This document shows positions 1-64,000 of a DNA stretch of 64,000 bases, piece by piece. This stretch comes from Acaryochloris sp. CCMEE 5410. GTDB lineage: Bacteria; Cyanobacteriota; Cyanobacteriia; Thermosynechococcales; Thermosynechococcaceae. Position 1 is the first letter of the stretch; every line of letters begins with the position of its first letter. A model generated the notes under the pieces. That model was not told the DNA's origin. It made no database searches and worked only from the letters and a program-made list of their open reading frames with translations. The stretch lies in contig NZ_AFEJ02000001.1 in NCBI RefSeq assembly GCF_000238775.2, positions 1,116,001-1,180,000 of the forward strand, in the 5' to 3' direction. A program made the position numbers and the translations under genes.

Positions 1-690
1 AAAGTGGGAAATTCTGGTCCCAGAAAGTAAGCGGTTAGGGTATAGGGAATCGTAAACGCAAGTCCGGCAAACAAGGCAAACTTCCATGCTCCTAGCCCAT
101 CCCTAAGGGATCGACGTGCCCCAAACCCAGCCGTGAGTACCATCACGAGAACCAGGGGCAGAAAAGTCCCCACGACACCATGAATCAGACCGGCCCATCG
201 CCCAATCAGGGTCAGATACTCAGGTTGAGTTAACCCTAATTCAACCAGCTGTTGCTTGACTGCAGGCACACCGTCTAAGCCCGCTTCAATACCGATAATG
301 ATCGGCGTCCCCACTGCCCCAAAGGTCGAAGGCGTACTCTGAATAATTAATGCAGACACCACGGCGGCCATGGCCGGAAAGCCAATGGCGACCAACAACG
401 GCACAGTAATCACAGCAGGGGTGCCAAACCCAGAAGCCCCTTCAATAAAACTGCCAAACAACCAGGCAATAACAATCACCTGCACCCTAGGATCCGGGGA
501 GATCCCTAATAAACTTTGGCGAATGGTTGCGATCGCACCGGATTCTTGTAGGGTATTGAGCAGCAAAATTGCGCCGAAAACGATATACAGAATCTCAGCC
601 GCGGCCACCAAGCCCTGAAGACTAGAGGCGGCCACTTCTACCCCAGGAACCCGCCAAACCCCCAAAGCAATACCAACCGTCACTAGATAA

Positions 691-2200
691 CTGGAGTCTG
701 GCAAATTTCATCAAAGTTCAGCCTCCTTTCATTACCGCCAGAACAGGCGGTAACCTACTCTGAAGTGTGTGCCTCAGAGCAGTAACTCGAATTCAGCTAA
801 TGTTTCTCAAGCCATTAGGCTGCAATCCGAGTTGGTAGAATGAAGCGCTTCACGACTCCTTGCGTATTGCCATCCGTGATGGCCTGCTCACAAGCAGCCA
901 TTAAGACCGCTTGAGCCTGTTGCTGTCGGTGATGTTCAATCACTTGGGCAATTGAAATGAATGGATCATCCCTCTGTTGAGAACAGCGCAGTTGAGCATA
1001 CAAAAATGCAACGCTAAATGCACCAAAGAGTACCACTTGTGAATCGCTTCATAGTGTTGGACGCGAAACTCCCCCAATCCCAAACATTGCTTGAGATACC
1101 AATAATCTGTTTCAATGGACCAGCGCTTTGAGTAGCGTTTCAGTATTTTGGCCGCAGACAATGAGGTGTCTGTGCACAGGTAATACTTCGGGTGAGAATC
1201 CCGAGGGTGCCGCTTGGAGATGACCACACAGACGTCAAAAGGCACCTCATTTAATCGGCCCGTAATCGAGCGCGTTAGGTAGGTGTGCTTTGAGCCTGTC
1301 ACTGTTTTAACTCAACTGAGTCGTAGTGTTTGTGCTTGAGGTCTTTGTTCCATTGACTCAGACGCTTGCCATCAAGAATGCGATTGGATTTGATAGCGCC
1401 CAAACAAACCATCGCTTGCCTTGCCGCCGAACAAACTTGAGTAGTTTGGCGGAGGCATACCAGCTATCGAATAAAACGTACACCCGCCATTCTTTGGGTA
1501 ATAGAGGCTGGAGCTGCTGAAGCATCTCCCGGACCAGTTGATACTTGGTTTGGAAGCGCAATCGCTCCTCCTTGGCACGTCCCCGGTTCAAGTTGCGAAC
1601 CGTTTTTGCCCGTAAATAGAGCCGATAGGCGAAGGGAACACTGTGGTTGCCAATTTGAACCCGACAACTCACATGCACCATCCCTTTCTTGTACTTGGGA
1701 GTATTGCGACCACTGGCATTGTGGTCATGCTGCCAATCCACCCCTTCCAAGGCATGGGTATCCTTATCTTTGCTACTGGTCGAGTCATCAATACTCACAT
1801 ACACCACAGGAGAACTTCCTCCTCGCTGCACGCGCTCTATGACATCGGCCAGGTTGATTTCCCCAAGGCGTTTGTCGAGAGATTGCTCAGACCAGGTACT
1901 CACTCGTAAAAAGTCAGCCACTGCACTGGCATCTGGAGCATCAACCCACTGAGCATACAAGTGGCTAAGGGTTTTGCGGCCATTGCCCACAATCAATCCT
2001 TCAACAATACGCAGCACATGCTGCTGTTGAGGTTTAGATAACGGGATGCTCAAGTGTGAGAGGTACTGTTTTAGAGCCTGGTCTGGATGGATGATGCTTT
2101 TTAGAATGACTACACCTTTGGGCAAACACGATGGTTAATGGCCTGAATTTACTACGGTGTGGTCTTTGATGGCCAATCAAGCAGTTTTGCCAGACTCCAG
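691..2200 (-). mobile_element. Insertion sequence, IS4/IS701-like, with perfect ends
   Basis: The element is 1,510 bp. Its 15-bp terminal inverted repeats are perfect: CTGGAGTCTGGCAAA at 691-705 and its complement at 2186-2200. It is flanked by a perfect 7-bp target duplication, TAGATAA, at 684-690 and 2201-2207. It carries one transposase reading region on the minus strand, which is frameshifted, so the element itself is probably immobile. It sits inside the lactate permease gene. The perfect ends and target copies suggest recent insertion, which contrasts with the damaged transposase. Confidence 0.9.
815..2125 (-). pseudogene. Transposase of the IS4/IS701 superfamily, frameshifted
   Basis: This is a DDE transposase in pieces. 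The N-terminal part (1358-2125) holds the first acidic residues in VYVSIDDSTSSKDKD and VLFDSWYAS. It then runs out of frame near 1375. A short middle part, AIKSNRILDGKRLSQWNKD, reads in another frame to a stop near 1300. The next part (940-1302) holds YSKRWSIETDYWYLKQ, with the catalytic Glu of the Y-RW-IE-K motif. The tail (from about 1036 to 815) is in yet another frame. At least three indels are therefore needed to rebuild one protein. Programmed frameshifting is unlikely with this many breaks. Confidence 0.85.
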
Positions 2201-2439
2201 TAGATAAGACAAAGGCATGGCTTGACTCGCAGGCCGCCGAGCCACTACTAACAACAAGAACACTGTTGCAATAGGGATCAATGCGACCAACGAGTAGAGG
2301 AAGATCATTTAGGTTTATCCAACCCGGCCTGGGTGAATGACATAAGGGGCTGAGCACCTAATCCAGCAGAGGGATACATCTACTCACCCTCTTCAATCAA
2401 TAGGTATGAAGCAATTAATAGGTATGAAATGGAGCCAAC

Positions 2440-2877
2440 CTAATTATGAGCGTAATTACCAAGAATCTCGGCTAAGCCAGGCACCGCTGCTTCCACATCG
2501 CCTTTCACGGACTTTCGGACTTTTTTATAGGTGGCAATCACGATCTTATTCTTCGCGACACTCAACTTATTATCCGTCACCCCTAATAAAACATCTGCGG
2601 TCTCCGCAGAGTTTTGGCTCAGATGCTCTACTGGGTTTCCGGCTTGTACTCCTGCGGTCCACATGGGATCTAAGGCGTCTAAAGCTTGAGGTACTAAACT
2701 TTTGAGAGCCCGTGGAATGTATCCTGGACCGATTCCCTTTAGCGCTTTATAAGCGGTCTTCAAGGCTAGACCCGAAATTCCTGTTTTTGCTGCGACTTGC
2801 TGATCCATAAGTTGAGCACAATCTGCAGCAATACTAGCTTGAGTTTCTTCGTCTTTGACTTGATCTCTCAGCGCCAT
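2440..2877 (-). CDS. Conserved protein of unknown function, probably DUF6918 family
   Basis: This 145-residue soluble protein begins MALRDQVKDEETQASIAADC. It has a central pattern of GLALKTAYKALK, then PGYIPRALKSLVP, then LLGVTDNK. From memory this resembles small bacterial proteins filed under DUF6918, in which a short helical N-terminus is followed by an LxGVTDx motif; I could not check this. There is no signal peptide or membrane segment. It stands alone on the minus strand between the split permease and the RpaB-like regulator. No function is known to me. Confidence 0.7.
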   Translation of the reverse strand: MALRDQVKDEETQASIAADCAQLMDQQVAAKTGISGLALKTAYKALKGIGPGYIPRALKSLVPQALDALDPMWTAGVQAGNPVEHLSQNSAETADVLLGVTDNKLSVAKNKIVIATYKKVRKSVKGDVEAAVPGLAEILGNYAHN

Positions 2878-3192
2878 AATTGCAATTCCTTAACTCCGAA
2901 ATTTTTAATGAATTTTGCCTAGGATAACAAACCTTTGTTCGTTCTTAGAAGCCTTTGCCGATCAACTCAAGGGTTTCGAGCCCGTTCAAAATCAGCTCTC
3001 CTTGTTTCAAGCTAGTTTATCCAGTATAGCCAAGCCCATTAAGGCCTTCAAGATAATTCCTAGGGGCAGAAATGCGCTGAAAGATTCATCCCCAAAACAG
3101 AGCTGTCCATTTTAAAAACTGTTTTTAGGTATTCAAAGAAAAGTCCATCACACCCTACTCGGTACGACAGAAAAACAGGATATCAAATCCTT
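2878..3192. other. Intergenic region without a recognised gene
   Basis: About 315 bp between a small conserved gene that starts at 2877 and the regulator gene that ends at 3193, both on the minus strand. It must hold the promoter of the former. I see only short open frames, with no coding character and no strong hairpin. Confidence 0.4.
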
Positions 3193-3942
3193 CTAACACA
3201 TCACTTGTTCAGGAGATTTTTTTCTCATTTTTTGGAAAAAATAGCCAATCCCCCAGTCCGTATGAATGTACTCGGGTTGTTTAGAGCTATCACCAATCTT
3301 GGAGCGCAGCCGGGAGACATTCACATCGACCACTCGCAAATCGGCATAGTGGTTAGCAGAGTATCCCCACACTTGCTGCAAAATATCGGAGCGGGAGACG
3401 GTCTGACCCGCCTTGGAGACTAATAGCTTGAGAACATCAAATTCGATGCCAGTCAGTTGAATTCTTTGGCCATGCAAGTAAACTTGTCGCTTATGGGTTT
3501 CAATCCGCAACGGCCCTATTTCCATAATTACCTGCTCTGCGGCATGGCCAGCTCCTGCTTTGCCTTTACCGGGAACAGTTCGCCGTAAAATAGCCTGAAT
3601 TCTGCTTTCTAACTCCTTAGGGGAAAAAGGCTTGGGTAAATAGTCGTCTGCCCCTAATTCCAATCCCTTGATGCGATCGCTCACTTCTCCTAGAGCCGTC
3701 AGCATAATAATGGGAACGCCCGTTGATTCTCGTAAGGTCTGGCAAACCTGCAGCCCATTCATGCGGGGCATCATCACATCTAACACAATCAAATCAGGTT
3801 TTTCAGCTTCAAATTGCTCAAGTGCCTCTATCCCATCAGCAGCAACCACAATTTCATATCCCACCATCGATAGACGGGTTGCCAAAATCCGACGAATCGT
3901 TGCTTCGTCGTCAACAATCAAAATTTTATGTTGCCTACCCAA
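3193..3942 (-). CDS. OmpR-family response regulator, RpaB-like
   Basis: This DNA-binding response regulator has 249 residues. The receiver domain (about 5-120) has the acidic pair DDE, the phosphorylated Asp in VLDVMMPRMNG and the Lys in DDYLPKPFSP. A winged-helix output domain (about 145-240) follows, with LTGIEFDVLKLL, VSRSDILQQVWGY and VVDVNVSRLRSKI. The sequence tracks cyanobacterial RpaB (Ycf27) closely in both domains, for example IRRILATRLSMVGY and ELGADDYLPKPFSPKELE. It departs from RpaB in the recognition wing (HTDWGIGYFF in place of the usual LTARGTGYLF). It is probably an RpaB paralogue rather than the main copy. No partner kinase is adjacent. Confidence 0.85.
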   Translation of the reverse strand: MGRQHKILIVDDEATIRRILATRLSMVGYEIVVAADGIEALEQFEAEKPDLIVLDVMMPRMNGLQVCQTLRESTGVPIIMLTALGEVSDRIKGLELGADDYLPKPFSPKELESRIQAILRRTVPGKGKAGAGHAAEQVIMEIGPLRIETHKRQVYLHGQRIQLTGIEFDVLKLLVSKAGQTVSRSDILQQVWGYSANHYADLRVVDVNVSRLRSKIGDSSKQPEYIHTDWGIGYFFQKMRKKSPEQVMC

Positions 3943-4171
3943 GGGACCTAAATCTCCAGACTATTTTAAAAAGAAGTTGATAAGCGCAAAAACGAACGAC
4001 ACCTTAACAACATCCATAGGAGTTGCTTCAGCCCATGCTGACAAGGTGAACAAGGTGAGAAATCGGTTATAAATAATTATAATTTATAATATAAGTTAAC
4101 ATTCTGCAAGATTGAATGTCCCTTACATTACTGCTCGCCAATAGCCTTAAACCCTTTTCCCAAAAAGAATA

Positions 4172-4211
4172 CAGGGCTTATCTGCATTATTTGCGATGCA
4201 GATAAGCCCTG
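4172..4211 (-). terminator. Strong hairpin terminator downstream of the SLH gene
   Basis: A perfect 16-bp stem (4172-4187 pairs with 4196-4211) has an 8-nt loop. Read on the minus strand, after the SLH gene ends at 4311, it is followed by a T-rich stretch (TTCTTTTT), which fits a factor-independent terminator. A second, weaker inverted repeat (GCTGCCCA/TGGGCAGC) lies at about 4251-4300. The rest of the gap 3943-4310 is AT-rich and must hold the promoter of the regulator that starts at 3942. Confidence 0.75.
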
Positions 4212-4310
4212 ACAAAGCCAATCCTCAATTATGAAAATCTTGACAAGGTAGCTGCCCAACCCCCTACAGGGCTTGCCCCTGATTGAGGCAACCTGGGCAG
4301 CCCATTACTT

Positions 4311-6125
4311 CTAGTTATTGAAATTATTTAAGCTCAAAGGAGCGCGAAACTCCATCTGTACCGATGTGGGGTTAAATAAAATCACCTTTTTACCGGACCC
4401 GCTTCCACCAATCAGACTGCTCAGGCCTAATAGGCCACCTGACTGCTGCTCGCCCGTTGAACTGACACCGCGAAGAGATTGGCTCGCTTCTGGAGAAGCA
4501 ATCACATTCCCTTGAAAATCAGCTGGGCTTAAAGACTGCAAGGAAGAGGGAGAAATTACTGCTGAAGCAGCAGTAATAGGATACGTTTGGGTGCCAATCA
4601 TAATTTCATTAGCCACAAATTGGGCTCCTTCTTTGCCATTCACCGTCATCGGTACGATCTGGCCACGAATCAGACTCCCTTCTGGCACAAGAACTTCATT
4701 TTGGCGGTTATAGATAGAACGCCCCGTTTTTAGCGCCACGGGAACCGTTTCACCGGGAACCATAACGTATCTGGCATTGTCTGTTTGAGCCACCAGATCG
4801 ACCTTTGTCCCTGAATCCACCTGATATAGATTGGCAGAATTAGGATCCACAAAGGCTGTGGTTGACCCCGGTAAAAACTCAAAATCAGCATTGAGCTTTA
4901 ATCCCATCAGATCGGGTTCCACAAGAATGACCTCATCACTGGTATCGGATTTGCCGATCACCTGTTTGCCTATGGTTTGCCCAGTCTGGATAATCCCAGG
5001 CACTAAGGAACCAAATCGCACATTCCCACTAATAGCGGAATCCAAAGCGGCTGAAGCTGCCAGAGTGGTGATACTTCCAGTTAAGTCCGCAATGCTCAGG
5101 GAACTCTTTTTGCGGGCGGCAATGGGGACAGAAGACGCATTAACGGTATAGGGTGTATTGCCAATCATTAATTTACTGGCCGTGAACTGAGTCACTAAGG
5201 TCTTGTTTACTTCAAAGGGCTGGAAACGACCGACAATCTTACTGCCTTCGGGGATAACAACCTGTTGGTTGGTATTGACCACATCTTCTGCGACGACAAA
5301 CGTGGTTTCCACATTTTCGCCCACAGTCATCACGAGATTGGCACCGGGTTCTGCTCCTTCTAACTGAACGGGAAGCTTAGTCCCTACCGCTAAAGTTCCA
5401 GTACCGGCTTCTGAGGGTGTCGCCGGGAGAGAACCGCCCTGAACAATATATTGTGAGGCGGGGAAATTACTGCCAATGGGAGCCAAACGTCCCTGACTCA
5501 CTAATGCTTGATAAATATAGGCAGCAATATCGGCCCGAGTGGCTTGTTGATTCGGATTTAAGGTAGCCGCATTCGGATAATTCACAGGAATATTACGTTG
5601 CGTTGCCGCAGCAACCCCCGGTTTAGCATAGTTGGGAATTTGGGCTGCATCGTAGAAGCGGAGCAAGGTGCTATCCACTGACCCCACGGGTTGAATCTTT
5701 AATCCACTGGCAATGGCTACCAACGCTTGTACCTTAGGGATCTCTTGATCTGGCTGGAAGGAGCCGTTGGTATAGCCTGATAAGAACCCTGTAGTGTAAG
5801 CATAGTCAATGGCTGGAGAAGCCCAGTAACCATAGCTCACATCCTTAAAAGGGCGTGAAGGGCGAGTAGCAGGAGACTTAAAAGCTTGGCGGACAATGGC
5901 AGCAAACTGAGCCCGAGTCACGGGTTGGTCAGGTCGGAAGGAGCCATCGGGAAAACCACTAATTATATTTTTTTGAGCAAGGGTATCAATAAAAGGTTGA
6001 GCCCAATTGCTACTGACGTCCGTAAATTGGGACTGAGCAAAGGCAGAGCGCATAGGAACAGGGGCAACGGCGATTACTGAAGTTAGACAAGCGACAGCCA
6101 CTGCACGCTGAGGAGCACTAAACAT
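4311..6125 (-). CDS. Secreted SLH-domain protein with a duplicated C-terminal module
   Basis: This protein has 604 residues. The first 31 look like a signal peptide ending at AFAQS. Three S-layer homology domains follow at roughly 34-90, 92-150 and 155-215, with FTDVSSNWAQPFIDTLA, FKDVSYGYWASPAIDYA and repeated F-PD--(V/I)TRAQ-type endings. SLH domains usually bind the cell wall. The C-terminal half is not the OprB porin barrel found in many cyanobacterial SLH proteins. It contains two copies of one module, at about 240-335 and 440-530, each starting GTK and holding VPEGS-I-G and MIG--Y. It is likely an envelope protein. It has its own terminator at 4172-4211 and appears monocistronic. Confidence 0.8.
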   Translation of the reverse strand: MFSAPQRAVAVACLTSVIAVAPVPMRSAFAQSQFTDVSSNWAQPFIDTLAQKNIISGFPDGSFRPDQPVTRAQFAAIVRQAFKSPATRPSRPFKDVSYGYWASPAIDYAYTTGFLSGYTNGSFQPDQEIPKVQALVAIASGLKIQPVGSVDSTLLRFYDAAQIPNYAKPGVAAATQRNIPVNYPNAATLNPNQQATRADIAAYIYQALVSQGRLAPIGSNFPASQYIVQGGSLPATPSEAGTGTLAVGTKLPVQLEGAEPGANLVMTVGENVETTFVVAEDVVNTNQQVVIPEGSKIVGRFQPFEVNKTLVTQFTASKLMIGNTPYTVNASSVPIAARKKSSLSIADLTGSITTLAASAALDSAISGNVRFGSLVPGIIQTGQTIGKQVIGKSDTSDEVILVEPDLMGLKLNADFEFLPGSTTAFVDPNSANLYQVDSGTKVDLVAQTDNARYVMVPGETVPVALKTGRSIYNRQNEVLVPEGSLIRGQIVPMTVNGKEGAQFVANEIMIGTQTYPITAASAVISPSSLQSLSPADFQGNVIASPEASQSLRGVSSTGEQQSGGLLGLSSLIGGSGSGKKVILFNPTSVQMEFRAPLSLNNFNN

Positions 6126-6305
6126 GTTTCTAACACCTTTTTTAGGATTGGATTGAACAGGTTGAACTGTGTATTCCCCGTGTCAATAAAATCCCATTCC
6201 CGTTTTGACGAAAGGTGATGCAGGGGGTTCCTGCAATGTTATGAAAACGACACCTAAGTTTGGGTGTTATTCAGGACAAAACCCCACATTTAAGATCGCT
6301 GTCTT

Positions 6306-6899
6306 CTAGGAACCAGTCTTAAAAGCCCGCCGCAGCTGAATCGCAGCTTGAAGCTGCTGCTGATACTCTTGCTCAGAAATGGTGTAAGCCCCAAATCGCT
6401 CCAAATGGGGATTGATAATCTGAACATCGAACAAGGTAAATTGTTGCGATCGCAAATGATTCACCAACATCACCATCGCAACTTTAGAACCCTCGGAGAT
6501 GTGGAAAAACATCGATTCACCAATAAATACCCCACCAATCACTAATCCGAGAATGCCGCCTGCCAGCTGATCATCTTGCCAAGTTTCAAAGCTAAATGCC
6601 CACCCGGCCTTATACAACAATAAATAGATCATCTTCAGTTCATCAGAAATCCAGGTCGAGTCACGATTGGCACAGCCTTCAACTACCCCAAAAAAATCGC
6701 GATTGATGGCTGAGGTAAATCGGTTTTGGTTCAGACTCCGACGGAGGGATTTTGGGTAGCGAAACCGTTCATCCAAAGGCATAATCGTTCGGGTCTGACT
6801 GGAATACCATCCCAACCCATCACCGTTATCCATCAGAAAATAGCCTTGACGGTACCCCGCAATGATCTCGGCAGGATCAATCTGCATCATTTTTGGCAT
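6306..6899 (-). CDS. aat: Leucyl/phenylalanyl-tRNA-protein transferase
   Basis: This 197-residue enzyme transfers Leu or Phe from tRNA to proteins that have N-terminal Arg or Lys, marking them for ClpS/ClpAP degradation in the N-degron pathway. Family motifs are visible: GYRQGYFLM, the W-YS region with R-IMPLDERF, the F-V-GCA motif, and the GGVFIGESMFF core followed by SK and V-NPHLE. Length and order match the shorter cyanobacterial members. It is a single gene on the minus strand. The start at 6899 gives MPKMMQIDPAEII; the second Met, three codons in, is also possible. Confidence 0.92.
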   Translation of the reverse strand: MPKMMQIDPAEIIAGYRQGYFLMDNGDGLGWYSSQTRTIMPLDERFRYPKSLRRSLNQNRFTSAINRDFFGVVEGCANRDSTWISDELKMIYLLLYKAGWAFSFETWQDDQLAGGILGLVIGGVFIGESMFFHISEGSKVAMVMLVNHLRSQQFTLFDVQIINPHLERFGAYTISEQEYQQQLQAAIQLRRAFKTGS

Positions 6900-7180
6900 C
6901 GAATCAAACTAAAATCACCTGCAACGGACGTTCTATAGTCAATATTTTAAGGAAATTGCCGAAGAGCATCGACGGATTCAGGATTTTTTGCAGACTTTTG
7001 ATATGAGCGTCAGCAATGGAGGACAGAACTTATACAACTTAAACGCAGAATCAGACAAGAACAAAAAACTGACCCTGCAATACTCAGAACATCACAAAAG
7101 TCCCCATCACGATCAGAACGCACCAGTAGCCTGTCTCAGGCTCCATCTCGTCTTCATCCATCTCTACAGGACTGATTAGC

Positions 7181-7510
7181 ATGATGCCTCAACACCAACT
7201 TTTAGCCACCACAGGTTATTACATTCGTCAGTTGATCAAACAACATGGCCAGGAACTCCAATCCGCCGTTGCACAAGCTACTCAGCTGATAGCTAATACC
7301 ACCGCCGATATCAATCGAGTTATTGCCAGTCTCTACCCAAATGAGTCAGAGACCACTCGGATGATGAGTGAACTAGAACTGCTGGTCAAAGTCCACCAGC
7401 ATCTCCGCAGCCAAAACAGCCTCTACGCCAGCACCTTTGAACAGCTCCAAGACATTGAATCCAGGATCTTTAGCATTCTAGGACTCAGCCGAGTCTGTTA
7501 CGCCTCCTAA
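7181..7510 (+). CDS. Hypothetical small helical protein
   Basis: I do not recognise this 109-residue protein. It is predicted to be mostly helical, rich in Gln, Ala and Leu, with no Cys pairs except one near the end, no signal peptide and no membrane segment. Two adjacent ATG codons (7181 and 7184) can start it. It converges on the DUF2256 gene at 7539 with a 28-bp gap. Coding is supported by an uninterrupted frame and plausible composition, but not by homology. Confidence 0.5.
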   Translation: MMPQHQLLATTGYYIRQLIKQHGQELQSAVAQATQLIANTTADINRVIASLYPNESETTRMMSELELLVKVHQHLRSQNSLYASTFEQLQDIESRIFSILGLSRVCYAS

Positions 7511-7538
7511 CTTTCTCAATACATAAAAAAACCTTGCG

Positions 7539-7685
7539 TTAAGACGATGACTTACGATTTCTGCGACATTTCTCAGAACAGTAAATAACATCGTCCCAAC
7601 AATTGCGCCATTTCTTGCGCCAGGTAAATGGCAATCCACAAACGGGGCAAATCTTAGTGGGTAAGTCACGTTTTCGAGGGGCCAT
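7539..7685 (-). CDS. DUF2256 zinc-ribbon protein
   Basis: This is a very small gene of 48 residues. The protein starts MAPRKRDLPTKICPVCGLPF and continues with TWRKKWRNCWDDVIYCSEKC. The pattern CPVC near the start and YCSEKC near the end gives four Cys ligands for a zinc ribbon, and the TWRKKW segment is the signature of the DUF2256 family. The function is unknown; members are basic, and nucleic-acid binding is a guess. The reading frame is fully open from 7685 to the TAA at 7539, and the overlapping 72-residue frame there is spurious. Confidence 0.85.
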   Translation of the reverse strand: MAPRKRDLPTKICPVCGLPFTWRKKWRNCWDDVIYCSEKCRRNRKSSS

Positions 7686-7931
7686 GTTGAATTCATTACG
7701 ACATTAAATAGGAGTTCAATCCCTTACAGGTTGCGGACAGATCACGCCCCTCATTGAATCTGGAGCAGTAGATCACATCCAAATCAGCGAAAAATGCAGA
7801 GTAGGTGTCTTTGTGCTGCCTAGCCGAAGGGTAAAGAGAGGCTGTCACAAACTCACACACCGACAATCTACGCTAGCTTATACCGAAGGCTGTCTCCTTT
7901 GTGAGCCTTCAGATACTCCAAATTCGATAAA

Positions 7932-8004
7932 TGGCTCAGGCGAGATTTGAACTTGCGACCTTGGGCTTATGAGTCCCCTGCTCTAACCACTGAGCTACTG
8001 AGCC
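7932..8004 (-). tRNA. tRNA-Met (CAU), with unusual stem mismatches
   Basis: The 73-nt tRNA reads on the minus strand. The acceptor stem (GGCTCAG/CTGAGCC) is perfect, the D arm is GCTC/GAGC, the anticodon loop CTCATAA carries CAT, and the T loop is TTCAAAT. CCA is not encoded, as is usual in cyanobacteria. The anticodon stem pairs GGGGA with GCCCA, with mismatches at the first and last pairs, and the T stem has one A-C mismatch. It could be elongator tRNA-Met or an Ile-CAU tRNA; the body looks more like elongator Met. The mismatches leave open that it is degenerate. Confidence 0.8.
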
Positions 8005-8213
8005 AATTGGTCGGTTAGTGAAAGTAGCTGATACGTTAGCTTTCATCAAGCGCCGACGGTTTATTAGCGTAACATACACAGCAGACCCTTTGCACCATCA
8101 GTTTGGGGAATTTCTCAATTTTGGGAAACCCTGGGACAGCAGAGCCATACCCCTTGGTCACAGCCGGACATGTCGTGGGAAGATAGGCAAATATGTAAAT
8201 CTTTTCCGCGACC

Positions 8214-9188
8214 ATGGACATTAAACACGGCTTTGTCGGCGCAGTTGGCAACACTCCCCTCATTCGCCTCAATAGTTTCAGTGAGCAAACCGGCTGCGAA
8301 ATTTTGGGCAAAGCTGAGTTCTTAAATCCGGGGGGGTCCGTTAAGGATCGGGCCGCTTTGTTTATGATCAATGACGCCGAAAAAAGAGGGGTGCTCAAAC
8401 CCGGCGGCACAGTGGTGGAAGGAACGGCAGGCAATACCGGGATTGGCCTGGCCCATATCTGCAATGCCAAGGGCTACAAATGTTTAATCGTGATTCCCGA
8501 AACCCAGTCCCAAGAGAAGATGGACGCGTTACGGCTATTGGGAGCAGAAGTGCGAGCCGTACCAGCGGTACCTTATCGAGATCCCAATAACTATGTCAAA
8601 CTCTCGGGCCGCATCGCTGATGAACTAGACAATGCGGTTTGGGCCAACCAATTCGACAATTTGGCCAATCGTCTCGCCCACTATGAGGGCACCGGCCCCG
8701 AAATCTGGCAGCAGACCGATGGCAAGATCGATGTCTGGGTCACCTCCACGGGGACCGGCGGCACCTATGCCGGAGTAGCCCTCTATCTCAAAGAGCAAAA
8801 CCCCAATCTCAAAACGATTTTGGCAGACCCCATGGGGAGCGGTCTCTATAGCTATGTCAAAACCGGAGAAATTAAGCCGGAAGGCAATTCGGTTACCGAG
8901 GGCATTGGCAATAGCCGGGTCACCGCTAATTTGGAAGGGGCTCCCATCGATGATGCCATTCAAGTGGATGACCCCGAAGCGCTACGGGTCATTTATCAGC
9001 TGTTAAGACAAGATGGTCTGTTCCTAGGGGGATCAGTCGGCATCAATGTGGGCGCAGCGGTCGCCCTCGCCAAAGAGATGGGACCTGGGCACACCATTGT
9101 CACGGTGCTTTGTGATAGCGGCACTCGCTATCAGTCTAAATTGTTTAATCCAGACTGGCTGAAAGCCAAAGGACTCAGTCCTGAGTAA
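8214..9188 (+). CDS. cysK: Cysteine synthase A (O-acetylserine sulfhydrylase)
   Basis: This PLP enzyme of 324 residues makes cysteine from O-acetylserine and sulfide. The PLP lysine is K44 in PGGSVKDR. The substrate loop EGTAGNTGIG is at about 69-78 and the phosphate-binding STGTGGT at about 177-183. A late SGTRYQSKL segment is also typical. The length is normal for the family. The loop has TAGNTG in place of the common TSGNTG. The gene follows the tRNA on the opposite strand and is followed 41 bp later by a membrane-protein gene on the same strand. Confidence 0.93.
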   Translation: MDIKHGFVGAVGNTPLIRLNSFSEQTGCEILGKAEFLNPGGSVKDRAALFMINDAEKRGVLKPGGTVVEGTAGNTGIGLAHICNAKGYKCLIVIPETQSQEKMDALRLLGAEVRAVPAVPYRDPNNYVKLSGRIADELDNAVWANQFDNLANRLAHYEGTGPEIWQQTDGKIDVWVTSTGTGGTYAGVALYLKEQNPNLKTILADPMGSGLYSYVKTGEIKPEGNSVTEGIGNSRVTANLEGAPIDDAIQVDDPEALRVIYQLLRQDGLFLGGSVGINVGAAVALAKEMGPGHTIVTVLCDSGTRYQSKLFNPDWLKAKGLSPE

Positions 9189-9229
9189 TTAAAGACTAGC
9201 GGTCTATACCCAAGTTAGAGCATATTGTT

Positions 9230-10234
9230 ATGGAGCAGCGATGGAGCTGGGTGAAGCAGCTATGGGCGAGCTATAAATCCGTTTTTTTCGCTGGCTTGCT
9301 AATGGCGGTTTTGGCCTTTTTAGGGAAAGCCTTATTTGAGCATTGGCAGGCGATTGCAGCCATTCAGATTACCCTATCGGCTTGGGCTAGCGTTGCGATC
9401 GCAACCGGTCTCACCCTATTTGCCTTTACCTGGACTGGGTGGGTTTGGGGCTGGATTTTAGAGGATTTAGGACATCCCGTCAGCAATATTTGGGCAACCC
9501 AGATTTACCTGACCACTAATATTGCCAAATACTTACCCAGCAATCTCCTCCACCTTTATGGTCGAACCCTTGCTGCCCAAAACGTAGGGATTCCTCTCAC
9601 CGCTGCCTCCCTCAGTGTCATTCTCGACACTCTTCTAATGATTTCAGCAGGGTTGATTCTGGGGTTATTAAGCGTACCGCAGGGGGGGCTATGGACGGCA
9701 GGCTTGGGACTACTAGCCGCATTGGTTATTGTCCATCCTAAAATTTTGCGATTTCTGATTCGACGGCTGTCTCAACTCGGAGCCGTTATTTCTAAATCCA
9801 AATCGAAAAGAAGACCTAAACCCTTCCTGCCCAAGCACTATCCCTGGCGTCCTTTACTGGGTGAAATTAGCATTATTGTCCTGAGGGGTCTGGGATTTGC
9901 TCTCACCGTCCAAGCCCTTACGCCTGTCGAGATTGAAGCGATTCCCCGTTTGATTAGCATCTTTAGCATTGGTTGGCTGCTGGGATTTGTCACCCCTGGG
10001 GTTCCAGGGGGAGTCGGCGTGTTTGAACTTACCGTCTGTCAGCTGATGATTCGCCCCGGCGTCCTGACCGAGGCCTCCACCCTTTCCTACGGGGTAGCGT
10101 TGGGCAGTGTCGCTTTGTATCGATTGATGAACACCCTTGCCGAAGCCTTGGGGGCAGGTCTAGCGTGGTTAGACACAAAGCAATCTCAAACTGCAACAAC
10201 TCCTATTCTCCGGTCAAAGGTTGACAAGCCATAG
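9230..10234 (+). CDS. UPF0104 / lysylphosphatidylglycerol synthase TM-domain family membrane protein
   Basis: This 334-residue integral membrane protein has about eight hydrophobic segments. It shows features of the AglD/MprF-flippase-like family (UPF0104): a conserved YLPSNLLHLYGR segment after the third helix, and FVTPGVPGGVGVFELTV near the C-terminus, where the PGG-G-E motif is the family hallmark. Proteins of this family are thought to move lipid-linked substrates across membranes. The synthetase domain of MprF is absent. It may be co-transcribed with cysK (41-bp gap), but no functional link is evident. Confidence 0.8.
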   Translation: MEQRWSWVKQLWASYKSVFFAGLLMAVLAFLGKALFEHWQAIAAIQITLSAWASVAIATGLTLFAFTWTGWVWGWILEDLGHPVSNIWATQIYLTTNIAKYLPSNLLHLYGRTLAAQNVGIPLTAASLSVILDTLLMISAGLILGLLSVPQGGLWTAGLGLLAALVIVHPKILRFLIRRLSQLGAVISKSKSKRRPKPFLPKHYPWRPLLGEISIIVLRGLGFALTVQALTPVEIEAIPRLISIFSIGWLLGFVTPGVPGGVGVFELTVCQLMIRPGVLTEASTLSYGVALGSVALYRLMNTLAEALGAGLAWLDTKQSQTATTPILRSKVDKP

Positions 10235-10495
10235 CGCTACAAGGCTTTGAAGAATTACAGCTCTCATGAAAAGAGCCCGTCAATAGGACCAATTACTAGT
10301 CCTAGAGATCGAGCTTAATAATACGAAATATTCTGTTTAAACATGTCCGTATATTTGCGGAGGACAACCGCCTAAATCACCTCGTACCCTTTGAGGGAAG
10401 CAGGTTTATTCAGCCAGTATTCAGAAATATACGTGAATTTACGCCATTTCAATTGGTGAAAGTCATGTTTTACCTGTGCTTGGAGTAATTTTGGT

Positions 10496-12763
10496 GTGAC
10501 GTTCCCTCCGCTGTCCGAAATCGTGAAAAGCGACCAACAGTCCAACTTAGATCATCTGTCTGCTGCTTGCCCTGCGGTCATGTATAGCAGCTGTCCAGGT
10601 GCCTATGAATTAACGGCTGTTTCTAAGAGCGTTACCTCCCTATTTGGCTATACCGATCAGGATTTGTTAGCAGAGCCAACCCGCTGGCTCTCCCTGATCC
10701 ATCCTGACGATCGGTCCCTGGCCTTAGAAACCCTTAGCCAAGGCACATTAGATGTTTGGCAGGAGTGCGAGTACCGTTTTTTTCATAAACAGTTAGGGTA
10801 TCGCTGGGTTCAGAATATCTTTCAGCTCGTGTCTAAACCCAACGGACCCGGACTAGAACTGATCGGTTGTTGGCTGGATCGCACGGAACATCTCCAGCAT
10901 CGACTGGCTCAGCAGCAGCGGGATGCCCTACTGACCGCCGTGGCAGAAGCCAGTCAATATCTGCTCACGGGTTCCCATTTCAATACAGCCGTCACCAAGG
11001 CCCTGGCAGTGGTCGGCAATGCCGCCCAGATCGATCGCCTCTATGTTTGTGAACTCCATACATCGACCGCTGGCGTGCTCACCCCCCAGCTGCGCTATGC
11101 CTGGGTAAAAAAGACCGAGTCGGCGTCCAGTTTACAGTTGCCTTGGACCGTTCCCTCCGATGTGATTGGTCAACGACGGTGGTACCAGTCCTTAGTTCGT
11201 CGTCTACCGTTTTCCCAGCTAACCCGAGATTTTCATGAGATTGAGCGCTCGCATCTAAAACGAGCTGACATTTGCTCGGTGTTCCTACTCCCCATCATTA
11301 TCGGGGACCAGCTCTGGGGATTTATGAGCTTTGAAAATCGCCATATTGAGCGCCAATGGTCTACGCCCGATATTTCCCTATTGCAAACCTTGGTGGCAAG
11401 CCTTAGTGGGGCCTTAAAGCATCACCAAAAAGAGACAGAACTGCTCCATCATGCCTTCCACGATCCCCTAACGGACCTACCCAATCGCGCCCTATTTATT
11501 AATCGACTCGAACAATCCCTCAAACAGCTGCAACGTTACCCCGACTATTTATTCGCAGTACTGTTTTTGGATTTAGATCGGTTCAAAATCATTAACGACA
11601 GCATGGGGCATGGAGTGGGCGATCAGTTGCTAATGGGCATTGCTGAGCGACTGCTCTCTTCTTTGCGTCCCGGTGATACGGCCTCTCGCTTAGGTGGAGA
11701 TGAATTTGTTATTTTGCTCAATGGCCTCCAAAACCAAGAAGATGCGACCTCCACAGCAGAGCGCCTGCGACAACAATTGACCCTACCCTTTAATTTAGGG
11801 GTACATGAAATTTTCATTGATGTCAGCATTGGCATTACCCTCAGCAACTTTGGCTACCACGATGCTGAGCAGGTGCTGCAAGACGCAGATGTGGCCATGT
11901 ACCAGGCTAAGTCCGCCGGCAAGGGCTGCCATAAGGTCTTTAATACGGGCATGCAGTCCCAGACGATGGCGCGATCGCAGTTGGAAACGGAAATGCGGCG
12001 AGCCATTGAACGCCAAGCCTTTGAAATTTACTACCAGCCTATTGTTTGTCTGAAGACTGGAGCCATTGATGCCTTCGAGGCGTTGATCCGCTGGTATGAC
12101 AGCAACCATCAACCCATCGCTGCCTCGGATCTGATTGGCATTGCTGAGGAGTCCGGCATGATCCAGGACTTAGGGTTATCGGTCTTGCAGCAGGCCTGCA
12201 ATCAACTCCGTCAATGGCAGCGTCTTCCGGACTATGAGACCCTGCGCATTAGCGTCAATTTATCGGCTAAACAGCTGTTTCATAGCGATTTGGTCACTAA
12301 GGTGGCGGATATCATAGCGGCCTCTCGCATTGACCCCACCCATCTGAAACTAGAGCTAACGGAAAGCACAATTATTCGCAATGATCAGACGACGATAAAT
12401 TTACTGAAACAATTGCGGGAGCTGGGGCTAGAACTCTATCTGGATGATTTTGGAGCGGGCTATTCTTCTCTCAGCTACCTGTATAGCCTACCGATTAATG
12501 CCCTAAAAATTGATCAAACCTTTGTCCAACGAATCGATATGGGAGCAGAGGGACAAGCCATTATCCGTTCGATTCTCTTACTAGCCAATAATTTGGATCT
12601 ACAGGTAGTAGCAGAAGGGGTTGAGAATAAGATCCAGCTTAATTACCTCAATTCTCTCAACTGTACCCACGGTCAAGGCTTTTTGTTTGCCCCACCTCTA
12701 ACGGCGAGGGGCGCGACATCCTTGTTGCGATCGCAAGATCGATTCGAGTACCAGTCTGCTTAA
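10496..12763 (+). CDS. PAS-GAF-GGDEF-EAL cyclic-di-GMP protein
   Basis: This 755-residue cytosolic protein has four parts: a PAS domain (about 40-130, with VTSLFGYTDQDLL and WLSLIHPDDR); a GAF domain (about 145-305); a GGDEF domain (about 320-480) with intact RLGGDEFVIL, so a diguanylate cyclase is possible; and an EAL domain (about 490-745) with FEALIRW, LELTES and LYLDDFGAGYSSLSYL, so a phosphodiesterase is possible. Both active sites look complete, so the net direction cannot be told from sequence. No membrane segment is seen, so signals are probably sensed in the cytosol. The start is a GTG at 10496; a later start would cut little before the PAS domain. Confidence 0.9.
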   Translation: MTFPPLSEIVKSDQQSNLDHLSAACPAVMYSSCPGAYELTAVSKSVTSLFGYTDQDLLAEPTRWLSLIHPDDRSLALETLSQGTLDVWQECEYRFFHKQLGYRWVQNIFQLVSKPNGPGLELIGCWLDRTEHLQHRLAQQQRDALLTAVAEASQYLLTGSHFNTAVTKALAVVGNAAQIDRLYVCELHTSTAGVLTPQLRYAWVKKTESASSLQLPWTVPSDVIGQRRWYQSLVRRLPFSQLTRDFHEIERSHLKRADICSVFLLPIIIGDQLWGFMSFENRHIERQWSTPDISLLQTLVASLSGALKHHQKETELLHHAFHDPLTDLPNRALFINRLEQSLKQLQRYPDYLFAVLFLDLDRFKIINDSMGHGVGDQLLMGIAERLLSSLRPGDTASRLGGDEFVILLNGLQNQEDATSTAERLRQQLTLPFNLGVHEIFIDVSIGITLSNFGYHDAEQVLQDADVAMYQAKSAGKGCHKVFNTGMQSQTMARSQLETEMRRAIERQAFEIYYQPIVCLKTGAIDAFEALIRWYDSNHQPIAASDLIGIAEESGMIQDLGLSVLQQACNQLRQWQRLPDYETLRISVNLSAKQLFHSDLVTKVADIIAASRIDPTHLKLELTESTIIRNDQTTINLLKQLRELGLELYLDDFGAGYSSLSYLYSLPINALKIDQTFVQRIDMGAEGQAIIRSILLLANNLDLQVVAEGVENKIQLNYLNSLNCTHGQGFLFAPPLTARGATSLLRSQDRFEYQSA

Positions 12764-12894
12764 CATCCATTCTCGTCTTACCCCTGAGTCTCAATATATG
12801 GCGATTTTCAGGACTGTTACCCTGCCATAGCACACAAATATTCCATTGCTCAGTACCATTAGGGCTATTGGTATTTAGCTTAGATTAACCGGCT

Positions 12895-13284
12895 ATGACA
12901 ACAGTATTATTTTGTGCCCTGGCACTAGCCATGTGGTCTCTTCCCCTCAATTACATCCCCACCCTGGCGCGATTTGCAGAAGGGGGAATGGAATGGGCCA
13001 CCAGCAACCGGGACACTATGCCAGAGATCCCCCCCTGGGCTCAACGGGCAGAGCGGGCTCAGCGCAACCATTATGAAAATTTACCGATGCTGGTGGTGAC
13101 CCTGCTCGTCGTTCAGTTGTCGGGAGCTGCCAACCCGCTGATTAATTTGGCCGCAATGATTATGGTGGCCTGCAGGGTCTTTCATGCCTTTGCCTACATT
13201 ATTGGCGTGCCAGCATTGCGGTCGTTGGGATTTGTCGGGTCTATCTTGTCACTGTTTGTGATTCTGTGGCAGCTTCTGGTTTAG
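12895..13284 (+). CDS. MAPEG family membrane protein
   Basis: This 129-residue protein has about four membrane helices. The core RAERAQRNHYENLPMLVV has the E-R-x-x-x-N-x-x-E-N pattern of the MAPEG superfamily (microsomal glutathione transferase and related proteins), and the following R-FHAFAYIIG segment fits the third helix. Bacterial members of this subgroup are mostly uncharacterised. It is a single gene that converges on the VTT gene ending at 13307. Confidence 0.85.
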   Translation: MTTVLFCALALAMWSLPLNYIPTLARFAEGGMEWATSNRDTMPEIPPWAQRAERAQRNHYENLPMLVVTLLVVQLSGAANPLINLAAMIMVACRVFHAFAYIIGVPALRSLGFVGSILSLFVILWQLLV

Positions 13285-13306
13285 GGGCCACGAACCTAAA
13301 AAGAGC

Positions 13307-13987
13307 TTAAGTCAGCGATCGCTTCTTACGCAGTAACAACGGCATCGCCGACAGCACCGCTAAGCAGGTACAGGCAATCACCAAGGGCCAAGGACCTTTA
13401 CCATGCATGACATCATTCCCGGCAACCCCGATCCAGGTATAGGCAATCACCCCAGGAATAATTCCAATCAGCGTTCCTAAACTGTAGGGCAACCAATGAA
13501 TCGTGGTCATGCCAAACAGGAAATTCACTAAATTAAAGGGAGAAATAGGCGCAAAGCGAACAATCAGGACAAAGCTAAATGGATGCTGGAGCACGGCTTG
13601 GTTAAACGTACAGAGCAGCTTGCGATCGCGCACACGTCTCTGGGCCCAATCTAACAATAGGTAACGGGCCATCCAGAAGGCTCCCATGGCTCCCAAGGTG
13701 GCTCCTGCTAGGGATAAAAAGCTCCCCCACAGCAGGCCAAACAGGACACCACCCACGATGGTCAAAATGACTCCTGGGACCCCCAGCACTGTGGCGACAA
13801 TATGCAGCAGGATAAAGATGATCGCCCCCCATAAACCGTGGGATTGAACAAACTCCACCAAATGCATCTGGTCAAACAGCAAGGGAACATACCGGATGAC
13901 GAAGGGAAGCAACAACACCCCTACCAATCCTGCTAGTAATCGTCTGCGACCTTTCACTTGCTGACGGCTGAGTCCTTCTTGCAGCAT
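13307..13987 (-). CDS. VTT-domain (TVP38/TMEM64) membrane protein
   Basis: This 226-residue membrane protein of the DedA/VTT superfamily has the core G-LFGLLWGSFLSLAGATLGA, then FNQAVLQHPFSFVLIVRFAPISPFNLVNFLFG, in which the R-P--PFNLVNY-type segment is the family mark. The family includes lipid scramblases and proteins of membrane homeostasis. It overlaps the upstream VTT gene by one base (TAATG), so the two are probably translationally coupled. It is the last gene of the arsM operon. No signal peptide; the first helix begins near residue 15. Confidence 0.85.
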   Translation of the reverse strand: MLQEGLSRQQVKGRRRLLAGLVGVLLLPFVIRYVPLLFDQMHLVEFVQSHGLWGAIIFILLHIVATVLGVPGVILTIVGGVLFGLLWGSFLSLAGATLGAMGAFWMARYLLLDWAQRRVRDRKLLCTFNQAVLQHPFSFVLIVRFAPISPFNLVNFLFGMTTIHWLPYSLGTLIGIIPGVIAYTWIGVAGNDVMHGKGPWPLVIACTCLAVLSAMPLLLRKKRSLT

Positions 13988-14772
13988 TAACTTAGCTCTT
14001 GCTCAACCGCGGTGCCAGTTTCAGGGACGGCTTCTGCCAAGGCTTTGCGGGCCACTTTCGTCACATAGACGGTCACTAGAACTGTGGCAATTAGACCGAC
14101 AACTTTAATAGTTAAATCAATGACCGGATCAGTAGGTTGATTACTAGTGCCAACGGTCGCTAGATCAGTAGCTAAAGATCCTATGTATACATACATAATC
14201 GTGCCTGGAATCATACCAACAGAACCAAGGAAGTAATCCCTTAAAGAGACTCCGGTTACCCCCATCCCATAGTTGAGTAAATTAAAGGGGAAGATTGGTG
14301 ACAGCCGAGTTAGAAAAACAATCTTTAATCCTTGCTTACCCACGGCCCGATCAATCGCTGCAAATTTATCATTGCCCTCAATTTTTTTGGAGATCCATCC
14401 TCGAGCTACATACCGACCAACGAGGAAAGCGATAGTAGCACCAATGGTGGCACCAATAAAGACCAAAATAGATCCTTGAATAACCCCAAAGACAACCCCT
14501 GCTCCCAGAGTCAAAATAGAACCTGGTAAAAAGGCAACGGTGGCGACGATATAGATACCGATATAGGCAATTGCACCGACTGGCCCTAAAGCCTTAACCC
14601 ACTCAAGGGCATCTAGTAGGAGTTGTTGTAGATACTGTTGGAGCTGCTGCAGAAGTTGTAGAGGATTAAACCCGCCCCCATCTGCGGCCCAAGCAGGCGA
14701 GGCCGTAATCACTAAGAAGGCCACGGCTGCCAGTAAAACAGGTTGAATTTTTTTCCAGCGACGAAGATTCAT
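13987..14772 (-). CDS. VTT-domain (TVP38/TMEM64) membrane protein with N-terminal signal
   Basis: This VTT-superfamily protein has 261 residues if it starts at 14772 (MNLRRWKKIQPVLLAAV). The frame extends further to 14880, but that stretch overlaps arsS and is not hydrophobic in the right place. From 14772 the N-terminus is a good signal peptide ending at PAWAA. The VTT core follows, with LGAGVVFGVIQGSILVFIGATIGA and FLTRLSPIFPFNLLNYGMG. It lies 28 bp downstream of arsS. A role in moving arsenosugar, arsenolipid or methylarsenical products is an attractive guess from context only. Confidence 0.85.
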   Translation of the reverse strand: MNLRRWKKIQPVLLAAVAFLVITASPAWAADGGGFNPLQLLQQLQQYLQQLLLDALEWVKALGPVGAIAYIGIYIVATVAFLPGSILTLGAGVVFGVIQGSILVFIGATIGATIAFLVGRYVARGWISKKIEGNDKFAAIDRAVGKQGLKIVFLTRLSPIFPFNLLNYGMGVTGVSLRDYFLGSVGMIPGTIMYVYIGSLATDLATVGTSNQPTDPVIDLTIKVVGLIATVLVTVYVTKVARKALAEAVPETGTAVEQELS

Positions 14773-14800
14773 AGATTTACCTTTAAAAATGTGTGTGATG

Positions 14801-15811
14801 TCATAACAAAGAACCACCGCAGCTTGATCCACTCCCTGCGGTGCAGCCATAGCAATAGGGCGCTGTTTTAACGTCTTCAATCAGATCAAGACTGCCAGCC
14901 GCTAACAGTTTGGCCACTGTCAATCGCTCCCCCTGCGGGGTGGTGGCCGGAATCTCTTCCATTTGGTTAAAATCGCAGTCATAGATATTGCCCAGATAGT
15001 CCACGGATAGCTCATTGCGGCACATTAAATGCTCAACGGTCGAGTCATTATAGTGACCTTCCAAAAACTGCAGATAGGGCTGATGAAGTTGCCGATGTTC
15101 TAGATGAAACTTGGTGCGGCCGATGGGGAGATTGGTAATTGCAAACAGATGGTTAAACGTAATCCCAAACTGCTCCCCTAAATGTTGTTTATAGGCCAGT
15201 TCTAAGGGCTGCTGATCCGGCGCTAGGGCAAAGTCCAGAGTCGTTGGCACTTGCGGGTTATACACCAAGTCCAACACCAGATTAGGATCAGAGCCATAGC
15301 CCAACTGATTCAGCCGCTGGAGCGCTTTGATCGAGCTGTCAAAAACGCCATCACCCCGCATTTTGTCTACATTTTGCTCCAGGTAACAGGGCAAGGAAGC
15401 CACCACTCGTAGTTGATGCCGAGCAAAATAGTCCGGTAAATCTTCAAACCCCAGTTCAAAGTAGATCGTTAGATTTGAGCGAACAATCACTTCCTTGTTG
15501 TGTGATCGAGCTGCCTCGACTAAGGGACGAAAGCCATAATTCATCTCCGGGGCACCCCCCGTTAAGTCTACGGTTTCAATCTGAGGGAATCGATGAATCA
15601 ATTCAACCAACTGCTCACAGATTTCTGGGGATAGCTCTTCGGTGCGCTTAGGGCTAGCCTCAACATGGCAGTGGCTACAGGCTAAGTTGCACCGTCGCCC
15701 TAAATTAATTTGCAGCACCGTAATCTTATGCTTTGTCAGGGGGGCAGCCAGCTTTTGGGCAAACGGAGTGAGGGTTGAGTTAGTTGATACAGTCATAACA
15801 GCTCGATCCAC
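14801..15811 (-). CDS. arsS: Arsenosugar biosynthesis radical SAM protein ArsS
   Basis: This 336-residue radical SAM enzyme has the iron-sulfur motif CNLACSHC near residue 42, then DLTGGAPEMNYGFRPLV. The C-terminal DUF3641 region ends with CYGCTAGSGSSCGG, which may bind an extra cluster. In cyanobacteria ArsS acts after ArsM and adds a 5'-deoxyadenosyl group to dimethylarsenite on the way to arsenosugars. It sits 18 bp downstream of arsM on the same strand. The length is usual for the family, and the Cys motifs are intact. Confidence 0.92.
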   Translation of the reverse strand: MDRAVMTVSTNSTLTPFAQKLAAPLTKHKITVLQINLGRRCNLACSHCHVEASPKRTEELSPEICEQLVELIHRFPQIETVDLTGGAPEMNYGFRPLVEAARSHNKEVIVRSNLTIYFELGFEDLPDYFARHQLRVVASLPCYLEQNVDKMRGDGVFDSSIKALQRLNQLGYGSDPNLVLDLVYNPQVPTTLDFALAPDQQPLELAYKQHLGEQFGITFNHLFAITNLPIGRTKFHLEHRQLHQPYLQFLEGHYNDSTVEHLMCRNELSVDYLGNIYDCDFNQMEEIPATTPQGERLTVAKLLAAGSLDLIEDVKTAPYCYGCTAGSGSSCGGSLL

Positions 15812-15829
15812 AACAACAAACGGCGTCGT

Positions 15830-16807
15830 TTAGCAACAGCCTCCACCGTCGTAATACCAAGTCGAGTCGGTGATCATAATTGCTTGGGGATGGGCTTTGG
15901 CGAGTTTGGCTGCCGTCTTGTCACACACGGCGAGGGGAATGCCTAAACTCAAAATGTGACCGGCCTTGTCATCAAAATACTCTTCAGGTCCGGTATAAAC
16001 CGCCATCTTGCCCGTAAACACACAAGCCCCATCCTCGGCAATATCTACCTTAAAGGAAACGGAGTCTAAGCTCTCTAATAGCAAATGCTGATCTAGCTTG
16101 TAGTTTTCCTGATCGAGCAGGCGATAAGGGCGACGGGCTCGAATTTCAACTTGTCCAAAGCCAGCATGGATAATGCGCTGAACATATTGTTCGTAGGTTA
16201 GAGCGCCCGACAAACACATGGCTCGTAACCGATCATCTTGCTGTAAGTGTTCTGGAATGGGGCGAGTGGAAATGGGGTCACTCATCACCAAGCGACCACC
16301 GGGTTTCAGCACTCGATAGGTTTCTTGCAGGGCGCGAGACAGATCTTCGGGCTCAAAGATATTGAAGAGGCAGTTTTGAGCGACAACATCCACGGAGTTA
16401 TCAGGAACCGGCAGGGCAAAGGCGTCGCCTTCTTTAATCGTGACAAAGCTGGTGTCGAACCACTCATTTTCTTCGGCGGCAATTTCCAGGTTGCGGGCAG
16501 CCGCTTTGCGCATTTCATCCACTGGATCTACGGCAACCACAGCGCCGGGGCGACGGGAGAAGTAGGAAAATTGCAGGGCTTCCAAGCCACCGCCCACGCC
16601 AACATACAGAACCGTAGGGTTACCCGATAATTCCGTCGGATGAACGGTTGTACCACATCCATAGTTCATTTCCTGCATTTGCGGAGGCACCACCAGGCCC
16701 GGCAGTTGCAAAGGAGTACTTTGGACACAACATAAGCCCACTTCTGGGGTTTCAGCGACTTGACTGTAAAACTCTGCTGCGGATTCTAAATACGTCATAT
16801 TGGTCAA
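15830..16807 (-). CDS. arsM: Arsenosugar-type arsenite methyltransferase ArsM
   Basis: This 325-residue SAM-dependent methyltransferase has motif I at VLYVGVGGGLEALQ and a later VLKPGGRLVMSDPIS segment. Candidate arsenic-binding Cys are seen in NYGCGT, AQNCLFN and RAMCLSG, with further Cys in GLCCVQS and at the C-terminus (GGGCC). The length and the C-terminal extension match the ArsM subtype paired with ArsS. It probably methylates arsenite using thiol reductants. The first ATG gives MTNMTYLESAAEF; the second ATG, three codons on, is an alternative. It is the first gene of an apparent operon arsM-arsS-VTT-VTT, with a palindrome 14 bp upstream. Confidence 0.92.
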   Translation of the reverse strand: MTNMTYLESAAEFYSQVAETPEVGLCCVQSTPLQLPGLVVPPQMQEMNYGCGTTVHPTELSGNPTVLYVGVGGGLEALQFSYFSRRPGAVVAVDPVDEMRKAAARNLEIAAEENEWFDTSFVTIKEGDAFALPVPDNSVDVVAQNCLFNIFEPEDLSRALQETYRVLKPGGRLVMSDPISTRPIPEHLQQDDRLRAMCLSGALTYEQYVQRIIHAGFGQVEIRARRPYRLLDQENYKLDQHLLLESLDSVSFKVDIAEDGACVFTGKMAVYTGPEEYFDDKAGHILSLGIPLAVCDKTAAKLAKAHPQAIMITDSTWYYDGGGCC

Positions 16808-16820
16808 CGATGGATTTGTA

Positions 16821-16836
16821 ATGAATGGTCATTCAT
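16821..16836. promoter_or_regulatory. Palindromic candidate operator upstream of arsM
   Basis: ATGAATGGTCATTCAT is a perfect inverted repeat of two 7-bp arms (ATGAATG/CATTCAT) spaced by GT. It lies 14 bp before the arsM start. The TGAA--TTCA style resembles ArsR/SmtB-family operators, which suggests control by arsenite or another metal. No arsR gene is in the window, so any regulator would act in trans. The function is inferred. Confidence 0.5.
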
Positions 16837-17547
16837 GGGCACTATGCCATGTTTGTTTATTTTTTGCAGCTTCAAGACATCAATCGAGAGGATTTGAGTA
16901 TGGGTCGAAAGCGCGTATTGCTCATTAAACAAAGGGATTAAGGGGCTAGTCCCCTTAACTTACAGACTCATTAAAACGAAGCGGTATGAGTTTTCCCTGA
17001 GAGTTTCCCGATCTATAGATAAAATTCTGAGCCTTCTGCAAGAGACTGCCGAGCCTAATAAGCCATGAATAAAAACCGTATTAATTTATACAAAATTAAA
17101 TATTTTAGTTACGTTTGATACAAAAACAATGATGATTTTAAGGATTTTTCTTTCAAACAGAACTTAATTTTTTAGTGTCTGAATTTATTTTCTTGGGCAT
17201 TATTTCTTTCCCAAATCCTCCTGCAATAATCTGCCTTTTAAATGGGCAAACTAATATAAAAGTGCAAAGTGTCAACTAATAATAGTGAATTTAAAAATAT
17301 CCATCCATTCTAGATTCAACTCTTTTTAAGAGTGGGCTTTATCTAGATGTTTTACTAGCAGGCTAAGTAATCAACTACGCCGCTGAAAGCAGACGGGGTA
17401 TGAGAGATGTTTCACGCCCAATCCGTAGGCTTGGTTTGTGATCTTTACTTTTCGTCGCAAGCAACGGGGAATGTACCCCGACTAGATTCAAAAGTCGCCC
17501 TTTACTGAATTTTAGGGTTGGCACTTTTCTCATGGGGAAGGAATGAA
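16837..17547. other. Long AT-rich intergenic region between divergent operons
   Basis: About 710 bp lies between the arsM operon (minus) and the chemosensory operon (plus). A short hairpin (AAGGGG/CCCCTT) sits near 16940-16956. The 150 bp before the plus-strand gene are GC-richer and contain ACGGGGAATGTACCCCG at about 17464-17480, which may form a hairpin in the mRNA leader. I see no coding frame and no riboswitch class I know. Confidence 0.4.
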
Positions 17548-18702
17548 ATGTTTAAGTTCGGAGCAGGAAAATTACAGAAAACGCTAGACCAACTGCACCA
17601 GGAAGAGTTCTCAGGTGTCGTCTATATCAATGCAGCCCTTGGTCAACAGGACAAGGTCAGATCACGGGTAATTGCCTTTCATAAGGGGGCGATCACCTAC
17701 GCGGGCAGAACCTTGCCTACTCCCCTTGAGTTTTCCCAATTGGTGGGTGAGAAGCTGAAGCTTAAGGTCATGAAGGCGGCAATGACGTTAGCTGAAAAAA
17801 GGACAAAAGATTCCACCTCAATTCTGGCGTACTTAGCGATTTACTTCCGACTCGATCTTTTTGGCTGGGACGACGTGGAAAAGGTGATGAGATCGCAAGT
17901 CGTGTCTTGTCTCGATCAACTATGGGCCTATGCCGGTACCTTGAGAACCGAAGAGGCCGTTGACTTTGATTTGGCCTATGGCGAAGACGGCCACGGTTAT
18001 AATTGGCAGCAGCTCTGTTTGTCATTGACCCAGCGACAACAGGGCTGGGCCTCCTTGGCACCGGCGATTCCTTCCATGGATGCCATCCCTCAGTCCATTC
18101 TGCAGGGTAATTATGAGACAGTTGATGACGAGTACGCTCAACAGCATCTGAGAATATGGATTGATGGCAACCGATCCTTGCTGGATATTGCCGAGCAGTT
18201 GCAACGCGATCCACTGGAATTAGGCCATCTCTACTTACACTGGCAAAAGATGAGTTGGGTCATCTTCGCTGGCGATCAGCTTCAATATGTAGGTGGAAAC
18301 CCAATTTCAACGGCTCAACAGAGCTTACCCTTAATTTTGAGCGTGGATGACAGTGTCGTTGTGCAAACCATGCTCAAACGAACGTTATGTGATCACTATC
18401 GAGTTTTGACCGCAAGTAACGCCGTTAAAGCCCTCAACCTTCTAAATAGCCATCCCATAGAGTTGATGTTGTTGGATGTCACCATGCCGGATATCGACGG
18501 CATTGAATTTTGTAAAACGGTTCGGGGCATTTCGAAGTTCAGAGATCTACCGGTCATTATGCTGACAGCTAAGGATGGCTTAATCAACAAGGTTAAAGGC
18601 CAAATGGCCGGATCAACCCACTATCTGACCAAGCCTGTCAAAAAAGAAAAGTTACTCAGTGTGATTGAAAAGAACCTTCCTGCCCCCACAGTGAATCGTT
18701 AG
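17548..18702 (+). CDS. PatA-type response regulator of the chemosensory operon
   Basis: This protein has 384 residues from the ATG at 17548. A TTG ten codons upstream also opens the frame, but the ATG has a GGGGAAGGA ribosome site at the right distance. The N-terminal ~250 residues match the PatA/PixG-type domain (start FKFGAGKLQKTLDQLHQEEFSG). The C-terminal receiver (about 265-380) has SVDDS, LLDVTMPDIDG and LTKPVKKEK, with all phosphorylation residues present. In cyanobacteria such regulators head Pil/Pix/Tax-type operons for twitching motility and phototaxis, where they take phosphate from a CheA. Confidence 0.88.
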   Translation: MFKFGAGKLQKTLDQLHQEEFSGVVYINAALGQQDKVRSRVIAFHKGAITYAGRTLPTPLEFSQLVGEKLKLKVMKAAMTLAEKRTKDSTSILAYLAIYFRLDLFGWDDVEKVMRSQVVSCLDQLWAYAGTLRTEEAVDFDLAYGEDGHGYNWQQLCLSLTQRQQGWASLAPAIPSMDAIPQSILQGNYETVDDEYAQQHLRIWIDGNRSLLDIAEQLQRDPLELGHLYLHWQKMSWVIFAGDQLQYVGGNPISTAQQSLPLILSVDDSVVVQTMLKRTLCDHYRVLTASNAVKALNLLNSHPIELMLLDVTMPDIDGIEFCKTVRGISKFRDLPVIMLTAKDGLINKVKGQMAGSTHYLTKPVKKEKLLSVIEKNLPAPTVNR

Positions 18703-18735
18703 CGGGTTCGAGTATTTCCCAAAGGATATAGGGTT

Positions 18736-20001
18736 ATGGACAACCAAGCTTATCTAGTCTTCCAACTCCAAGAGTTGCGGTATGGAATTGATGCTGAACT
18801 CGTACAAGAAATTTTTCCGTTACCGGAACTAACGCCCCTTGCGGAAGCGCCGCCAGATATTATCGGTATGCTGAATCTGCGAGGAAAAATTGTCCTGGTC
18901 ATGCATTTGGCCTGTCGGTTGGGCCAATCTCAGCCCACCTGCACCCTCAAAGACGCCGTTATCCTTATGGACTGGCAAGGTATTCAAGTCGGGATAGTCG
19001 TTAATCAGGTCCAAGATGTACTCACCTTTGATACCGCAGCTATCGACACCTCGATAGATTATGGCCGACCTCAAGGGTCTCCTTATATAAAAGGGGTCAC
19101 CAAGGAATTAGAGGTTCCTGTTGTATTGCTCAACCCAGATTCCCTGATCCGTCAGCCAGATCAGGTCGCTAGCTTAGTCTGGAAATCTGAACTGGATACA
19201 GTGGAGCCTGAACTCCCTGAAATTTCCCTCAACTTAGACACAGATACATCTGCAGAGGCGCTGGAGGAGGTGGACGATCCAGATGAGATCGCAGCTCTGC
19301 ATCAACAGTGGGAAGCGCTACTGAATGACTCTGATTCAGAGCCAATGTTAATGGCTGATCTAGAAGTAGCTAACTCTGGATCAGATCACCGATTAGAGGC
19401 TGATCTGGAAGAGGCAGTTGCCCCTGCCCCTCCCCCCTCTCAGCCTCCTAAACTGGGTACTTTTTTCGAGCGCTATTGCCCCGACGCGTCTGAGGTTGAT
19501 CAAGACGTTTTTCGGCAGCGGGCAGCCAATTTAAGGGAGGCACTCACCGACACCGATCCTGCTGATTTGCGATCTCTAGCGGTTGTGGGCCTAGGCAACC
19601 AGTATTTTGGTTTGGACTTAAGTTGGGTTCGAGAATTTATCAATATTCGGTCCGTGACCCCCATTCCCTGTTGTCCCCAACATATTGTGGGCAACATCAA
19701 TTTAAGGGGGGAAGTGATGACCTTGGTGAATATCCAAACAGTCTTAAATCTGTCCGGCGAATTGAGTGAGTCTCCGCAAAAAGCGGTCGTATTTGAAGTA
19801 AACGATGTCGTGGCAGGTCTCACCGTTGATGAGGTGGTCAATGTAACCGCATTATCATCAGCCCAAATTGCCCCCATCCCAGCCGCTGTCTCCGCTGCTT
19901 ACCGTGAGTTTTTGCAAGGAACGATTCTCTACGACAATCAATACCTCAATATTCTGGATTTACCGAAAATGATTAGCCAAGGAGTCTTGAATGTGGCTTA
20001 G
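18736..20001 (+). CDS. Tandem CheW-domain coupling protein
   Basis: This 421-residue protein has two CheW domains, at about 1-140 (YLVFQLQELRYGIDAELVQEIF, with IIGMLNLRGKIV) and about 275-415 (LAVVGLGNQYFGLDLSWVREF, with IVGNINLRGEVM). A linker of roughly 100 acidic and proline-rich residues separates them. CheW couples receptors to CheA. Two domains in one chain could bridge two receptor or kinase sites in an array. It is the second gene of the operon, 33 bp after the PatA-type regulator. Confidence 0.9.
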   Translation: MDNQAYLVFQLQELRYGIDAELVQEIFPLPELTPLAEAPPDIIGMLNLRGKIVLVMHLACRLGQSQPTCTLKDAVILMDWQGIQVGIVVNQVQDVLTFDTAAIDTSIDYGRPQGSPYIKGVTKELEVPVVLLNPDSLIRQPDQVASLVWKSELDTVEPELPEISLNLDTDTSAEALEEVDDPDEIAALHQQWEALLNDSDSEPMLMADLEVANSGSDHRLEADLEEAVAPAPPPSQPPKLGTFFERYCPDASEVDQDVFRQRAANLREALTDTDPADLRSLAVVGLGNQYFGLDLSWVREFINIRSVTPIPCCPQHIVGNINLRGEVMTLVNIQTVLNLSGELSESPQKAVVFEVNDVVAGLTVDEVVNVTALSSAQIAPIPAAVSAAYREFLQGTILYDNQYLNILDLPKMISQGVLNVA

Positions 20002-20103
20002 CTAATCGTACCTGGGACTAGGGATGGTTCATTCAGCTTTTTGTAACCGCTATCTGCAGACTTCTTCCCCACCCTTTATCAATCAGAGGACACAGGCAAT
20101 TCA

Positions 20104-21462
20104 ATGAAAATTACAAACCAACTCCGATGGACCGTTGCAGGCTTGACGGCTTTTGCAGTAGGAACCACTGTATATACAGTAAGCAATATCAGTCGCAATA
20201 CCCTAGACGGTTCCGTGGTGAACAAAGCTGGTATTGTTCGGGGGGCAACCCAACGATTGGTCAAGCTAGAGACCAATGGCACACAAGATAACCCTCTGCG
20301 CCAGAAAATTGATGGTTTGATCAACGGTTTGATCAACGGAGATCCCGAACTCGATTTACCCAAAGCTACAGATCCAGCTTTCCTCGAAAAAATTCAGGCG
20401 GTAGAAACTGATTGGCAGGCTCTAAAGGGAACGATTGATCAATATCGGCAAAATCCTAGCTTAAAAGCCAAATTAGTGGCTGAAAGCGAAGACTTCTTTG
20501 GATTAACCAATGAGGCTGTGTTTGCAGCAGAAAACGCAGCAACCAATAATGTTACGGGGCTGAGCAATACGCAGTTTGGTGTGATGGCTCTGAACTTGGC
20601 TATTCTTGGATTTATTTTCTGGACAATTCAGCAAGCCTCAAAGGTGTTAACGAGTTCAGTGGGATCTGTAGCCACCAGTTCCTATGCGATTGCTGAAACC
20701 GTTGGCAAACAAGAAAAAATTATTTCCGAACAAACTCAATCCGTGAAAGACACCACGATCACGATTGAAGGATTGGGGACTGCCTCTATGCAAGCGGCTC
20801 AGCAAGCGAGTCTGTCAGCCAAAGGAGCCCAAGACGCCCTGGAACTCTCCAATACTGGAACCCAATCTGTGACTGAGACTGTAGAAGGGATTAACAAGCT
20901 GCGGATGAAAGTAGGAGAAATTGCTGAGCAAATTATGCAGTTGAGTGAACAGACTGGGCAAATTTCCTCCGTATCCCAATTGGTGGCAGGGATTGCGGAT
21001 CAAACCAACATGCTGGCCCTAAACGCAGCGGTGGAAGCGGCCCGAGCCGGGGAGGAAGGAAAAGGTTTTGCGGTGGTTGCCGGTGAAATTCGAAAGCTAG
21101 CGGACCAAAGCCGAAGTTCTGCCGACAAGATTAATACCCTGGTTGCAGACATTCAAGCCTCCATTAATAGAACCGTTATGGTAACGGATGAAGGCACCAA
21201 AACGGCGACGAAGGGAATTCAACTGGCTGAAGCAACCAATGAAGTGATTCTGAAAATGGCCCAGTCTATTCAGGAGGTGTTTGAAAGTAGTCAAAATATT
21301 GCGCAGAATTCCAAGAAGCAGGCGGTTGTGGTCCAGCAAGCTGTTTCCGCGATTAATACCATTAACCTGGGTGCCCAAGAAACTGCGTCTGCAGTGAATG
21401 ACGTACACTCATCCACTGAACAGTTGACGGATGTTGCTCAACAATTGGCGGTTTCGGTTTAA
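20104..21462 (+). CDS. Methyl-accepting chemotaxis transducer, PilJ-like
   Basis: This 452-residue protein has an N-terminal membrane helix (about 9-30), a ~130-residue extracytoplasmic helical sensor, a second helix (about 160-180), and a long cytoplasmic signalling coiled coil whose tip is DQTNMLALNAAVEAARAGEEGKGFAVVAGEIRKLADQS, written here only by its pattern: QTN, NAAVEAARAGE and VA-EIR-LA. The sensor resembles that of type IV pilus transducers in size. Near residue 60 the tract GLINGLING comes from a 12-bp tandem duplication. Without CheR in the operon it is unclear whether methylation is used. Confidence 0.9.
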   Translation: MKITNQLRWTVAGLTAFAVGTTVYTVSNISRNTLDGSVVNKAGIVRGATQRLVKLETNGTQDNPLRQKIDGLINGLINGDPELDLPKATDPAFLEKIQAVETDWQALKGTIDQYRQNPSLKAKLVAESEDFFGLTNEAVFAAENAATNNVTGLSNTQFGVMALNLAILGFIFWTIQQASKVLTSSVGSVATSSYAIAETVGKQEKIISEQTQSVKDTTITIEGLGTASMQAAQQASLSAKGAQDALELSNTGTQSVTETVEGINKLRMKVGEIAEQIMQLSEQTGQISSVSQLVAGIADQTNMLALNAAVEAARAGEEGKGFAVVAGEIRKLADQSRSSADKINTLVADIQASINRTVMVTDEGTKTATKGIQLAEATNEVILKMAQSIQEVFESSQNIAQNSKKQAVVVQQAVSAINTINLGAQETASAVNDVHSSTEQLTDVAQQLAVSV

Positions 21463-21575
21463 GACTGACTCCCGATCGAGAAAGAAAAACTCACCTGGAG
21501 TTCGGGGGATGCCATGGCGAAAACTTGGACTCTCCTTGCTCACCTCTACTTTGTATCGAAGTAAATATAACAACC

Positions 21576-23915
21576 ATGTTCATCGAAGATGACGAACTGC
21601 GTGGACTTTACCAAGCTGCCAGTACCGAACATATCGAAGCCATAGAAGCGGGCTTGATTTATCTGGAAAAACATCCTGGGGATCGACAGCAGTTGCAAGC
21701 ACTCCTGAGAGCCGCCCATTCCCTCAAGGGGGATTCGCGAATGCTGGGGGTTGAAGATGCCGAGACCGTTACTCATCAGATGGAAGATCTCTTGTCTGAA
21801 GTTGAGCAGGGGGAACGAGTTTTAACATCCGGATTATGCGATCGCCTCTATACCGGACTGGATGCAGTTCGCAAAATTGCCCATACAGCCGTCACCGGGG
21901 AACAAACGGATGTGAGTGTTTTTCATGTCCTGGCCCAGTTGATGGCTGCAGAGGATAGCAACACTCCAGCAACAACTGCCGACCTTCGCTCACCTGAGCT
22001 GGATGAGGCTGTCCCCATAGACCCGAAGCCAACTTTGATCCAAGTTGCAGAAGACAACGATCCTGATCTAGCGGCAGAACTCCATCAATTATTAAAGCAG
22101 TCTCCTCCAGACGATGATCAACCTAAACCAACTAAAGGACTCATAGCTTCTCCAGTTTCGTCCTATCAAGTTGATACCGTCCGGGTAGAGGCAGCCAAGC
22201 TGGATCAGTTGATGACCCAGGCAAGTGAGTTGGCCGTTACGAAACTTCGAATTGCCCAGAGAATTGGGGAAGTGGAACAGTTAGCCACCCTTCGAGAACA
22301 GTGGACCGCTGATCTGCTCGCTCAACAATTAAGCTTAGCGACGCTGAAGCAGCAACTTTCTACCACCGATGCTGGGTTGGTGGATCAAGTTTTTCAAGTT
22401 CATCAGCAACGTCTGTCTGCTTTAGGGTTCCAGATTGAGCATCTCAAGGCCCAGGTGGGAGAAGATTCGACCCGCTTGGATATTACGGCGAACCAATTAG
22501 AAAGTGGTATTCGCAACTTGCGGATGTTACCTGTTGCGGGCCTATTTCAACTGTTTCCTCGTATGGTGCGGGATTTGGCTAAACAACAGCAAAAACAGAT
22601 TGAGCTGGTTTTAGAAGGTACAGATACCCTGGCGGATAAAAACATCTTGGAGCAAATGCAGGCCCCCTTAACTCACTTGGTTCGCAATGCCATCGACCAT
22701 GGCATCGAGTCTGCCGCCGAACGGATGGCGATGGGTAAGCCTGAAACAGCCACCCTCCGTTTAAGGGCGTTTCAATTAGGCAGCAGTATTGCCATTGAAC
22801 TGACAGATGATGGCCGAGGTTTGGAGTTGGCCAAGATCCAAGAGACTGCTTTGAGGCGAGGTCTACATACTAAGGCCGAGTTAGACCGCATGACGACCAG
22901 CCAAGTCCAATCCTTGATCTTTGCACCGGGGTTTTCGACTCGGACCCAAGTAACGGAAATTTCAGGCCGTGGGGTCGGCTTGGATGTGGTGCGGGCCAAT
23001 GTGGAACGACTACAAGGCACCATACAAGTTCGTTCGATTCCCAGCCAAGGCTGCACCTTTCAACTCACCCTCAGTTCTAGCTTAACCACCACCGCGGTCC
23101 TCATTGTTGAGGTAAATCAGCACCCTTACGCGATTCCCCTGGAATTTGTAGACAAGATGATTAGTGTCACCCCTGGCCAAATCTTTACAATGGAAGGGCA
23201 TCCTACCATTACGGAGCAAGACCAACCTTTGTCTGTCCTGTGGCTGAGGGATGTACTTGAATTACCAGCAGAACAGGATAGACGAAAAACTGAACGCACA
23301 AATATTCCTTGTGTGATTCTCCAAATTGGTTCAGAACGCTTGGGGCTATTTATCGATCAACTCGTAGATCAGCAGGATATTGTACTAAAACCCCAGAGTA
23401 AATTGCTGAAACGCATTCGGAACATCACCGGGGCCACTATTTTGGGGAATGGTGAGATCTGTATGGTGCTCAATCCCCAAGATTTCTTGCAATCCACTCA
23501 AGGTGTTGCCGATCTAACCTTCTTTGAGCATCTCAGTGGGACCGTGACGTCGAAGGTGTTATTGGTCGAAGACTCTATTCCAATCCGAACCCAAATGAAG
23601 CGGATTTTACAAGGGGCTGGCTATGAGGTCACTGCAGCAGTAGACGGTCAAGAGGGACTGGAGAAGCTGCAGGTCGAGCACTTTGATGCAGTGGTCTCTG
23701 ATGTGGAGATGCCGAATTTGAGTGGGCTGGAAATGACATCGCAGATTCGGCAGCGTCAAGAATACCAACAACTTCCCATTGTGTTGGTGACTACGCTAGC
23801 GAAGGAAGAAGACAAGCGTCGCGGGTCGGAAGCGGGGGCAAACGCTTACCTGACCAAAGGAAATTTTGATCAAACAATACTTATCGACACCTTAAGGAGG
23901 TTAATTGCATCATGA
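21576..23915 (+). CDS. CheA-type hybrid histidine kinase with C-terminal receiver
   Basis: This protein has 779 residues from the ATG at 21576; a TTG at 21525 also opens the frame but has no better ribosome site. In order it has an Hpt domain (about 5-110) with the phosphorylated His in AAHSLKGDSRMLG; a dimerisation region; an ATPase domain with HLVRNAIDHGIE, DDGRGLE and GRGVGLDVV; a CheW-like domain (about 500-640); and a receiver (about 650-770) with VEDS, VVSDVEMPNLSG and LTKG. It phosphorylates its own receiver, the PatA-type regulator or the following CheB-type receiver. It is the central enzyme of the operon. Confidence 0.92.
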   Translation: MFIEDDELRGLYQAASTEHIEAIEAGLIYLEKHPGDRQQLQALLRAAHSLKGDSRMLGVEDAETVTHQMEDLLSEVEQGERVLTSGLCDRLYTGLDAVRKIAHTAVTGEQTDVSVFHVLAQLMAAEDSNTPATTADLRSPELDEAVPIDPKPTLIQVAEDNDPDLAAELHQLLKQSPPDDDQPKPTKGLIASPVSSYQVDTVRVEAAKLDQLMTQASELAVTKLRIAQRIGEVEQLATLREQWTADLLAQQLSLATLKQQLSTTDAGLVDQVFQVHQQRLSALGFQIEHLKAQVGEDSTRLDITANQLESGIRNLRMLPVAGLFQLFPRMVRDLAKQQQKQIELVLEGTDTLADKNILEQMQAPLTHLVRNAIDHGIESAAERMAMGKPETATLRLRAFQLGSSIAIELTDDGRGLELAKIQETALRRGLHTKAELDRMTTSQVQSLIFAPGFSTRTQVTEISGRGVGLDVVRANVERLQGTIQVRSIPSQGCTFQLTLSSSLTTTAVLIVEVNQHPYAIPLEFVDKMISVTPGQIFTMEGHPTITEQDQPLSVLWLRDVLELPAEQDRRKTERTNIPCVILQIGSERLGLFIDQLVDQQDIVLKPQSKLLKRIRNITGATILGNGEICMVLNPQDFLQSTQGVADLTFFEHLSGTVTSKVLLVEDSIPIRTQMKRILQGAGYEVTAAVDGQEGLEKLQVEHFDAVVSDVEMPNLSGLEMTSQIRQRQEYQQLPIVLVTTLAKEEDKRRGSEAGANAYLTKGNFDQTILIDTLRRLIAS

Positions 23916-24328
23916 CTGATCCAATCAAAGTAGTTCTAGTAGAAGATTCTGCAGTAGCCCTCCAGATTCTGCATCGATTGTTGGATTCTGCCCCAGAAGT
24001 GAATGTTGTGGGGACAGCCCAGGATGGCAGTGAAGGTTTAAAAGTGATTTCTCAAACAATGCCAGATGTCATTTGCACCGACTTGCAGATGCCCAATATG
24101 GACGGTTTAGAATTTACCGAAAAGGTGATGCAGGACTTTCCCTGCCCCATACTGGTCATCAGCAATAGTGTGCATCCATCGGATATAGACAATATTTTTA
24201 ATCTGATGCAGGCGGGGGCCTTAGACTTTTTCCCTAAACCCAATTCTGGGTCGGCGACGGATTACGAAATCCTGAAAAAAACTCTGGTGACTAAAATTAA
24301 GGTCCTGGCGTCTAAAAAAGTGGGTTAG
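23912..24328 (+). CDS. CheB-type receiver protein lacking the methylesterase domain
   Basis: This 138-residue single receiver starts four bases inside the end of cheA (ATGA overlap), so the two are translationally coupled. It has VEDSAVALQILHRLL, the phosphorylated Asp in ICTDLQMPNMDGLEF, and GALDFFPKP, which match the receiver of CheB methylesterase and not CheY. The chain ends about where the CheB linker would begin, and no catalytic domain follows. It could be a phosphate sink or a regulator with its own target. It is the last gene of the chemosensory operon. Confidence 0.85.
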   Translation: MTDPIKVVLVEDSAVALQILHRLLDSAPEVNVVGTAQDGSEGLKVISQTMPDVICTDLQMPNMDGLEFTEKVMQDFPCPILVISNSVHPSDIDNIFNLMQAGALDFFPKPNSGSATDYEILKKTLVTKIKVLASKKVG

Positions 24329-24331
24329 CCC

Positions 24332-25543
24332 TTAGCGAGTTAGCCAGTCTAGGTGCTGGGGCAACAGCTTCGCCAAGTCATAGGTTTTCTGAATAGTCTG
24401 ACGAGCATTGGCTCGGAGTTTTGCCATGTCATCGGGGTGATCGAGGGCTTCTTGGATGCGATCGCACACCTGTTGCGGCGAGAAAAAGTCCACTAGCAGC
24501 CCATTTTGCCCGTCTTTAATCACCTCTGTCACTGGGGCCGTATCGGAAGCCACCAGTAAACAGCCTGTGGACATGGATTCCAACATGGACCAAGACAGAA
24601 CAAAGGGGCGAGTGAGATAAACATGCACGGAAGAAGCTTGTAACACCTGCAAATACTGGTTGTAGGGCAACCGCCCCGTAAAATGCAGCCGCGACATATC
24701 TAGGGATAAGGTCTCCAGCATATGTTGCTTGTAAGTTTTACCATTCGGCAGCTTCTTGCCATAAGCCACCCGATCCGCCCCGACCACGACTGTGTGACAA
24801 TTAGGTCGTTGTTTCTGCAATAAGGCAATGGCTTCCATAAACTGAGGAAACCCCCGATAGGGCTCCATGCCTCGCGCTACATAGGTGACAATTTCATCCA
24901 CCGCCGACAAATCCAAATTCACGTCGGGCAGTACTAGCTTGGCCCCCGGTTTAGGCTGAAAATATTCCGTATCAATGCCATCGTGCAAAACCTTAATCTT
25001 GCTGTGAAATTCTGGCGGAAATTGTTGACGTTGCCATTGAGTCGGAGACAGACCATAATCACAACTCGCCAAATCCAATAAAATTGGGGCATTTTTAATC
25101 CGAATACGGGCCTCTGCATCGGCATCAAGGGGATCGGCAGGATCAAAATCAGCATCCGTACCGTGGGCATGGTAGTACCACTCAAAAAAGCAGCAGAACT
25201 TTGCCTTCGGGAAAATATCTTTTACAAATAACCCCGGCCCCCAACCAGAATGGGCATAAACCACATCCGGCACAAATCCCCGCTCGCTCAGCTGCTGGGC
25301 AATTCGATACACCGCCTGCCCTTCCAACACCGCACTTTCGAGGGGGCGGACATAATGATGGGTTTCGGGGCGGACTTCCCGTGACGGTTTGTACAAAATT
25401 TTTTGGACTCCTTGAATCTGTCCCTCCTCCCTAGCCGTCCCATACACCACTTGATGCTTGGGACTCTTCGCCAACACCATCGCCAAATGCCGAAACTGGG
25501 CCGGAAAATTAGGGTGGAGGAACAGAATTCGTTGCAGCGCCAT
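24332..25543 (-). CDS. Glycosyltransferase family 4
   Basis: This 403-residue GT-B-type transferase has an N-terminal acceptor domain (RILFLHPNFPAQFRHLA and VYAHSGWGPGLFVKDIFP) and a C-terminal nucleotide-sugar domain with VARGMEPYRGFPQFMEAI, FTGRLPYNQYLQVLQASSVHVYLTRPF summarised by its VYLTRPF end, and SMSTGCLLVASDTAPVTEVI with the E-x7-E arrangement typical of GT4. The substrate cannot be told. It shares one base with the upstream epimerase, so the two are co-transcribed. It converges on the chemosensory operon with only 3 bp between. Confidence 0.88.
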   Translation of the reverse strand: MALQRILFLHPNFPAQFRHLAMVLAKSPKHQVVYGTAREEGQIQGVQKILYKPSREVRPETHHYVRPLESAVLEGQAVYRIAQQLSERGFVPDVVYAHSGWGPGLFVKDIFPKAKFCCFFEWYYHAHGTDADFDPADPLDADAEARIRIKNAPILLDLASCDYGLSPTQWQRQQFPPEFHSKIKVLHDGIDTEYFQPKPGAKLVLPDVNLDLSAVDEIVTYVARGMEPYRGFPQFMEAIALLQKQRPNCHTVVVGADRVAYGKKLPNGKTYKQHMLETLSLDMSRLHFTGRLPYNQYLQVLQASSVHVYLTRPFVLSWSMLESMSTGCLLVASDTAPVTEVIKDGQNGLLVDFFSPQQVCDRIQEALDHPDDMAKLRANARQTIQKTYDLAKLLPQHLDWLTR

Positions 25544-26463
25544 TAGGTCAAGATCTGTTTAAGGGCCGAGTCAATGGTCTCATATTTATATTGAAATCCA
25601 TCGGCCTGAGTTTTCTCTGGTCGTACGTTTTGTCCTTCTAGAACTAACTGAGCCGCTTCCCCTAACAACAGCTCTAGAGCAATGTCTGGCACCGGCAGCC
25701 AAGAAGGGCGATTGAGCACTTTGCCCAGGGACTCACACAGTCCATTCATCCTTACCGGATTGGGGGCCGTGGCATTGTAAACGCCGGATTTACTAGTATC
25801 CGTCAAAGCAGTTAGGATAAAGTTCACCAAGTCATCTAAATGCACCCAAGAAAACCACTGTTTGCCACTGCCAATGGGACCACCGGCAAACATTTGAAAT
25901 GGGGGCAGCATTTTGGCTAAGGCTCCACCATCCCCCAAAACAATACCAATCCGAAAAATCACTAATCGTGTACCAGCGTCAGTGGCCGATTGCGCTGATT
26001 TCTCCCAGGATTGACACACTTCTGCTAGGAAATCATCGCCAGGATTACTTGATTCATCAAAGGTAGCGGTTTCACTAGTACCATAAAACCCAATGGCAGA
26101 TGCATTTACGAGAACTGATGGCTGGTCATCCGCAGCAGCAATGGCCTCAACTAGCTTTTGGGTACCCACTGCGCGACTATTAATGATTTCTTGTTTACGG
26201 CTGGTCGTCCAGCGATCGCCCACGAGGGGTTCTCCAGCCAGATTGACTACCCCATCCCAACCAGAGAGGGATTTTTGCCAATCCCCTGAAGCTTGAGGCT
26301 CATAACCTTGAATGTTGACATTCGAAAATTTTTGGGAGGGAAAAAGCTTAGCCGCTTTATCGGGACTCCTCACCAATGCTAAGACCTGATGGCCTTCTTC
26401 TTGCAACCGTTCAATAAGGCGTTGGCCTACAAATCCGGTTGCTCCTGTTACGACTACTTTCAT
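25543..26463 (-). CDS. TIGR01777-family SDR epimerase, ThyD-like
   Basis: This 306-residue extended-SDR protein has the NAD(P) motif [11 protein letters not shown] at the N-terminus, VVNLAGEPL, and a C-terminal domain with [12 protein letters not shown] and [23 protein letters not shown] summarised by its GQ-V-P-K end, which are diagnostic of TIGR01777. Cyanobacterial and plastid homologues (ThyD, GC1/SulA) affect membranes or division, and the E. coli homologue is YfcH. The catalytic reaction is unknown. It ends at the start codon of the glycosyltransferase. Confidence 0.88.
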
Positions 26464-26568
26464 GGGGATGCCAGCTGCTTGTTCCCTCTGATCATACAGA
26501 AGGCCAGCCCTGAGTTCACACAGAAGGCAAACCTCAAGTTTTCAACAATCGGCGCTCTGTTGCCGCGA

Positions 26569-26961
26569 TTAATGTCCTAATCGGTTCTGCTCAATCCACT
26601 GCATAGCAACACCTAATGATTCGGCATTAAAGGTTTTACCAGAGCGGGGATCTGCCACACGCCACCATTCTTCCCCTTTAGGGGTGATTCGACGCTCTAA
26701 GCTGAGTTTCCTTCGTGAGATGAATGTCTGGGTTATGTGTTGCCAAAGCCGGATAGCGTTTGGCGGTCGATGAGGGGGAGGTGAAATATCACGCCAATGG
26801 TATTCCAGCTGGAACCGTTCATGGGTCAGGAGTTCAAGCAAATGCTGATCGTGGTTGGCTGCCGCAACATCCATACGATTTTGTAAACTTGCCATTATGT
26901 TGGCTTGTCGCTGGGCAAATGCCGACGATAAACCATTTTTCTTAGGGATTTCAGTATTCAT
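26569..26961 (-). CDS. Hypothetical conserved-looking protein
   Basis: This 130-residue protein, which I do not recognise by name, is basic and soluble. The C-terminal part has SLERRITPKGEEWWRVADP followed by GKTFNAESLGVAMQWIEQN, a compact alpha/beta-looking segment that may be the conserved core. The N-terminal part is helical. It lies upstream of the ThyD-like gene on the same strand with a 105-bp gap. No motif points to a catalytic role. Confidence 0.6.
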   Translation of the reverse strand: MNTEIPKKNGLSSAFAQRQANIMASLQNRMDVAAANHDQHLLELLTHERFQLEYHWRDISPPPHRPPNAIRLWQHITQTFISRRKLSLERRITPKGEEWWRVADPRSGKTFNAESLGVAMQWIEQNRLGH

Positions 26962-27190
26962 GAGCTAAATCCATCACAAGCCGCTTCCTTATAGGCTAAT
27001 CAGCTTTTTTGTATAGCCCAATACATTTAAATAAAAACTTAAATTAATTTACCTCTGCTTAATTTAACTAGCCGAAGAATTTTTACACCTGAACTCTATT
27101 GAGGTTAAAGATATAGAACGTTACGCTTTGGAGCAATCGTTGTTAATTATTGCTCTAAGGTAGATGACTATGTTAGATTGATTGACCCAA

Positions 27191-27262
27191 GGGCGATTAG
27201 CACAGGGGTAGCGCGCTTCCTTCACACGGAAGAGGTCACTGGTTCAAATCCAGTATCGCCCA
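27191..27262 (+). tRNA. tRNA-Val (CAC)
   Basis: The 72-nt cloverleaf has a perfect acceptor stem (GGGCGAT/ATCGCCC), the anticodon arm CTTCC-TTCACAC-GGAAG with anticodon CAC, and the T arm ACTGG-TTCAAAT-CCAGT. The D stem GCAC/GCGC contains one A-C mismatch. CCA is not encoded. A hairpin at 27302-27331 follows. Confidence 0.9.
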
Positions 27263-27301
27263 TTCCATCAATTTCACCTTTGGTATAGGTCTATATAAGT
27301 A

Positions 27302-27331
27302 AAACACTCCACACTAAATTGTGGAGTGTTT
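27302..27331. terminator. Hairpin between tRNA-Val and mscS
   Basis: A perfect 11-bp stem (27302-27312 with 27321-27331) has an 8-nt loop. On the minus strand it is followed by TTTTACTT, downstream of the mscS stop at 27362, so it probably ends mscS transcription. It may also help end the tRNA transcript on the plus strand. Confidence 0.65.
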
Positions 27332-27361
27332 CTGTGTAGCCGAACTTATGGGCGTTAGGAC

Positions 27362-28263
27362 TCATACCTTAGATAAGGAGCGATGACTACTGTTATTGTT
27401 ACTGGGTAGGTAATCGTTGTAGTTATCTTGGTTGTAGTAATACAGCGTCCGAATAGGATAAGGAATAGTGATATCTGCTTTATCAAAGGCTTTCTTGATG
27501 GCGATTATCGCCTTTGTCTGGACTCGTCTTACCTTCGCTTGTTGGGGTTCCGTCCAATAGCGAACGATAAAGTCAATCGAACTATCCCCAAAGCCAACCA
27601 AGTCAATTTCCGGTGCAGGGTTAGAAAGCACCCCATCCAACTGCTCAATCGTGCCTTGCAAAAGACTGGCAGCATCTTCTAGAGGCGTATTGTAGTCAAC
27701 CCCAACCCCTAGATCCGTTCGCCGACTGGGATAAGCCGTTTGCACCTGGACTGCACTGGTAAACACATTGGCATTGGGAATCAGAATCCGTTCTCCCTGA
27801 TATGTACGAATCTGAGTGGTGCGGAAATTGATTTTCTCGACGGTTCCTTCAAAGCTATCGATGATGATTGGTCATTGATACTGAAGGGTTCTTGTAGCAG
27901 CAATAAAATACCTGCGAAAAAGGTTTTGATAATGTCTTGAAACGCAAAACCAATCGCGACGGAACCTAAACCCAGAGTGGCAATAATATCCCCTAAATCT
28001 AAGCCAGGAAACGCCAGTACCCCTGCAAAAACAACACCAATCACCCAGGTCATAACATAGGCCGTTTTCTCTAGGAGGATTTGAATTGAATGACTCCGAA
28101 AGGCTGTCTTGCCCGCTTTGCCCGCAATACGCTGCGCCAATTGCGCCATATATCGGGTTAGGAATAAAACAATGACAGCCGTTAACAGTGCTGGGAAAAT
28201 TTTGACTGCACTTGCTAGCAGCTCATTTAAGCTTGACTCAATCGTCTTAAGAATATCGGACAT
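27362..28263 (-). pseudogene. MscS-type mechanosensitive channel, one frameshift
   Basis: This is a small-conductance mechanosensitive channel gene. The first frame (28263 down to about 27870) has three membrane helices and the pore helix region DIIATLGLGSVAIGFAFQDIIK, here given by GLGSVAIGFAFQD, then EPFSINDQ. The correct continuation, IIIDSFEGTVEKINFRT and RTYQGERILIPN, is in another frame that runs to 27362. One missing base near 27868-27872 explains the shift. All expected channel parts are present, so this is either a fresh mutation or a sequence error. It would normally release solutes on hypo-osmotic shock. Confidence 0.85.
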
Positions 28264-28359
28264 TATCGTGATTGACTTCTACCTACAAATTCTGGGACAC
28301 TGCTGACTTTCTCAGAAGCAACGGAGGATGGATCACTCAAATTCTTTACTGAAATTTCC

Positions 28360-28643
28360 CTAAAGCGGCTTCAAAGATTTTTGTAATTCTTGCCCAGCTT
28401 TCTCTAAACCGTTTTGGATCTCTTCCCAAGCGCTCTCGCTGGACCGGTGAAGTTTGGTGAGTTGAGCCTGCATGGCATCTCGCTTCACTAAAGCCTCTTC
28501 CATCATGGAATGGTATTCAACTTGAGCACTCGCAGCTACTTGATCGGCTCTGGCTTTCATCTCTGCGAGTTGAGCATCGTATTGATCCAGTTGTGCTTTG
28601 ACTTTTCGATATAGGCTTGTCTGCTGTCGGTTGTCATGGGCAT
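28360..28643 (-). pseudogene. Small coiled-coil stress protein, frameshifted near the start
   Basis: The body KAQLDQYDAQLAEMKARADQ up to 28360 is a charged coiled coil of the kind seen in a widespread cyanobacterial family of ~95 residues, whose members begin M-TTDSR--Y-EK. That start exists here: ATG at 28643, with AAGGAG 8 bases before it, reads MPMTTDSRQAYIEK but then leaves the frame of the body. One missing A in the AAAA run at 28603-28606 explains this. The longer in-frame extension to 28761 is probably not translated. It was likely about 93 residues long. Confidence 0.7.
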
Positions 28644-28870
28644 GGGAAACGCTCCTTATAGCAAAATCTTCAAATCCTTCTCCTCTGCACTTTGGCCATT
28701 CTCCAGATAATCTTGATGCAATGTCGAGTACAGAATGAATGTTGCAAGTGTGAAGGCTCATCCTTACCCTATCAACCCAAGCTGGGAAAGGGTTCTACCT
28801 TCAGGCATATATAGATCTACGCCTAGCGGTATAGATCTGTGTTGCAGGAGCCTTATTGGTTCGCCGGTCG

Positions 28871-30004
28871 CTAAATGACCGTAAGAGGGAGCTGAAGGGT
28901 GAAGGTACTTCCTTGACCGGGTTGAGATCGCACCGACAATTCCCCGCCATGGGCCTGGACCACTTGCTGGCATAAATGCAGTCCTAGGCCGTGACCAGCG
29001 CGATTATGCTGGGTCTGTTTAAACCGCTCAAAAATCTGAGCTTGGTCCGCTTCGGCAATCCCCACGCCGGTGTCTTGAATTTCAATGAGAAGGTGTTTCG
29101 GATCGGAGGTACTGGATACGGTTATAGAACCCGTGTCCGTAAACTTGATGGCATTGTTGATGAGGTTGGTGATCACCCGGCGTAGCTCCATGCGATCGCA
29201 CCTCAGTTCCCGCACTTCGGTCTGCCAGTCGCAGGTTAACTTCAGTTGTTTTTCTAAGGCCAGGGGATTGAGTTCTGTGACCACCTCAGTGATCAGTTCC
29301 TGCATATCAACGGAGATAAAACTGAGTTTCTTTTCTCCCAGTTCATAGCAGTAGACCTCTAGCAAAGTGTTGAGCATCTGTAGCAGATTTTGGTTGCTGT
29401 TGCTAACGCCCGCTAGGGCTTCCTCTACTGCTGGAGCGATATCTCCAAATACCCCTTGGCGGACCAAATCCACCATGCGATCGCAAGCAATTAACGGCGT
29501 CCGTAAATCATGGGTGAGGCAAGAGATAAAGTTCTCCCGCTGATCGATGGACTGCTTGAGACGCAGAAGCGATCGCACCCGCGCTTGCAGTTCGTCTAGT
29601 TCCACAGGCTTACGGATAAAATCATCGGCCCCGGCATCCAAACCCTTGACCACACTGGATCGCTCATGGGCAGAAATCAACAGAATGGGAATGTAGGGCA
29701 ATTGAGGGTCATTGCGAATGGTTTGGGTGACTTCGTAGCCACTCATCCCCGGCATCATCACATCCAAAATCACTAAATCCGGTTGGGCTTTCTGGATTTG
29801 TGCCAACGCCGCCGGGCCACTGTCTGCCAGCACAATCCGATAGCCAGCACTTTCCAGCATCATTTTGAGCAGCATCAAATTATCTGGCATATCATCGACA
29901 GCCAGAATATAGCGAGAAGGTTGTATAGGTGAGGCAGCTGGTGGCATGAGCTTGACTAACAGTACGTTTGCAAAAAGATCGGTCAGTCTTGTTGATGCCA
30001 GCAA
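28871..30004 (-). CDS. Response regulator-histidine kinase (REC-HisKA-HATPase)
   Basis: This 377-residue soluble protein has an N-terminal receiver (about 30-145) with VDDMPDN, LVILDVMMPGMSG and FIRKPVE, then HisKA with the phosphorylated His in SCLTHDLRTPLIACD, and an ATPase domain with NLINNAIKFTD, DTGVGIAEAD and GHGLGLHLC. The receiver probably controls the kinase. A second start at MPPAASPIQPS (about residue 19) is likely as good. It is the last gene of a four-gene minus-strand signalling block, 87 bp after the previous gene. Confidence 0.88.
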   Translation of the reverse strand: MLASTRLTDLFANVLLVKLMPPAASPIQPSRYILAVDDMPDNLMLLKMMLESAGYRIVLADSGPAALAQIQKAQPDLVILDVMMPGMSGYEVTQTIRNDPQLPYIPILLISAHERSSVVKGLDAGADDFIRKPVELDELQARVRSLLRLKQSIDQRENFISCLTHDLRTPLIACDRMVDLVRQGVFGDIAPAVEEALAGVSNSNQNLLQMLNTLLEVYCYELGEKKLSFISVDMQELITEVVTELNPLALEKQLKLTCDWQTEVRELRCDRMELRRVITNLINNAIKFTDTGSITVSSTSDPKHLLIEIQDTGVGIAEADQAQIFERFKQTQHNRAGHGLGLHLCQQVVQAHGGELSVRSQPGQGSTFTLQLPLTVI

Positions 30005-30091
30005 GATGGCTCAGTTCTAAATCATAGGAGATTTTACCCTTCCATTGGAAACGGATTGAACCTGAATAGGCAAGTGAACAACAAATGTTGT

Positions 30092-31261
30092 TCACTTTTC
30101 CGGTTGACTCGTAACTGAGATGGTTCCTTGCATGGCCTTGACCAAGGAGTGGGTGATTGCCAGTCCCAACCCTGTGCCAGGATGGCTACGGGTCAGGGAT
30201 TGATCTACCTGGCGAAAGGGTTCAAATATGGTTTCTAAATACTCTGGCGGAATCCCAATGCCAGTATCTTGAACCGACAGTTCAATCTGATCCCCATCGA
30301 GGGGGTTGGCACAGATAGTGACTCCCCCGGACTCTGTAAATTTGATGGCATTGGAAATGAGGTTGACTAAGATGCGACGCAGAAACTCTGGATCAGTCAT
30401 CATCTGCAACGGGTTCAGAGGGTCTGGGAGGTGGGTCTCTAGGGTGAGATTTTTATCTAAGGCGAGGGGTTGCAGTTCTTGAACCGTTGCCAGCATAAGC
30501 GTTGACAGTTGAAAGTCCTGGGGATGAATCTCTAGACGATTCGCCTCAATCTTAGAGAAATCCAACACTTCATTGACCATGCCCAAGAGGTTACGGCTGT
30601 TGTCAAAAATCCGTTTGACCATATCCAATTGTTGCTCACTCAAGGGATCGGGATACTGGCGTAGGAGCAACTGGGAGAAACCCATAATGGCATTCATGGG
30701 GGTGCGTAGCTCGTGGGAGATGGTGGCGATAAACTCGGATTTAAGACGATAGGCTTTCATGAGTTCTTGGTTCTGAGTTTCAATCTGAGCCCGCCGTTCA
30801 GCTAGTTCGTCATTTTGCTGGCGCAGTTGATCGTTCGACTGTTTTAATCGCTGATTGGCAACGTGGGCCGCCTGTTCTGCCCGATGCAGGCGGATGGCAC
30901 CCTGGACACTTCGGGCGAGGGTAGCTGGTGCAATCCGGGCTTTAGATAAATAGTCTGCTGCCCCCGCTTTCATCACCTCAACCGCTACCTGCTCATCTCC
31001 CTGTCCGGTGAGCACCACTAAGGGGGTATCAATCTCCAGGCGTCGGAGATGTTTAACCAGTTCTAAACCGTTCTGGTCCGGTAAAAAGTAATCAATTAGG
31101 ATACAGTCAAACTGACTAGACTTCACAGCGGACTGGGCGGTTGCACCATCATTAGCTTCGATCAGATCAATATCTAAAGCGGTTTTGAGCAAAGCCCGAC
31201 GAACTGCCATCCGATCGACTTCATCGTCATCAACGACTAGGATTTTTAAGGTTTCGTCCAT
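30092..31261 (-). CDS. Response regulator-histidine kinase (REC-coiled coil-HisKA-HATPase)
   Basis: This 389-residue protein has a receiver (about 5-125) with VDDDEVDRMAVRRAL, ILIDYFLPDQNG and YLSKARI, then a coiled coil (about 130-170, rich in QN and AE), then HisKA with FIATISHELRTPMNAIMGFS, and an ATPase domain with NLISNAIKFTESGG, DTGIGIPPEY and GTGLGLAIT. It starts 4 bp after the Rcp1-type receiver gene ends, so they are co-translated. It probably receives phosphate from a partner and drives a further step in a relay. Confidence 0.88.
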   Translation of the reverse strand: MDETLKILVVDDDEVDRMAVRRALLKTALDIDLIEANDGATAQSAVKSSQFDCILIDYFLPDQNGLELVKHLRRLEIDTPLVVLTGQGDEQVAVEVMKAGAADYLSKARIAPATLARSVQGAIRLHRAEQAAHVANQRLKQSNDQLRQQNDELAERRAQIETQNQELMKAYRLKSEFIATISHELRTPMNAIMGFSQLLLRQYPDPLSEQQLDMVKRIFDNSRNLLGMVNEVLDFSKIEANRLEIHPQDFQLSTLMLATVQELQPLALDKNLTLETHLPDPLNPLQMMTDPEFLRRILVNLISNAIKFTESGGVTICANPLDGDQIELSVQDTGIGIPPEYLETIFEPFRQVDQSLTRSHPGTGLGLAITHSLVKAMQGTISVTSQPEK

Positions 31262-31265
31262 CAGC

Positions 31266-31697
31266 CTAGAGCATTTCGCAAAGGGTCCAGTATTTGTTGA
31301 GGGTGGCCATTACTTCCGCAAACTTGGAAAAGGTCACGGGTTTAAGGATGTAACCCGCCACATTATGGTTGTATGCCTCGATGCGATCTCGATCTTCATC
31401 TGAGGTGGTCAACACCACCACAGGAGTCGATTTTAATGCTGGATCATTCCGAATCACTTCCAAAAATTCCAGCCCATTCATCTTGGGCATGTTGAGATCA
31501 AGCATAACTAGGCGTCGAGATGCTGGAACTGTTGGAGCTTCTCCCTCCCGTCCTCGCAACATAGACAAGGCTTCTAAGCCATTATTCGCAATATACAAGG
31601 GATTCGTGATCATCGCCTTCTTGAAGGCTCGCTGGACGTTCATCACGTCCACTTCATCATCCTCTACGAGTAAAATATTGATCGCTTTATCGGTCAT
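31266..31697 (-). CDS. Single-domain response regulator, Rcp1-like
   Basis: This 143-residue receiver has VEDDEVDVMNVQRAFKKA, LVMLDLNMPKMNGLEFLEVI and YILKPVTFSKF. The DDEVD start and the insertion between the third helix and the active-site strand are typical of Rcp1, the partner of cyanobacterial phytochrome Cph1. The large kinase gene upstream (31870-34737) has a phytochrome-type HDLKAPLRAI kinase core, so it is the likely partner. It is followed 4 bp later by a REC-kinase gene. Confidence 0.9.
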   Translation of the reverse strand: MTDKAINILLVEDDEVDVMNVQRAFKKAMITNPLYIANNGLEALSMLRGREGEAPTVPASRRLVMLDLNMPKMNGLEFLEVIRNDPALKSTPVVVLTTSDEDRDRIEAYNHNVAGYILKPVTFSKFAEVMATLNKYWTLCEML

Positions 31698-31869
31698 CTC
31701 CCTTCAATCCAATTCACAACATAAACTCACCCTAAAAAAATACGTTATGGAGGCTCCACTAAACTATAGAATTTCAACTATGATTCACCTCTACAAAAAG
31801 ACAGAGATGTCAATTCTCGTTTTGCCATCATTTCTGCTCATTCTTCAAGATTCTTTTTTAAGCAAAAGC

Positions 31870-34737
31870 TCATTTTGGCCAGGTAAAGAAGAAAGTCGAA
31901 CCGTCACCCACCTGAGATTGCAGCGTAATCGTTCCACCCTGAGCTTCAACCAGTTTTTTGACGATAGACAGACCAATCCCCGTACTTTCAAAACTATCGC
32001 GAGCTTTTAGCGTTTGGAAAATATTGAATACTTTCTCGTGATATTGAGGATCAATCCCCGGCCCATCATCTGTCACTACGAATTGGTAGTAGCTACCTCG
32101 ATCTTGGGCCATAATTTCGATCCGACCGTGATCTTGATCATGATGTTTGATGGCATTGCTAATCAGATTCGCAAAAACCTGTTGCAAGGGTAATTCCTGA
32201 GTCGCGAAACATGGCAATGTAGGATCAATCTGCACCACTATACTGTCAGGAACATCAATAGAGTGAACCACTTCAGTAACCAATTGCCGGACATCGACTA
32301 CTTGACTGGCCTCCCGCAAGCGACCTGCTCGGGAATAGGATAACAGACCATTGATCAAATTTTCCATCCGCAGCACCCGACTGCGGAGCAAGGTCATATA
32401 ATTACGAGTCTCTTCCGTCAATCGATCTTCTAGATCTTCTTCCACCCACTCAGATAGATTAGCAATGGCCCGCAGGGGAGCTTTCAGATCGTGGGAGGTC
32501 ACATAGGAGAACTGGTCGAGTTCTTGATTGCGCTTTTCCAATTGGACAGTCGTCGCCCTCAATTCAGCATTTAACTGAATCAATTGATCTGCTTGGGATT
32601 TTAGATTCAGTTCTGATTGTTGAAGTTCGGTAATATCGTTTAGGGTACCGAAAGTACCCATCGTAAAACCATCCACATCAGGAGAGGGAACAACCCGAAT
32701 CTCCAACCACCGTCGTTCCTGGGTTTTGGTTAAAATCTCAATTTTATAATTGAGAACGTTTTCTTCTCCTTGCATCAAACGGTTGAATAGGTCTTGCCAC
32801 TTCTGGTGCTTAGTTTGGGAAGACACAAATCTTGTGATTGATTTTCCTAAACTTTCACCAATGGTATATCCCGTAATTTCAGTCCAGGCCGAGTTCAGGA
32901 ATGTCCAACAGCCGTGGGTATCCGTTTGAAAGATGACTTCCTTCACACTATCCACAACGGTTCGATACCGTTGCTCACTCCGGCTTAACGCAGCTTCGGC
33001 CCGTTTTCTGGCCGTAATATTCTCAAAGGCGACCCCAACACAGTGATCGGGGAGGGGAAAAGCCTTGAGGGAGAAAATTCTGGTTTCGCCGTTTGGCAGG
33101 GTAAAGGCTGTATGAGCTAAATTTCGAGATTGCTGAGCCTTAATCACTTGTAGAAGGGATAGGGGGACATTGGGATTATGCTCAACAAACTGAGGAAAAA
33201 GGGCTCCCATCCGATCGCCCGTTTTGCTCTGTAGGTCCATTTCTAGCAGATCTTCAGCGGCTGGGTTGGCAGCCACAAGCTGCAACGCCTCGATTGATTC
33301 TAAATCTGGCGCGCTCCAAACCAAAAAACCAAGCTGGATATGATTAATGATCTGTTCATACAGTTCAATGGCCGCTTTGGCGGCTTCAGCCTGTTGACGA
33401 GCGGCCTGCTCTTGGACGAGTAACAGTTCTTTCTGGTGATTCGCCGCTGCTAGCTGAGCGGTACGAGCCTTTACTCGGGATTCCAAATCTCGGTTGAGCC
33501 TTGCCAGTTCTTGTTCCGCCTGTTTCTGAAGGGTGATGTCTTGATGGGACCCAATCATGCGCAGGGGCTTACCCTCGTCACTCCATTGTGTCTGACCTCG
33601 GGCCAGAATCCACTTATAGCTGCCATCCTTACACCGCATCCGATATTCGGCTCGGTAGTGAGATCCGTTGTTCTGTAGGTGGGATTCAAGGGCAGCAGCA
33701 ATATCTTCCCGATCACTGGGATGAACCAACCGTCGCCATCCTTCAAAACTATTCTCAACTTCATGGTCGTCAAAGCCTAGGGCCTGTTTAAGTCGGGGAG
33801 ACATAAAGGCTTTATTGGTGACAATATCCCAATCAAAGAGGCCATCTCCAGTCCCTTGGAGGGCTAGTTGCCAGCGGTCCTCGCTGGCGCGTAGCTCGAT
33901 CTCAGCCTGTTTCCACTGTGTGATATCCTGCATGGCTACCACCGCGCCCAGTTTTTGACCATCTTGAGCGTAAATTGGATCACCACTGGCCAAAATTGTC
34001 CGGGCGGGGCCTTGCTTAGACTTGATCACCATCTCAGCATTTTGGACGGACTCTCCTTGCAAGGCTCGGTATAAGGGAATGTGATCCTGAGGGAGGGGGG
34101 TTTTACCATCCGCTTCATACAAATCGTAGAAGTCAGCCCACTGCTCTGGGGGAACTGCATGCAGGGGAAGTCCATGGAGTTCTTGAGTCGCCCGGTTAAA
34201 GAGGGTCAATATCCCTTGGGCATCACAAGCAACGATGCCATTGGACAGGTTATCTAAAACAGCCTGCAAGAATTTTTGACTATAGTCCAACTCAGATCGC
34301 AAGGGAATAGCGGTGTTAGCTATTTGTAAAGTTCCCATCCAACTGCTCTGCTGATTCTGATCGTCCCAACGCGGCTCACCTTGAACGATGACAGAGTGTA
34401 GGTTGCCATCAATTAAGTAGAGATTAAGCAGCATCTCAAACGCTTGCTGTTTATGAAAAGCCACTTGCCATTGATGACGACTGGATTCACGATCCGCTTC
34501 AGCTATCGAATCCCAAAAAGTCTCTCCTAGACTATCTGCGGGGAACCGCCCCGTTAGCCCTTGCCATCGGGTACTGAGCCAATTGACGTGACCTTGCTGG
34601 TCAGCTTCCCACACCACAACGGGTAGAGCATTAGATTCTTGCTGACTATCATAGGTAGGCGAAGGCAGGGGAAGAGAGGGAAGAAATCGAGAATTGGAGG
34701 TCATATTATCAACAAGGCACTGATCTAAATTCTCCAC
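31870..34737 (-). CDS. Multi-PAS sensor histidine kinase
   Basis: This 955-residue cytosolic kinase has about five PAS domains, at approximately 35-150, 155-275, 285-405, 455-575 and 585-705, with a coiled coil near 405-455. The kinase core has SHDLKAPLRAIANLSEWVEE, NLISNAIKHHD, DDGPGIDPQYH and STGIGLSIVKKL. It has no membrane helix. The core is nearly identical in motif spelling to that of the CHASE3 kinase at 38191, so the two may phosphorylate similar receivers. The neighbouring Rcp1-type receiver is the best candidate target. No ligand for the PAS domains can be deduced. Confidence 0.9.
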   Translation of the reverse strand: MENLDQCLVDNMTSNSRFLPSLPLPSPTYDSQQESNALPVVVWEADQQGHVNWLSTRWQGLTGRFPADSLGETFWDSIAEADRESSRHQWQVAFHKQQAFEMLLNLYLIDGNLHSVIVQGEPRWDDQNQQSSWMGTLQIANTAIPLRSELDYSQKFLQAVLDNLSNGIVACDAQGILTLFNRATQELHGLPLHAVPPEQWADFYDLYEADGKTPLPQDHIPLYRALQGESVQNAEMVIKSKQGPARTILASGDPIYAQDGQKLGAVVAMQDITQWKQAEIELRASEDRWQLALQGTGDGLFDWDIVTNKAFMSPRLKQALGFDDHEVENSFEGWRRLVHPSDREDIAAALESHLQNNGSHYRAEYRMRCKDGSYKWILARGQTQWSDEGKPLRMIGSHQDITLQKQAEQELARLNRDLESRVKARTAQLAAANHQKELLLVQEQAARQQAEAAKAAIELYEQIINHIQLGFLVWSAPDLESIEALQLVAANPAAEDLLEMDLQSKTGDRMGALFPQFVEHNPNVPLSLLQVIKAQQSRNLAHTAFTLPNGETRIFSLKAFPLPDHCVGVAFENITARKRAEAALSRSEQRYRTVVDSVKEVIFQTDTHGCWTFLNSAWTEITGYTIGESLGKSITRFVSSQTKHQKWQDLFNRLMQGEENVLNYKIEILTKTQERRWLEIRVVPSPDVDGFTMGTFGTLNDITELQQSELNLKSQADQLIQLNAELRATTVQLEKRNQELDQFSYVTSHDLKAPLRAIANLSEWVEEDLEDRLTEETRNYMTLLRSRVLRMENLINGLLSYSRAGRLREASQVVDVRQLVTEVVHSIDVPDSIVVQIDPTLPCFATQELPLQQVFANLISNAIKHHDQDHGRIEIMAQDRGSYYQFVVTDDGPGIDPQYHEKVFNIFQTLKARDSFESTGIGLSIVKKLVEAQGGTITLQSQVGDGSTFFFTWPK

Positions 34738-34826
34738 TAAATGCTCTCAATCCATCACCCCGTACAGAATAATTCTTTATGCTCAGAATATCCTCTGATA
34801 CTCTGGACCCTCTCATGCAAACGCAG

Positions 34827-35747
34827 TTATTGGTGAGGACGTAATCGAATCGCTATGGCAGTAATGTTGTCATGACCATTTTTCTGGTTGGCCAATGCCA
34901 TTAGTTGATCCATCCCAGTCGCAAGATCGGTACGAAAATCCAACATTCCCATTAGATGACTATTGGCATGGTTTTCCAATAAATCGTGATCGCTGAGGCC
35001 ATCAGAGCAGAGGAGAAAGACCGTATCTTCTTCTACCGCTAAGGTTTGAGACTGAGGGCGGAGCGATTCTCCAGACCAAGGTCCTAAGGCTTTGGTCAGT
35101 TGTGGCCCAAAGGCTTGCGCTTCTTCTGGGGAATAGCCTTGCTGCAAAGCCCGCTGATAGGCATTGTGATCGGTGGTTAATTGCTGCAAACCATATTGCC
35201 GTGTCAACCGATACAGGCGACTGTCACCAACATGGACATATCTAATGTGGGTATTATTTACCATCACCACAACGGCCGTGGTCCCCATGCGGCCCGAGCC
35301 AGCACGCTGCTCTCTCTGGTTGCGTTCATAGACTGCTTTATTGGCCGTATTAATAGCCAGTTCTAAGCCAATTTCAGTAGGTAAATGGCGTTGCCAGCGG
35401 CTATTCAGATAACTCCGTAGGGTTTTAGTCGCCAGTTCACTTGCCACTTCTCCTCTAGCCATGCCTCCCATGCCATCACAAAGGATATAGAGACCTCGAT
35501 AGCCACCATCAGGAAGATCAGGAGTGCAAAAGTGCTGCTGATCTATCGAAAAGTAATCTTCATTATGGGTGCGATCACGCCCTACATCAGTCCGTCCAAC
35601 AGACTCTAAGCTTAACAAGGACTGGGATGGGGATAAGAGCTGAGTAGGTCGTTCTGACAACTTTTTGAGGGCCTCCTGGTAAGTAATTCCACCCGTTTTA
35701 GGGTCATATGTCTGAGGATCGGTCAAGAGCTGATGGTTATATTTCAT
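34827..35747 (-). CDS. PP2C-family serine/threonine phosphatase
   Basis: This 306-residue PPM-type phosphatase has metal-binding motifs in order: VGRDRTHNEDYF, LYILCDGMGGMARGEVAS, MGTTAVVVMV, HVGDSRLYRL, LLCSDGLSDH and GHDNITAIAI. All four core Asp positions are present. An extra ~45 residues at the N-terminus precede the domain. Targets could be Ser/Thr kinases or anti-anti-sigma partners. It is on the same strand just upstream of the PAS kinase (89 bp), so it may belong to the same transcription unit. Confidence 0.92.
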   Translation of the reverse strand: MKYNHQLLTDPQTYDPKTGGITYQEALKKLSERPTQLLSPSQSLLSLESVGRTDVGRDRTHNEDYFSIDQQHFCTPDLPDGGYRGLYILCDGMGGMARGEVASELATKTLRSYLNSRWQRHLPTEIGLELAINTANKAVYERNQREQRAGSGRMGTTAVVVMVNNTHIRYVHVGDSRLYRLTRQYGLQQLTTDHNAYQRALQQGYSPEEAQAFGPQLTKALGPWSGESLRPQSQTLAVEEDTVFLLCSDGLSDHDLLENHANSHLMGMLDFRTDLATGMDQLMALANQKNGHDNITAIAIRLRPHQ

Positions 35748-35982
35748 GAGTTAAGGCAAAATCTGACAGTTCCATTAAATTGGATTTGACGGAGAATCTC
35801 CTCTACCTCTAGCCGTAACTTATAGTTCTGTCCATCCTCCCTAAGGTAGAGATCTTGAACCATTAATGACTTAAATTTTTATCCATTTCTATCTTTGGAG
35901 AGGGGCATAATCCTATCTTTTAGAAGAAGTATGACGCTCCTGAATTTTCTAAGGTGGAAAATAGTAATGACACGATCTATTT

Positions 35983-36423
35983 ATGCCTTTGAGATTTGTA
36001 CCAACCTTATGTTTAGTAATTGTCTGTAATAGCGTTCTACCTGGAATAGCAACGGCAACACCTGAAGAGCCGGGCCGCAGCTTTGAACGCCCCACCACCG
36101 TTCGTCAGCCTTTACCTGACACGCTACAAACGGCTCAGGACTGGCAAACGGTGGGAAGGAATGCTTTGATTGTCGAGGATTATATCAATAGCCTCCAAGC
36201 CTTCAATAAAGCGGTGGATCTCTCCGCTGGACAAAACCCACAAATTCTGGAGCAGCGAGGTTGGGTTCATTATTTGCAGAAACGATACGAACGCGCGATC
36301 GCAGATTTAAACCAAGCGGCAGCCCTTTACCAAGCGCAATCCCAGACCGCCAACTATCGCAACGTTCGTCGCATGCGGCTGTTTATTGAAACCCAAGCCG
36401 ACGAACTCAATCTTTCCAGCTAA
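35983..36423 (+). CDS. Small TPR-like secreted protein
   Basis: This 146-residue protein has a signal peptide ending at ATAT (about residue 25) and then tetratricopeptide-like helices, of which RNALIVEDYINSLQAFNKAV and YLQKRYERAIADLNQAAALY are the clearest. Such repeats bind other proteins. It ends 8 bp before the bestrophin gene on the same strand, so they are probably co-transcribed. A better-looking start with a purine-rich site (ATG at 35967) opens a different frame, so the start is uncertain. Confidence 0.65.
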   Translation: MPLRFVPTLCLVIVCNSVLPGIATATPEEPGRSFERPTTVRQPLPDTLQTAQDWQTVGRNALIVEDYINSLQAFNKAVDLSAGQNPQILEQRGWVHYLQKRYERAIADLNQAAALYQAQSQTANYRNVRRMRLFIETQADELNLSS

Positions 36424-36431
36424 ACGACACT

Positions 36432-37379
36432 ATGGATACTCCAACTAAAGCGAATTGGCTAGCAACCACTTTCAGACTCGACGGCTCCGTTGCGGGCATT
36501 ATCCTGCCTCGAATTTTAGCCTTTACCGGGTTTACCTTGGCCATCTGTGGTCTTGACTATTTTGACTACCCCACCTACCTCCAAGAAATCGGTGACTTAA
36601 CCACCAATGTGGTCTACAACCTGGTCTTGGGCTTACTGCTCGTATTTCGTACCAACACGGCCTACGATCGCTTTTGGGATGGCCGCAAAGCCTGGGGAAC
36701 ACTGGTCGTTAACAGCCGCAACTTTGCTCGTCAGGTTGCCTTACTGTGGCCTTCCACCAAAGCCACCCCCTCTATGGATAGAGACACCCTACTCAATCTA
36801 CTGGTCGCCTTTGCCCTAGCCACAAAACTGCACCTGCGATCAGAACCCATCGGTGACACCCTGCAAGACCTGATTACACCTGAGCAAGCCGAAATTTTGG
36901 CAGACGCCCAGCATCCTCCCTTACAAATTACGTTTTGGATTGGGATGCACCTGCAACAGGCTCTGCAACAAGGCCATATCGACAGCAACCAAGCCTCTAA
37001 TCTTGACCAAGCTCTGGGCCAAATGATTGAAGGGTTGAGTAGCTGTGAACGTATTCGTTCCACTCCCCTTCCCATTGCCTATCGAATTTATTTGAAACGG
37101 TTGATTCTGATTTACTGTGTGGGCTTACCCTTCCGCTGGGTGCCTGAAATTCATGGATGGGCATTGCCCATGGTGGCAGTGGTGAGCTTTATCCTGCTGG
37201 GCCTGGAAGAAGTAGGACGAGAATTAGATAACCCCTTTGGTCAAGGTGCTAATGATTTACCCATTGATGACATTTGCCAAACGATTGCCGACAATGTTGA
37301 TCAAGCCAAAGCAATCAGTGCCACGATCGGTATATCTTCATTGAAGTCAAACGAACATCCCAGTCCGACCTACCATTAA
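36432..37379 (+). CDS. Bestrophin-family anion channel
   Basis: This 315-residue protein has the bestrophin family features: NVVYNLVLGLLLVFRTNTAYDRFWDGRKAWG, in which the FRTN-AYDRFWDGR part is the signature, then a helical cytosolic region and PLPIAYRIYLKRLILIYC, and ends with EEVGRELDNPFGQGANDLP. Bestrophins conduct chloride or bicarbonate; in photosynthetic organisms they can act at the thylakoid to balance charge or supply bicarbonate. The localisation here cannot be told. It is 8 bp after the TPR gene. Confidence 0.9.
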   Translation: MDTPTKANWLATTFRLDGSVAGIILPRILAFTGFTLAICGLDYFDYPTYLQEIGDLTTNVVYNLVLGLLLVFRTNTAYDRFWDGRKAWGTLVVNSRNFARQVALLWPSTKATPSMDRDTLLNLLVAFALATKLHLRSEPIGDTLQDLITPEQAEILADAQHPPLQITFWIGMHLQQALQQGHIDSNQASNLDQALGQMIEGLSSCERIRSTPLPIAYRIYLKRLILIYCVGLPFRWVPEIHGWALPMVAVVSFILLGLEEVGRELDNPFGQGANDLPIDDICQTIADNVDQAKAISATIGISSLKSNEHPSPTYH

Positions 37380-37435
37380 CGGTCTCCTAGTCCGTTGTCT
37401 GCTCCTCTCAATCTTCCGTTAAAAAAGGCGAATCC

Positions 37436-38152
37436 ATGACTAAAATTCAGGTTGTTGTTATCGAAGACCATGATCTCAGCCGTGTGGGCCTAACCGCCGC
37501 GCTCCAGCACAGTGGGACCGTGGACGTTCTCGGATCAGCGGCCAATGGTCGCCAAGGTCTGGAGATGATTCAGCAATATAAGCCCGATGTTGCCATTTTG
37601 GATATTGGCTTGCCAGATATTGATGGCATTGAAGTAACCCTACAGCTCAAACAAGTCCAGGAAGCGGATGAGACCTTGCACACCAAGGTGCTGATGCTGA
37701 CAGCCAATACCAGTGAAGATGCTGTACTGGCGGCCTTTGCCGCTGGCGCAGATTCCTACAGCCTCAAGGAAGTCAGTGTCGAGGATTTACTCAGCGCCAT
37801 TCAGCTGACCCATGAAGGTAATGCGTGGATTGATCCCAACATTGCTCGGATAGTCTTGCAGCAAGCTAAAGCGTCAAAAGAGACTCCCCAAGACGCTGAA
37901 GCTGACACCACAGTGATTAAATCCACCGATCCGGAATACCAAGCCATCTTAGAAACAGAACCATTAACAGATCGCGAATTAGAAGTTTTAGAACTGATTG
38001 TGGCAGGATGCAGCAACGCCGTTATCGCAGACAAGCTATATATTTCCGTCGGCACCGTCAAAACTCACGTTCGCAGTATTTTGAACAAACTATGCGCCGA
38101 TGACCGCACCCAAGCTGCCGTCAGAGCCCTCCGGTCAGGCTTAGTCACTTAA
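37436..38152 (+). CDS. NarL/FixJ-family response regulator
   Basis: This 238-residue regulator has a receiver (about 5-125) with IEDHDLSRVGL, VAILDIGLPDIDG and SYSLKEVS, and a LuxR-type helix-turn-helix (about 175-235) with LTDRELEVLELIVAGCSNAVI and GTVKTHVRSIL. It follows the bestrophin gene by 56 bp and precedes the CHASE3 kinase by 38 bp on the same strand, which makes the kinase a likely partner. The targets are unknown. Confidence 0.9.
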   Translation: MTKIQVVVIEDHDLSRVGLTAALQHSGTVDVLGSAANGRQGLEMIQQYKPDVAILDIGLPDIDGIEVTLQLKQVQEADETLHTKVLMLTANTSEDAVLAAFAAGADSYSLKEVSVEDLLSAIQLTHEGNAWIDPNIARIVLQQAKASKETPQDAEADTTVIKSTDPEYQAILETEPLTDRELEVLELIVAGCSNAVIADKLYISVGTVKTHVRSILNKLCADDRTQAAVRALRSGLVT

Positions 38153-38190
38153 TAAGTTTCCAGGGAGACTGAATCGAACATTGCAACACT

Positions 38191-39639
38191 ATGGGACAAG
38201 CCGAGCAAACCTCTAAAGCCAAAAACCCCGCCAAGGGAAAATCCATCCTACATTTTTGGACGAACCTATCCCTGACGCGCCAAGGAACCGTTATTTTAGC
38301 CATCCCTTTAACCTGTCTACTGATCACGATGTCGGCCTGGGTCGGCACGCGCAAGAATGAAAATTTTACCCATCGGCAAATCGTCCATACCCAGAAGGTC
38401 CTGCGTACCAGCGATCAACTCTTAAACGCTTTGATCAATGCAGAAACAGGCATTCGCGGCTATGGACTTACCGAGGATCCTAAATTTTTGGCTCCTTATC
38501 GAGAAGCATTACCCGAAATTGAGCCAACGCTAAGGGCATTATCTCAACAGGTTCAAGAAAACCCAGAACAAAGCCAACAGATTACCGAGCTAAAACTTTT
38601 AATCCAGCAAGAACTGGATATTCTGACTAAAACCCTGAAACAAATTGAAAACGATTTCCGATTTGCCCCCCAGGCCCCTCGCCTCGGGGCTTTAGTGGAG
38701 CAAGGGAAAGCCCGAATGGATGCGGTCCGGCAATCTCTGCAAGACTTTAAAGATACTGAGCAGGAAATATTGGTAAAACGTCGCACCCGTCTTAGCCAAG
38801 CTAGGTTTGTCAATGATGCCCTATTGGGGGTGTCTGGTGTAATTAGCCTGCTGGGGTTTGCCGCCGCATTGTCTTTGTATCGGCAAACGGAAAAGCAAAT
38901 GCTGCGCCGAGGGGATGAATTAGCTGCCACGAACCGTATTTTGGCAACGGCAAATCTCACCTTAGCCGATCGCAATAAGGAGCTAGACCAGTTTACCTAT
39001 GTGGTTTCCCATGACCTGAAAGCCCCTTTGCGAGCGATTGCCAATCTTTCTGAGTGGATTGAAGAAGATCTCGACGAAAAACTAGACGAAGAAAATCGCT
39101 ACCAGATGAACTTGCTGCGAAAACGGGTTCATCGTATGGAGGCATTGATTAATGGGCTGCTGCAATTTTCTCGGGTAGGACGCCGCCAATCCACAATAGA
39201 AACCGTTAGGGTCGGCGACCTACTGGCCGACATCATCGATTCGTTGGCTCCCCCTGCCGAATTTAAGGTTGAGATTGTGGGGCCAATGCCCACTCTACAA
39301 ACGGATACCCTCCAATTACAGCAAGTCTTTAGTAATCTGCTGAGCAATGCGATTAAACATCATCACCAATCTGAGGGGCATATTCGTGTTTCAGGTAATA
39401 CGCAGCTCGATTTCTATGAGTTTGTGGTGAGCGATGACGGTCCCGGTATCGCTGCAGATTATTACGACAAGATCTTCCAAATCTTTCAGGTTTTAGATAG
39501 TCGAGACGCCACAGAAAATACAGGAATTGGCCTATCGATTGTCAAAAAGATCATCGAATCTAAAGGGGGAAGTATCCAGGTCGAATCTGAGATCAATCAT
39601 GGTACAACGTTCAGGTTCACTTGGCCTCAAGAAGAGTAA
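38191..39639 (+). CDS. CHASE3-domain sensor histidine kinase
   Basis: This 482-residue membrane kinase has a first helix (about 31-49), a CHASE3 sensor (about 55-190) with the typical LLNALINAETGIRGYGLT, a second helix (about 208-228), a coiled coil, and then a kinase core with SHDLKAPLRAIANLSEWIEE, NLLSNAIKHHH, DDGPGIAADYYD and NTGIGLSIVKKI. It is membrane bound with a periplasmic or lumenal sensor. The core closely matches the PAS kinase at 31870. It is probably paired with the NarL-type regulator just upstream. Confidence 0.92.
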   Translation: MGQAEQTSKAKNPAKGKSILHFWTNLSLTRQGTVILAIPLTCLLITMSAWVGTRKNENFTHRQIVHTQKVLRTSDQLLNALINAETGIRGYGLTEDPKFLAPYREALPEIEPTLRALSQQVQENPEQSQQITELKLLIQQELDILTKTLKQIENDFRFAPQAPRLGALVEQGKARMDAVRQSLQDFKDTEQEILVKRRTRLSQARFVNDALLGVSGVISLLGFAAALSLYRQTEKQMLRRGDELAATNRILATANLTLADRNKELDQFTYVVSHDLKAPLRAIANLSEWIEEDLDEKLDEENRYQMNLLRKRVHRMEALINGLLQFSRVGRRQSTIETVRVGDLLADIIDSLAPPAEFKVEIVGPMPTLQTDTLQLQQVFSNLLSNAIKHHHQSEGHIRVSGNTQLDFYEFVVSDDGPGIAADYYDKIFQIFQVLDSRDATENTGIGLSIVKKIIESKGGSIQVESEINHGTTFRFTWPQEE

Positions 39640-39777
39640 TTTATATCAAGGAATAAATATTCCCTACCAGAAACTTCAAAACCATACTTTAATTACCTAA
39701 AATCCCAAAACACCGATTATTTGAATCAGATTTTTGGACCAACCAAAATTAGTCATATCATCTTTTTATTTCTATCT

Positions 39778-39814
39778 TATTGCGCGCCATCCTATTCTTG
39801 GATGGCGCGCAATA
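39778..39814. terminator. Bidirectional hairpin between convergent genes
   Basis: A perfect 15-bp GC-rich stem (39778-39792 with 39800-39814) has a 7-nt loop, lying in AT-rich DNA between the CHASE3 kinase (plus) and a small membrane-protein gene (minus, stop at 39822). It is ideally placed to end both transcripts. The plus side is followed by TACTATTTTATCTT. Confidence 0.75.
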
Positions 39815-39821
39815 TACTATT

Positions 39822-39962
39822 TTATCTTCTAGTAGACTGAGAAGATTCACGAAAACTTCGGCTTTGAATTTTATCAAGGGTGGGTTTCTCGCGGAAGAAA
39901 ACAGCAAAAAAGAATAAGCCGATAATACAGGCTAAGATAAAAACGTAGGCTATGACGTCCAT
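39822..39962 (-). CDS. 46-residue single-helix membrane protein
   Basis: This small gene encodes MDVIAYVFILACIIGLFFFA, then VFFREKPTLDKIQSRSFRES and a short basic tail. It has one hydrophobic helix (residues 3-22) and a charged cytosolic tail rich in Arg and Ser. The size and layout resemble small subunits of photosynthetic or respiratory complexes, but I cannot match it to a known one such as PsaM, PsbX or CydX. The frame is open from ATG to TAA and the terminator follows 8 bp after the stop, which supports a real gene. Confidence 0.6.
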   Translation of the reverse strand: MDVIAYVFILACIIGLFFFAVFFREKPTLDKIQSRSFRESSQSTRR

Positions 39963-40339
39963 TAAGAATTCTCAAAAAACTGCGTTTTTGCTCAATAAAT
40001 ATCGAGCAACTAGATAAATAATATAAGCAAGAAAGGTTGTCACAGAACTACCTTTAGACAGAGATTTTGGCCTCATCTAATTCATCTAATCTTTCTTGAG
40101 AAGGTGGATCTATTATGCATAGCACCTGCAATCACTTAGAGATATCAACTGTATTTTCAACCAAGAATATCAACATCAATAGTTCCCGTAGAAATGCTAG
40201 CTATACCTGAGGGCAGGTGAAGTTTTCATAGCTTTCTCTCTCAAGGTAGATTCAATTCAACACTATTTCACAGATGATAACTACAGATTAATTCGCGGAA
40301 TTAAAATTTCAATATTTCGCAACCAGAAAGGATACATAT
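39963..40339. other. Intergenic region between divergent genes
   Basis: About 375 AT-rich bases that must hold promoters for the small membrane-protein gene (minus) and the HdeD-like gene (plus). A 31-codon frame from an ATG near 40113 is present but has no homology I recognise. An AGAAAGGAT ribosome site lies just before 40340. Confidence 0.4.
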
Positions 40340-40921
40340 ATGAGTAACCAAGATATTCAAAAAAGCCAGCCGACCTTTGGGAAATGGTCTATCGCCCTGG
40401 GGGCTCTGCTTGTTGTACTAGGCTTTGTCGCCATTGCCATGCCCTTCGTCAGCACGTTAGCCACTGAACTCGTAATTGCAGGCGTCTTTTTTAGCAGCGG
40501 TATTATTCAATTGATTTATGCCTATCAATCTCGCGCTAATGTAAAAAGCTTAGCCTTTAAGATTCTCTTAGGTGCAGGCTACATTGGCTCTAGTGTATTG
40601 CTGCTGTTCTATCCTCTTCAAGGGGTCCTGAGCCTAACCCTTGCTGTGGGTACTTTCATTCTTGTAGAAGGTATTGTGCAAGCCATAATGGCTATTCGTA
40701 TGCGAGAGGATGAGTCTAGCTGGTATTGGACCCTAGGGAGTGGTGTATTTGCCGTTGTATTTGGTCTTTCGATTATGTTGGGCTGGCCTGCTGACTCTGC
40801 CTGGATTTTAGGTCTTCTGATTGGCTTAAATCTAATCTCTGATGGATGGCCAATGGTAGTCTTTGGCTTGACAGATACCGATCTGTTTGGCTCCGGTCCC
40901 CAGCAACCCCAAGCCAGTTAG
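40340..40921 (+). CDS. HdeD-like (DUF308) membrane protein
   Basis: This 193-residue protein has six membrane helices in three DUF308 hairpins: LGALLVVLGFVAIAMPFVST, then GVFFSSGIIQLIYAYQS, with repeats of G-----I----G--L and P later on. HdeD proteins are linked to acid resistance in enterics; in cyanobacteria the role is unknown but often stress-induced. The start has AGAAAGGAT about 9 bases upstream. A hairpin at 40965-40993 follows. Confidence 0.85.
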   Translation: MSNQDIQKSQPTFGKWSIALGALLVVLGFVAIAMPFVSTLATELVIAGVFFSSGIIQLIYAYQSRANVKSLAFKILLGAGYIGSSVLLLFYPLQGVLSLTLAVGTFILVEGIVQAIMAIRMREDESSWYWTLGSGVFAVVFGLSIMLGWPADSAWILGLLIGLNLISDGWPMVVFGLTDTDLFGSGPQQPQAS

Positions 40922-40964
40922 GATAAGGTTGATGTCATGCATCAGTTAGACCTTTCTCTATTGT

Positions 40965-40993
40965 CTGCCACCAGCCATTAAGGTTGGTGGCAG
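40965..40993. terminator. Hairpin after the HdeD-like gene
   Basis: The 9-bp stem CTGCCACCA/TGGTGGCAG (40965-40973 with 40985-40993) lies between convergent genes. It lacks a clear T-tract, so terminator function is likely but not certain. Confidence 0.5.
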
Positions 40994-41050
40994 CTGACTA
41001 TCGCACTGGAAAATCCTACTGAATCACCTTTAAACTTCCAAAGGCTACAA

Positions 41051-41548
41051 TTAGCCGGACACATCCACAACCATTTCTTCTCCCTGAATCACCAAAACGG
41101 AACAAGGGGCATGGTGAACGACGTGATTGCTGACACTTCCCAATATGAGTTCTGTGATGCCAGTGCGGCCATGTCGCCCCACAACGATTAAGTCAGCTTG
41201 CCAATCCCGAGCGCGATCGCAAACTTGATACCCTGGATTTCCCAGCTCCGCTTCAAAGGTTGCCTGAACCCCCTGTTGTTTAGCCGCTTGGCAAAAGTCT
41301 TGTAACCATTGTTTTGCTTCTGCAAGTTGCACCTCCCATGCTTGCTGAGCCATCTGCAGATCCACCACAGATGGAGAGAGGTAACCGGTATCGAGAGGAT
41401 TTCCCGATGAGGGACTGATATCCGCTTCAATCGCATGCAGAAGCAATAATTCAGCTTGGTGGAGTTGCGCCGTTTCCAAGGCCTGCTCATACACAATCGA
41501 TCGCAAGGATGAAGCATCTACTGCTGCCAGAATGCGACTGTATCCCAT
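41051..41548 (-). CDS. Universal stress protein, UspA family
   Basis: This protein has 165 residues from the ATG at 41548 (MGYSRILAAVDAS). The frame opens further upstream, but GGGAGGAATCCTG just before this ATG is a strong ribosome site. It has the ATP-binding pattern of UspA: the Asp in VAVD-type strand one, and VVGRHGRTGITELILGSVSNHVVHHAPCSVLVI, where the G-x2-G-x9-G-S/N motif is GRHGRTGITELILGSVSN. It probably binds nucleotide and helps survival under stress. It stands alone on the minus strand. Confidence 0.9.
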   Translation of the reverse strand: MGYSRILAAVDASSLRSIVYEQALETAQLHQAELLLLHAIEADISPSSGNPLDTGYLSPSVVDLQMAQQAWEVQLAEAKQWLQDFCQAAKQQGVQATFEAELGNPGYQVCDRARDWQADLIVVGRHGRTGITELILGSVSNHVVHHAPCSVLVIQGEEMVVDVSG

Positions 41549-41939
41549 CAGGATTCCTCCCTTATAGCAATACCAACAGTCTACGAAGTTTTTTGGAGGC
41601 AATCGATAAAATTCAGCAGTCTAAGGTTGAAGCGCAGTTTTCCCAACTGAATGCAGCCAAACTGCAAGCTTGCCCCCTAGAACCTGAGTCATGCGTAAGG
41701 GAAAGTCTTCCATCGAGATCAATGTATAGCGAGTGATTGACCACATCAGGTCTGGCAATCCTAGTGAGGGCTTTGGATTGGATAAGGGCTGGGCGACTAC
41801 CCCACAGGAGAACCGAACGATTCAGGGCGGTTACTACGGAAAAGCATAAATTTACACTTCGTTACAATTCTAATAAGGAGCAATTCCTACCGTTAACCTT
41901 TCGAGGAGGGTTGCTCATCCATCGATTAGGAGTCTTTTC
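41549..41939. other. Intergenic region between divergent stress genes
   Basis: About 390 bp between uspA (minus) and the site-2 protease (plus). Short open frames on the plus strand have no coding character. The end contains AGGAGGGTTGC and AGGAGTCTTTTC, the latter being the ribosome site for the start at 41940. No other structure is seen. Confidence 0.4.
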
Positions 41940-43034
41940 ATGAACGGTAACTTTAGGTTAGGCAGCCTCTTTGGCATCCCTTTTTATCTCAATGCATCAT
42001 GGTTTCTGGTGTTGCTATTTTTTTCTTGGACCTATGGCAATGGCCTCGCCGCACAGTTTCCAAATCTAATGGGAATTGCACCTTGGCTCCTGGGCCTTGG
42101 CACGGCGATTTTGCTGTTTAGTTCAGTACTTGCCCATGAACTCGGTCATAGCTTAGTGGCGATGCAGCAAGGGATTGAGGTGAAGTCCATCACGCTGTTT
42201 CTATTTGGTGGCCTTGCCAGTCTGGAAGAGGAATCAAAAACGCCCTTTGGAGCGTTTGCCATTGCGATCGCAGGTCCTGCTGTTAGCGTTCTCCTGTGGG
42301 CGCTCCTCTCCTACGGAAGCATGAGTCTATCGAGCGGTCCAATTGCTGCCATCGTTGGGTTCCTCGCCACAATTAACCTATTTTTAGCCTTGTTCAATAT
42401 GATTCCAGGGCTACCGTTAGATGGTGGTAATGTCCTCAAAGCAGCCGTCTGGAAAATTACGGGCAATCGCTATCGAGGTATCAGAATCGCAGCCCGTGCT
42501 GGCCAGGTTGTGGGTGGGGTTGCGATCGCATCCGGTATCCTGTCCCTTAGTGTCTGGAATGCATTGATTGGCTGGTTCTTATACCAAAATGCAGGCCGAG
42601 CCATCCAATCTTCCCAACTTCAGGAAGAGCTGAGCCGATACACTGCAGCAGATGTAGTGACCGAAGGTGAATTTGTGATTGGCCTTCATGATTCCCTCCG
42701 CCAGCTTGCCAATCAGGCGATTCCTTATCAGGGTAAAGTGTCTAGATTTCTGGTTGTGGATGAGCAAGGGCAGCTCGTCGGGTCCGTCAACTTAGAGGAT
42801 CTAAATTCTGTGGCTACGATGCAATGGCCCCAAGTGTCCGTCAAAGAACTCTTGCAGAAAACCGTATTGCCTCCGGTGGTGCAGTCCACCCAATCACTCC
42901 TCGATATTGTGGCATTGCTTGACAGAGAAAAGCTTCAGACCCTAGCAGTCGTTAAAGAAAGTGGTGCCCTCGTCGGTTTACTCGAAAAAGCAGCCATCCG
43001 CCGTCTTCTTCAGCAAAGGGTAGCAACCGCGTAA
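41940..43034 (+). CDS. Site-2 protease (M50) with CBS domains, Rip1-like
   Basis: This 364-residue integral membrane zinc protease has VLAHELGHSLVAM (HExxH metal site) at about residue 64 and LFNMIPGLPLDGGNVL (second metal site and Asp) at about residue 158, with roughly six helices. A pair of CBS domains (about 235-360) follows, which often bind adenine nucleotides. Such proteases cut membrane-bound regulators such as anti-sigma factors. The substrate is unknown. It is followed by a hairpin at 43118-43152. Confidence 0.9.
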   Translation: MNGNFRLGSLFGIPFYLNASWFLVLLFFSWTYGNGLAAQFPNLMGIAPWLLGLGTAILLFSSVLAHELGHSLVAMQQGIEVKSITLFLFGGLASLEEESKTPFGAFAIAIAGPAVSVLLWALLSYGSMSLSSGPIAAIVGFLATINLFLALFNMIPGLPLDGGNVLKAAVWKITGNRYRGIRIAARAGQVVGGVAIASGILSLSVWNALIGWFLYQNAGRAIQSSQLQEELSRYTAADVVTEGEFVIGLHDSLRQLANQAIPYQGKVSRFLVVDEQGQLVGSVNLEDLNSVATMQWPQVSVKELLQKTVLPPVVQSTQSLLDIVALLDREKLQTLAVVKESGALVGLLEKAAIRRLLQQRVATA

Positions 43035-43117
43035 GGGGAATTTGTCTCCATCACTATTTATCCGGTGCGAACCCCCAAGGTGTAAGCCTTCGTTATTCAT
43101 ATAGCCCAGCTAAAAAA

Positions 43118-43152
43118 CCCCAGGCAGGTCATTACAAAAGATCTACCTGGGG
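43118..43152. terminator. Bidirectional hairpin after the site-2 protease
   Basis: CCCCAGGCAGGTC (43118-43130) pairs with GATCTACCTGGGG (43140-43152), 11 of 13 positions. It is preceded by AAAAAA and followed by TTTGTTT, so it can end transcripts from both strands. Confidence 0.7.
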
Positions 43153-43230
43153 ATTTGTTTGAGCGAGTCATTGGAGCTTGACAGTCTAATCAAGCAGTTT
43201 CTAACTTTGATCGGGAATCTTCCACATTCC

Positions 43231-43440
43231 CTATGCACAAGGGCGACAGGCGATACGCCAAATATCAAAATAGGTTCCCGTCGTTTCACAAGAACAAGAG
43301 GACGCTGAATAAGCGAGGATGGTAATGAGGATAGAGACTAAAAGAAGCCAAAAAACGACGATACTCACCACTGTAAAAACAGAAGAGTAACTATTATCAC
43401 CGCTATAAATGATAGAAAAGTTCGATTGTTGATTATTCAT
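43231..43440 (-). CDS. Small Cys-rich single-helix membrane protein
   Basis: This 69-residue protein has a polar N-terminus, one hydrophobic helix (about 21-45, VFTVVSIVVFWLLLVSILIT), and a tail with SSCSCETTGT and ACRPCA. The four Cys could bind metal or form disulfides. I do not recognise the family. No strong ribosome site is visible before the ATG, so the call is tentative. Confidence 0.5.
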   Translation of the reverse strand: MNNQQSNFSIIYSGDNSYSSVFTVVSIVVFWLLLVSILITILAYSASSCSCETTGTYFDIWRIACRPCA

Positions 43441-43515
43441 GATTAAAGTTATGAGTTATGGATAGAAAATAAATTTTGATGTAATCAATTCAGATCTTGG
43501 TAATGGAAAAACGTT

Positions 43516-44700
43516 TTAAGCCAAAGGCATCGGACTCTTTTGCACTAGAATCCAATCCAGATAGCGTAAGGTGAAGCCATTGGGTGGAGAAATATCAACC
43601 ACCCGGGCGGAATGCAGATGATCGCCATGACGCAATTGAGCTAATACATCTTGTCCCGCAACCACATAGCCAAAAACGGCATATTGGCCATCCAGCAAAT
43701 TTAGTCCTGCAGAGGTCAATTCAGGCTCAAATAAGTGAAAGAAAAATTCAGAGGAACCCCCATTAGGGTCGCCAGCAGGATGGCCCATGGCGACGGTCCC
43801 ATAGGCAGAAAAGGGAAGAACAGGATCAGACAAGCCTAACTCTTCTAAAGTGGCTCCGTACACCGGTTCAGAATCTCCCTTGACCCTAACCTCCAAAGGA
43901 ATAGAACGATATTGGCTGGTCTCTGGATCCACAAATCCTGCTTGGGCTCCCCCTGGATTCCCTGTTTGCACCACATAGGCCCCATCTTCTCGGGTAAATG
44001 TTAGATCGTCATAGAACTCTCGCTGAACGAGATCCAGAAAGTTACCAGCAGTAATAGGCGCGTTATAGCCATCCACCATCATGGTGATTGGCCCCTTACT
44101 GGTGTCAAGGACCACAACTGCTCGTCCCTTCAGCTGAGGCAGCGTTTGGTAGTCATTCGGTATGTTGACAGGAATTTGTGGCTCCATAGACGCTGCCAGC
44201 AAATCCACTGAATTCCAGGCTTGGGTGCGTCTTGCCACAAATTTTTCTTTGTTTTGCTGGTCAGACAGGATCTTGAGATCCGCGAGAGCTGCATTAATTT
44301 GATTCATGCGGACCAAAGCCTGGGGCCGAAAGGAAGGTGGAATGGCAGCAAGAAGATCGGATGCGTCTTTATTAAAGGTTTGAATGATCTGTGTGACCTT
44401 ATTCCCAATTTCAAACCATTGTTTGGGTTGTAATCGCGCAGCTGGATCCTCAAGTTGAGGAGGCATCTCTTCCAAGTATTGATGAAGAGTTTGAATGGCT
44501 TCGTTATCCACGGGCAATGCCAGCCTCAAAATACTCATGGGATTAACGGCATCCCCAACCGGTAAAGCAGCCCAACATACTTTGGACGTAGGGTTCAGCC
44601 AGCCTACAGAAATAACGTTCCAGATAAAAATAATGCCGATTAAAAGTCTTATCAATCGCTGGTAAATAACTCGCCAGCCTTGCCTAGAACATACTTGCAT
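43516..44700 (-). CDS. Lumenal cyclophilin-type peptidyl-prolyl isomerase, CYP38/TLP40-like
   Basis: This protein has 394 residues from the ATG at 44700, which has TTGGAGG upstream; the frame opens 19 codons earlier. The N-terminus has a signal or membrane anchor (about 13-45). A helical region (about 50-180) comes next, with LHQYLEEMPPQLEDPAARL. The cyclophilin domain (about 190-390) has GNFLDLVQREFYDDLTFTR, NGGSSEFFFHLFEPEL and DGQYAVFGYVV. This layout matches CYP38/TLP40, which is needed to assemble and maintain photosystem II. The isomerase active site is divergent, as in that family. It lies 129 bp downstream of psbU on the same strand. Confidence 0.9.
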   Translation of the reverse strand: MQVCSRQGWRVIYQRLIRLLIGIIFIWNVISVGWLNPTSKVCWAALPVGDAVNPMSILRLALPVDNEAIQTLHQYLEEMPPQLEDPAARLQPKQWFEIGNKVTQIIQTFNKDASDLLAAIPPSFRPQALVRMNQINAALADLKILSDQQNKEKFVARRTQAWNSVDLLAASMEPQIPVNIPNDYQTLPQLKGRAVVVLDTSKGPITMMVDGYNAPITAGNFLDLVQREFYDDLTFTREDGAYVVQTGNPGGAQAGFVDPETSQYRSIPLEVRVKGDSEPVYGATLEELGLSDPVLPFSAYGTVAMGHPAGDPNGGSSEFFFHLFEPELTSAGLNLLDGQYAVFGYVVAGQDVLAQLRHGDHLHSARVVDISPPNGFTLRYLDWILVQKSPMPLA

Positions 44701-44829
44701 GGTGGATTGCCTCCAATATTGGAAACAAGCGGGCAATAATGGTTTACCCGTGATCAACCGTCATAAGAGTGACTTTCATGATGGAATGCACGGATGGAAT
44801 TCCCCCATATCCCACCCGTGCCTTGGTGA

Positions 44830-45249
44830 TTATGAGCGACGAACAGGATAATAAGCCCCTGGGTTATAGCGATCTTGCCCCCCAACTAAGGCTGGATCTG
44901 GGTCTGTAATCGTAAAGTCACCCAGATGCTGTTGCAGCATTTTCTTTTGAACATCCGTTAAGCCATCAATATTTAGGACTTCTTCGACATTACTGTAGGG
45001 AGCGTTCTGAACCACTTTACCGGCGATGGTAGGGTATAGCCCCTTATATTGGCTAAATGCAATAACATTGGTGTTATTTAAGTCAATTTTTTGACCAAAA
45101 TCTGTTTCTAGCTTGGCATCTACAGGATTTCGGTACGTCGTAGCTAAATTAATATCCAGTGCATTGGCAGGTTGCAACCACCCCGTCAAACCCAAGCAGC
45201 TGGCTAAAACTAAAGTCAATACAGCAAAACGGCGCATGAATAGTCGCAT
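44830..45249 (-). CDS. psbU: Photosystem II 12 kDa extrinsic protein PsbU
   Basis: This protein has 139 residues from the ATG at 45249 ([17 protein letters not shown]); AGGAAGG lies about 11 bases upstream. The signal peptide ends near ANAL. The mature part holds the PsbU helix-hairpin-helix fold: [33 protein letters not shown] and [19 protein letters not shown]. PsbU sits on the lumenal face of photosystem II and stabilises the manganese cluster and thermal tolerance. The next gene downstream is a CYP38-type PSII assembly factor. Confidence 0.95.
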
Positions 45250-46151
45250 AAGAATGAATTCCTTCCTAATAAACAGATGTAAACGAGCGAGCAAAACTGA
45301 ACAACTCAAAATCTAGATATTCGGAAACAAGAACATTTAAACTATCTTGTTACTAAATAAGTTCAGTAGAAGGTTGGCAGCGCTTTTTTGAAGCAAGAGT
45401 TTGACTTACTTCTAGTGATTCCAGACGGATTTCTTTCGATATTAAAGAATCGAAAAAATCGTCAAGTTACGAAGAGGGGATGCTGCATTTATATGCAGTA
45501 TCCCCGAGCGCTTACTTAAGGAAAGTAAAATATGTCCAGCACTAACTGATTGCTATATAAGGTAATCTTATTTAGCAATGGCAGGCAGAAATCCTATTAG
45601 TAGTGATGATTGACCAAGACTAAAAGGGTTAAGTCTCAGGAATCATGCCAAAATAGCCATTAAAGCTAAATTCAGCAGAATCGATAATTGAGAAATATCG
45701 CCATCTATAAGGATAGAAATAAACACTAGCTAGTGCAGCCTATTCCCAAGAAGATAGAGCGCATTACCCCAGTCATAAGCAAGGTTGTACTATAGTTGTT
45801 TTCTCTTAAGTGCTGTAAAAAAAGGGGATCTATAAACTTTTTAAGAATAGTACCAAAACCATGGCTATTATTTTTCATAAATTATCAAAAGTAAAAACTA
45901 TAAATAGTTTTCGCTCATATAAAAATTTACATAATAAGCATAGCAGACTGACTGCCAGATATTGGTTAGAGGTCACTTCCATTCTGGAAAGCTTAATATA
46001 TTCTAACTAGGCATTATTATAGAGAACTCAATACCTCTGATAAACCTCAATATTAGTGCTATCAGCTAATCCTTTCAGAATGTGATTGGAAGCTAAGAAA
46101 ATCTCGATATTCCTCCCATAATGATCAAAACTCAAGGATTCTATGCTCCAA
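45250..46151. other. 900-bp AT-rich intergenic region with a hairpin
   Basis: This is the largest gene-free stretch in the window. It must hold the psbU promoter. A GC-rich hairpin, GGGGATGCTGCAT/ATGCAGTATCCCC, lies at 45476-45505 with one G-T pair. A weaker TTCGAT/ATCGAA repeat lies near 45436-45454. The rest is AT-rich, without a coding frame, tRNA or known motif. Confidence 0.45.
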
Positions 46152-47697
46152 TCAAATATCTATCGCATCTAGGACATGGGTTTGCCATTGATGCTGAAAT
46201 CGCTCAGCCACTAAGGGCTGGAGAATAATTTTTGGCGGTGTTCCAGCTTTGATATCGATACGTAAGCCAGAATAGGACCGATGCTTCTGGGAGCCTTGCC
46301 CGGAGCGACCGATATAAAGATGTGATCGGGCCACGATACGCTCAGTTTCCCCTTCTTGCTTTTCCGTTAACTCCGGTCCTTCAAGCCGCTGACGCCGGAG
46401 ACTGAAACCACTACCACCGCAAATCACCCAATTAAGATTGGCATCGGCATGCCCTGTATCTCCTGTCTTCAAATACTCCAAACAGTGAGCATGTCCATTG
46501 ATAACTAAATCTACGATGGATCGACCTTGGCTTATGTCACCCACCTCACCTTGAACGCCATTGAGAACCCAACGTAGATTTTGCCGAACGACTAAAGTTT
46601 GGCCCTGATACCACTTGGTTGCTTCTGTCACATAGGGCGGATAGTGGAGAAATAAGATTCGCCCCCGAGCATCAGGATCTCGCCAGGATTGGATGAGCTG
46701 TTGCTTCAGCCAGGTGAGTTGTTCTATATCAACAACTGCCTCTGTCTCGTGGGCTAACTGTTTATCAATATCCAGAATTTGCTCTTCAATTTGTTCGACC
46801 TGGCGATAAGCATCCTCAATCTCTAAATCGGCGGTTTCCACTGCTGCTCTTAAGGCTTCTGTCTTCTGCTCCATCAGGGATTGGCGAGTTTTAAGCAGGT
46901 GTTGCCTGAGGCGCTGTCCAGTTTCTGTATCGGGCAGAGCTTGGGGAGCATTAAACGTATTGGAATCCAGAGCAAAAAAATCAATCCCGCCGTGGCGAAA
47001 CTGATAGTAGCGGTTTGGAAGCCGAGTAAATTGGCCCGGTTGGTATCGTAGACATCGCTCTAACGTTGAGCAAGAAGTGTAGTGGGTGTCTAGGTGTTGC
47101 CTAAGTTCTGAGTCACTTAAGCCCTGTAAGTAATCCAAAAAAGCTTTGGCATAGACCTCTCCTTTATGGGAACCGTGCCAGCCTACATCTAATATCAAAT
47201 TGGCGTTGGAATAACTGACGCAAAGGCAACGTCACTTGCGACAACAGTCCCCATATCCAGGGCAAGTCGTAATAATCATGATTCCCAGGGACTGGAAAGA
47301 ACGGAAATTGAAACACCATCTGGTCGTAGGCAATATCCCTGGGCTGATGTCCTCCCACAAGCCATTCGCGATAGGGATCGATAAAATTCTCGGAATACTG
47401 CTCATTGGAACCGACGAGATAAACCACATCTCCCGTATGTAGGGCAAAGCTACTTCCTTCTCCATGCTTTAATAGCAGCTCCATCACTCGTCGCTGGGGG
47501 CTATCCCCTCGGTATTGTCCAGTGCCACTGTCTCCGATTACTAGGAAGGAGAAATCTTGACTCTCTGATTCCCCATTTTCTAAGACCAATTTCGTTTGGC
47601 TGATATTTTGGCTCGCAATAAAAGGGTGTTGCCAGCACACCCTTTTATTCATTTCATTGATTTTGAGGGAGATGGATGGATCAGAAACAAACTGCAT
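46152..47697 (-). pseudogene. Metallophosphoesterase, one frameshift
   Basis: This is a calcineurin-like phosphoesterase. The first frame (47697 down to about 47180) has FSFLVIGDSGTGQY, FALHTGDVVYLVG and PVPGNHDYYDLP, which supply the metal ligands. After LFQRQFDI the proper continuation, DVGWHGSHKGEVYAKAF, is in another frame reaching 46152, with LFLHYPPYV and VINGHAHCLEYL. One extra base near 47185 explains the break. The second part also holds a long coiled coil (TETGQRLRQHLLK to LTWLKQQLIQSW), unusual as an insert. The joined product would be about 515 residues. The substrate is unknown. Confidence 0.85.
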
Positions 47698-47700
47698 AGG

Positions 47701-48240
47701 TTAGTGTTGAACGCTTGCATGCAGATCCAATCCTGACCGCGATCCACTGGCATCAACACGTTCCCCTTCAATAAAGGATCGCAGCATCCAAGCCATCTCT
47801 TCATGCTCTTCCATTAAACCTGTCAAGAAATCTGCCGTTCCTTCATCATGGAATTGCTCAGAACAGTGATCGATATGCTCTCTCAAGTTACGAATCACCT
47901 GTTCGTGATCGTTTACCAAACGAGCCACCATATCCGTTGCGGTGGGCAAGTCACCTGGATGTTCGCTAATTGTTGAGTGATCCAGAAAGCCCTTTGCTGT
48001 GCCCAGCGGATATCCACCTAAGGATCGGATGCGCTCTGCACAAGCATCAACGTTGGAGGTCAGGGTTTCATATTGTTCTTCCCAAAGTTGATGGAGGGTC
48101 ATAAATTGGGGACCCACGACATCCCAGTGATATTTTTTGGTTTTAATAACGAGTAAATATAAATCAGCCAAATCTTGATTTAAAAGTTGAATAACCCCTT
48201 GGCGTTGTTCAGTTGTTAAACCAATATTGTAAGGTTGCAT
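47701..48240 (-). CDS. dps: Dps-family ferritin-like DNA-protection protein
   Basis: This 179-residue four-helix protein has ferroxidase-site residues: H in KTKKYHWDVVGPQF, and D and E in NVDACAERIRSLGG. Family segments LHQLWEEQYE and DHEQVIRNLREHID follow. Dps oxidises and stores iron and protects DNA from peroxide; cyanobacterial forms often act in metal and peroxide stress. It starts 3 bp after the broken phosphoesterase would begin, so they may share a transcript, with dps first. Confidence 0.92.
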   Translation of the reverse strand: MQPYNIGLTTEQRQGVIQLLNQDLADLYLLVIKTKKYHWDVVGPQFMTLHQLWEEQYETLTSNVDACAERIRSLGGYPLGTAKGFLDHSTISEHPGDLPTATDMVARLVNDHEQVIRNLREHIDHCSEQFHDEGTADFLTGLMEEHEEMAWMLRSFIEGERVDASGSRSGLDLHASVQH

Positions 48241-48405
48241 AAATATTTCTTCCTTTATTGCATCTACACGTTAGTTAATCAGTTATGCTCTCAAAAATCT
48301 TCTCCCAAGAGGGTGAGATTTCATATCTGTTGATCTACCAAAAGGAATAGAGTCTCTCTTTGGTAATCCAAAGGTTGACCGCAGAGTAAACTTGCCAGAA
48401 AATAC

Positions 48406-48453
48406 ACAGACAGCTCAATTATTAGCGGGAATTCTAATAATTGAGCTGTCTGT
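48406..48453 (-). terminator. 20-bp perfect hairpin between the HLIP and dps genes
   Basis: A perfect 20-bp stem (48406-48425 with 48434-48453) has an 8-nt loop. It lies 100 bp after the HLIP stop on the minus strand, and a TATTTTC run follows it on that strand. It is likely the HLIP terminator, and its length could also stabilise the transcript. The rest of the gap 48241-48556 shows nothing else besides the dps promoter region. Confidence 0.7.
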
Positions 48454-48556
48454 AAAAATTGCTCTATTTATTAGCTGTTAGATTGGGATATCTAATAATC
48501 CTAAAAATCTATGAAACAAGAGCATTCAGGCTGAAATAGCATCTTATAGATTGTTT

Positions 48557-48700
48557 CTATAAAGCTAGTAGATGGTTATACAGGCCATGTCCAGTGATTA
48601 ACTCAGCAATAATGGAGAGAGTAAATCCCATCATAGCGAGACGGCCACTCCAAGTTTCAGCAAACTGAGTAAAACCAAATTTTGCTTGTTGGCGTTCCAT
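48557..48700 (-). CDS. High-light-inducible protein (one-helix, Chl-binding)
   Basis: This 47-residue protein reads MERQQAKFGFTQFAETWSGR, then LAMMGFTLSIIAELITGHGL, and a short end. The E-x-x-x-G-R-x-A-M-M-G-F motif (ETWSGRLAMMGF) is the chlorophyll-binding signature of the LHC superfamily. HLIPs photoprotect by binding chlorophyll and carotenoid, often at photosystem II assembly stages. The start has AGGAGCATCGTT upstream. It is probably light-stress induced. A second HLIP lies at 50225, on the other side of an IS630 remnant. Confidence 0.93.
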   Translation of the reverse strand: MERQQAKFGFTQFAETWSGRLAMMGFTLSIIAELITGHGLYNHLLAL

Positions 48701-48902
48701 AATAACGATGCTCCTATGAATGTGTACGATGTAATCGTCGAAACCTTAAAAAATTCATAAAGGCTTCTTAGACGAGCAGTCTTAAGGTGCTCAGCTTCTC
48801 AAGACAATGTTTGAGTGGATCAAACCAGTAGGCGAAATGAGTAAAAACCAAATTTCAATTACACAGAACTTCAACTCTTCCATATAAAGAAGTTCTTAAC
48901 TA

Positions 48903-50100
48903 GTGCTCGACCACACTGAATTAGATAGGTAAGCTAGAAACAATCTAGCTGTTTTTAGCCAACCAATCATGCCTGATAAATATATTGTGACGCTAACGCC
49001 TGAAGAACGCAGTGAGCTGATGCAACTCACCCGACGTGGAACCTTGTCAGCGCGAAAAATGAAACGAGCCCAGATTTTGATGTTGGCAGATAAGGGACAC
49101 AAAGACGACACCATTACTCAAATGCTCAATGCAGGCATCTCTACCGTGCATCGTACTCGCCAGAAATTTGTGGAAGGTGGTGTGGAGTTCGCCCTCAATG
49201 AGCGTCCCAGGCCAGGGGGGCAAAAGAAGCTCGATAGCAAAGCAGAGGCCTTGCTCATTGCGACAGCTTGTAGCGACCCACCTACCGGTTGTTGCCGGTG
49301 GACCATGCAGCTATTGGCAGAACGGCTAGTTGAACTCAACGTCGTCGAAAGCCTATCGGATGAAACGGTGCGACGCACGCTCGAAAAAACAGCTTAAGCC
49401 GTGGCTAAAAGAGCAGTGGTGTTTTTCTACTGTAGGCGCAGACTTTGTTTGGCGGATGGAGAACGTTCTAGATTTGTATGCCCAACCCTACCATCCTGAG
49501 GAGCCTGTTGTTTGTTTTGATGAACGGCCTTGCCAACTGATTGGCGAAACCCGGGTGCCCCGTCCACCAAAGCCCGGTCGTCCCCAACGCTACGACCATG
49601 AATATGAGCGCAAGGGCACTTGTAATATATTTGGCTTTTTCAACCGCTTAAAAGTTGGCGACATTTGAAGGTGACTGAGCATCGAAAAAGTGAGGACTTT
49701 GGGGTGTGCATGCAGTATCTAGTAGATGGTCTGTTTCCTGATGCTCAACAAGTGCACGTTGTCTTAGACAATCTCAACACCCATACTCCCGCTGCACTCT
49801 ACAAAACCTTCAAACCTGATGAAGCTTGAGGATTCTCAGTCGCATCCAGTTTCACTACACTCCAAAACATGGCAGTTGGCTCAATATGGTTGAGTTTGAG
49901 TTTTCGGCTCTTTCTAGGCAGTGCTTAAATCGACGAATTCCTGATATTGAAAAACTCCGGCATGAGGTCACTGCATGGGAACAAAGGCGTAACCGAGATA
50001 AAACGACGGTTAATTGGTTATTTACAGTGGATGATGCACGAACTAAACTCAGCCGACTCTATCCCCAAACTACCCTGTCATAATCACTGTGGTGAAGCAC
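48903..50100 (+). mobile_element. Dead IS630-family insertion sequence
   Basis: The ~1,200-bp element has TA at both ends (48901-48902 and 50101-50102), the target of this family. The imperfect terminal repeats are GTGCTCGACCACACTGA at the left and the complement of TCACTGTGGTGAAGCAC at the right, matching at 14 of the first 17 positions. Its transposase is broken in several places. It lies between two HLIP genes and interrupts no recognised gene. Confidence 0.85.
48969..50083 (+). pseudogene. IS630 transposase, multiply frameshifted
   Basis: Pieces in three frames rebuild one transposase. The N-terminal helix-turn-helix part (48969-49397) has YIVTLTPEERSELMQLTRRG. The second part, from about 49390, has KPWLKEQWC and VVCFDERPCQLIGE with the first catalytic Asp. 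The third part, from about 49668, has HVVLDNLNTHT with the second Asp. The last part (49826-50083) has YTPKHGSWLNMVEFEFSAL with the Glu. At least three indels separate them. An AAAAAA run at the first junction might suggest programmed slippage, but the later breaks argue for decay. Confidence 0.85.
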
Positions 50101-50224
50101 TAGCTTGTCCAAAGGTGACAGAATTACGCAGAGCTGATCTGTATTTTCGTCACTTTGTCCCTTTTCAGGATGCACTCATAAATGACGGTTAATGGGTCTA
50201 AGTCTTTTAATGTATCGACTCAAA

Positions 50225-50482
50225 TTATCCTAACAGGATATGGGCAATTCCTTTGCCCGTTAAAAGCTCCGTGAGAACTAATAAGTCAAAACCAATCATC
50301 GCGATTCGCCCACTGAACTTTTCGGCAAAGGGGGTAAATCCTAGTTTTGATTCCGCTGCATAAGGTTCAGGCTCAACGGCAAAATTGTTAGTTAAACCGG
50401 CATCATCTTTGACATAACCTTGTTCTCTGTCTTCAGATGTCAGTTCATCGTTTAGTACAGAAGATAAGTTCTCGGTACTCAT
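50225..50482 (-). CDS. High-light-inducible protein with N-terminal extension
   Basis: This 85-residue protein has a polar, acidic N-terminal ~50 residues and then the one-helix LHC motif KLGFTPFAEKFSGRIAMIGF, followed by DLLVLTELLTGKGIAHIL. The E-x-x-x-G-R-x-A-M-x-G-F signature is intact. It probably binds chlorophyll in pairs and dissipates energy under high light. TACGGAG lies about 10 bases before the ATG. It is one of two HLIP genes in the window, on the same strand as the other. Confidence 0.92.
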   Translation of the reverse strand: MSTENLSSVLNDELTSEDREQGYVKDDAGLTNNFAVEPEPYAAESKLGFTPFAEKFSGRIAMIGFDLLVLTELLTGKGIAHILLG

Positions 50483-50885
50483 AAATTAAACTCCGTAATT
50501 TTTCTTGCGTTTGATGTCCTCAGTATCTAGTAAATCAACCTTATCGAACATCAACCTTAAGACATAAAACGGATGTGAACCCTTATATCTAGAGGATTAC
50601 CATTTGCACTGATCAATAGCCAAAAGCTTCAAGAATACCCTTTTGTCTGAGTGCTCAAATTATCTCTACTTTAGAAATATAAAGTTCCATCAGTTCTCAT
50701 GATATCTAGTGCTGTCCTTTACCCACAGTAGATAGGCAAAGATAGCTGCCAGCTCTATCTTCCGAGAGATAAATTTTTACTTGACTTAGATCCTAGGGGA
50801 GATTCAGTTGCTCAATTTCTCAAGGTAAATATGAGTATAAATCTACTCAAGATTTTGCATGACCTAAACGATTAAGGAGGAAAAT
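50483..50885. other. Intergenic region between divergent genes
   Basis: About 400 AT-rich bases with promoters for the HLIP gene (minus) and the CsbD-like gene (plus). TAAGGAGGAAAAT before 50886 is a very strong ribosome site. I looked for RpaB-type HLR1 direct repeats near the HLIP and found none that fits well. Confidence 0.4.
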
Positions 50886-51302
50886 ATGCGTCCTAATTTT
50901 ATTCGTATTTGCCGCCGTATTACCTATACATTGGCATTGTCTTTTTCGATCTTGATCAGCAGTCTAGGGGCACTTCCTATGGATGCGATCGCAGCATCGC
51001 ATCAGCCTCAACTGATGGCTTTGTTTGGCTCCAGTCGGGCCGAACAATTAGATAATATGGCCAAAACAGATATCGATAAGACCTTCGGCAGCGGCACCAG
51101 CACCAAAGCAGAAGGTGCCGTTAAAGAAGCTCAAGGCAAAGCACAACAAGATATTCAGGCCACTCAAAGCGCGCTCAAGCAAGTCCCAGGGAAAGCCAAA
51201 CAGGATATGGGACGAACTCAAAACGCCATTGGCAATCTGAAACAAAATATTGAATCTGCGGCGGAAGATGCCCAAGATGCAGAGAAGGAATTGTTTGACT
51301 AA
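50886..51302 (+). CDS. Exported CsbD-like protein
   Basis: This 138-residue protein has a signal peptide or anchor (about 13-38, ending DAIAAS), then a hydrophilic, Ala/Gln/Lys-rich helical part with STKAEGAVKEAQGKAQQDIQ, which resembles CsbD-family stress proteins (K-x-EG-x-x-E--GK pattern). An exported version is less usual than the cytosolic one at 59689. The ribosome site AAGGAGGA is strong, which suggests high expression. Confidence 0.75.
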   Translation: MRPNFIRICRRITYTLALSFSILISSLGALPMDAIAASHQPQLMALFGSSRAEQLDNMAKTDIDKTFGSGTSTKAEGAVKEAQGKAQQDIQATQSALKQVPGKAKQDMGRTQNAIGNLKQNIESAAEDAQDAEKELFD

Positions 51303-51377
51303 CCATCGCGTTGGGGCTGACGTCTGATTGGCCCATTTCGATTGGTCTAATTCAAGTACAGACAGGTTATTGCCCTC

Positions 51378-51482
51378 ATGATCAGAACACTCTTTACGCA
51401 AACCGCCAGAGACATTGTCGTTGCCTTTACCTGCGGTCTGCTTTTACTTTTCTATGGATTACCTAGTGCTTTCGGCAGCTAG
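51378..51482 (+). CDS. Possible 34-residue single-helix peptide
   Basis: The frame MIRTLFTQTARDIVVAFTCG continues with LLLLFYGLPSAFGS. It has one hydrophobic segment and looks like a signal-anchor peptide. It follows the CsbD-like gene by 75 bp on the same strand. No ribosome site is obvious, so this is only a candidate. Confidence 0.35.
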   Translation: MIRTLFTQTARDIVVAFTCGLLLLFYGLPSAFGS

Positions 51483-51929
51483 AAGCTACTCTCCGCCACG
51501 ATCAATAGAGGCCAGGATTTGCACAGGGTTTGTGATCATTTGGGCGACCATTTATATCTATATCTGAGAAGTTGAAGCTAATGGCATTATCTACATTTAA
51601 ATTGAACGGACTTCAATTCCATAAATCGTTGACTGGGTGACGTACAAGGCGTTGATTAGCAGAAAAATAATCCATAAATAATAGGACTATAGGACATAAC
51701 AGATTAGTACCTTAGATCCTTGTACCCCCATCTGCATGACATCTATGATTCAGGTGTGATGAGACATTAACGAAAAGGCATTGAAGGAAAAGTCTCATTT
51801 TTAGAAAGTATAGATTCACCCTATCAAAATTATTTTTGGGTCAATAATACTTGCTATTTAGCTATAGCCACCTTCAGAAGAAAATAATCCTTGGTTGATG
51901 AGTATCTAAAACATTTGGAGGACATTTCA
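51483..51929. other. Intergenic AT-rich region
   Basis: About 450 bp without a coding frame that I can support. It probably holds the promoter and leader of the Arg-rich secreted protein, whose ribosome site TTGGAGGACATTTCA ends the region. Confidence 0.4.
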
Positions 51930-52211
51930 ATGAAAAAATTGATGCTTACAGCGCTCACCATACTGCCACTGGTGACAACTCCGATGGTGGCACAACCTGC
52001 TTCGGCAGATGTGACCATTAAGGTGCCCATCTTTAGTGGACAGAGCCGTTCAACGGTACAGGAGCGAAGAAACTCCCGTCGTATCTATCGTCGGACAAAC
52101 TCTCGCCAAGCTCGTCGCATTCGCCGCCAGCGCCGACAATGGGTCGAGGGGCGATGGACCACTCGACGGGGAAGACGGGTTTGGGTGCCCGGATATTACG
52201 TCTTTAGATGA
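51930..52211 (+). CDS. Small secreted Arg-rich protein
   Basis: This protein has 93 residues from the ATG at 51930 (MKKLMLTALTILPLVTTPMV), chosen because TTGGAGGACATTTCA precedes it. The signal peptide ends near PASAD. The mature part is very basic (RRNSRRIYRRTNSRQARR) and ends WVEGRWTTRRGRRVWVPGYY, which resembles YXWGXW-type surface repeats. It may bind envelope polymers or nucleic acid. The function is unknown. A strong terminator follows. Confidence 0.75.
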   Translation: MKKLMLTALTILPLVTTPMVAQPASADVTIKVPIFSGQSRSTVQERRNSRRIYRRTNSRQARRIRRQRRQWVEGRWTTRRGRRVWVPGYYVFR

Positions 52212-52291
52212 TATCGGAGCCTAGGGTGTAGCAACTTTATTGAGTCTACTTGTTCCGAGGAGACGCCCTAAACCATTTACCTCACACCTTG

Positions 52292-52330
52292 ATGGAGAAA
52301 AGAACGCTGTGGGCTTTTCTCCATTTTTTT
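52292..52330 (+). terminator. Factor-independent terminator
   Basis: The 11-bp stem ATGGAGAAAAG/CTTTTCTCCAT (52292-52302 with 52314-52324) is followed directly by TTTTTT. It ends the transcript of the Arg-rich secreted protein. Confidence 0.85.
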
Positions 52331-52355
52331 GATTTAACTAGAACGGGGGGTACCC

Positions 52356-52814
52356 TTACTGAGATCGCTCTGAGGCGGACGTTTTTTTGGCGAGCCAGTA
52401 GTCCACGGAAACCGTATTGAAACTGCGACACGCTAAGAGGATAAATAAGATTAGACCATAGACCAGCTGGTCCCCTGCTGCCTGCCAATTCTGGACTGCA
52501 GTCACCCCGAGCATTAGGATCACCATCAGGCTTGAGGTGACTATCAGAGCAATACGCGTTTGCCAGCCAAGGATGAGCAGTCCACCGACAATCAGTTCAA
52601 CAATGGGAACTAAAAAGGCGTTGATGCGCACCAAGGGTTCCGGAAAGTACGAAGCCTCCATCGCTTTCACCATACTTTCGACAAAACCAGGGATATTGCC
52701 GATCCGTGTGAGGCCGTGGTTGAGGAAGTTGACGCCGATCAGAAGGCGCAGGAGTACGTATGCGATCGCAACATCGGTTCGGTTCAACTTGAACGTTCTA
52801 GGAGAGTGAGTCAT
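52356..52814 (-). CDS. DoxX-family membrane protein
   Basis: This 152-residue protein has four membrane helices. RLLIGVNFLNHGLTRIGNIPG near the N-terminus (given by LLIGVNFLNHGLTR) and LVPIVELIVGGLLILGW are the DoxX family segments. DoxX-like proteins act in redox or sulfur metabolism in some bacteria, but most are uncharacterised. It is a single gene on the minus strand, near but not in the RND operon, whose last gene ends at 52970. Confidence 0.88.
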   Translation of the reverse strand: MTHSPRTFKLNRTDVAIAYVLLRLLIGVNFLNHGLTRIGNIPGFVESMVKAMEASYFPEPLVRINAFLVPIVELIVGGLLILGWQTRIALIVTSSLMVILMLGVTAVQNWQAAGDQLVYGLILFILLACRSFNTVSVDYWLAKKTSASERSQ

Positions 52815-52969
52815 AGGTCTCAGTTAAAGCAGTACAGGGGGACATCATCAGAAGTGGGGAGCAATCAATCGCTAGCCCAATCTCCAACGCTGATTCATCT
52901 TTTTTTAGGAGTCGATCATGGACAGATCCTCACTAAACTTCAGAACTGCAGGCATAGAGAGACTATCAA

Positions 52970-55900
52970 TCAAGATTGCAGCCGTTGCAAAAGACGATGG
53001 AACGGTAATGTCTTGATCTTGCTTGAAGGGCCTTTTTGGGAGTGCCCGGCATTATGGAGAATCACATAGAAGCAAGGGATGATAAACAGGGTCAGCAAGG
53101 TGGCTAAGGAAAGTCCAGCAAACACCACAATGCCCAAGGGTTGCAAAAACTCTGACCCTTGACCAATACCGAGAGCGAGGGGAAGCATCCCCAGCACAGT
53201 GGTCATGGTCGTCATCAAAATGGGCTTTAGGCGTTGAGGCGCTGCCTGCAAAATGGCAGCTTGACGATCTTGCCCGGACTGAACATAAATTTGGTTGGCT
53301 AACTCCACCATGATGATGGCGTTATTGACGACAATCCCCACCAATAGAACTACGCCCACAATCACCGTGGCACCGATAGCCGTCTGGGTCATGTAGAGAC
53401 CCAAAATACCGCCTGACAAGGCCAGGGGAACCGTAAACAAAATAACCAGGGGATCGATCAGAGAGTTATATTGCACGGCCATTACCACGAAGACCAGAAA
53501 TGCCGCTAGTCCCCCCAAGGTTTGCAGGGCCTGCTGTAACGCTCGATTACTCTGCGCCGCCGTGCTAGGTAGTAGAGACACACCCTCTGGAAGGGTGAGG
53601 GTTGCTAACGCCGACTCCACCTCCGCTAGAGCGTCACTTAACCGCGCCCCTTCCGCTAAGTTTCCCCCCACTAAGTAGACGGGTTGCTGATTAATCCGCT
53701 GGATTTCAATCGGGGCTGCTCCCAGATCAATCTTGGCTACATCTGCGAGCTGCACAAACTGTTTGCCCTCGGTAAACAGGGGGAGTTGAGCCAACTGCTC
53801 TTCCGTTTGCAGGGATTTTGGATCCAGCTGAACGCGAATATCGATCAGGCGATTCCCTTGCTGGAGTTGGGTAGGGACGGAACCCTCTACAGCCGTCTGA
53901 ATCGTTTCGCCCATCTGTTGGGCCGATAGACCCAGGGCTGCCACTCTTTCCCAGTCGGGGGAGATCTGCAGCTCGGGTTGGTCCGGATCATTGTCCGGAC
54001 GGAACCGCGCCCCAGTCACTCGCTCACTCAGAGCGCCTAACACCTGTCGTCCTGCCTGGCTGAGCTGCTGTGGATCTTCTCCCTGCAGCAGCACATCAAC
54101 ATCAGCCCCTCGAATGGGCGAGTTACTGGTAATCAATCCGCGCACTTGCCCTGGAGAAACGCGGATGCGGGTATCGACCAAATTTAGCTGGTCAATCGCT
54201 TGGCTGACCTGCTGGGTATAGGCCTCCACATCCGCATTGGGCTTGAGGGTAATCGACCCCGACCCCCGCAACGGATTTTCTCTCAGATTCGTCCCTCGGA
54301 TAGACCCTCCAGCCGTTATAAACGCATAGGCAGTCTCCGGCTGCTCCGCCAAGATATCTTCCACCTTCGCCATCACGAGACGGTTCTGCTCTAGGGTTGT
54401 CCCCACGGGGAACTGAGCCACCAATGAGGCCTGCCCGGTATTGATCGGCGGTAAAATCTCTTGCGGAATTTGCCCTAGCATCATGAGACTACTGCTGCCT
54501 AGGATCAAAATCGCGCCTACCACCACTGGCCATCGCCATTTCAAAATCCATCCCAACCCCCGACGATAGCTCAGGGTCGCGCGCTCAAACCGGTCTCGGA
54601 ACTGCACGAGCAGCCAGGTTTGACCAATTCGGCTTGATCTGCGAATCATCAATAGCCGCGAGGCCAGCACCGGTACGACTGTCAGGGCAATGAGAATTGA
54701 GGCGCTAATGGCAAAACTGATGGTGAGCAGGAGTTCATTAAAGAGGAGGGCAATAAATCCGCCAATCATTAAAAACGGTAAGACCGCCACCAAGTTGGTA
54801 CTTGTAGATGCCACCAGCGCTGATTCCACTTGACGGCTGCTCTGTTCCGCCTGTCTGAGGATCTGGCCCTGGCGGGAATATCCATTCTGCGAGGCTTGGG
54901 TCTGGGTGCCCTGGACAATGGTCTCCAGCATAACGATGGCGTTGTCCACGACAATGCCAACGCCCAAGGCTAGGCCGCCTAAGCTAAATACATTCATGGA
55001 GAGACCAAACAGCCGCATCAAAATAATGGCGGTGAGGGTCGCTAGGGGAATGGCCAGTACAATAATCAGGGTCTGTCGTAGAGACCCCAAAAATAGCAGG
55101 ACCGCCAAGGCGGCTAGCACCATTCCACTCAGACCGGAGATGGCAACATTCCGAATCGCATTGCGAATAAAGATGGACTCGTCCAGGGTGGAAATCATCA
55201 CCATCTCGGCGGGAATAATCCCTCGTTGAGTCAGCTCTGCCAGCTTGGCCTTGACCCCATCCACGACCACGACTGTATTGGCATCGGGCTGTTTTTGCAG
55301 GCTAATTTTAACCGCAGGGGTCTGATTGAGATTGACGAACACCCGCTGTTCAGCCGCTCCATCCACGACCTTGGCAATATCTCGGAGGTAAACTTGTTGG
55401 TCTCCCTGCAGCACCTGCTGAGTGATGGAGAGGGGAGCGCCAGCTGTTTCATTGGCAGAGGCAGGCGCAGCTACATTCAGAATCAGGGATTCAATCTCAT
55501 CGACGGACTGAAATTGTCCCATCGTGCGCGTCAGTGGTTCGGTCAGCCGTCCCAGGATCCGCCCACCTGAAATATCCTGATTGCGGGCGCTCAGGGCGTC
55601 GAGCACCTCCGTTATGCTCACGCCAACGGCCTGCATCCGGTTAAGGTCCAGATTGATCTGAATTTCTTCCTCTGCGGCCCCAGAGACTTCAGCAGATGAA
55701 ACACCGGGTACAAGTCCCAATTCGCGGCTCAGGGTTTCCTCTGCAAACACTCGGAGCTCTGAATCGTCTAGACCGGGCGATGTCAGGGCCATTTCATAGA
55801 CAGGTAATTGCGAAGGGTCAAATTTAAACAGACGCGGCTGCTCAATCGTGTCGGGAAGATCATTCAGAGCGCGGTTAAGGGCCGCCGTGGCGTCGTTGAG

Positions 55901-56227
55901 GGCTTGGTCAATATTGCCACCGGGTTCAAAATAAAGATCAACGTTGACTGACCCTTCTTGGGTCCGGGAGAAAATTTGCACCACCCCTTCTGTCGCTAGC
56001 AATGCTTCTTCTAGGGGGTCGGTGATTTCATCCACCGCGACATCGGGGGAAATACCGGGTGCTTCTAACCGCACTCCAATCCGGGGATAGGTAATGGAGG
56101 GCAGTAAATCGACTTGCAGGGTCGAGAGAAAAAACAGGCCCAACACCACGATGGTCAGGGTCAACATGAATACGCCAATATGTCGTCGAATGGAGAGGGT
56201 ACTCAGGCTCAAGGTCGACCGTTCCAT
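52970..56227 (-). CDS. RND efflux transporter permease (AcrB/HAE1 family)
   Basis: This 1,085-residue pump has twelve membrane helices and two large periplasmic loops. The N-terminus (LSIRRHIGVFMLTLTIVVLG) and first loop are typical of the RND superfamily. The proton-relay Asp is in GLALGVGIVVDNAIVMLE, and the second half repeats VILFTVPLALSGGILG and VIVGVVLLVGIVVNNAIIM. It exports drugs or lipophilic compounds using the proton gradient. It starts at the last base of the adaptor gene. The adaptor is broken by an insertion, so this pump may be poorly expressed or lack its partner. Confidence 0.92.
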   Translation of the reverse strand: MERSTLSLSTLSIRRHIGVFMLTLTIVVLGLFFLSTLQVDLLPSITYPRIGVRLEAPGISPDVAVDEITDPLEEALLATEGVVQIFSRTQEGSVNVDLYFEPGGNIDQALNDATAALNRALNDLPDTIEQPRLFKFDPSQLPVYEMALTSPGLDDSELRVFAEETLSRELGLVPGVSSAEVSGAAEEEIQINLDLNRMQAVGVSITEVLDALSARNQDISGGRILGRLTEPLTRTMGQFQSVDEIESLILNVAAPASANETAGAPLSITQQVLQGDQQVYLRDIAKVVDGAAEQRVFVNLNQTPAVKISLQKQPDANTVVVVDGVKAKLAELTQRGIIPAEMVMISTLDESIFIRNAIRNVAISGLSGMVLAALAVLLFLGSLRQTLIIVLAIPLATLTAIILMRLFGLSMNVFSLGGLALGVGIVVDNAIVMLETIVQGTQTQASQNGYSRQGQILRQAEQSSRQVESALVASTSTNLVAVLPFLMIGGFIALLFNELLLTISFAISASILIALTVVPVLASRLLMIRRSSRIGQTWLLVQFRDRFERATLSYRRGLGWILKWRWPVVVGAILILGSSSLMMLGQIPQEILPPINTGQASLVAQFPVGTTLEQNRLVMAKVEDILAEQPETAYAFITAGGSIRGTNLRENPLRGSGSITLKPNADVEAYTQQVSQAIDQLNLVDTRIRVSPGQVRGLITSNSPIRGADVDVLLQGEDPQQLSQAGRQVLGALSERVTGARFRPDNDPDQPELQISPDWERVAALGLSAQQMGETIQTAVEGSVPTQLQQGNRLIDIRVQLDPKSLQTEEQLAQLPLFTEGKQFVQLADVAKIDLGAAPIEIQRINQQPVYLVGGNLAEGARLSDALAEVESALATLTLPEGVSLLPSTAAQSNRALQQALQTLGGLAAFLVFVVMAVQYNSLIDPLVILFTVPLALSGGILGLYMTQTAIGATVIVGVVLLVGIVVNNAIIMVELANQIYVQSGQDRQAAILQAAPQRLKPILMTTMTTVLGMLPLALGIGQGSEFLQPLGIVVFAGLSLATLLTLFIIPCFYVILHNAGHSQKGPSSKIKTLPFHRLLQRLQS

Positions 56228-57589
56228 TAGGGGTTCACCGAGGATGAAGATTCTGAGATGGCGCTTAGACGGACAGTGGCGCCGTCTTTGAGGGGCTGAC
56301 TACTACGGCTGACGAAGGATTCGCCGGGGGTTAACCCCTGAAGAATTTCCACTTGACCATTGCGTTGCGCCCCCAACCGGACTGGACGGGCGGTGACACG
56401 GGGCTGGGGATGGGCTTTATCGAGCACAAACAGGGTGGCTGAGTTGGGAGTGGGTGCTTGGTTGCGGTCGGATGGCTGCGGGCGTTGATGGGCTGAGGCG
56501 CGATTAGCAGAAGGCCGTTTGGGTTTGGAGGATGGTCCCCGCCGAGATTGACTGGTTTTTAGGGCCGCCTCAGGTACCCAAACCCGATTTTGTCGCGGTT
56601 GAACAAAGCTGACACGAGCCAGGAGCCCACTGCTCACTTTGCCGGGGTTATCCATCACAATTTCGATGGGTAACAACCGCGATGTGGTGTTGGCGAGGGG
56701 GGAAATGCGAGTGATTTTCCCAGACCACTTTTGTTGGGGAAAGGCATCTAGGGCGATCTTTGCCTGCTGTCCCTGGCGAAGTTGAGACAGCAGCCTAGCA
56801 GGAACTTGAACCGTAATTTTAATCTGTTTGAAATCCCCAAGACGCAGGATCGAATCCCCGGTCTGTAAGAGATTGCCTGCTTCGCTGAAGCGCTCCATAA
56901 CGACGCCCGTTAAGGGGGCTGTGAGCACGGTAAAGGATCGCTGCTCTAGGGCTTGGTTGAGCACAGATTGCTGGGCATAGACCCGTCGTTGGGTAGCATT
57001 CACGGTGCCTTGCTCAATATCCACTTGGGCGATGGCAGCCTGTAAGGCTTGTTCGGCAGTTTTGACGGCGGTTTGGGCCTGGGTGATCTCCTGAACACTG
57101 TTGGCTTGAGTATTCACCAAGGTTTGCTGGGTTCGCTGGGCTAAGGTGCGGGCCTGTTCTACCTCTTGCTGGGATGTCGCACCTGCTTTGGCCAGTTGCG
57201 TTAATCGGTCTGCATCCTGGCGGTTTTGTTGGGCTTCCAGCCGAGCCGATTCAATATTGGCCTGGGCGGCATTTTGCAACTGCAGAACATTCCCTTGCGC
57301 TTGAACGAGTGCAAGACGGGCTTGTTCAACGTTGGCCTTGGCTGCACCCACTTGGCTTCGGGCTTTGGCGACATCGACCACTTGGGCTTCTCGTTCAGCG
57401 CGAGCAGTGTTGACCGTGCCCGTGAGGACCCCATCATCTTGTTGCCCCAGGATCTGTCCTTTCTCGATCCGATCACCGACCTCTACCGCTAGTTTTTGCA
57501 ACTGTCCATCCACTTGCGATCGCACCATCACTTCTTGGATCGGTGCCGTCGTCCCCGTAAAGAATTCTAGGATTTGATCCGGATTCATA

Positions 57590-58730
57590 CCAAATCCGAC
57601 TCATTAACCCCCGAAATATCTTATCTGTCAAGCTGGCCACCAATGGTAGTGAGTGAGAGCTTGAATGTCTGATTGCATTGTCATTAAAGTTCGACAGCGC
57701 TGCTCGAGCACATCTTCCAACTCATCCAGGGTCTCAAAGCATCGATTGGCCAGTGGTTCATCCGCTAGCCGCCACAACCGTTCAGCGGGCTGTAGCTCTG
57801 GAGAATAGGGGGGTAAAACCTTCAGATGAATGCCTTTAGGTACCACCAGATTTTTACAGGTATGCCATCCGGCTCCATCGAGAACGAGAAGAATCTGTTT
57901 GTGCTTTCCCGCTCCAACTTGCTGAGCAAAGCTTTGTAGGGCTTGATTAAACCATTCTCCATTGACCCGAGGCAGAATGAACCATTCGGTATTGCCAGTT
58001 GCGGGATGAACGAATCCATACAGATAGGTCCATTCATAGCGATGGTCCACCTCAGCAATTGGACGCTGACCCACAGGCGCCCAAATCTTTCGAATAATGG
58101 GTTTAAGGCCTAAACGATGTTCATCCAAGGACCAAACTTCGACCTGAGCATTAGGGTAGCGTCGCTCCAATTCTGCTTTGTACTTAGGCAGTTTTTTAAA
58201 AGCGGCTTGGGCCTCTGGTTCACCTTTACGGTGGTGAGGACGTGGGCATTGCAGGGACTGCTCCAATCGCTTGAGATAGTCCCAACCGCGTTGGGGCCAA
58301 ACCTTATCGACTCCTGTCATCTGAGCGATGACCTGGGCTACTTTGGGGCCGTTCCATAGACCACCGTCGGCGGGTGGGGTTTGTAGACGAGTCAACAATT
58401 GTGCACATTGGTCTTGAGTCAGAAGACTGCGAGATTGATGAGGTCGCTTATCTTTGCGTCGGTTGCGTAACCCATGGGCGCCATTGTGGTTATACTCCCT
58501 GACGATTTCTCGAGCGTAATCGTAGTTGAGACCGACCACTTGGGCTGCTTGAGTTAGCGTTGTTTGCTCACTGACGAGCCACAGCAGATGCCAGCGGCGC
58601 GATTCTACTGGGTCTTGGCTGGCTCGATAATGAGACTTCAGCTCGTCAGGCGAAAAATGGGGTTCGAGATATAGTTTTCTTGGCATTCTCTAATTATGCA
58701 TTATATCGGAGTTATATAAATCGGATTTGG
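57590..58730 (-). mobile_element. Intact IS630-family insertion sequence
   Basis: The 1,141-bp element has perfect 10-bp terminal repeats (CCAAATCCGA at 57590-57599 and its complement at 58721-58730), each flanked by TA (57588-57589 and 58731-58732), the family target. It carries one complete transposase gene. It sits inside the RND adaptor gene and separates the lipoprotein signal from the rest. Confidence 0.9.
57628..58686 (-). CDS. IS630-family transposase, intact
   Basis: This 352-residue protein has an N-terminal helix-turn-helix part (about 15-130, with TQAAQVVGLNYDYAREIV) and a DDE catalytic domain with VEVWSLDEHRLGLKP, ILLVLDGAGWHT and LPPYSPELQPAERLW, where the acidic triad residues are D, D and E. 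It is full length and in one frame, so the element may still move. It differs from the transposase of the dead element at 48903, so two IS630 subgroups are present. Confidence 0.93.
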   Translation of the reverse strand: MPRKLYLEPHFSPDELKSHYRASQDPVESRRWHLLWLVSEQTTLTQAAQVVGLNYDYAREIVREYNHNGAHGLRNRRKDKRPHQSRSLLTQDQCAQLLTRLQTPPADGGLWNGPKVAQVIAQMTGVDKVWPQRGWDYLKRLEQSLQCPRPHHRKGEPEAQAAFKKLPKYKAELERRYPNAQVEVWSLDEHRLGLKPIIRKIWAPVGQRPIAEVDHRYEWTYLYGFVHPATGNTEWFILPRVNGEWFNQALQSFAQQVGAGKHKQILLVLDGAGWHTCKNLVVPKGIHLKVLPPYSPELQPAERLWRLADEPLANRCFETLDELEDVLEQRCRTLMTMQSDIQALTHYHWWPA

Positions 58731-59066
58731 TATCAGTTTTGCGATCGCAACATCCACTGCAGCGGTTTTGGGGCGAGCCTTGGACGTCTTGGCGTCATCC
58801 GCCGCTTGAACGGTACAGGCCGATAGCAATACCATGATTGCCAACACTACCCCGTGCGATCGCAGATTCAAATACATACTTCACCTCGCACTGACACGCC
58901 TCGGATTTGCTGCATGGCTTGAGTGGCAACAGGTCCCAGAGTGTTTATCAGCCCACCCGCTGATGGATAGCAAACGTATAGCCCCAAAGAAGAAGTGGTG
59001 TAATTGCAACACCACAATAAAGTAAGTTTTCTGAGCATGGATGATTGATAGATTGTCTCAAAACAA

Positions 59067-59196
59067 TAGACCTTATCGGAAATAGCTGAAAACCTTACTG
59101 GGAAAGCGTTTTATTTTTGGAGGAAAATCGACCTAAAAGACTTACGACATAGACGTTTGAAGTTATTCTCACCCATTTTATTTCCGATAAGGTCTA
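59067..59196. repeat. Miniature inverted-repeat element, 130 bp
   Basis: A perfect 18-bp inverted repeat, TAGACCTTATCGGAAATA at 59067-59084 and its complement at 59179-59196, encloses about 94 bp of noncoding DNA. Each end includes TA, as expected for an element moved by an IS630/Tc1-like transposase. No transposase gene is inside. It is probably a MITE, or the ends of a deleted insertion sequence. The surrounding DNA (58878-59378) holds no gene I can support. Confidence 0.65.
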
Positions 59197-59378
59197 ATAA
59201 ACAATCAGCATTTCAAAGCGTCTACCTAGACTGTATGAGATTTCCATCAAGCATGGCTAGGGCCTATCGACACAACTCATCTAGCTCTTTTGACCTATTG
59301 CCATCTGGGTAAAAAGTACCATTAGATTGAGATTTAGCGGCACTCAATAGATGATGGGGACGATAATGCAACCGATTC

Positions 59379-59546
59379 TCAACTTAAGCCATGCTCAACT
59401 GCATAGACGGCTGCTTGGGTTCAGTCTCTCAGTTCAAGCCTCATTAAAATATGGGAAACGTGGTTGTTGACGGTTCCCTCACTCAAACTAAACGCTTTGG
59501 CAATTTCTTTATTCGTGTTGCCTTTTGCGAGTAGCTTTAGCACTTC
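59379..59546 (-). pseudogene. Remnant of a LuxR-type DNA-binding domain
   Basis: The minus strand reads EVLKLLAKGNTNKEIAKAFS, then LSEGTVNNHVSHILMRLELR, then a TGA, then TQAAVYAVEHGLS. This is the helix-turn-helix of a NarL/FixJ regulator. The TGA replaces an expected Arg codon, and no receiver domain or proper start lies upstream. It is a fragment, not a gene. Confidence 0.75.
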
Positions 59547-59688
59547 AATTCAATGCGCCCCATCCGCCTGCAGATAGACCGACCATAACCCAAGAACCGT
59601 CCCTTGGGCAGACGAGTTTTAGGATGGCCTTCCCTAGGATAAAACTGTACAGACGAAACGCGACGTAGTTTTTAGGAAAGAAACTTTT

Positions 59689-59871
59689 ATGAGTACTGAA
59701 GATAGAGCAAAAGCCACAGCCAAAAATATCGAAGGTAAGGCTCAAGAAGCCTTAGGAAATGTGACAGGCGATCCGGAAGATCAAGCCGCTGGCAAAGCCA
59801 AGCAGGCAGAAGCAGGAGTTCGTCATGCAACTGAAGATGCAAAAGACAAAGTCAAAGAAGCGATCGACTAA
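59689..59871 (+). CDS. CsbD-family general stress protein
   Basis: This 60-residue hydrophilic protein, MSTEDRAKATAKNIEGKAQE, continues ALGNVTGDPEDQAAGKAKQA and ends DKVKEAID. The K-NIEGK-QE-LG-VTGDP pattern is the CsbD signature. Members are strongly induced by general stress, but their molecular role is unknown. The gene has its own hairpin terminator. It is the cytosolic counterpart of the exported CsbD-like protein at 50886. Confidence 0.9.
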   Translation: MSTEDRAKATAKNIEGKAQEALGNVTGDPEDQAAGKAKQAEAGVRHATEDAKDKVKEAID

Positions 59872-59902
59872 TCGTTGCTTAGGCACTGAGTTTCTGGTGG
59901 TC

Positions 59903-59940
59903 AGGTCCAGTTTGCCTTCATAGGTCTCTGGACCTTTTTT
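59903..59940 (+). terminator. Terminator of the csbD gene
   Basis: AGGTCCAG (59903-59910) pairs with CTGGACCT (59928-59935) and is followed by TTTTT, 32 bp after the csbD stop. The loop is long, at 17 nt. Confidence 0.7.
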
Positions 59941-59978
59941 AATCCTTGAATTTAGCAAGCGAACAGTCGAGGATTGCG

Positions 59979-60100
59979 GGGAGCATGTCACTTTTGCAAG
60001 CTAGTATTTATACTCATCTCAGAAATCCTTGCTAGCCTTGCTTTCAGACACCAAATTTTTAATTCTAAATTTTGTGCATCTGCAAAGGTGACATGCTCCC
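59979..60100. repeat. MITE with 20-bp ends and 9-bp target duplication
   Basis: The 122-bp element has 20-bp terminal inverted repeats with one mismatch (59979-59998 and 60081-60100; left end GGGAGCATGTCACTTTTGCA). It is flanked by a perfect 9-bp direct repeat, AGGATTGCG, at 59970-59978 and 60101-60109. This shows that it moved as a unit. No coding sequence is inside. A 9-bp target copy fits IS4-like or similar transposases and differs from the TA of the other small element. The rest of the gap up to 60383 shows no gene. Confidence 0.8.
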
Positions 60101-60383
60101 AGGATTGCGCAGCAAGGGTTTTAATCCCCCAATCTCTCTATGATGAACAGCAACTAAGCTCAATTTCAGCTATTTCGTTCAGGTTCAAGTGATCGATCCT
60201 TTGCCCTGAGTCGAGGAAGCTTTGAACCCTCCCAAGATTGATGAGGCATTTTGTTGATCAACGAAAAGCCCAGACAGACAAAGCACTCGCTTCAATTTGT
60301 AGGGAGATGCAATCGCAGCTCGGATCTCGCTTTTCTCACCAACCTCTTTCAACCATTTACATCAATACAAGGGAGACGTTTTT

Positions 60384-60548
60384 ATGCTCAATTTAACTCT
60401 GACATTTCTGGTAGTTGCCTTAATCGCCGCCTTTCTTGGGTTTAGTGGTATTGCTGCCAGTGCCGCTGCGATCGCAAAAATCCTGTTCTACATTTTTATC
60501 GTCTGTTTTATTCTTTCGTTCTTGTTTGGTCTGACCAAACGGGTTTAG
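60384..60548 (+). CDS. YtjA/UPF0391-family (DUF1328) small membrane protein
   Basis: This 54-residue protein has two hydrophobic segments: MLNLTLTFLVVALIAAFLGF, then SGIAASAAAIAKILFYIFIV and a short end. The alternation ALIAAFLGFSGIAASAA-IAKILF is the DUF1328 signature. Such proteins are found widely and are often stress-induced; the function is unknown. GGGAGACG lies upstream of the ATG. It heads a run of small stress-type genes on the plus strand. Confidence 0.88.
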   Translation: MLNLTLTFLVVALIAAFLGFSGIAASAAAIAKILFYIFIVCFILSFLFGLTKRV

Positions 60549-60685
60549 TCCCTATCCAGGCCCAGCCAGAGCGGACTTATCTCTACCTATAGAGGGAGAA
60601 CAATCATATCTCCAGGTCCGACTTTGGGAAGATGATGCCCCCTTATCGGTCCCCCTACACTGAAACCGAACGTTAAGGAAACCCT

Positions 60686-61006
60686 ATGAGTCAATTAGAA
60701 AAAGAACAAGCTCGCTACGAGCAGGGCTATGCAGCCGGAAGTCGGGCAAATCAAAGCAATCCAGCAACCGGACTATTTGTGGGCATTTTTGCCGTCGCGG
60801 TATTGGGAATTGGCGGATGGCTTGTATTTGCCCAAACCAATCAGCCATCAGCGGGAGACACAGATGTGATTAATGTTCCCAAGCCGGAAGCGCCCCAGCC
60901 AGACATCAATATCAATGTCCCCAAACCGGAGATTAATCTACCTAAACCTGACATTGATATCCCAAACCCCAGTAATGAGAACACTGAATCCAGCTCTGAC
61001 AGTTAG
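60686..61006 (+). CDS. One-helix membrane protein with a repetitive Pro/Asp tail
   Basis: This 106-residue protein has a hydrophilic N-terminus (~28 residues), one hydrophobic helix (about 29-49, GLFVGIFAVAVLGIGGWLVF), and a tail made of near-repeats: PKPEAPQPDININVPKPEIN, then LPKPDIDIPNPS, that is, units of (V/L/I)PKP-I-(I). It shares topology and the DIN(I)-(V/L)P motif with the next gene, so they are probably paralogues. Such tails may span the periplasm or bind envelope polymers. The function is unknown. Confidence 0.7.
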   Translation: MSQLEKEQARYEQGYAAGSRANQSNPATGLFVGIFAVAVLGIGGWLVFAQTNQPSAGDTDVINVPKPEAPQPDININVPKPEINLPKPDIDIPNPSNENTESSSDS

Positions 61007-61069
61007 GCACTCTATCCTATGTCCCCCATTGAGAGATGCACTGTCCTTTAGTTATCGGGAGAAAACCTT

Positions 61070-61651
61070 ATGACACATTCTACAAACCGTCCACATCCCC
61101 AACCGTCATCCGATGAAAAAATCATCATCGATCAAGAAGTGCGCTACTCTGATGGGTCTGTACGTAAACACCGCGAAACCGTAAGCAGTGATGATCCAGC
61201 GATGGAAGCACGATTGGAACGAGCCCGGCTCGAAATGGATCGCCAACTCAAAATTCGAGATAACGATAATGCCGCGCGGGGCCTCTTGGTTGGGGTGATC
61301 GCGACCACTTTCTTCGGACTGGGAATTTTAGCCTGGTACATCTTGACGAACCGTCAGAATACAGAAGTGACGCCTACAGTGGTCCCTGCTCAGCCCTCTG
61401 AACCCTCAACACCGCCTGATATCAACATCACCTTGCCCAATCCACCTGCAGCCGAACGCACCGAAACACCCGCCGCTCCACCTACCATTATCCAAACCCA
61501 ACCCGCTTCTCCTCAACCCACGAATCCTTCTAGTCAAGAGGCGGTACCTCCCACAAATCCTGAGGTCTCTGCCCCTGAAGCCACTGATTCTTCAACCCCT
61601 GCCGCCTCAACCAGTGAAGAACCTACTGAGTCCTCGGCACCCACCCCTTAA
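61070..61651 (+). CDS. One-helix membrane protein with a long Pro/Thr/Ser tail
   Basis: This 193-residue protein has a charged cytosolic part (about 1-68, with KIIIDQEVRYSDGSVRKHRE and RLERARLEMDRQL), one hydrophobic helix (about 70-90, GLLVGVIATTFFGLGILAWY), and a low-complexity tail rich in Pro, Thr, Ser and Glu that includes PPDINITLPNPP. The helix and the DINI-(V/L)P motif match the preceding protein. The N-terminal part looks conserved in form, with R-AMEARLERAR. It is 63 bp after the previous gene, so they are likely co-transcribed. The role is unknown. Confidence 0.7.
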   Translation: MTHSTNRPHPQPSSDEKIIIDQEVRYSDGSVRKHRETVSSDDPAMEARLERARLEMDRQLKIRDNDNAARGLLVGVIATTFFGLGILAWYILTNRQNTEVTPTVVPAQPSEPSTPPDINITLPNPPAAERTETPAAPPTIIQTQPASPQPTNPSSQEAVPPTNPEVSAPEATDSSTPAASTSEEPTESSAPTP

Positions 61652-61663
61652 GTCTGGCAGCTT

Positions 61664-61777
61664 AATCCGACGATATCGAGCCTGAAGTCCCATGTGGACT
61701 CCGTAAGCCATCAACCCTACGGCCACCAGTGCCAACAAGCCTGGTCCGTAGGGTTGTTGTTGAAGCGAATCCAGCTT
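61664..61777 (-). pseudogene. C-terminal remnant of a DUF1206 protein
   Basis: The minus strand reads KLDSLQQQPYGPGLLALVAV, then GLMAYGVHMGLQARYRRI. QQPYGP-LL followed by a helix and ending ARYRRI matches, from memory, the last repeat of DUF1206 membrane proteins. A stop lies just upstream in the same frame, and no start is possible. The GC-rich inverted repeat at 61712-61722 and 61746-61756 falls inside this remnant. Confidence 0.55.
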
Positions 61778-62180
61778 TCAAGCCATTGTCGGGTTGTGCG
61801 ATTCATGGTGTGGGCTTACCAGACCTAAAATTTTCCACGGCACTGATCAACATCCTATTCAAACGGCTTGTCTCTTCTTCCTAATTCAAACCAGCCTCCT
61901 CACCTTTGCTGATTGCTTCTGAGAAATTGAGCCTCCTATTGCCTATACATACGCTTAATAATTTATGATGAATCCATACTATTCTTTAAGAAAGCGGTCG
62001 ATTTGCTTGCTTGAACTACTCTTTCCTTATTCAACTTAGACAAAGTCTGAGCAAAGAGTCCTCACCCAGCAAAACGTCAGGCGAACCAATCCACCTCAAG
62101 TGCCCCTTTGCCACTGATGGAATGCTTCGTTCTCCTATCTCAGGAGATCGTCATTTTCGGTACTTGTCCTGGTGGAGCCG
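61778..62180. other. Intergenic region without a recognised gene
   Basis: About 400 bp. Short frames on both strands have no homology I know. It must hold the promoter of the receiver gene. CCTGGTGGAGCCG just before 62181 acts as the ribosome site. Confidence 0.4.
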
Positions 62181-62660
62181 ATGGAATCCTCTTCGTTACC
62201 CCATAACCAAAATATTGTCCTATCGAATAGCGGCTTAACTCCCCAGAAGCGACGCCCTTTAGTCTTAGTGATTGAAGATGATCCAGATAATCTTCTGTTG
62301 CTATATCACTTAGTCACAAGCCTGGGATGTGATGTCTTGCTAGCAAAGGGGGGGAAAGTGGGTCTAACCATGGTCAAAGAATCCTTGCCAGATCTAATCT
62401 TGCTCGATATCGTCATGCCTCATTTGAGTGGGTTTGACGTTCTCCAGCACCTGAGGAAACTGCCCCAAGCTGAATCTGTACCTGTTGTTGCAGTTACGGG
62501 CTTGGCAACTTCGGAAGAGAAACAACAGTTGTTACAGGCAGGCTGTTGTGGCTATCTGTGTAAGCCCTATCTGATTGAATCGTTAGAAAATCTCATTTGC
62601 CAGCATGCCTCCCTTCACCCCCCATTGACTAAACCCTTGAATTTTCCGATTGGAGCATAA
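62181..62660 (+). CDS. Single-domain response regulator
   Basis: This protein has 159 residues from the ATG at 62181; a GTG three codons earlier is possible. The receiver (about 28-145) has IEDDPDNLLLL, LILLDIVMPHLSGFDVL and YLCKPYL. The active site is complete. A short Pro-rich tail follows. It has no output domain and no adjacent kinase, so it may be a relay or phosphate-sink protein. The style (DDPDN) is common in cyanobacterial hybrid systems. Confidence 0.85.
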   Translation: MESSSLPHNQNIVLSNSGLTPQKRRPLVLVIEDDPDNLLLLYHLVTSLGCDVLLAKGGKVGLTMVKESLPDLILLDIVMPHLSGFDVLQHLRKLPQAESVPVVAVTGLATSEEKQQLLQAGCCGYLCKPYLIESLENLICQHASLHPPLTKPLNFPIGA

Positions 62661-62678
62661 TTTTCAGAGTTGGCGCAT

Positions 62679-63059
62679 TTATGACGTGCTCCGCACCATT
62701 GGCGTCTTCTCTAGCATGGCAATAATGCCAGTGAGTCCAGACTCCAAAGTGACATCGCTGAGCAAATCAGTCACATTAACGCCTGAGACTTCTTCCACGA
62801 GGCTTTTTAGCTTCGGTTTCATAAAATCATCTAGATTCGTCCGAACTTCTTCAGCTAAGTCCTCTTGCCCCCCCTGAGCCAAAATTTGTTCGGGCGGGGT
62901 TAAGGAATCTTCCAAGATGATGATCCATTTCTCGTCACAGAGCTGGCAGCTCACTTTGCTCGGTTGTTGACCTAATTGATTGCGATATAACGCCAGTACT
63001 TTCTGAGAAAGAGAACGTTCTAGCTGCCCTTTGGTGGGAGTGTCTGATGCCATTGCCAA
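62679..63059 (-). CDS. DUF2294-domain protein
   Basis: This 126-residue soluble protein reads KGQLERSLSQKVLALYRNQL near the start, then WIIILEDSLTPPEQILAQGG, and ends with VSGVNVTDLLSDVTLESGLT. The pattern YR--LG--P and V--L-D-L---E--L---G fits DUF2294, a family found next to membrane and stress genes in cyanobacteria and Firmicutes. The function is unknown. It converges on the receiver gene. Confidence 0.8.
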   Translation of the reverse strand: MAMASDTPTKGQLERSLSQKVLALYRNQLGQQPSKVSCQLCDEKWIIILEDSLTPPEQILAQGGQEDLAEEVRTNLDDFMKPKLKSLVEEVSGVNVTDLLSDVTLESGLTGIIAMLEKTPMVRSTS

Positions 63060-63526
63060 TATACCTCTAGAGCAGGTTGAGATTCAGACTATATCTAGTC
63101 CCGACCACACAGTCTTGTATAGATTGTAGAGATAACAGGAGCATTTGTATTCAGCTCTGGTTGAGGAGAAGATGGTTTTGGATGCTCGATTCTTGCAAGA
63201 TCGTTATCGACAGTTAAGAATACCCCTCTAACTCTCTACCGATAGTGTTTGAGTCAGTGGACGGGTTGATCAATGCAGTACATCACCAAAATAACTGGAA
63301 ATAAAAGAGTTCAGCCACAAGTATCGACGATAGACTTAACGCCACGGCTAAAATCCGGGAGGATCAATGATATTGAGCTACGGACTAATCTTTTGGGCTA
63401 ATGAGCTTTTGCTTTGTTATTGTTTAGCGTCTAGGTAGCGCTTAGTTTATGGGCTTTTACCGTCGCAGTAGGTGGGATAAGCTGATGCTAAAGACCCCAT
63501 TCAGTCAGCTTGAAAGCTGAGATCCC
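63060..63526. other. Intergenic region without a recognised gene
   Basis: About 465 bp between the start of the DUF2294 gene and the amidohydrolase. Short frames only; no tRNA, hairpin of note, or known motif was found. Confidence 0.4.
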
Positions 63527-64000
63527 TTGGCGTTAGAGAATTCCCATCCTCAGCAGATTATTTGGGCTGGAACAGCACTACCCAACCCGCATGTTCCGGC
63601 TCAATCCAATTTTGGTGTTTGTGTTGAGGGGAATCGAATTGTCGCTGCTGGGTTACATCAGGAACTAACGGACCGTTATCCTGATACTCCACAAACGGGT
63701 GGTGATCACCTCCTGCTGATGCCAGCACTGGTGAATAGTCATGACCATGGTCGTGCCATTGGCACAGGATCCTTTGGAATCGCCGATGACTTACTCGAAA
63801 TTTGGTTGCTCCAGTTAGGGGCTCAGCCCGCCCTTGATCCCTATCTTGCAGCAGCCTTTGATGGGCTACAGCTATTGAAATCTGGAGTAGGGACTGTCTC
63901 CCACAGCCACAATCCCCGTAACTGGCAAACCCTAGAAACTGAGGCAAATCAGACGATTCAAGGCTATCGAGATGTGGGCATTCGAGTTGCCTTCCATCCC
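63527..64000 (+). CDS. Amidohydrolase-family enzyme, partial (continues past the window)
   Basis: The plus frame is open from 63521 to the window end. The likely start is TTG at 63527 (MALENSHPQQIIWAGTALPN), the only start-like codon before the conserved region. The protein has a typical composite-domain start (IIWAGTALPNPHV), then LLLMPALVNSHDHGRA with the H-x-H metal pair, and HSHNPRN further on. It belongs to the TatD-unrelated, cytosine-deaminase/chlorohydrolase-like amidohydrolases. The substrate is unknown. A long minus-strand frame opposite it is spurious. Confidence 0.75.
   Translation, partial: MALENSHPQQIIWAGTALPNPHVPAQSNFGVCVEGNRIVAAGLHQELTDRYPDTPQTGGDHLLLMPALVNSHDHGRAIGTGSFGIADDLLEIWLLQLGAQPALDPYLAAAFDGLQLLKSGVGTVSHSHNPRNWQTLETEANQTIQGYRDVGIRVAFHP

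Follow-up and report, generated by a model that had tools for sequence, protein, structure and literature searches.

Why does a probable operon for arsenosugar synthesis carry two genes for lipid-scramblase-like VTT membrane proteins? The question is raised by arsM, arsS, VTT-A and VTT-B, which all lie on the minus strand at 13307-16807 of the window (the whole 64,000-nucleotide stretch of Acaryochloris sp. CCMEE 5410 DNA that was analysed). Our tentative answer, to which we give slightly less than an even chance, is that this is an arsenosugar operon in which both VTT genes belong to the pathway, most likely flipping an arsenosugar phospholipid or a lipid-linked intermediate between membrane leaflets.

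The operon and its products

The first-pass annotation had placed the four genes on one strand with intergenic gaps of 18, 28 and -1 bp, and all four were found in place (Table 1). These gaps apply to the start codons chosen there; with the likelier arsS start, the first gap (arsM-arsS) would be 33 bp. The ATG of arsM is preferred because a relative begins MTYLE. The stop codon of VTT-A and the start codon of VTT-B overlap in the sequence TAATG. Two Acaryochloris MAG loci, L188 and L189, contain the identical four-gene set with gaps of 18, 30 or 35, and -1 bp.

Table 1. Features of the operon and its upstream region (window coordinates).
Feature	Position	Strand	Description
arsM	15830..16807	-	arsenosugar-type arsenite methyltransferase; start TTG 16807 or, likelier, ATG 16798
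arsS	14801..15811	-	radical SAM enzyme; start GTG 15811 or, likelier, ATG 15796
VTT-A	13987..14772	-	261 aa, YdjX-like (COG0398-type) VTT protein
VTT-B	13307..13987	-	226 aa, second VTT protein, separate clade; start overlaps VTT-A stop
palindrome, 7-2-7, perfect	16821..16836		just upstream of arsM; candidate operator

By the published chemistry of their families, ArsM converts arsenite to dimethylarsenite, and ArsS adds a 5'-deoxyadenosyl group. The ArsM protein encoded here is of the arsenosugar type, reaching 579.9 bits with NF038099 (cut-off 400). ArsS is identified by TIGR04167 (418.9 bits, cut-off 300), with further matches to PF12345 and PF04055. The radical SAM motif CX3CX2C is present in ArsS as CNLACSHC, together with a cysteine-containing C-terminal CGGSLL. 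ArsM and ArsS are adjacent within the operon; the glycosyltransferases TIGR04283 and TIGR04282 are encoded outside it, at G000:C1:2951931-2953254. The MerA-like gene of this genome is located on another contig (G000:C2), and the operon itself contains no flavoprotein gene.

COG0398 VTT proteins are relatives of human TMEM41B. The earlier identification of the downstream pair as VTT proteins is borne out by PF09335 (VTT_dom, cut-off 33.9), against which VTT-A scores 105.3 bits and VTT-B 79.4. VTT-B forms a clade separate from VTT-A (support 100/99), and the N-terminus of VTT-A, judged by eye, resembles a signal peptide. The profile of VTT-A (A2) gives 134 bits to YdjX and 2 bits to YqjA; that of VTT-B (A1) gives 117 and -6 bits. 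According to the excerpted text of PMC10127716, COG0398 (TVP38/TMEM64, YdjX-like) proteins are recognized by a VTT domain, greater closeness to YdjX than to YqjA, a first re-entrant tip without acidic residues and a second one in which a basic residue is lost. VTT-A and VTT-B both have these features and, judged by sequence, are YdjX-like COG0398-type proteins and not undecaprenyl-phosphate flippases. The AlphaFold models are weak (mean pLDDT 63.8 for VTT-B and 75.9 for VTT-A), and nothing was concluded from structure; Foldseek comparison of the models with the PDB gave no match at E <= 0.001, nor did the VTT-A profile match PDB chains at E <= 0.1.

The palindrome upstream of arsM has no other match in the 8.09 Mb genome when one mismatch is allowed, a search that returned no second site to point to a regulator. 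It is conserved in L188 and L189 although the flanking bases differ. At up to two mismatches, the window contains two sites versus 0.43 expected, a count reached by 3 of 100 shuffles. Uniqueness and conservation make up the whole case for this palindrome as a putative operator.

Linkage and co-distribution of VTT genes with arsS

A survey of arsM-arsS neighbourhoods revealed a recurrent link, with a VTT gene on the same strand within 1.5 kb of arsS in 27 of 118 ArsS-bearing cyanobacterial genomes (picocyanobacteria excluded), representing 10 of 28 families; one of these links, in G070, involves a broken VTT-B. With this frequency, and with the association also present on plasmids of other bacteria, VTT genes are not rarely linked to arsS elsewhere, which the first-pass annotation had named as part of what would count against its proposal. 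No VTT gene was found beside arsS in the 38 genomes of family f7, or near it in 57 picocyanobacterial genomes, 32 of which were viewed to 1.5 kb on each side only.

The gene orders observed include arsS-VTT, arsM-arsS-VTT-VTT, VTT-arsM-arsS-VTT-MerA, arsM-arsS-GT-VTT-VTT-MerA and VTT-MerA-arsM-VTT-arsS, the last of which also occurs on a Pseudanabaena galeata plasmid. The presence of the same members in rearranged orders suggests a functional set. A MerA-like flavoprotein recurs in it, as does the TIGR04283 glycosyltransferase; neither partner had a place in the earlier account. One representative of the MerA-like flavoproteins (L218) scores 405 bits against the mercuric reductase model TIGR02053, below the cut-off of 454.45, and passes NF004991 (876.2 versus 620 bits). 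On a plasmid of Acinetobacter portensis, the order is arsS-[VTT fused to FAD oxidoreductase]-DUF547-TIGR04283-TIGR04282-methyltransferase, with the fusion directly behind arsS; such a VTT-flavoprotein fusion is also found in B. glumae, for which the records number 46. A Cupriavidus plasmid carries arsM-AhpD-like-arsS-MerA-like-VTT-TIGR04283-TIGR04282-MTA phosphorylase. Some proteobacterial arsS clusters thus include a VTT gene. The arsS clusters of Thiodictyon and Hymenobacter contain none within the stretch read, and on the PCC 7002 plasmid no arsenic gene is annotated in the stretch that holds the VTT gene.

Co-distribution was assessed in a panel of 80 hand-picked genomes of the class, comprising 67 of the 115 ArsS-positive and 13 of the 14 ArsS-negative genomes outside family f19 (G332, which is ArsS-negative, and every f19 genome were omitted). 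Genes scoring at least 240 bits against profile A2 were taken as VTT-A, with close second copies counted and six genes at 172-219 bits excluded. With related genomes treated as independent, VTT-A is present in 63 of 67 ArsS-positive versus 3 of 13 ArsS-negative genomes; the corresponding figures are 63/67 and 3/13 for TIGR04283, and 63/67 and 2/13 for TIGR04282. Within the five families that include both ArsS states, VTT-A is absent from 8 of 10 ArsS-negative genomes. It is retained in the ArsS-negative G118 and G177, both well assembled, and in G155, an assembly of 1110 contigs. No match to the VTT-A profile was obtained in G089, G179 and G247, ArsS-negative members of the window's own family which may be Thermosynechococcus, a genus with thylakoids.

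Chance adjacency is rejected in the same panel, where the VTT-A genes found no more than 3 kb from ArsS number 24, versus 0.13 expected by random placement. VTT-A adjoins a MerA-like gene even more often within that distance (43/79, versus 0.10 expected) than it adjoins ArsS (24/79); the MerA-like set includes a G066 gene just below the cut-off (609.7 versus 620 bits). Altogether, 63 of 79 VTT-A have ArsS, a MerA-like gene or TIGR04283 within 3 kb, and the remaining 16 have none of them, so an arsenic-only role for every VTT-A is unsupported. Nor is the VTT fold itself arsenic-specific, because the domain occurs in 13 of 14 control genomes and ArsS above its cut-off in one of 14. VTT-B is rare (9 of 80 panel genomes), and in seven of these nine it lies inside an arsS operon. 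The idea of the VTT pair as a unit tied to arsS thus stands as far as the link is concerned, which is real and recurrent, but VTT-A is broadly co-distributed and VTT-B is a rare second clade.

Proposed role and alternatives

Recurrence with arsS in cyanobacteria and in some unrelated bacteria suggests that the VTT proteins serve the arsenic-sugar pathway. Gene content, linkage, co-distribution and subfamily are directly established; the pathway role, the substrate and the pairing of VTT-A with VTT-B are what we infer. The earlier suggestion that the pair transports arsenosugars or arsenolipids, or handles them at the membrane, belongs with these inferences. Under the proposed mechanism, ArsM and then ArsS would act first, and the TIGR04282 and TIGR04283 glycosyltransferases and the MerA-like flavoprotein, encoded elsewhere in this genome, would probably take the ArsS product to arsenosugars; in other genomes, genes of these types accompany the same VTT genes. 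The two VTT proteins may then shuttle an arsenosugar, as a phospholipid or as a lipid-linked intermediate, from leaflet to leaflet, with VTT-B as a specialised partner of VTT-A, possibly in a hetero-oligomer. A complete arsenolipid pathway, of which the VTT pair and the flavoprotein would form the membrane and redox arm, is an unlikely extension. It would run from ArsM and ArsS through an MTA-phosphorylase-like step to TIGR04282 (CofC-like), activating arsenoribose phosphate, and TIGR04283, transferring it to a lipid acceptor, before leaflet transfer by the VTT pair.

A possible, if rather unlikely, alternative leaves lipids out: VTT and the MerA-like flavoprotein would work together in the redox chemistry or transport of arsenicals soluble in water, or of metalloids generally, the flavoprotein reducing a pentavalent arsenical and VTT exporting or importing it. 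The frequent proximity of the two genes and their fusions fit this, the fusion being, according to excerpts of PMC10127716, the commonest of COG0398, as does the prediction, in passages of PMC7818093, of a transporter-like VTT fold with re-entrant helices. A DedA protein was also reported in indium extrusion (PMC8679861, in part), but it belongs to COG1238 according to PMC10127716. The operon described here lacks the flavoprotein gene, however, and acidic residues associated with transport driven by protons are missing from COG0398 proteins (passages of PMC10127716 and our alignment).

It is quite improbable that VTT-A scrambles lipids in general to maintain membranes or thylakoids, the role put forward for the Slr0305 group, and lies near arsS through hitch-hiking. 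Portions of PMC3836016 and PMC13174344 link Slr0305 with thylakoids on the ground that it is missing from Gloeobacter, and three ArsS-negative genomes retain VTT-A. Against this stand the excess of VTT-A near ArsS, the multiple gene orders, the clusters in other phyla and the lack of a VTT-A match in G089, G179 and G247. Far less probable still are undecaprenyl-phosphate flippases of the DedA/UptA type recycling a carrier used by a glycosyltransferase: membership of the VTT_dom family and the glycosyltransferase among the partners would suit them, but they already fail on sequence, since VTT-A reaches 26.7 bits with the UptA model (cut-off 250), VTT-B gives no match, and in one alignment both lack the YqjA residues E39, D51 and R136 and keep R130.

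Known systems and implications

Among the closest parallels to the arsenosugar operon proposed here is Synechocystis slr0303/arsS/slr0305, with slr0304 presumably being arsS. It likewise combines arsM, arsS and a Slr0305-type VTT, but has a single VTT instead of the A and B pair, and the adjacency of slr0305 follows from tag numbers only. Its SsArsM and SsArsS perform the first arsenosugar steps (PMC8552651, in excerpt), slr0303 is arsM and is not arsenic-induced (PMC4010505, in excerpt), and arsenolipid production is indicated by the title of Xue 2014, as cited in PMC12159101. The E. coli row ydjX-ydjY-ydjZ-ynjA also contains two DedA-family VTT paralogues and adds an AhpD-like gene, but arsM and arsS are absent from the stretch read and a ferredoxin-type gene separates its VTT genes. 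ArsL of the arsQML arsinothricin cluster differs from ArsS. That cluster similarly unites arsM, a radical SAM gene and a membrane protein gene (PMC8552651, in excerpt), but unlike the operon here, it makes an amino acid, and its membrane protein, ArsQ, is a permease related to GntP. The COG0398 fusion to a pyridine nucleotide-disulfide oxidoreductase shares VTT subfamily and flavoprotein type with the genes described here; passages of PMC10127716 relate it to aerobic metabolism, and the word "arsenic" is absent from that paper. Among the literature matches listed, no paper links VTT with arsS, and in the excerpts available no gene is assigned to the post-ArsS steps or to the entry of arsenosugars into membranes as arsenolipids.

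The small gene set that recurs with ArsS provides named candidates for those steps and for the delivery of arsenolipids to membranes. COG0398 VTT proteins, widespread yet uncharacterised, thereby gain a possible substrate that can be tested in a simple bacterium, and the thylakoid reading of Slr0305 is challenged. If the complete arsenolipid pathway outlined above is true, the cyanobacterial Slr0305 group would be an arsenosugar-lipid factor, whereas current discussion treats it as one for thylakoid biogenesis.

The arsM-arsS operon and its pair of VTT genes

As the first-pass annotation had proposed, arsM, arsS and two VTT genes were found on one strand of the window. The operon lies between a convergent MAPEG gene downstream and a divergent response-regulator gene upstream, and the identical four-gene set occurs at the nearest named loci, those of two Acaryochloris MAGs. 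The genome containing the window (8.09 Mb) has nine VTT-domain matches.

Genes of the operon, with the basis of each assignment
Gene	Position	Strand	Basis
arsM	15830-16807	-	family-model score, identity in little doubt
arsS	14801-15811	-	family-model score, identity in little doubt
VTT-A	13987-14772	-	VTT domain above Pfam cut-off
VTT-B	13307-13987	-	VTT domain above Pfam cut-off

The N-terminus of VTT-A (P0003 residues 1-30, positions 14772-14680) resembles a signal peptide that, judged by eye, closes with an Ala-X-Ala site. Such a start also occurs at L055, L056 and L125 and is missing from other relatives, whether paired or unpaired.

VTT-B forms a separate clade, with support of 99/98 and 100/99 in two trees, to which a long-branch warning applies. 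Its profile identified the gene in 9 of 80 hand-chosen cyanobacterial genomes (the panel), with a clear score gap (243 vs 152 bits), and in seven of these nine it lies inside the arsS operon behind VTT-A. The exceptions are G060, where no partner was seen within 1.5 kb, and G280, where VTT-B is located 7 bases upstream of an S-methyl-5'-thioadenosine (MTA) phosphorylase gene (L276:1501-3091) and, by eye, behind a sulfate adenylyltransferase-like gene. Operon-borne VTT-B was also found at three named loci (L188, L189 and L253), and G121 carries a truncated second copy in its arsS operon. An alternative pair, in the order VTT-arsM-arsS-VTT-MerA, occurs in G076 and G093, while many Nostocales have a second VTT-A-like gene next to a glycosyltransferase (GT) and a MerA-like flavoprotein gene. 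Pairing therefore recurs, with a variable second member.

Linkage and co-distribution of VTT genes with arsS

ArsS exceeded the cut-off in 175 of the 386 genomes of the phylum sample. One arsS neighbourhood was inspected per positive genome, 118 outside the picocyanobacteria (family f19) and 57 within; some stretches end at contig ends, and some span just 1.5 kb on each side of arsS. The linkage suggested from the window proved recurrent: a same-strand VTT gene was present within 1.5 kb of arsS in 27/118 genomes outside f19, representing 10 of 28 families, and ten of these 27 carry two VTT genes. One of the links (G070) is a broken VTT-B after arsS, with VTT-A on a different contig. Linkage was found in 10/11 genomes of f11, 5/6 of f12, 2/2 of f23 and 4/16 of f6; no same-strand VTT gene lay within 1.5 kb in the 38 genomes of f7, and none was seen in the available stretches of the 57 genomes of f19, whose ArsS is divergent. 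In the panel, VTT-A was located within 3 kb of ArsS 24 times, against 0.13 expected by random placement. The reverse survey found ArsS within the stretch at 10 of the best 80 named VTT-A loci. L143 (G385) has an intact ArsM next to an arsS interrupted by two in-frame stops.

VTT-A is also co-distributed with ArsS, being present in 63/67 ArsS-positive vs 3/13 ArsS-negative panel genomes; the Fisher value of 1.5e-7 overstates the case because related genomes are not independent. Within mixed families, VTT-A is missing from the ArsS-negative genomes of f1 (3/3), f6 (1/1), f7 (3/4, the exception being a 1110-contig assembly) and f13 (1/1), and is kept in that of f2 (0/1 without it). ArsS-positive genomes of the same families have it in 2/3 (f1), 8/10 (f6) and all remaining cases, at most four lacking it. 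Values for TIGR04283 (63/67 vs 3/13) and TIGR04282 (63/67 vs 2/13) are similar, and the MerA-like association is weaker (43/67 vs 3/13). VTT-B, found in 9/67 vs 0/13 (p 0.34), is too rare for the test. Broken TIGR04282 remnants in two ArsS-negative genomes (G183:C1:179342-179828 and G167:C3:311443-312017) look as if the pathway were decaying there.

Recurrent partners and arsS clusters on plasmids

When neighbouring ORFs were clustered, two other genes also kept recurring: one for a MerA-like FAD oxidoreductase, at 68 loci, and one for a glycosyltransferase, at 32. The flavoprotein representative scores above the NF004991 cut-off and below that of MerA; the glycosyltransferase representative exceeds that of TIGR04283 (287.9 bits, cut-off 182), the arsenosugar biosynthesis glycosyltransferase of NCBI naming, a name presumably based on gene context. 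Coleofasciculus S288 (L196) has a single row, arsM-arsS-GT-VTT-VTT-MerA. The panel's 79 VTT-A genes, spread over 66/80 genomes, neighbour ArsS in 24 cases, the MerA-like gene in 43 and TIGR04283 in 9; 63 have some partner and 16 none. The supposed arsenosugar transferases TIGR04282 and TIGR04283 are fused into a single reading frame, 432-502 aa long, in G060 (C23:511253-512515), G118, G036, G011, G002, G066, G033 and G045. At L064 (5661-6863), L083 (2030-3220), L097, L108, L045 and L068, the usual ArsM near arsS is replaced by another type, about 310-420 aa long; the closest model of the L064 copy is NF040538, whose cut-off it does not reach (334.6 vs 500 bits).

ArsS matches with at least 80 percent query coverage were found in 51 plasmid records, 46 from Burkholderia glumae (one inspected) and one each from five other organisms. 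Four of these six organisms have a VTT gene in the cluster or close to it: as a flavoprotein fusion immediately behind arsS in Acinetobacter, as a separate gene two genes past arsS in Cupriavidus, as a fusion about 10 kb away in B. glumae, and as two genes flanking arsM in the cyanobacterium Pseudanabaena. The inspected stretches of Thiodictyon and Hymenobacter contained no VTT. The three proteobacterial VTT proteins form a clade of their own, and the Cupriavidus and B. glumae clusters include an MTA phosphorylase gene.

Subfamily and proposed role

Profile and residue comparisons place both VTT-A and VTT-B among YdjX-like proteins; both lack residues of undecaprenyl-phosphate flippases, as defined in PMC10127716. 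Passages of the same paper treat COG0398 as a putative phospholipid flippase group and, where a member is fused to a flavoprotein of this kind, interpret the fusion in terms of aerobic metabolism. We read VTT-A as a putative member of the group of Slr0305, a Synechocystis protein treated as a thylakoid factor in the accessible parts of two papers (PMC3836016, PMC13174344). Among the matches listed, with subscription journals mostly outside scope, no paper tied VTT, DedA or TVP38 to arsenosugar genes.

The chemistry of ArsM and ArsS is established for the Synechocystis pair (passages of PMC8552651 and PMC12159101). The MTA phosphorylase in clusters, together with TIGR04282 and TIGR04283, suggests downstream steps in which arsenoribose would undergo phosphorolysis, then activation, then transfer. 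Since the flavoprotein is their commonest neighbour, the VTT proteins may alternatively be redox-linked transporters of soluble arsenicals, a rival to be taken seriously. Our best single guess is that they would carry an arsenosugar lipid across the membrane, a role favoured because arsenolipids have been reported from Synechocystis (by a title cited in PMC12159101) and the superfamily that includes the VTT proteins is a lipid-scrambling one.
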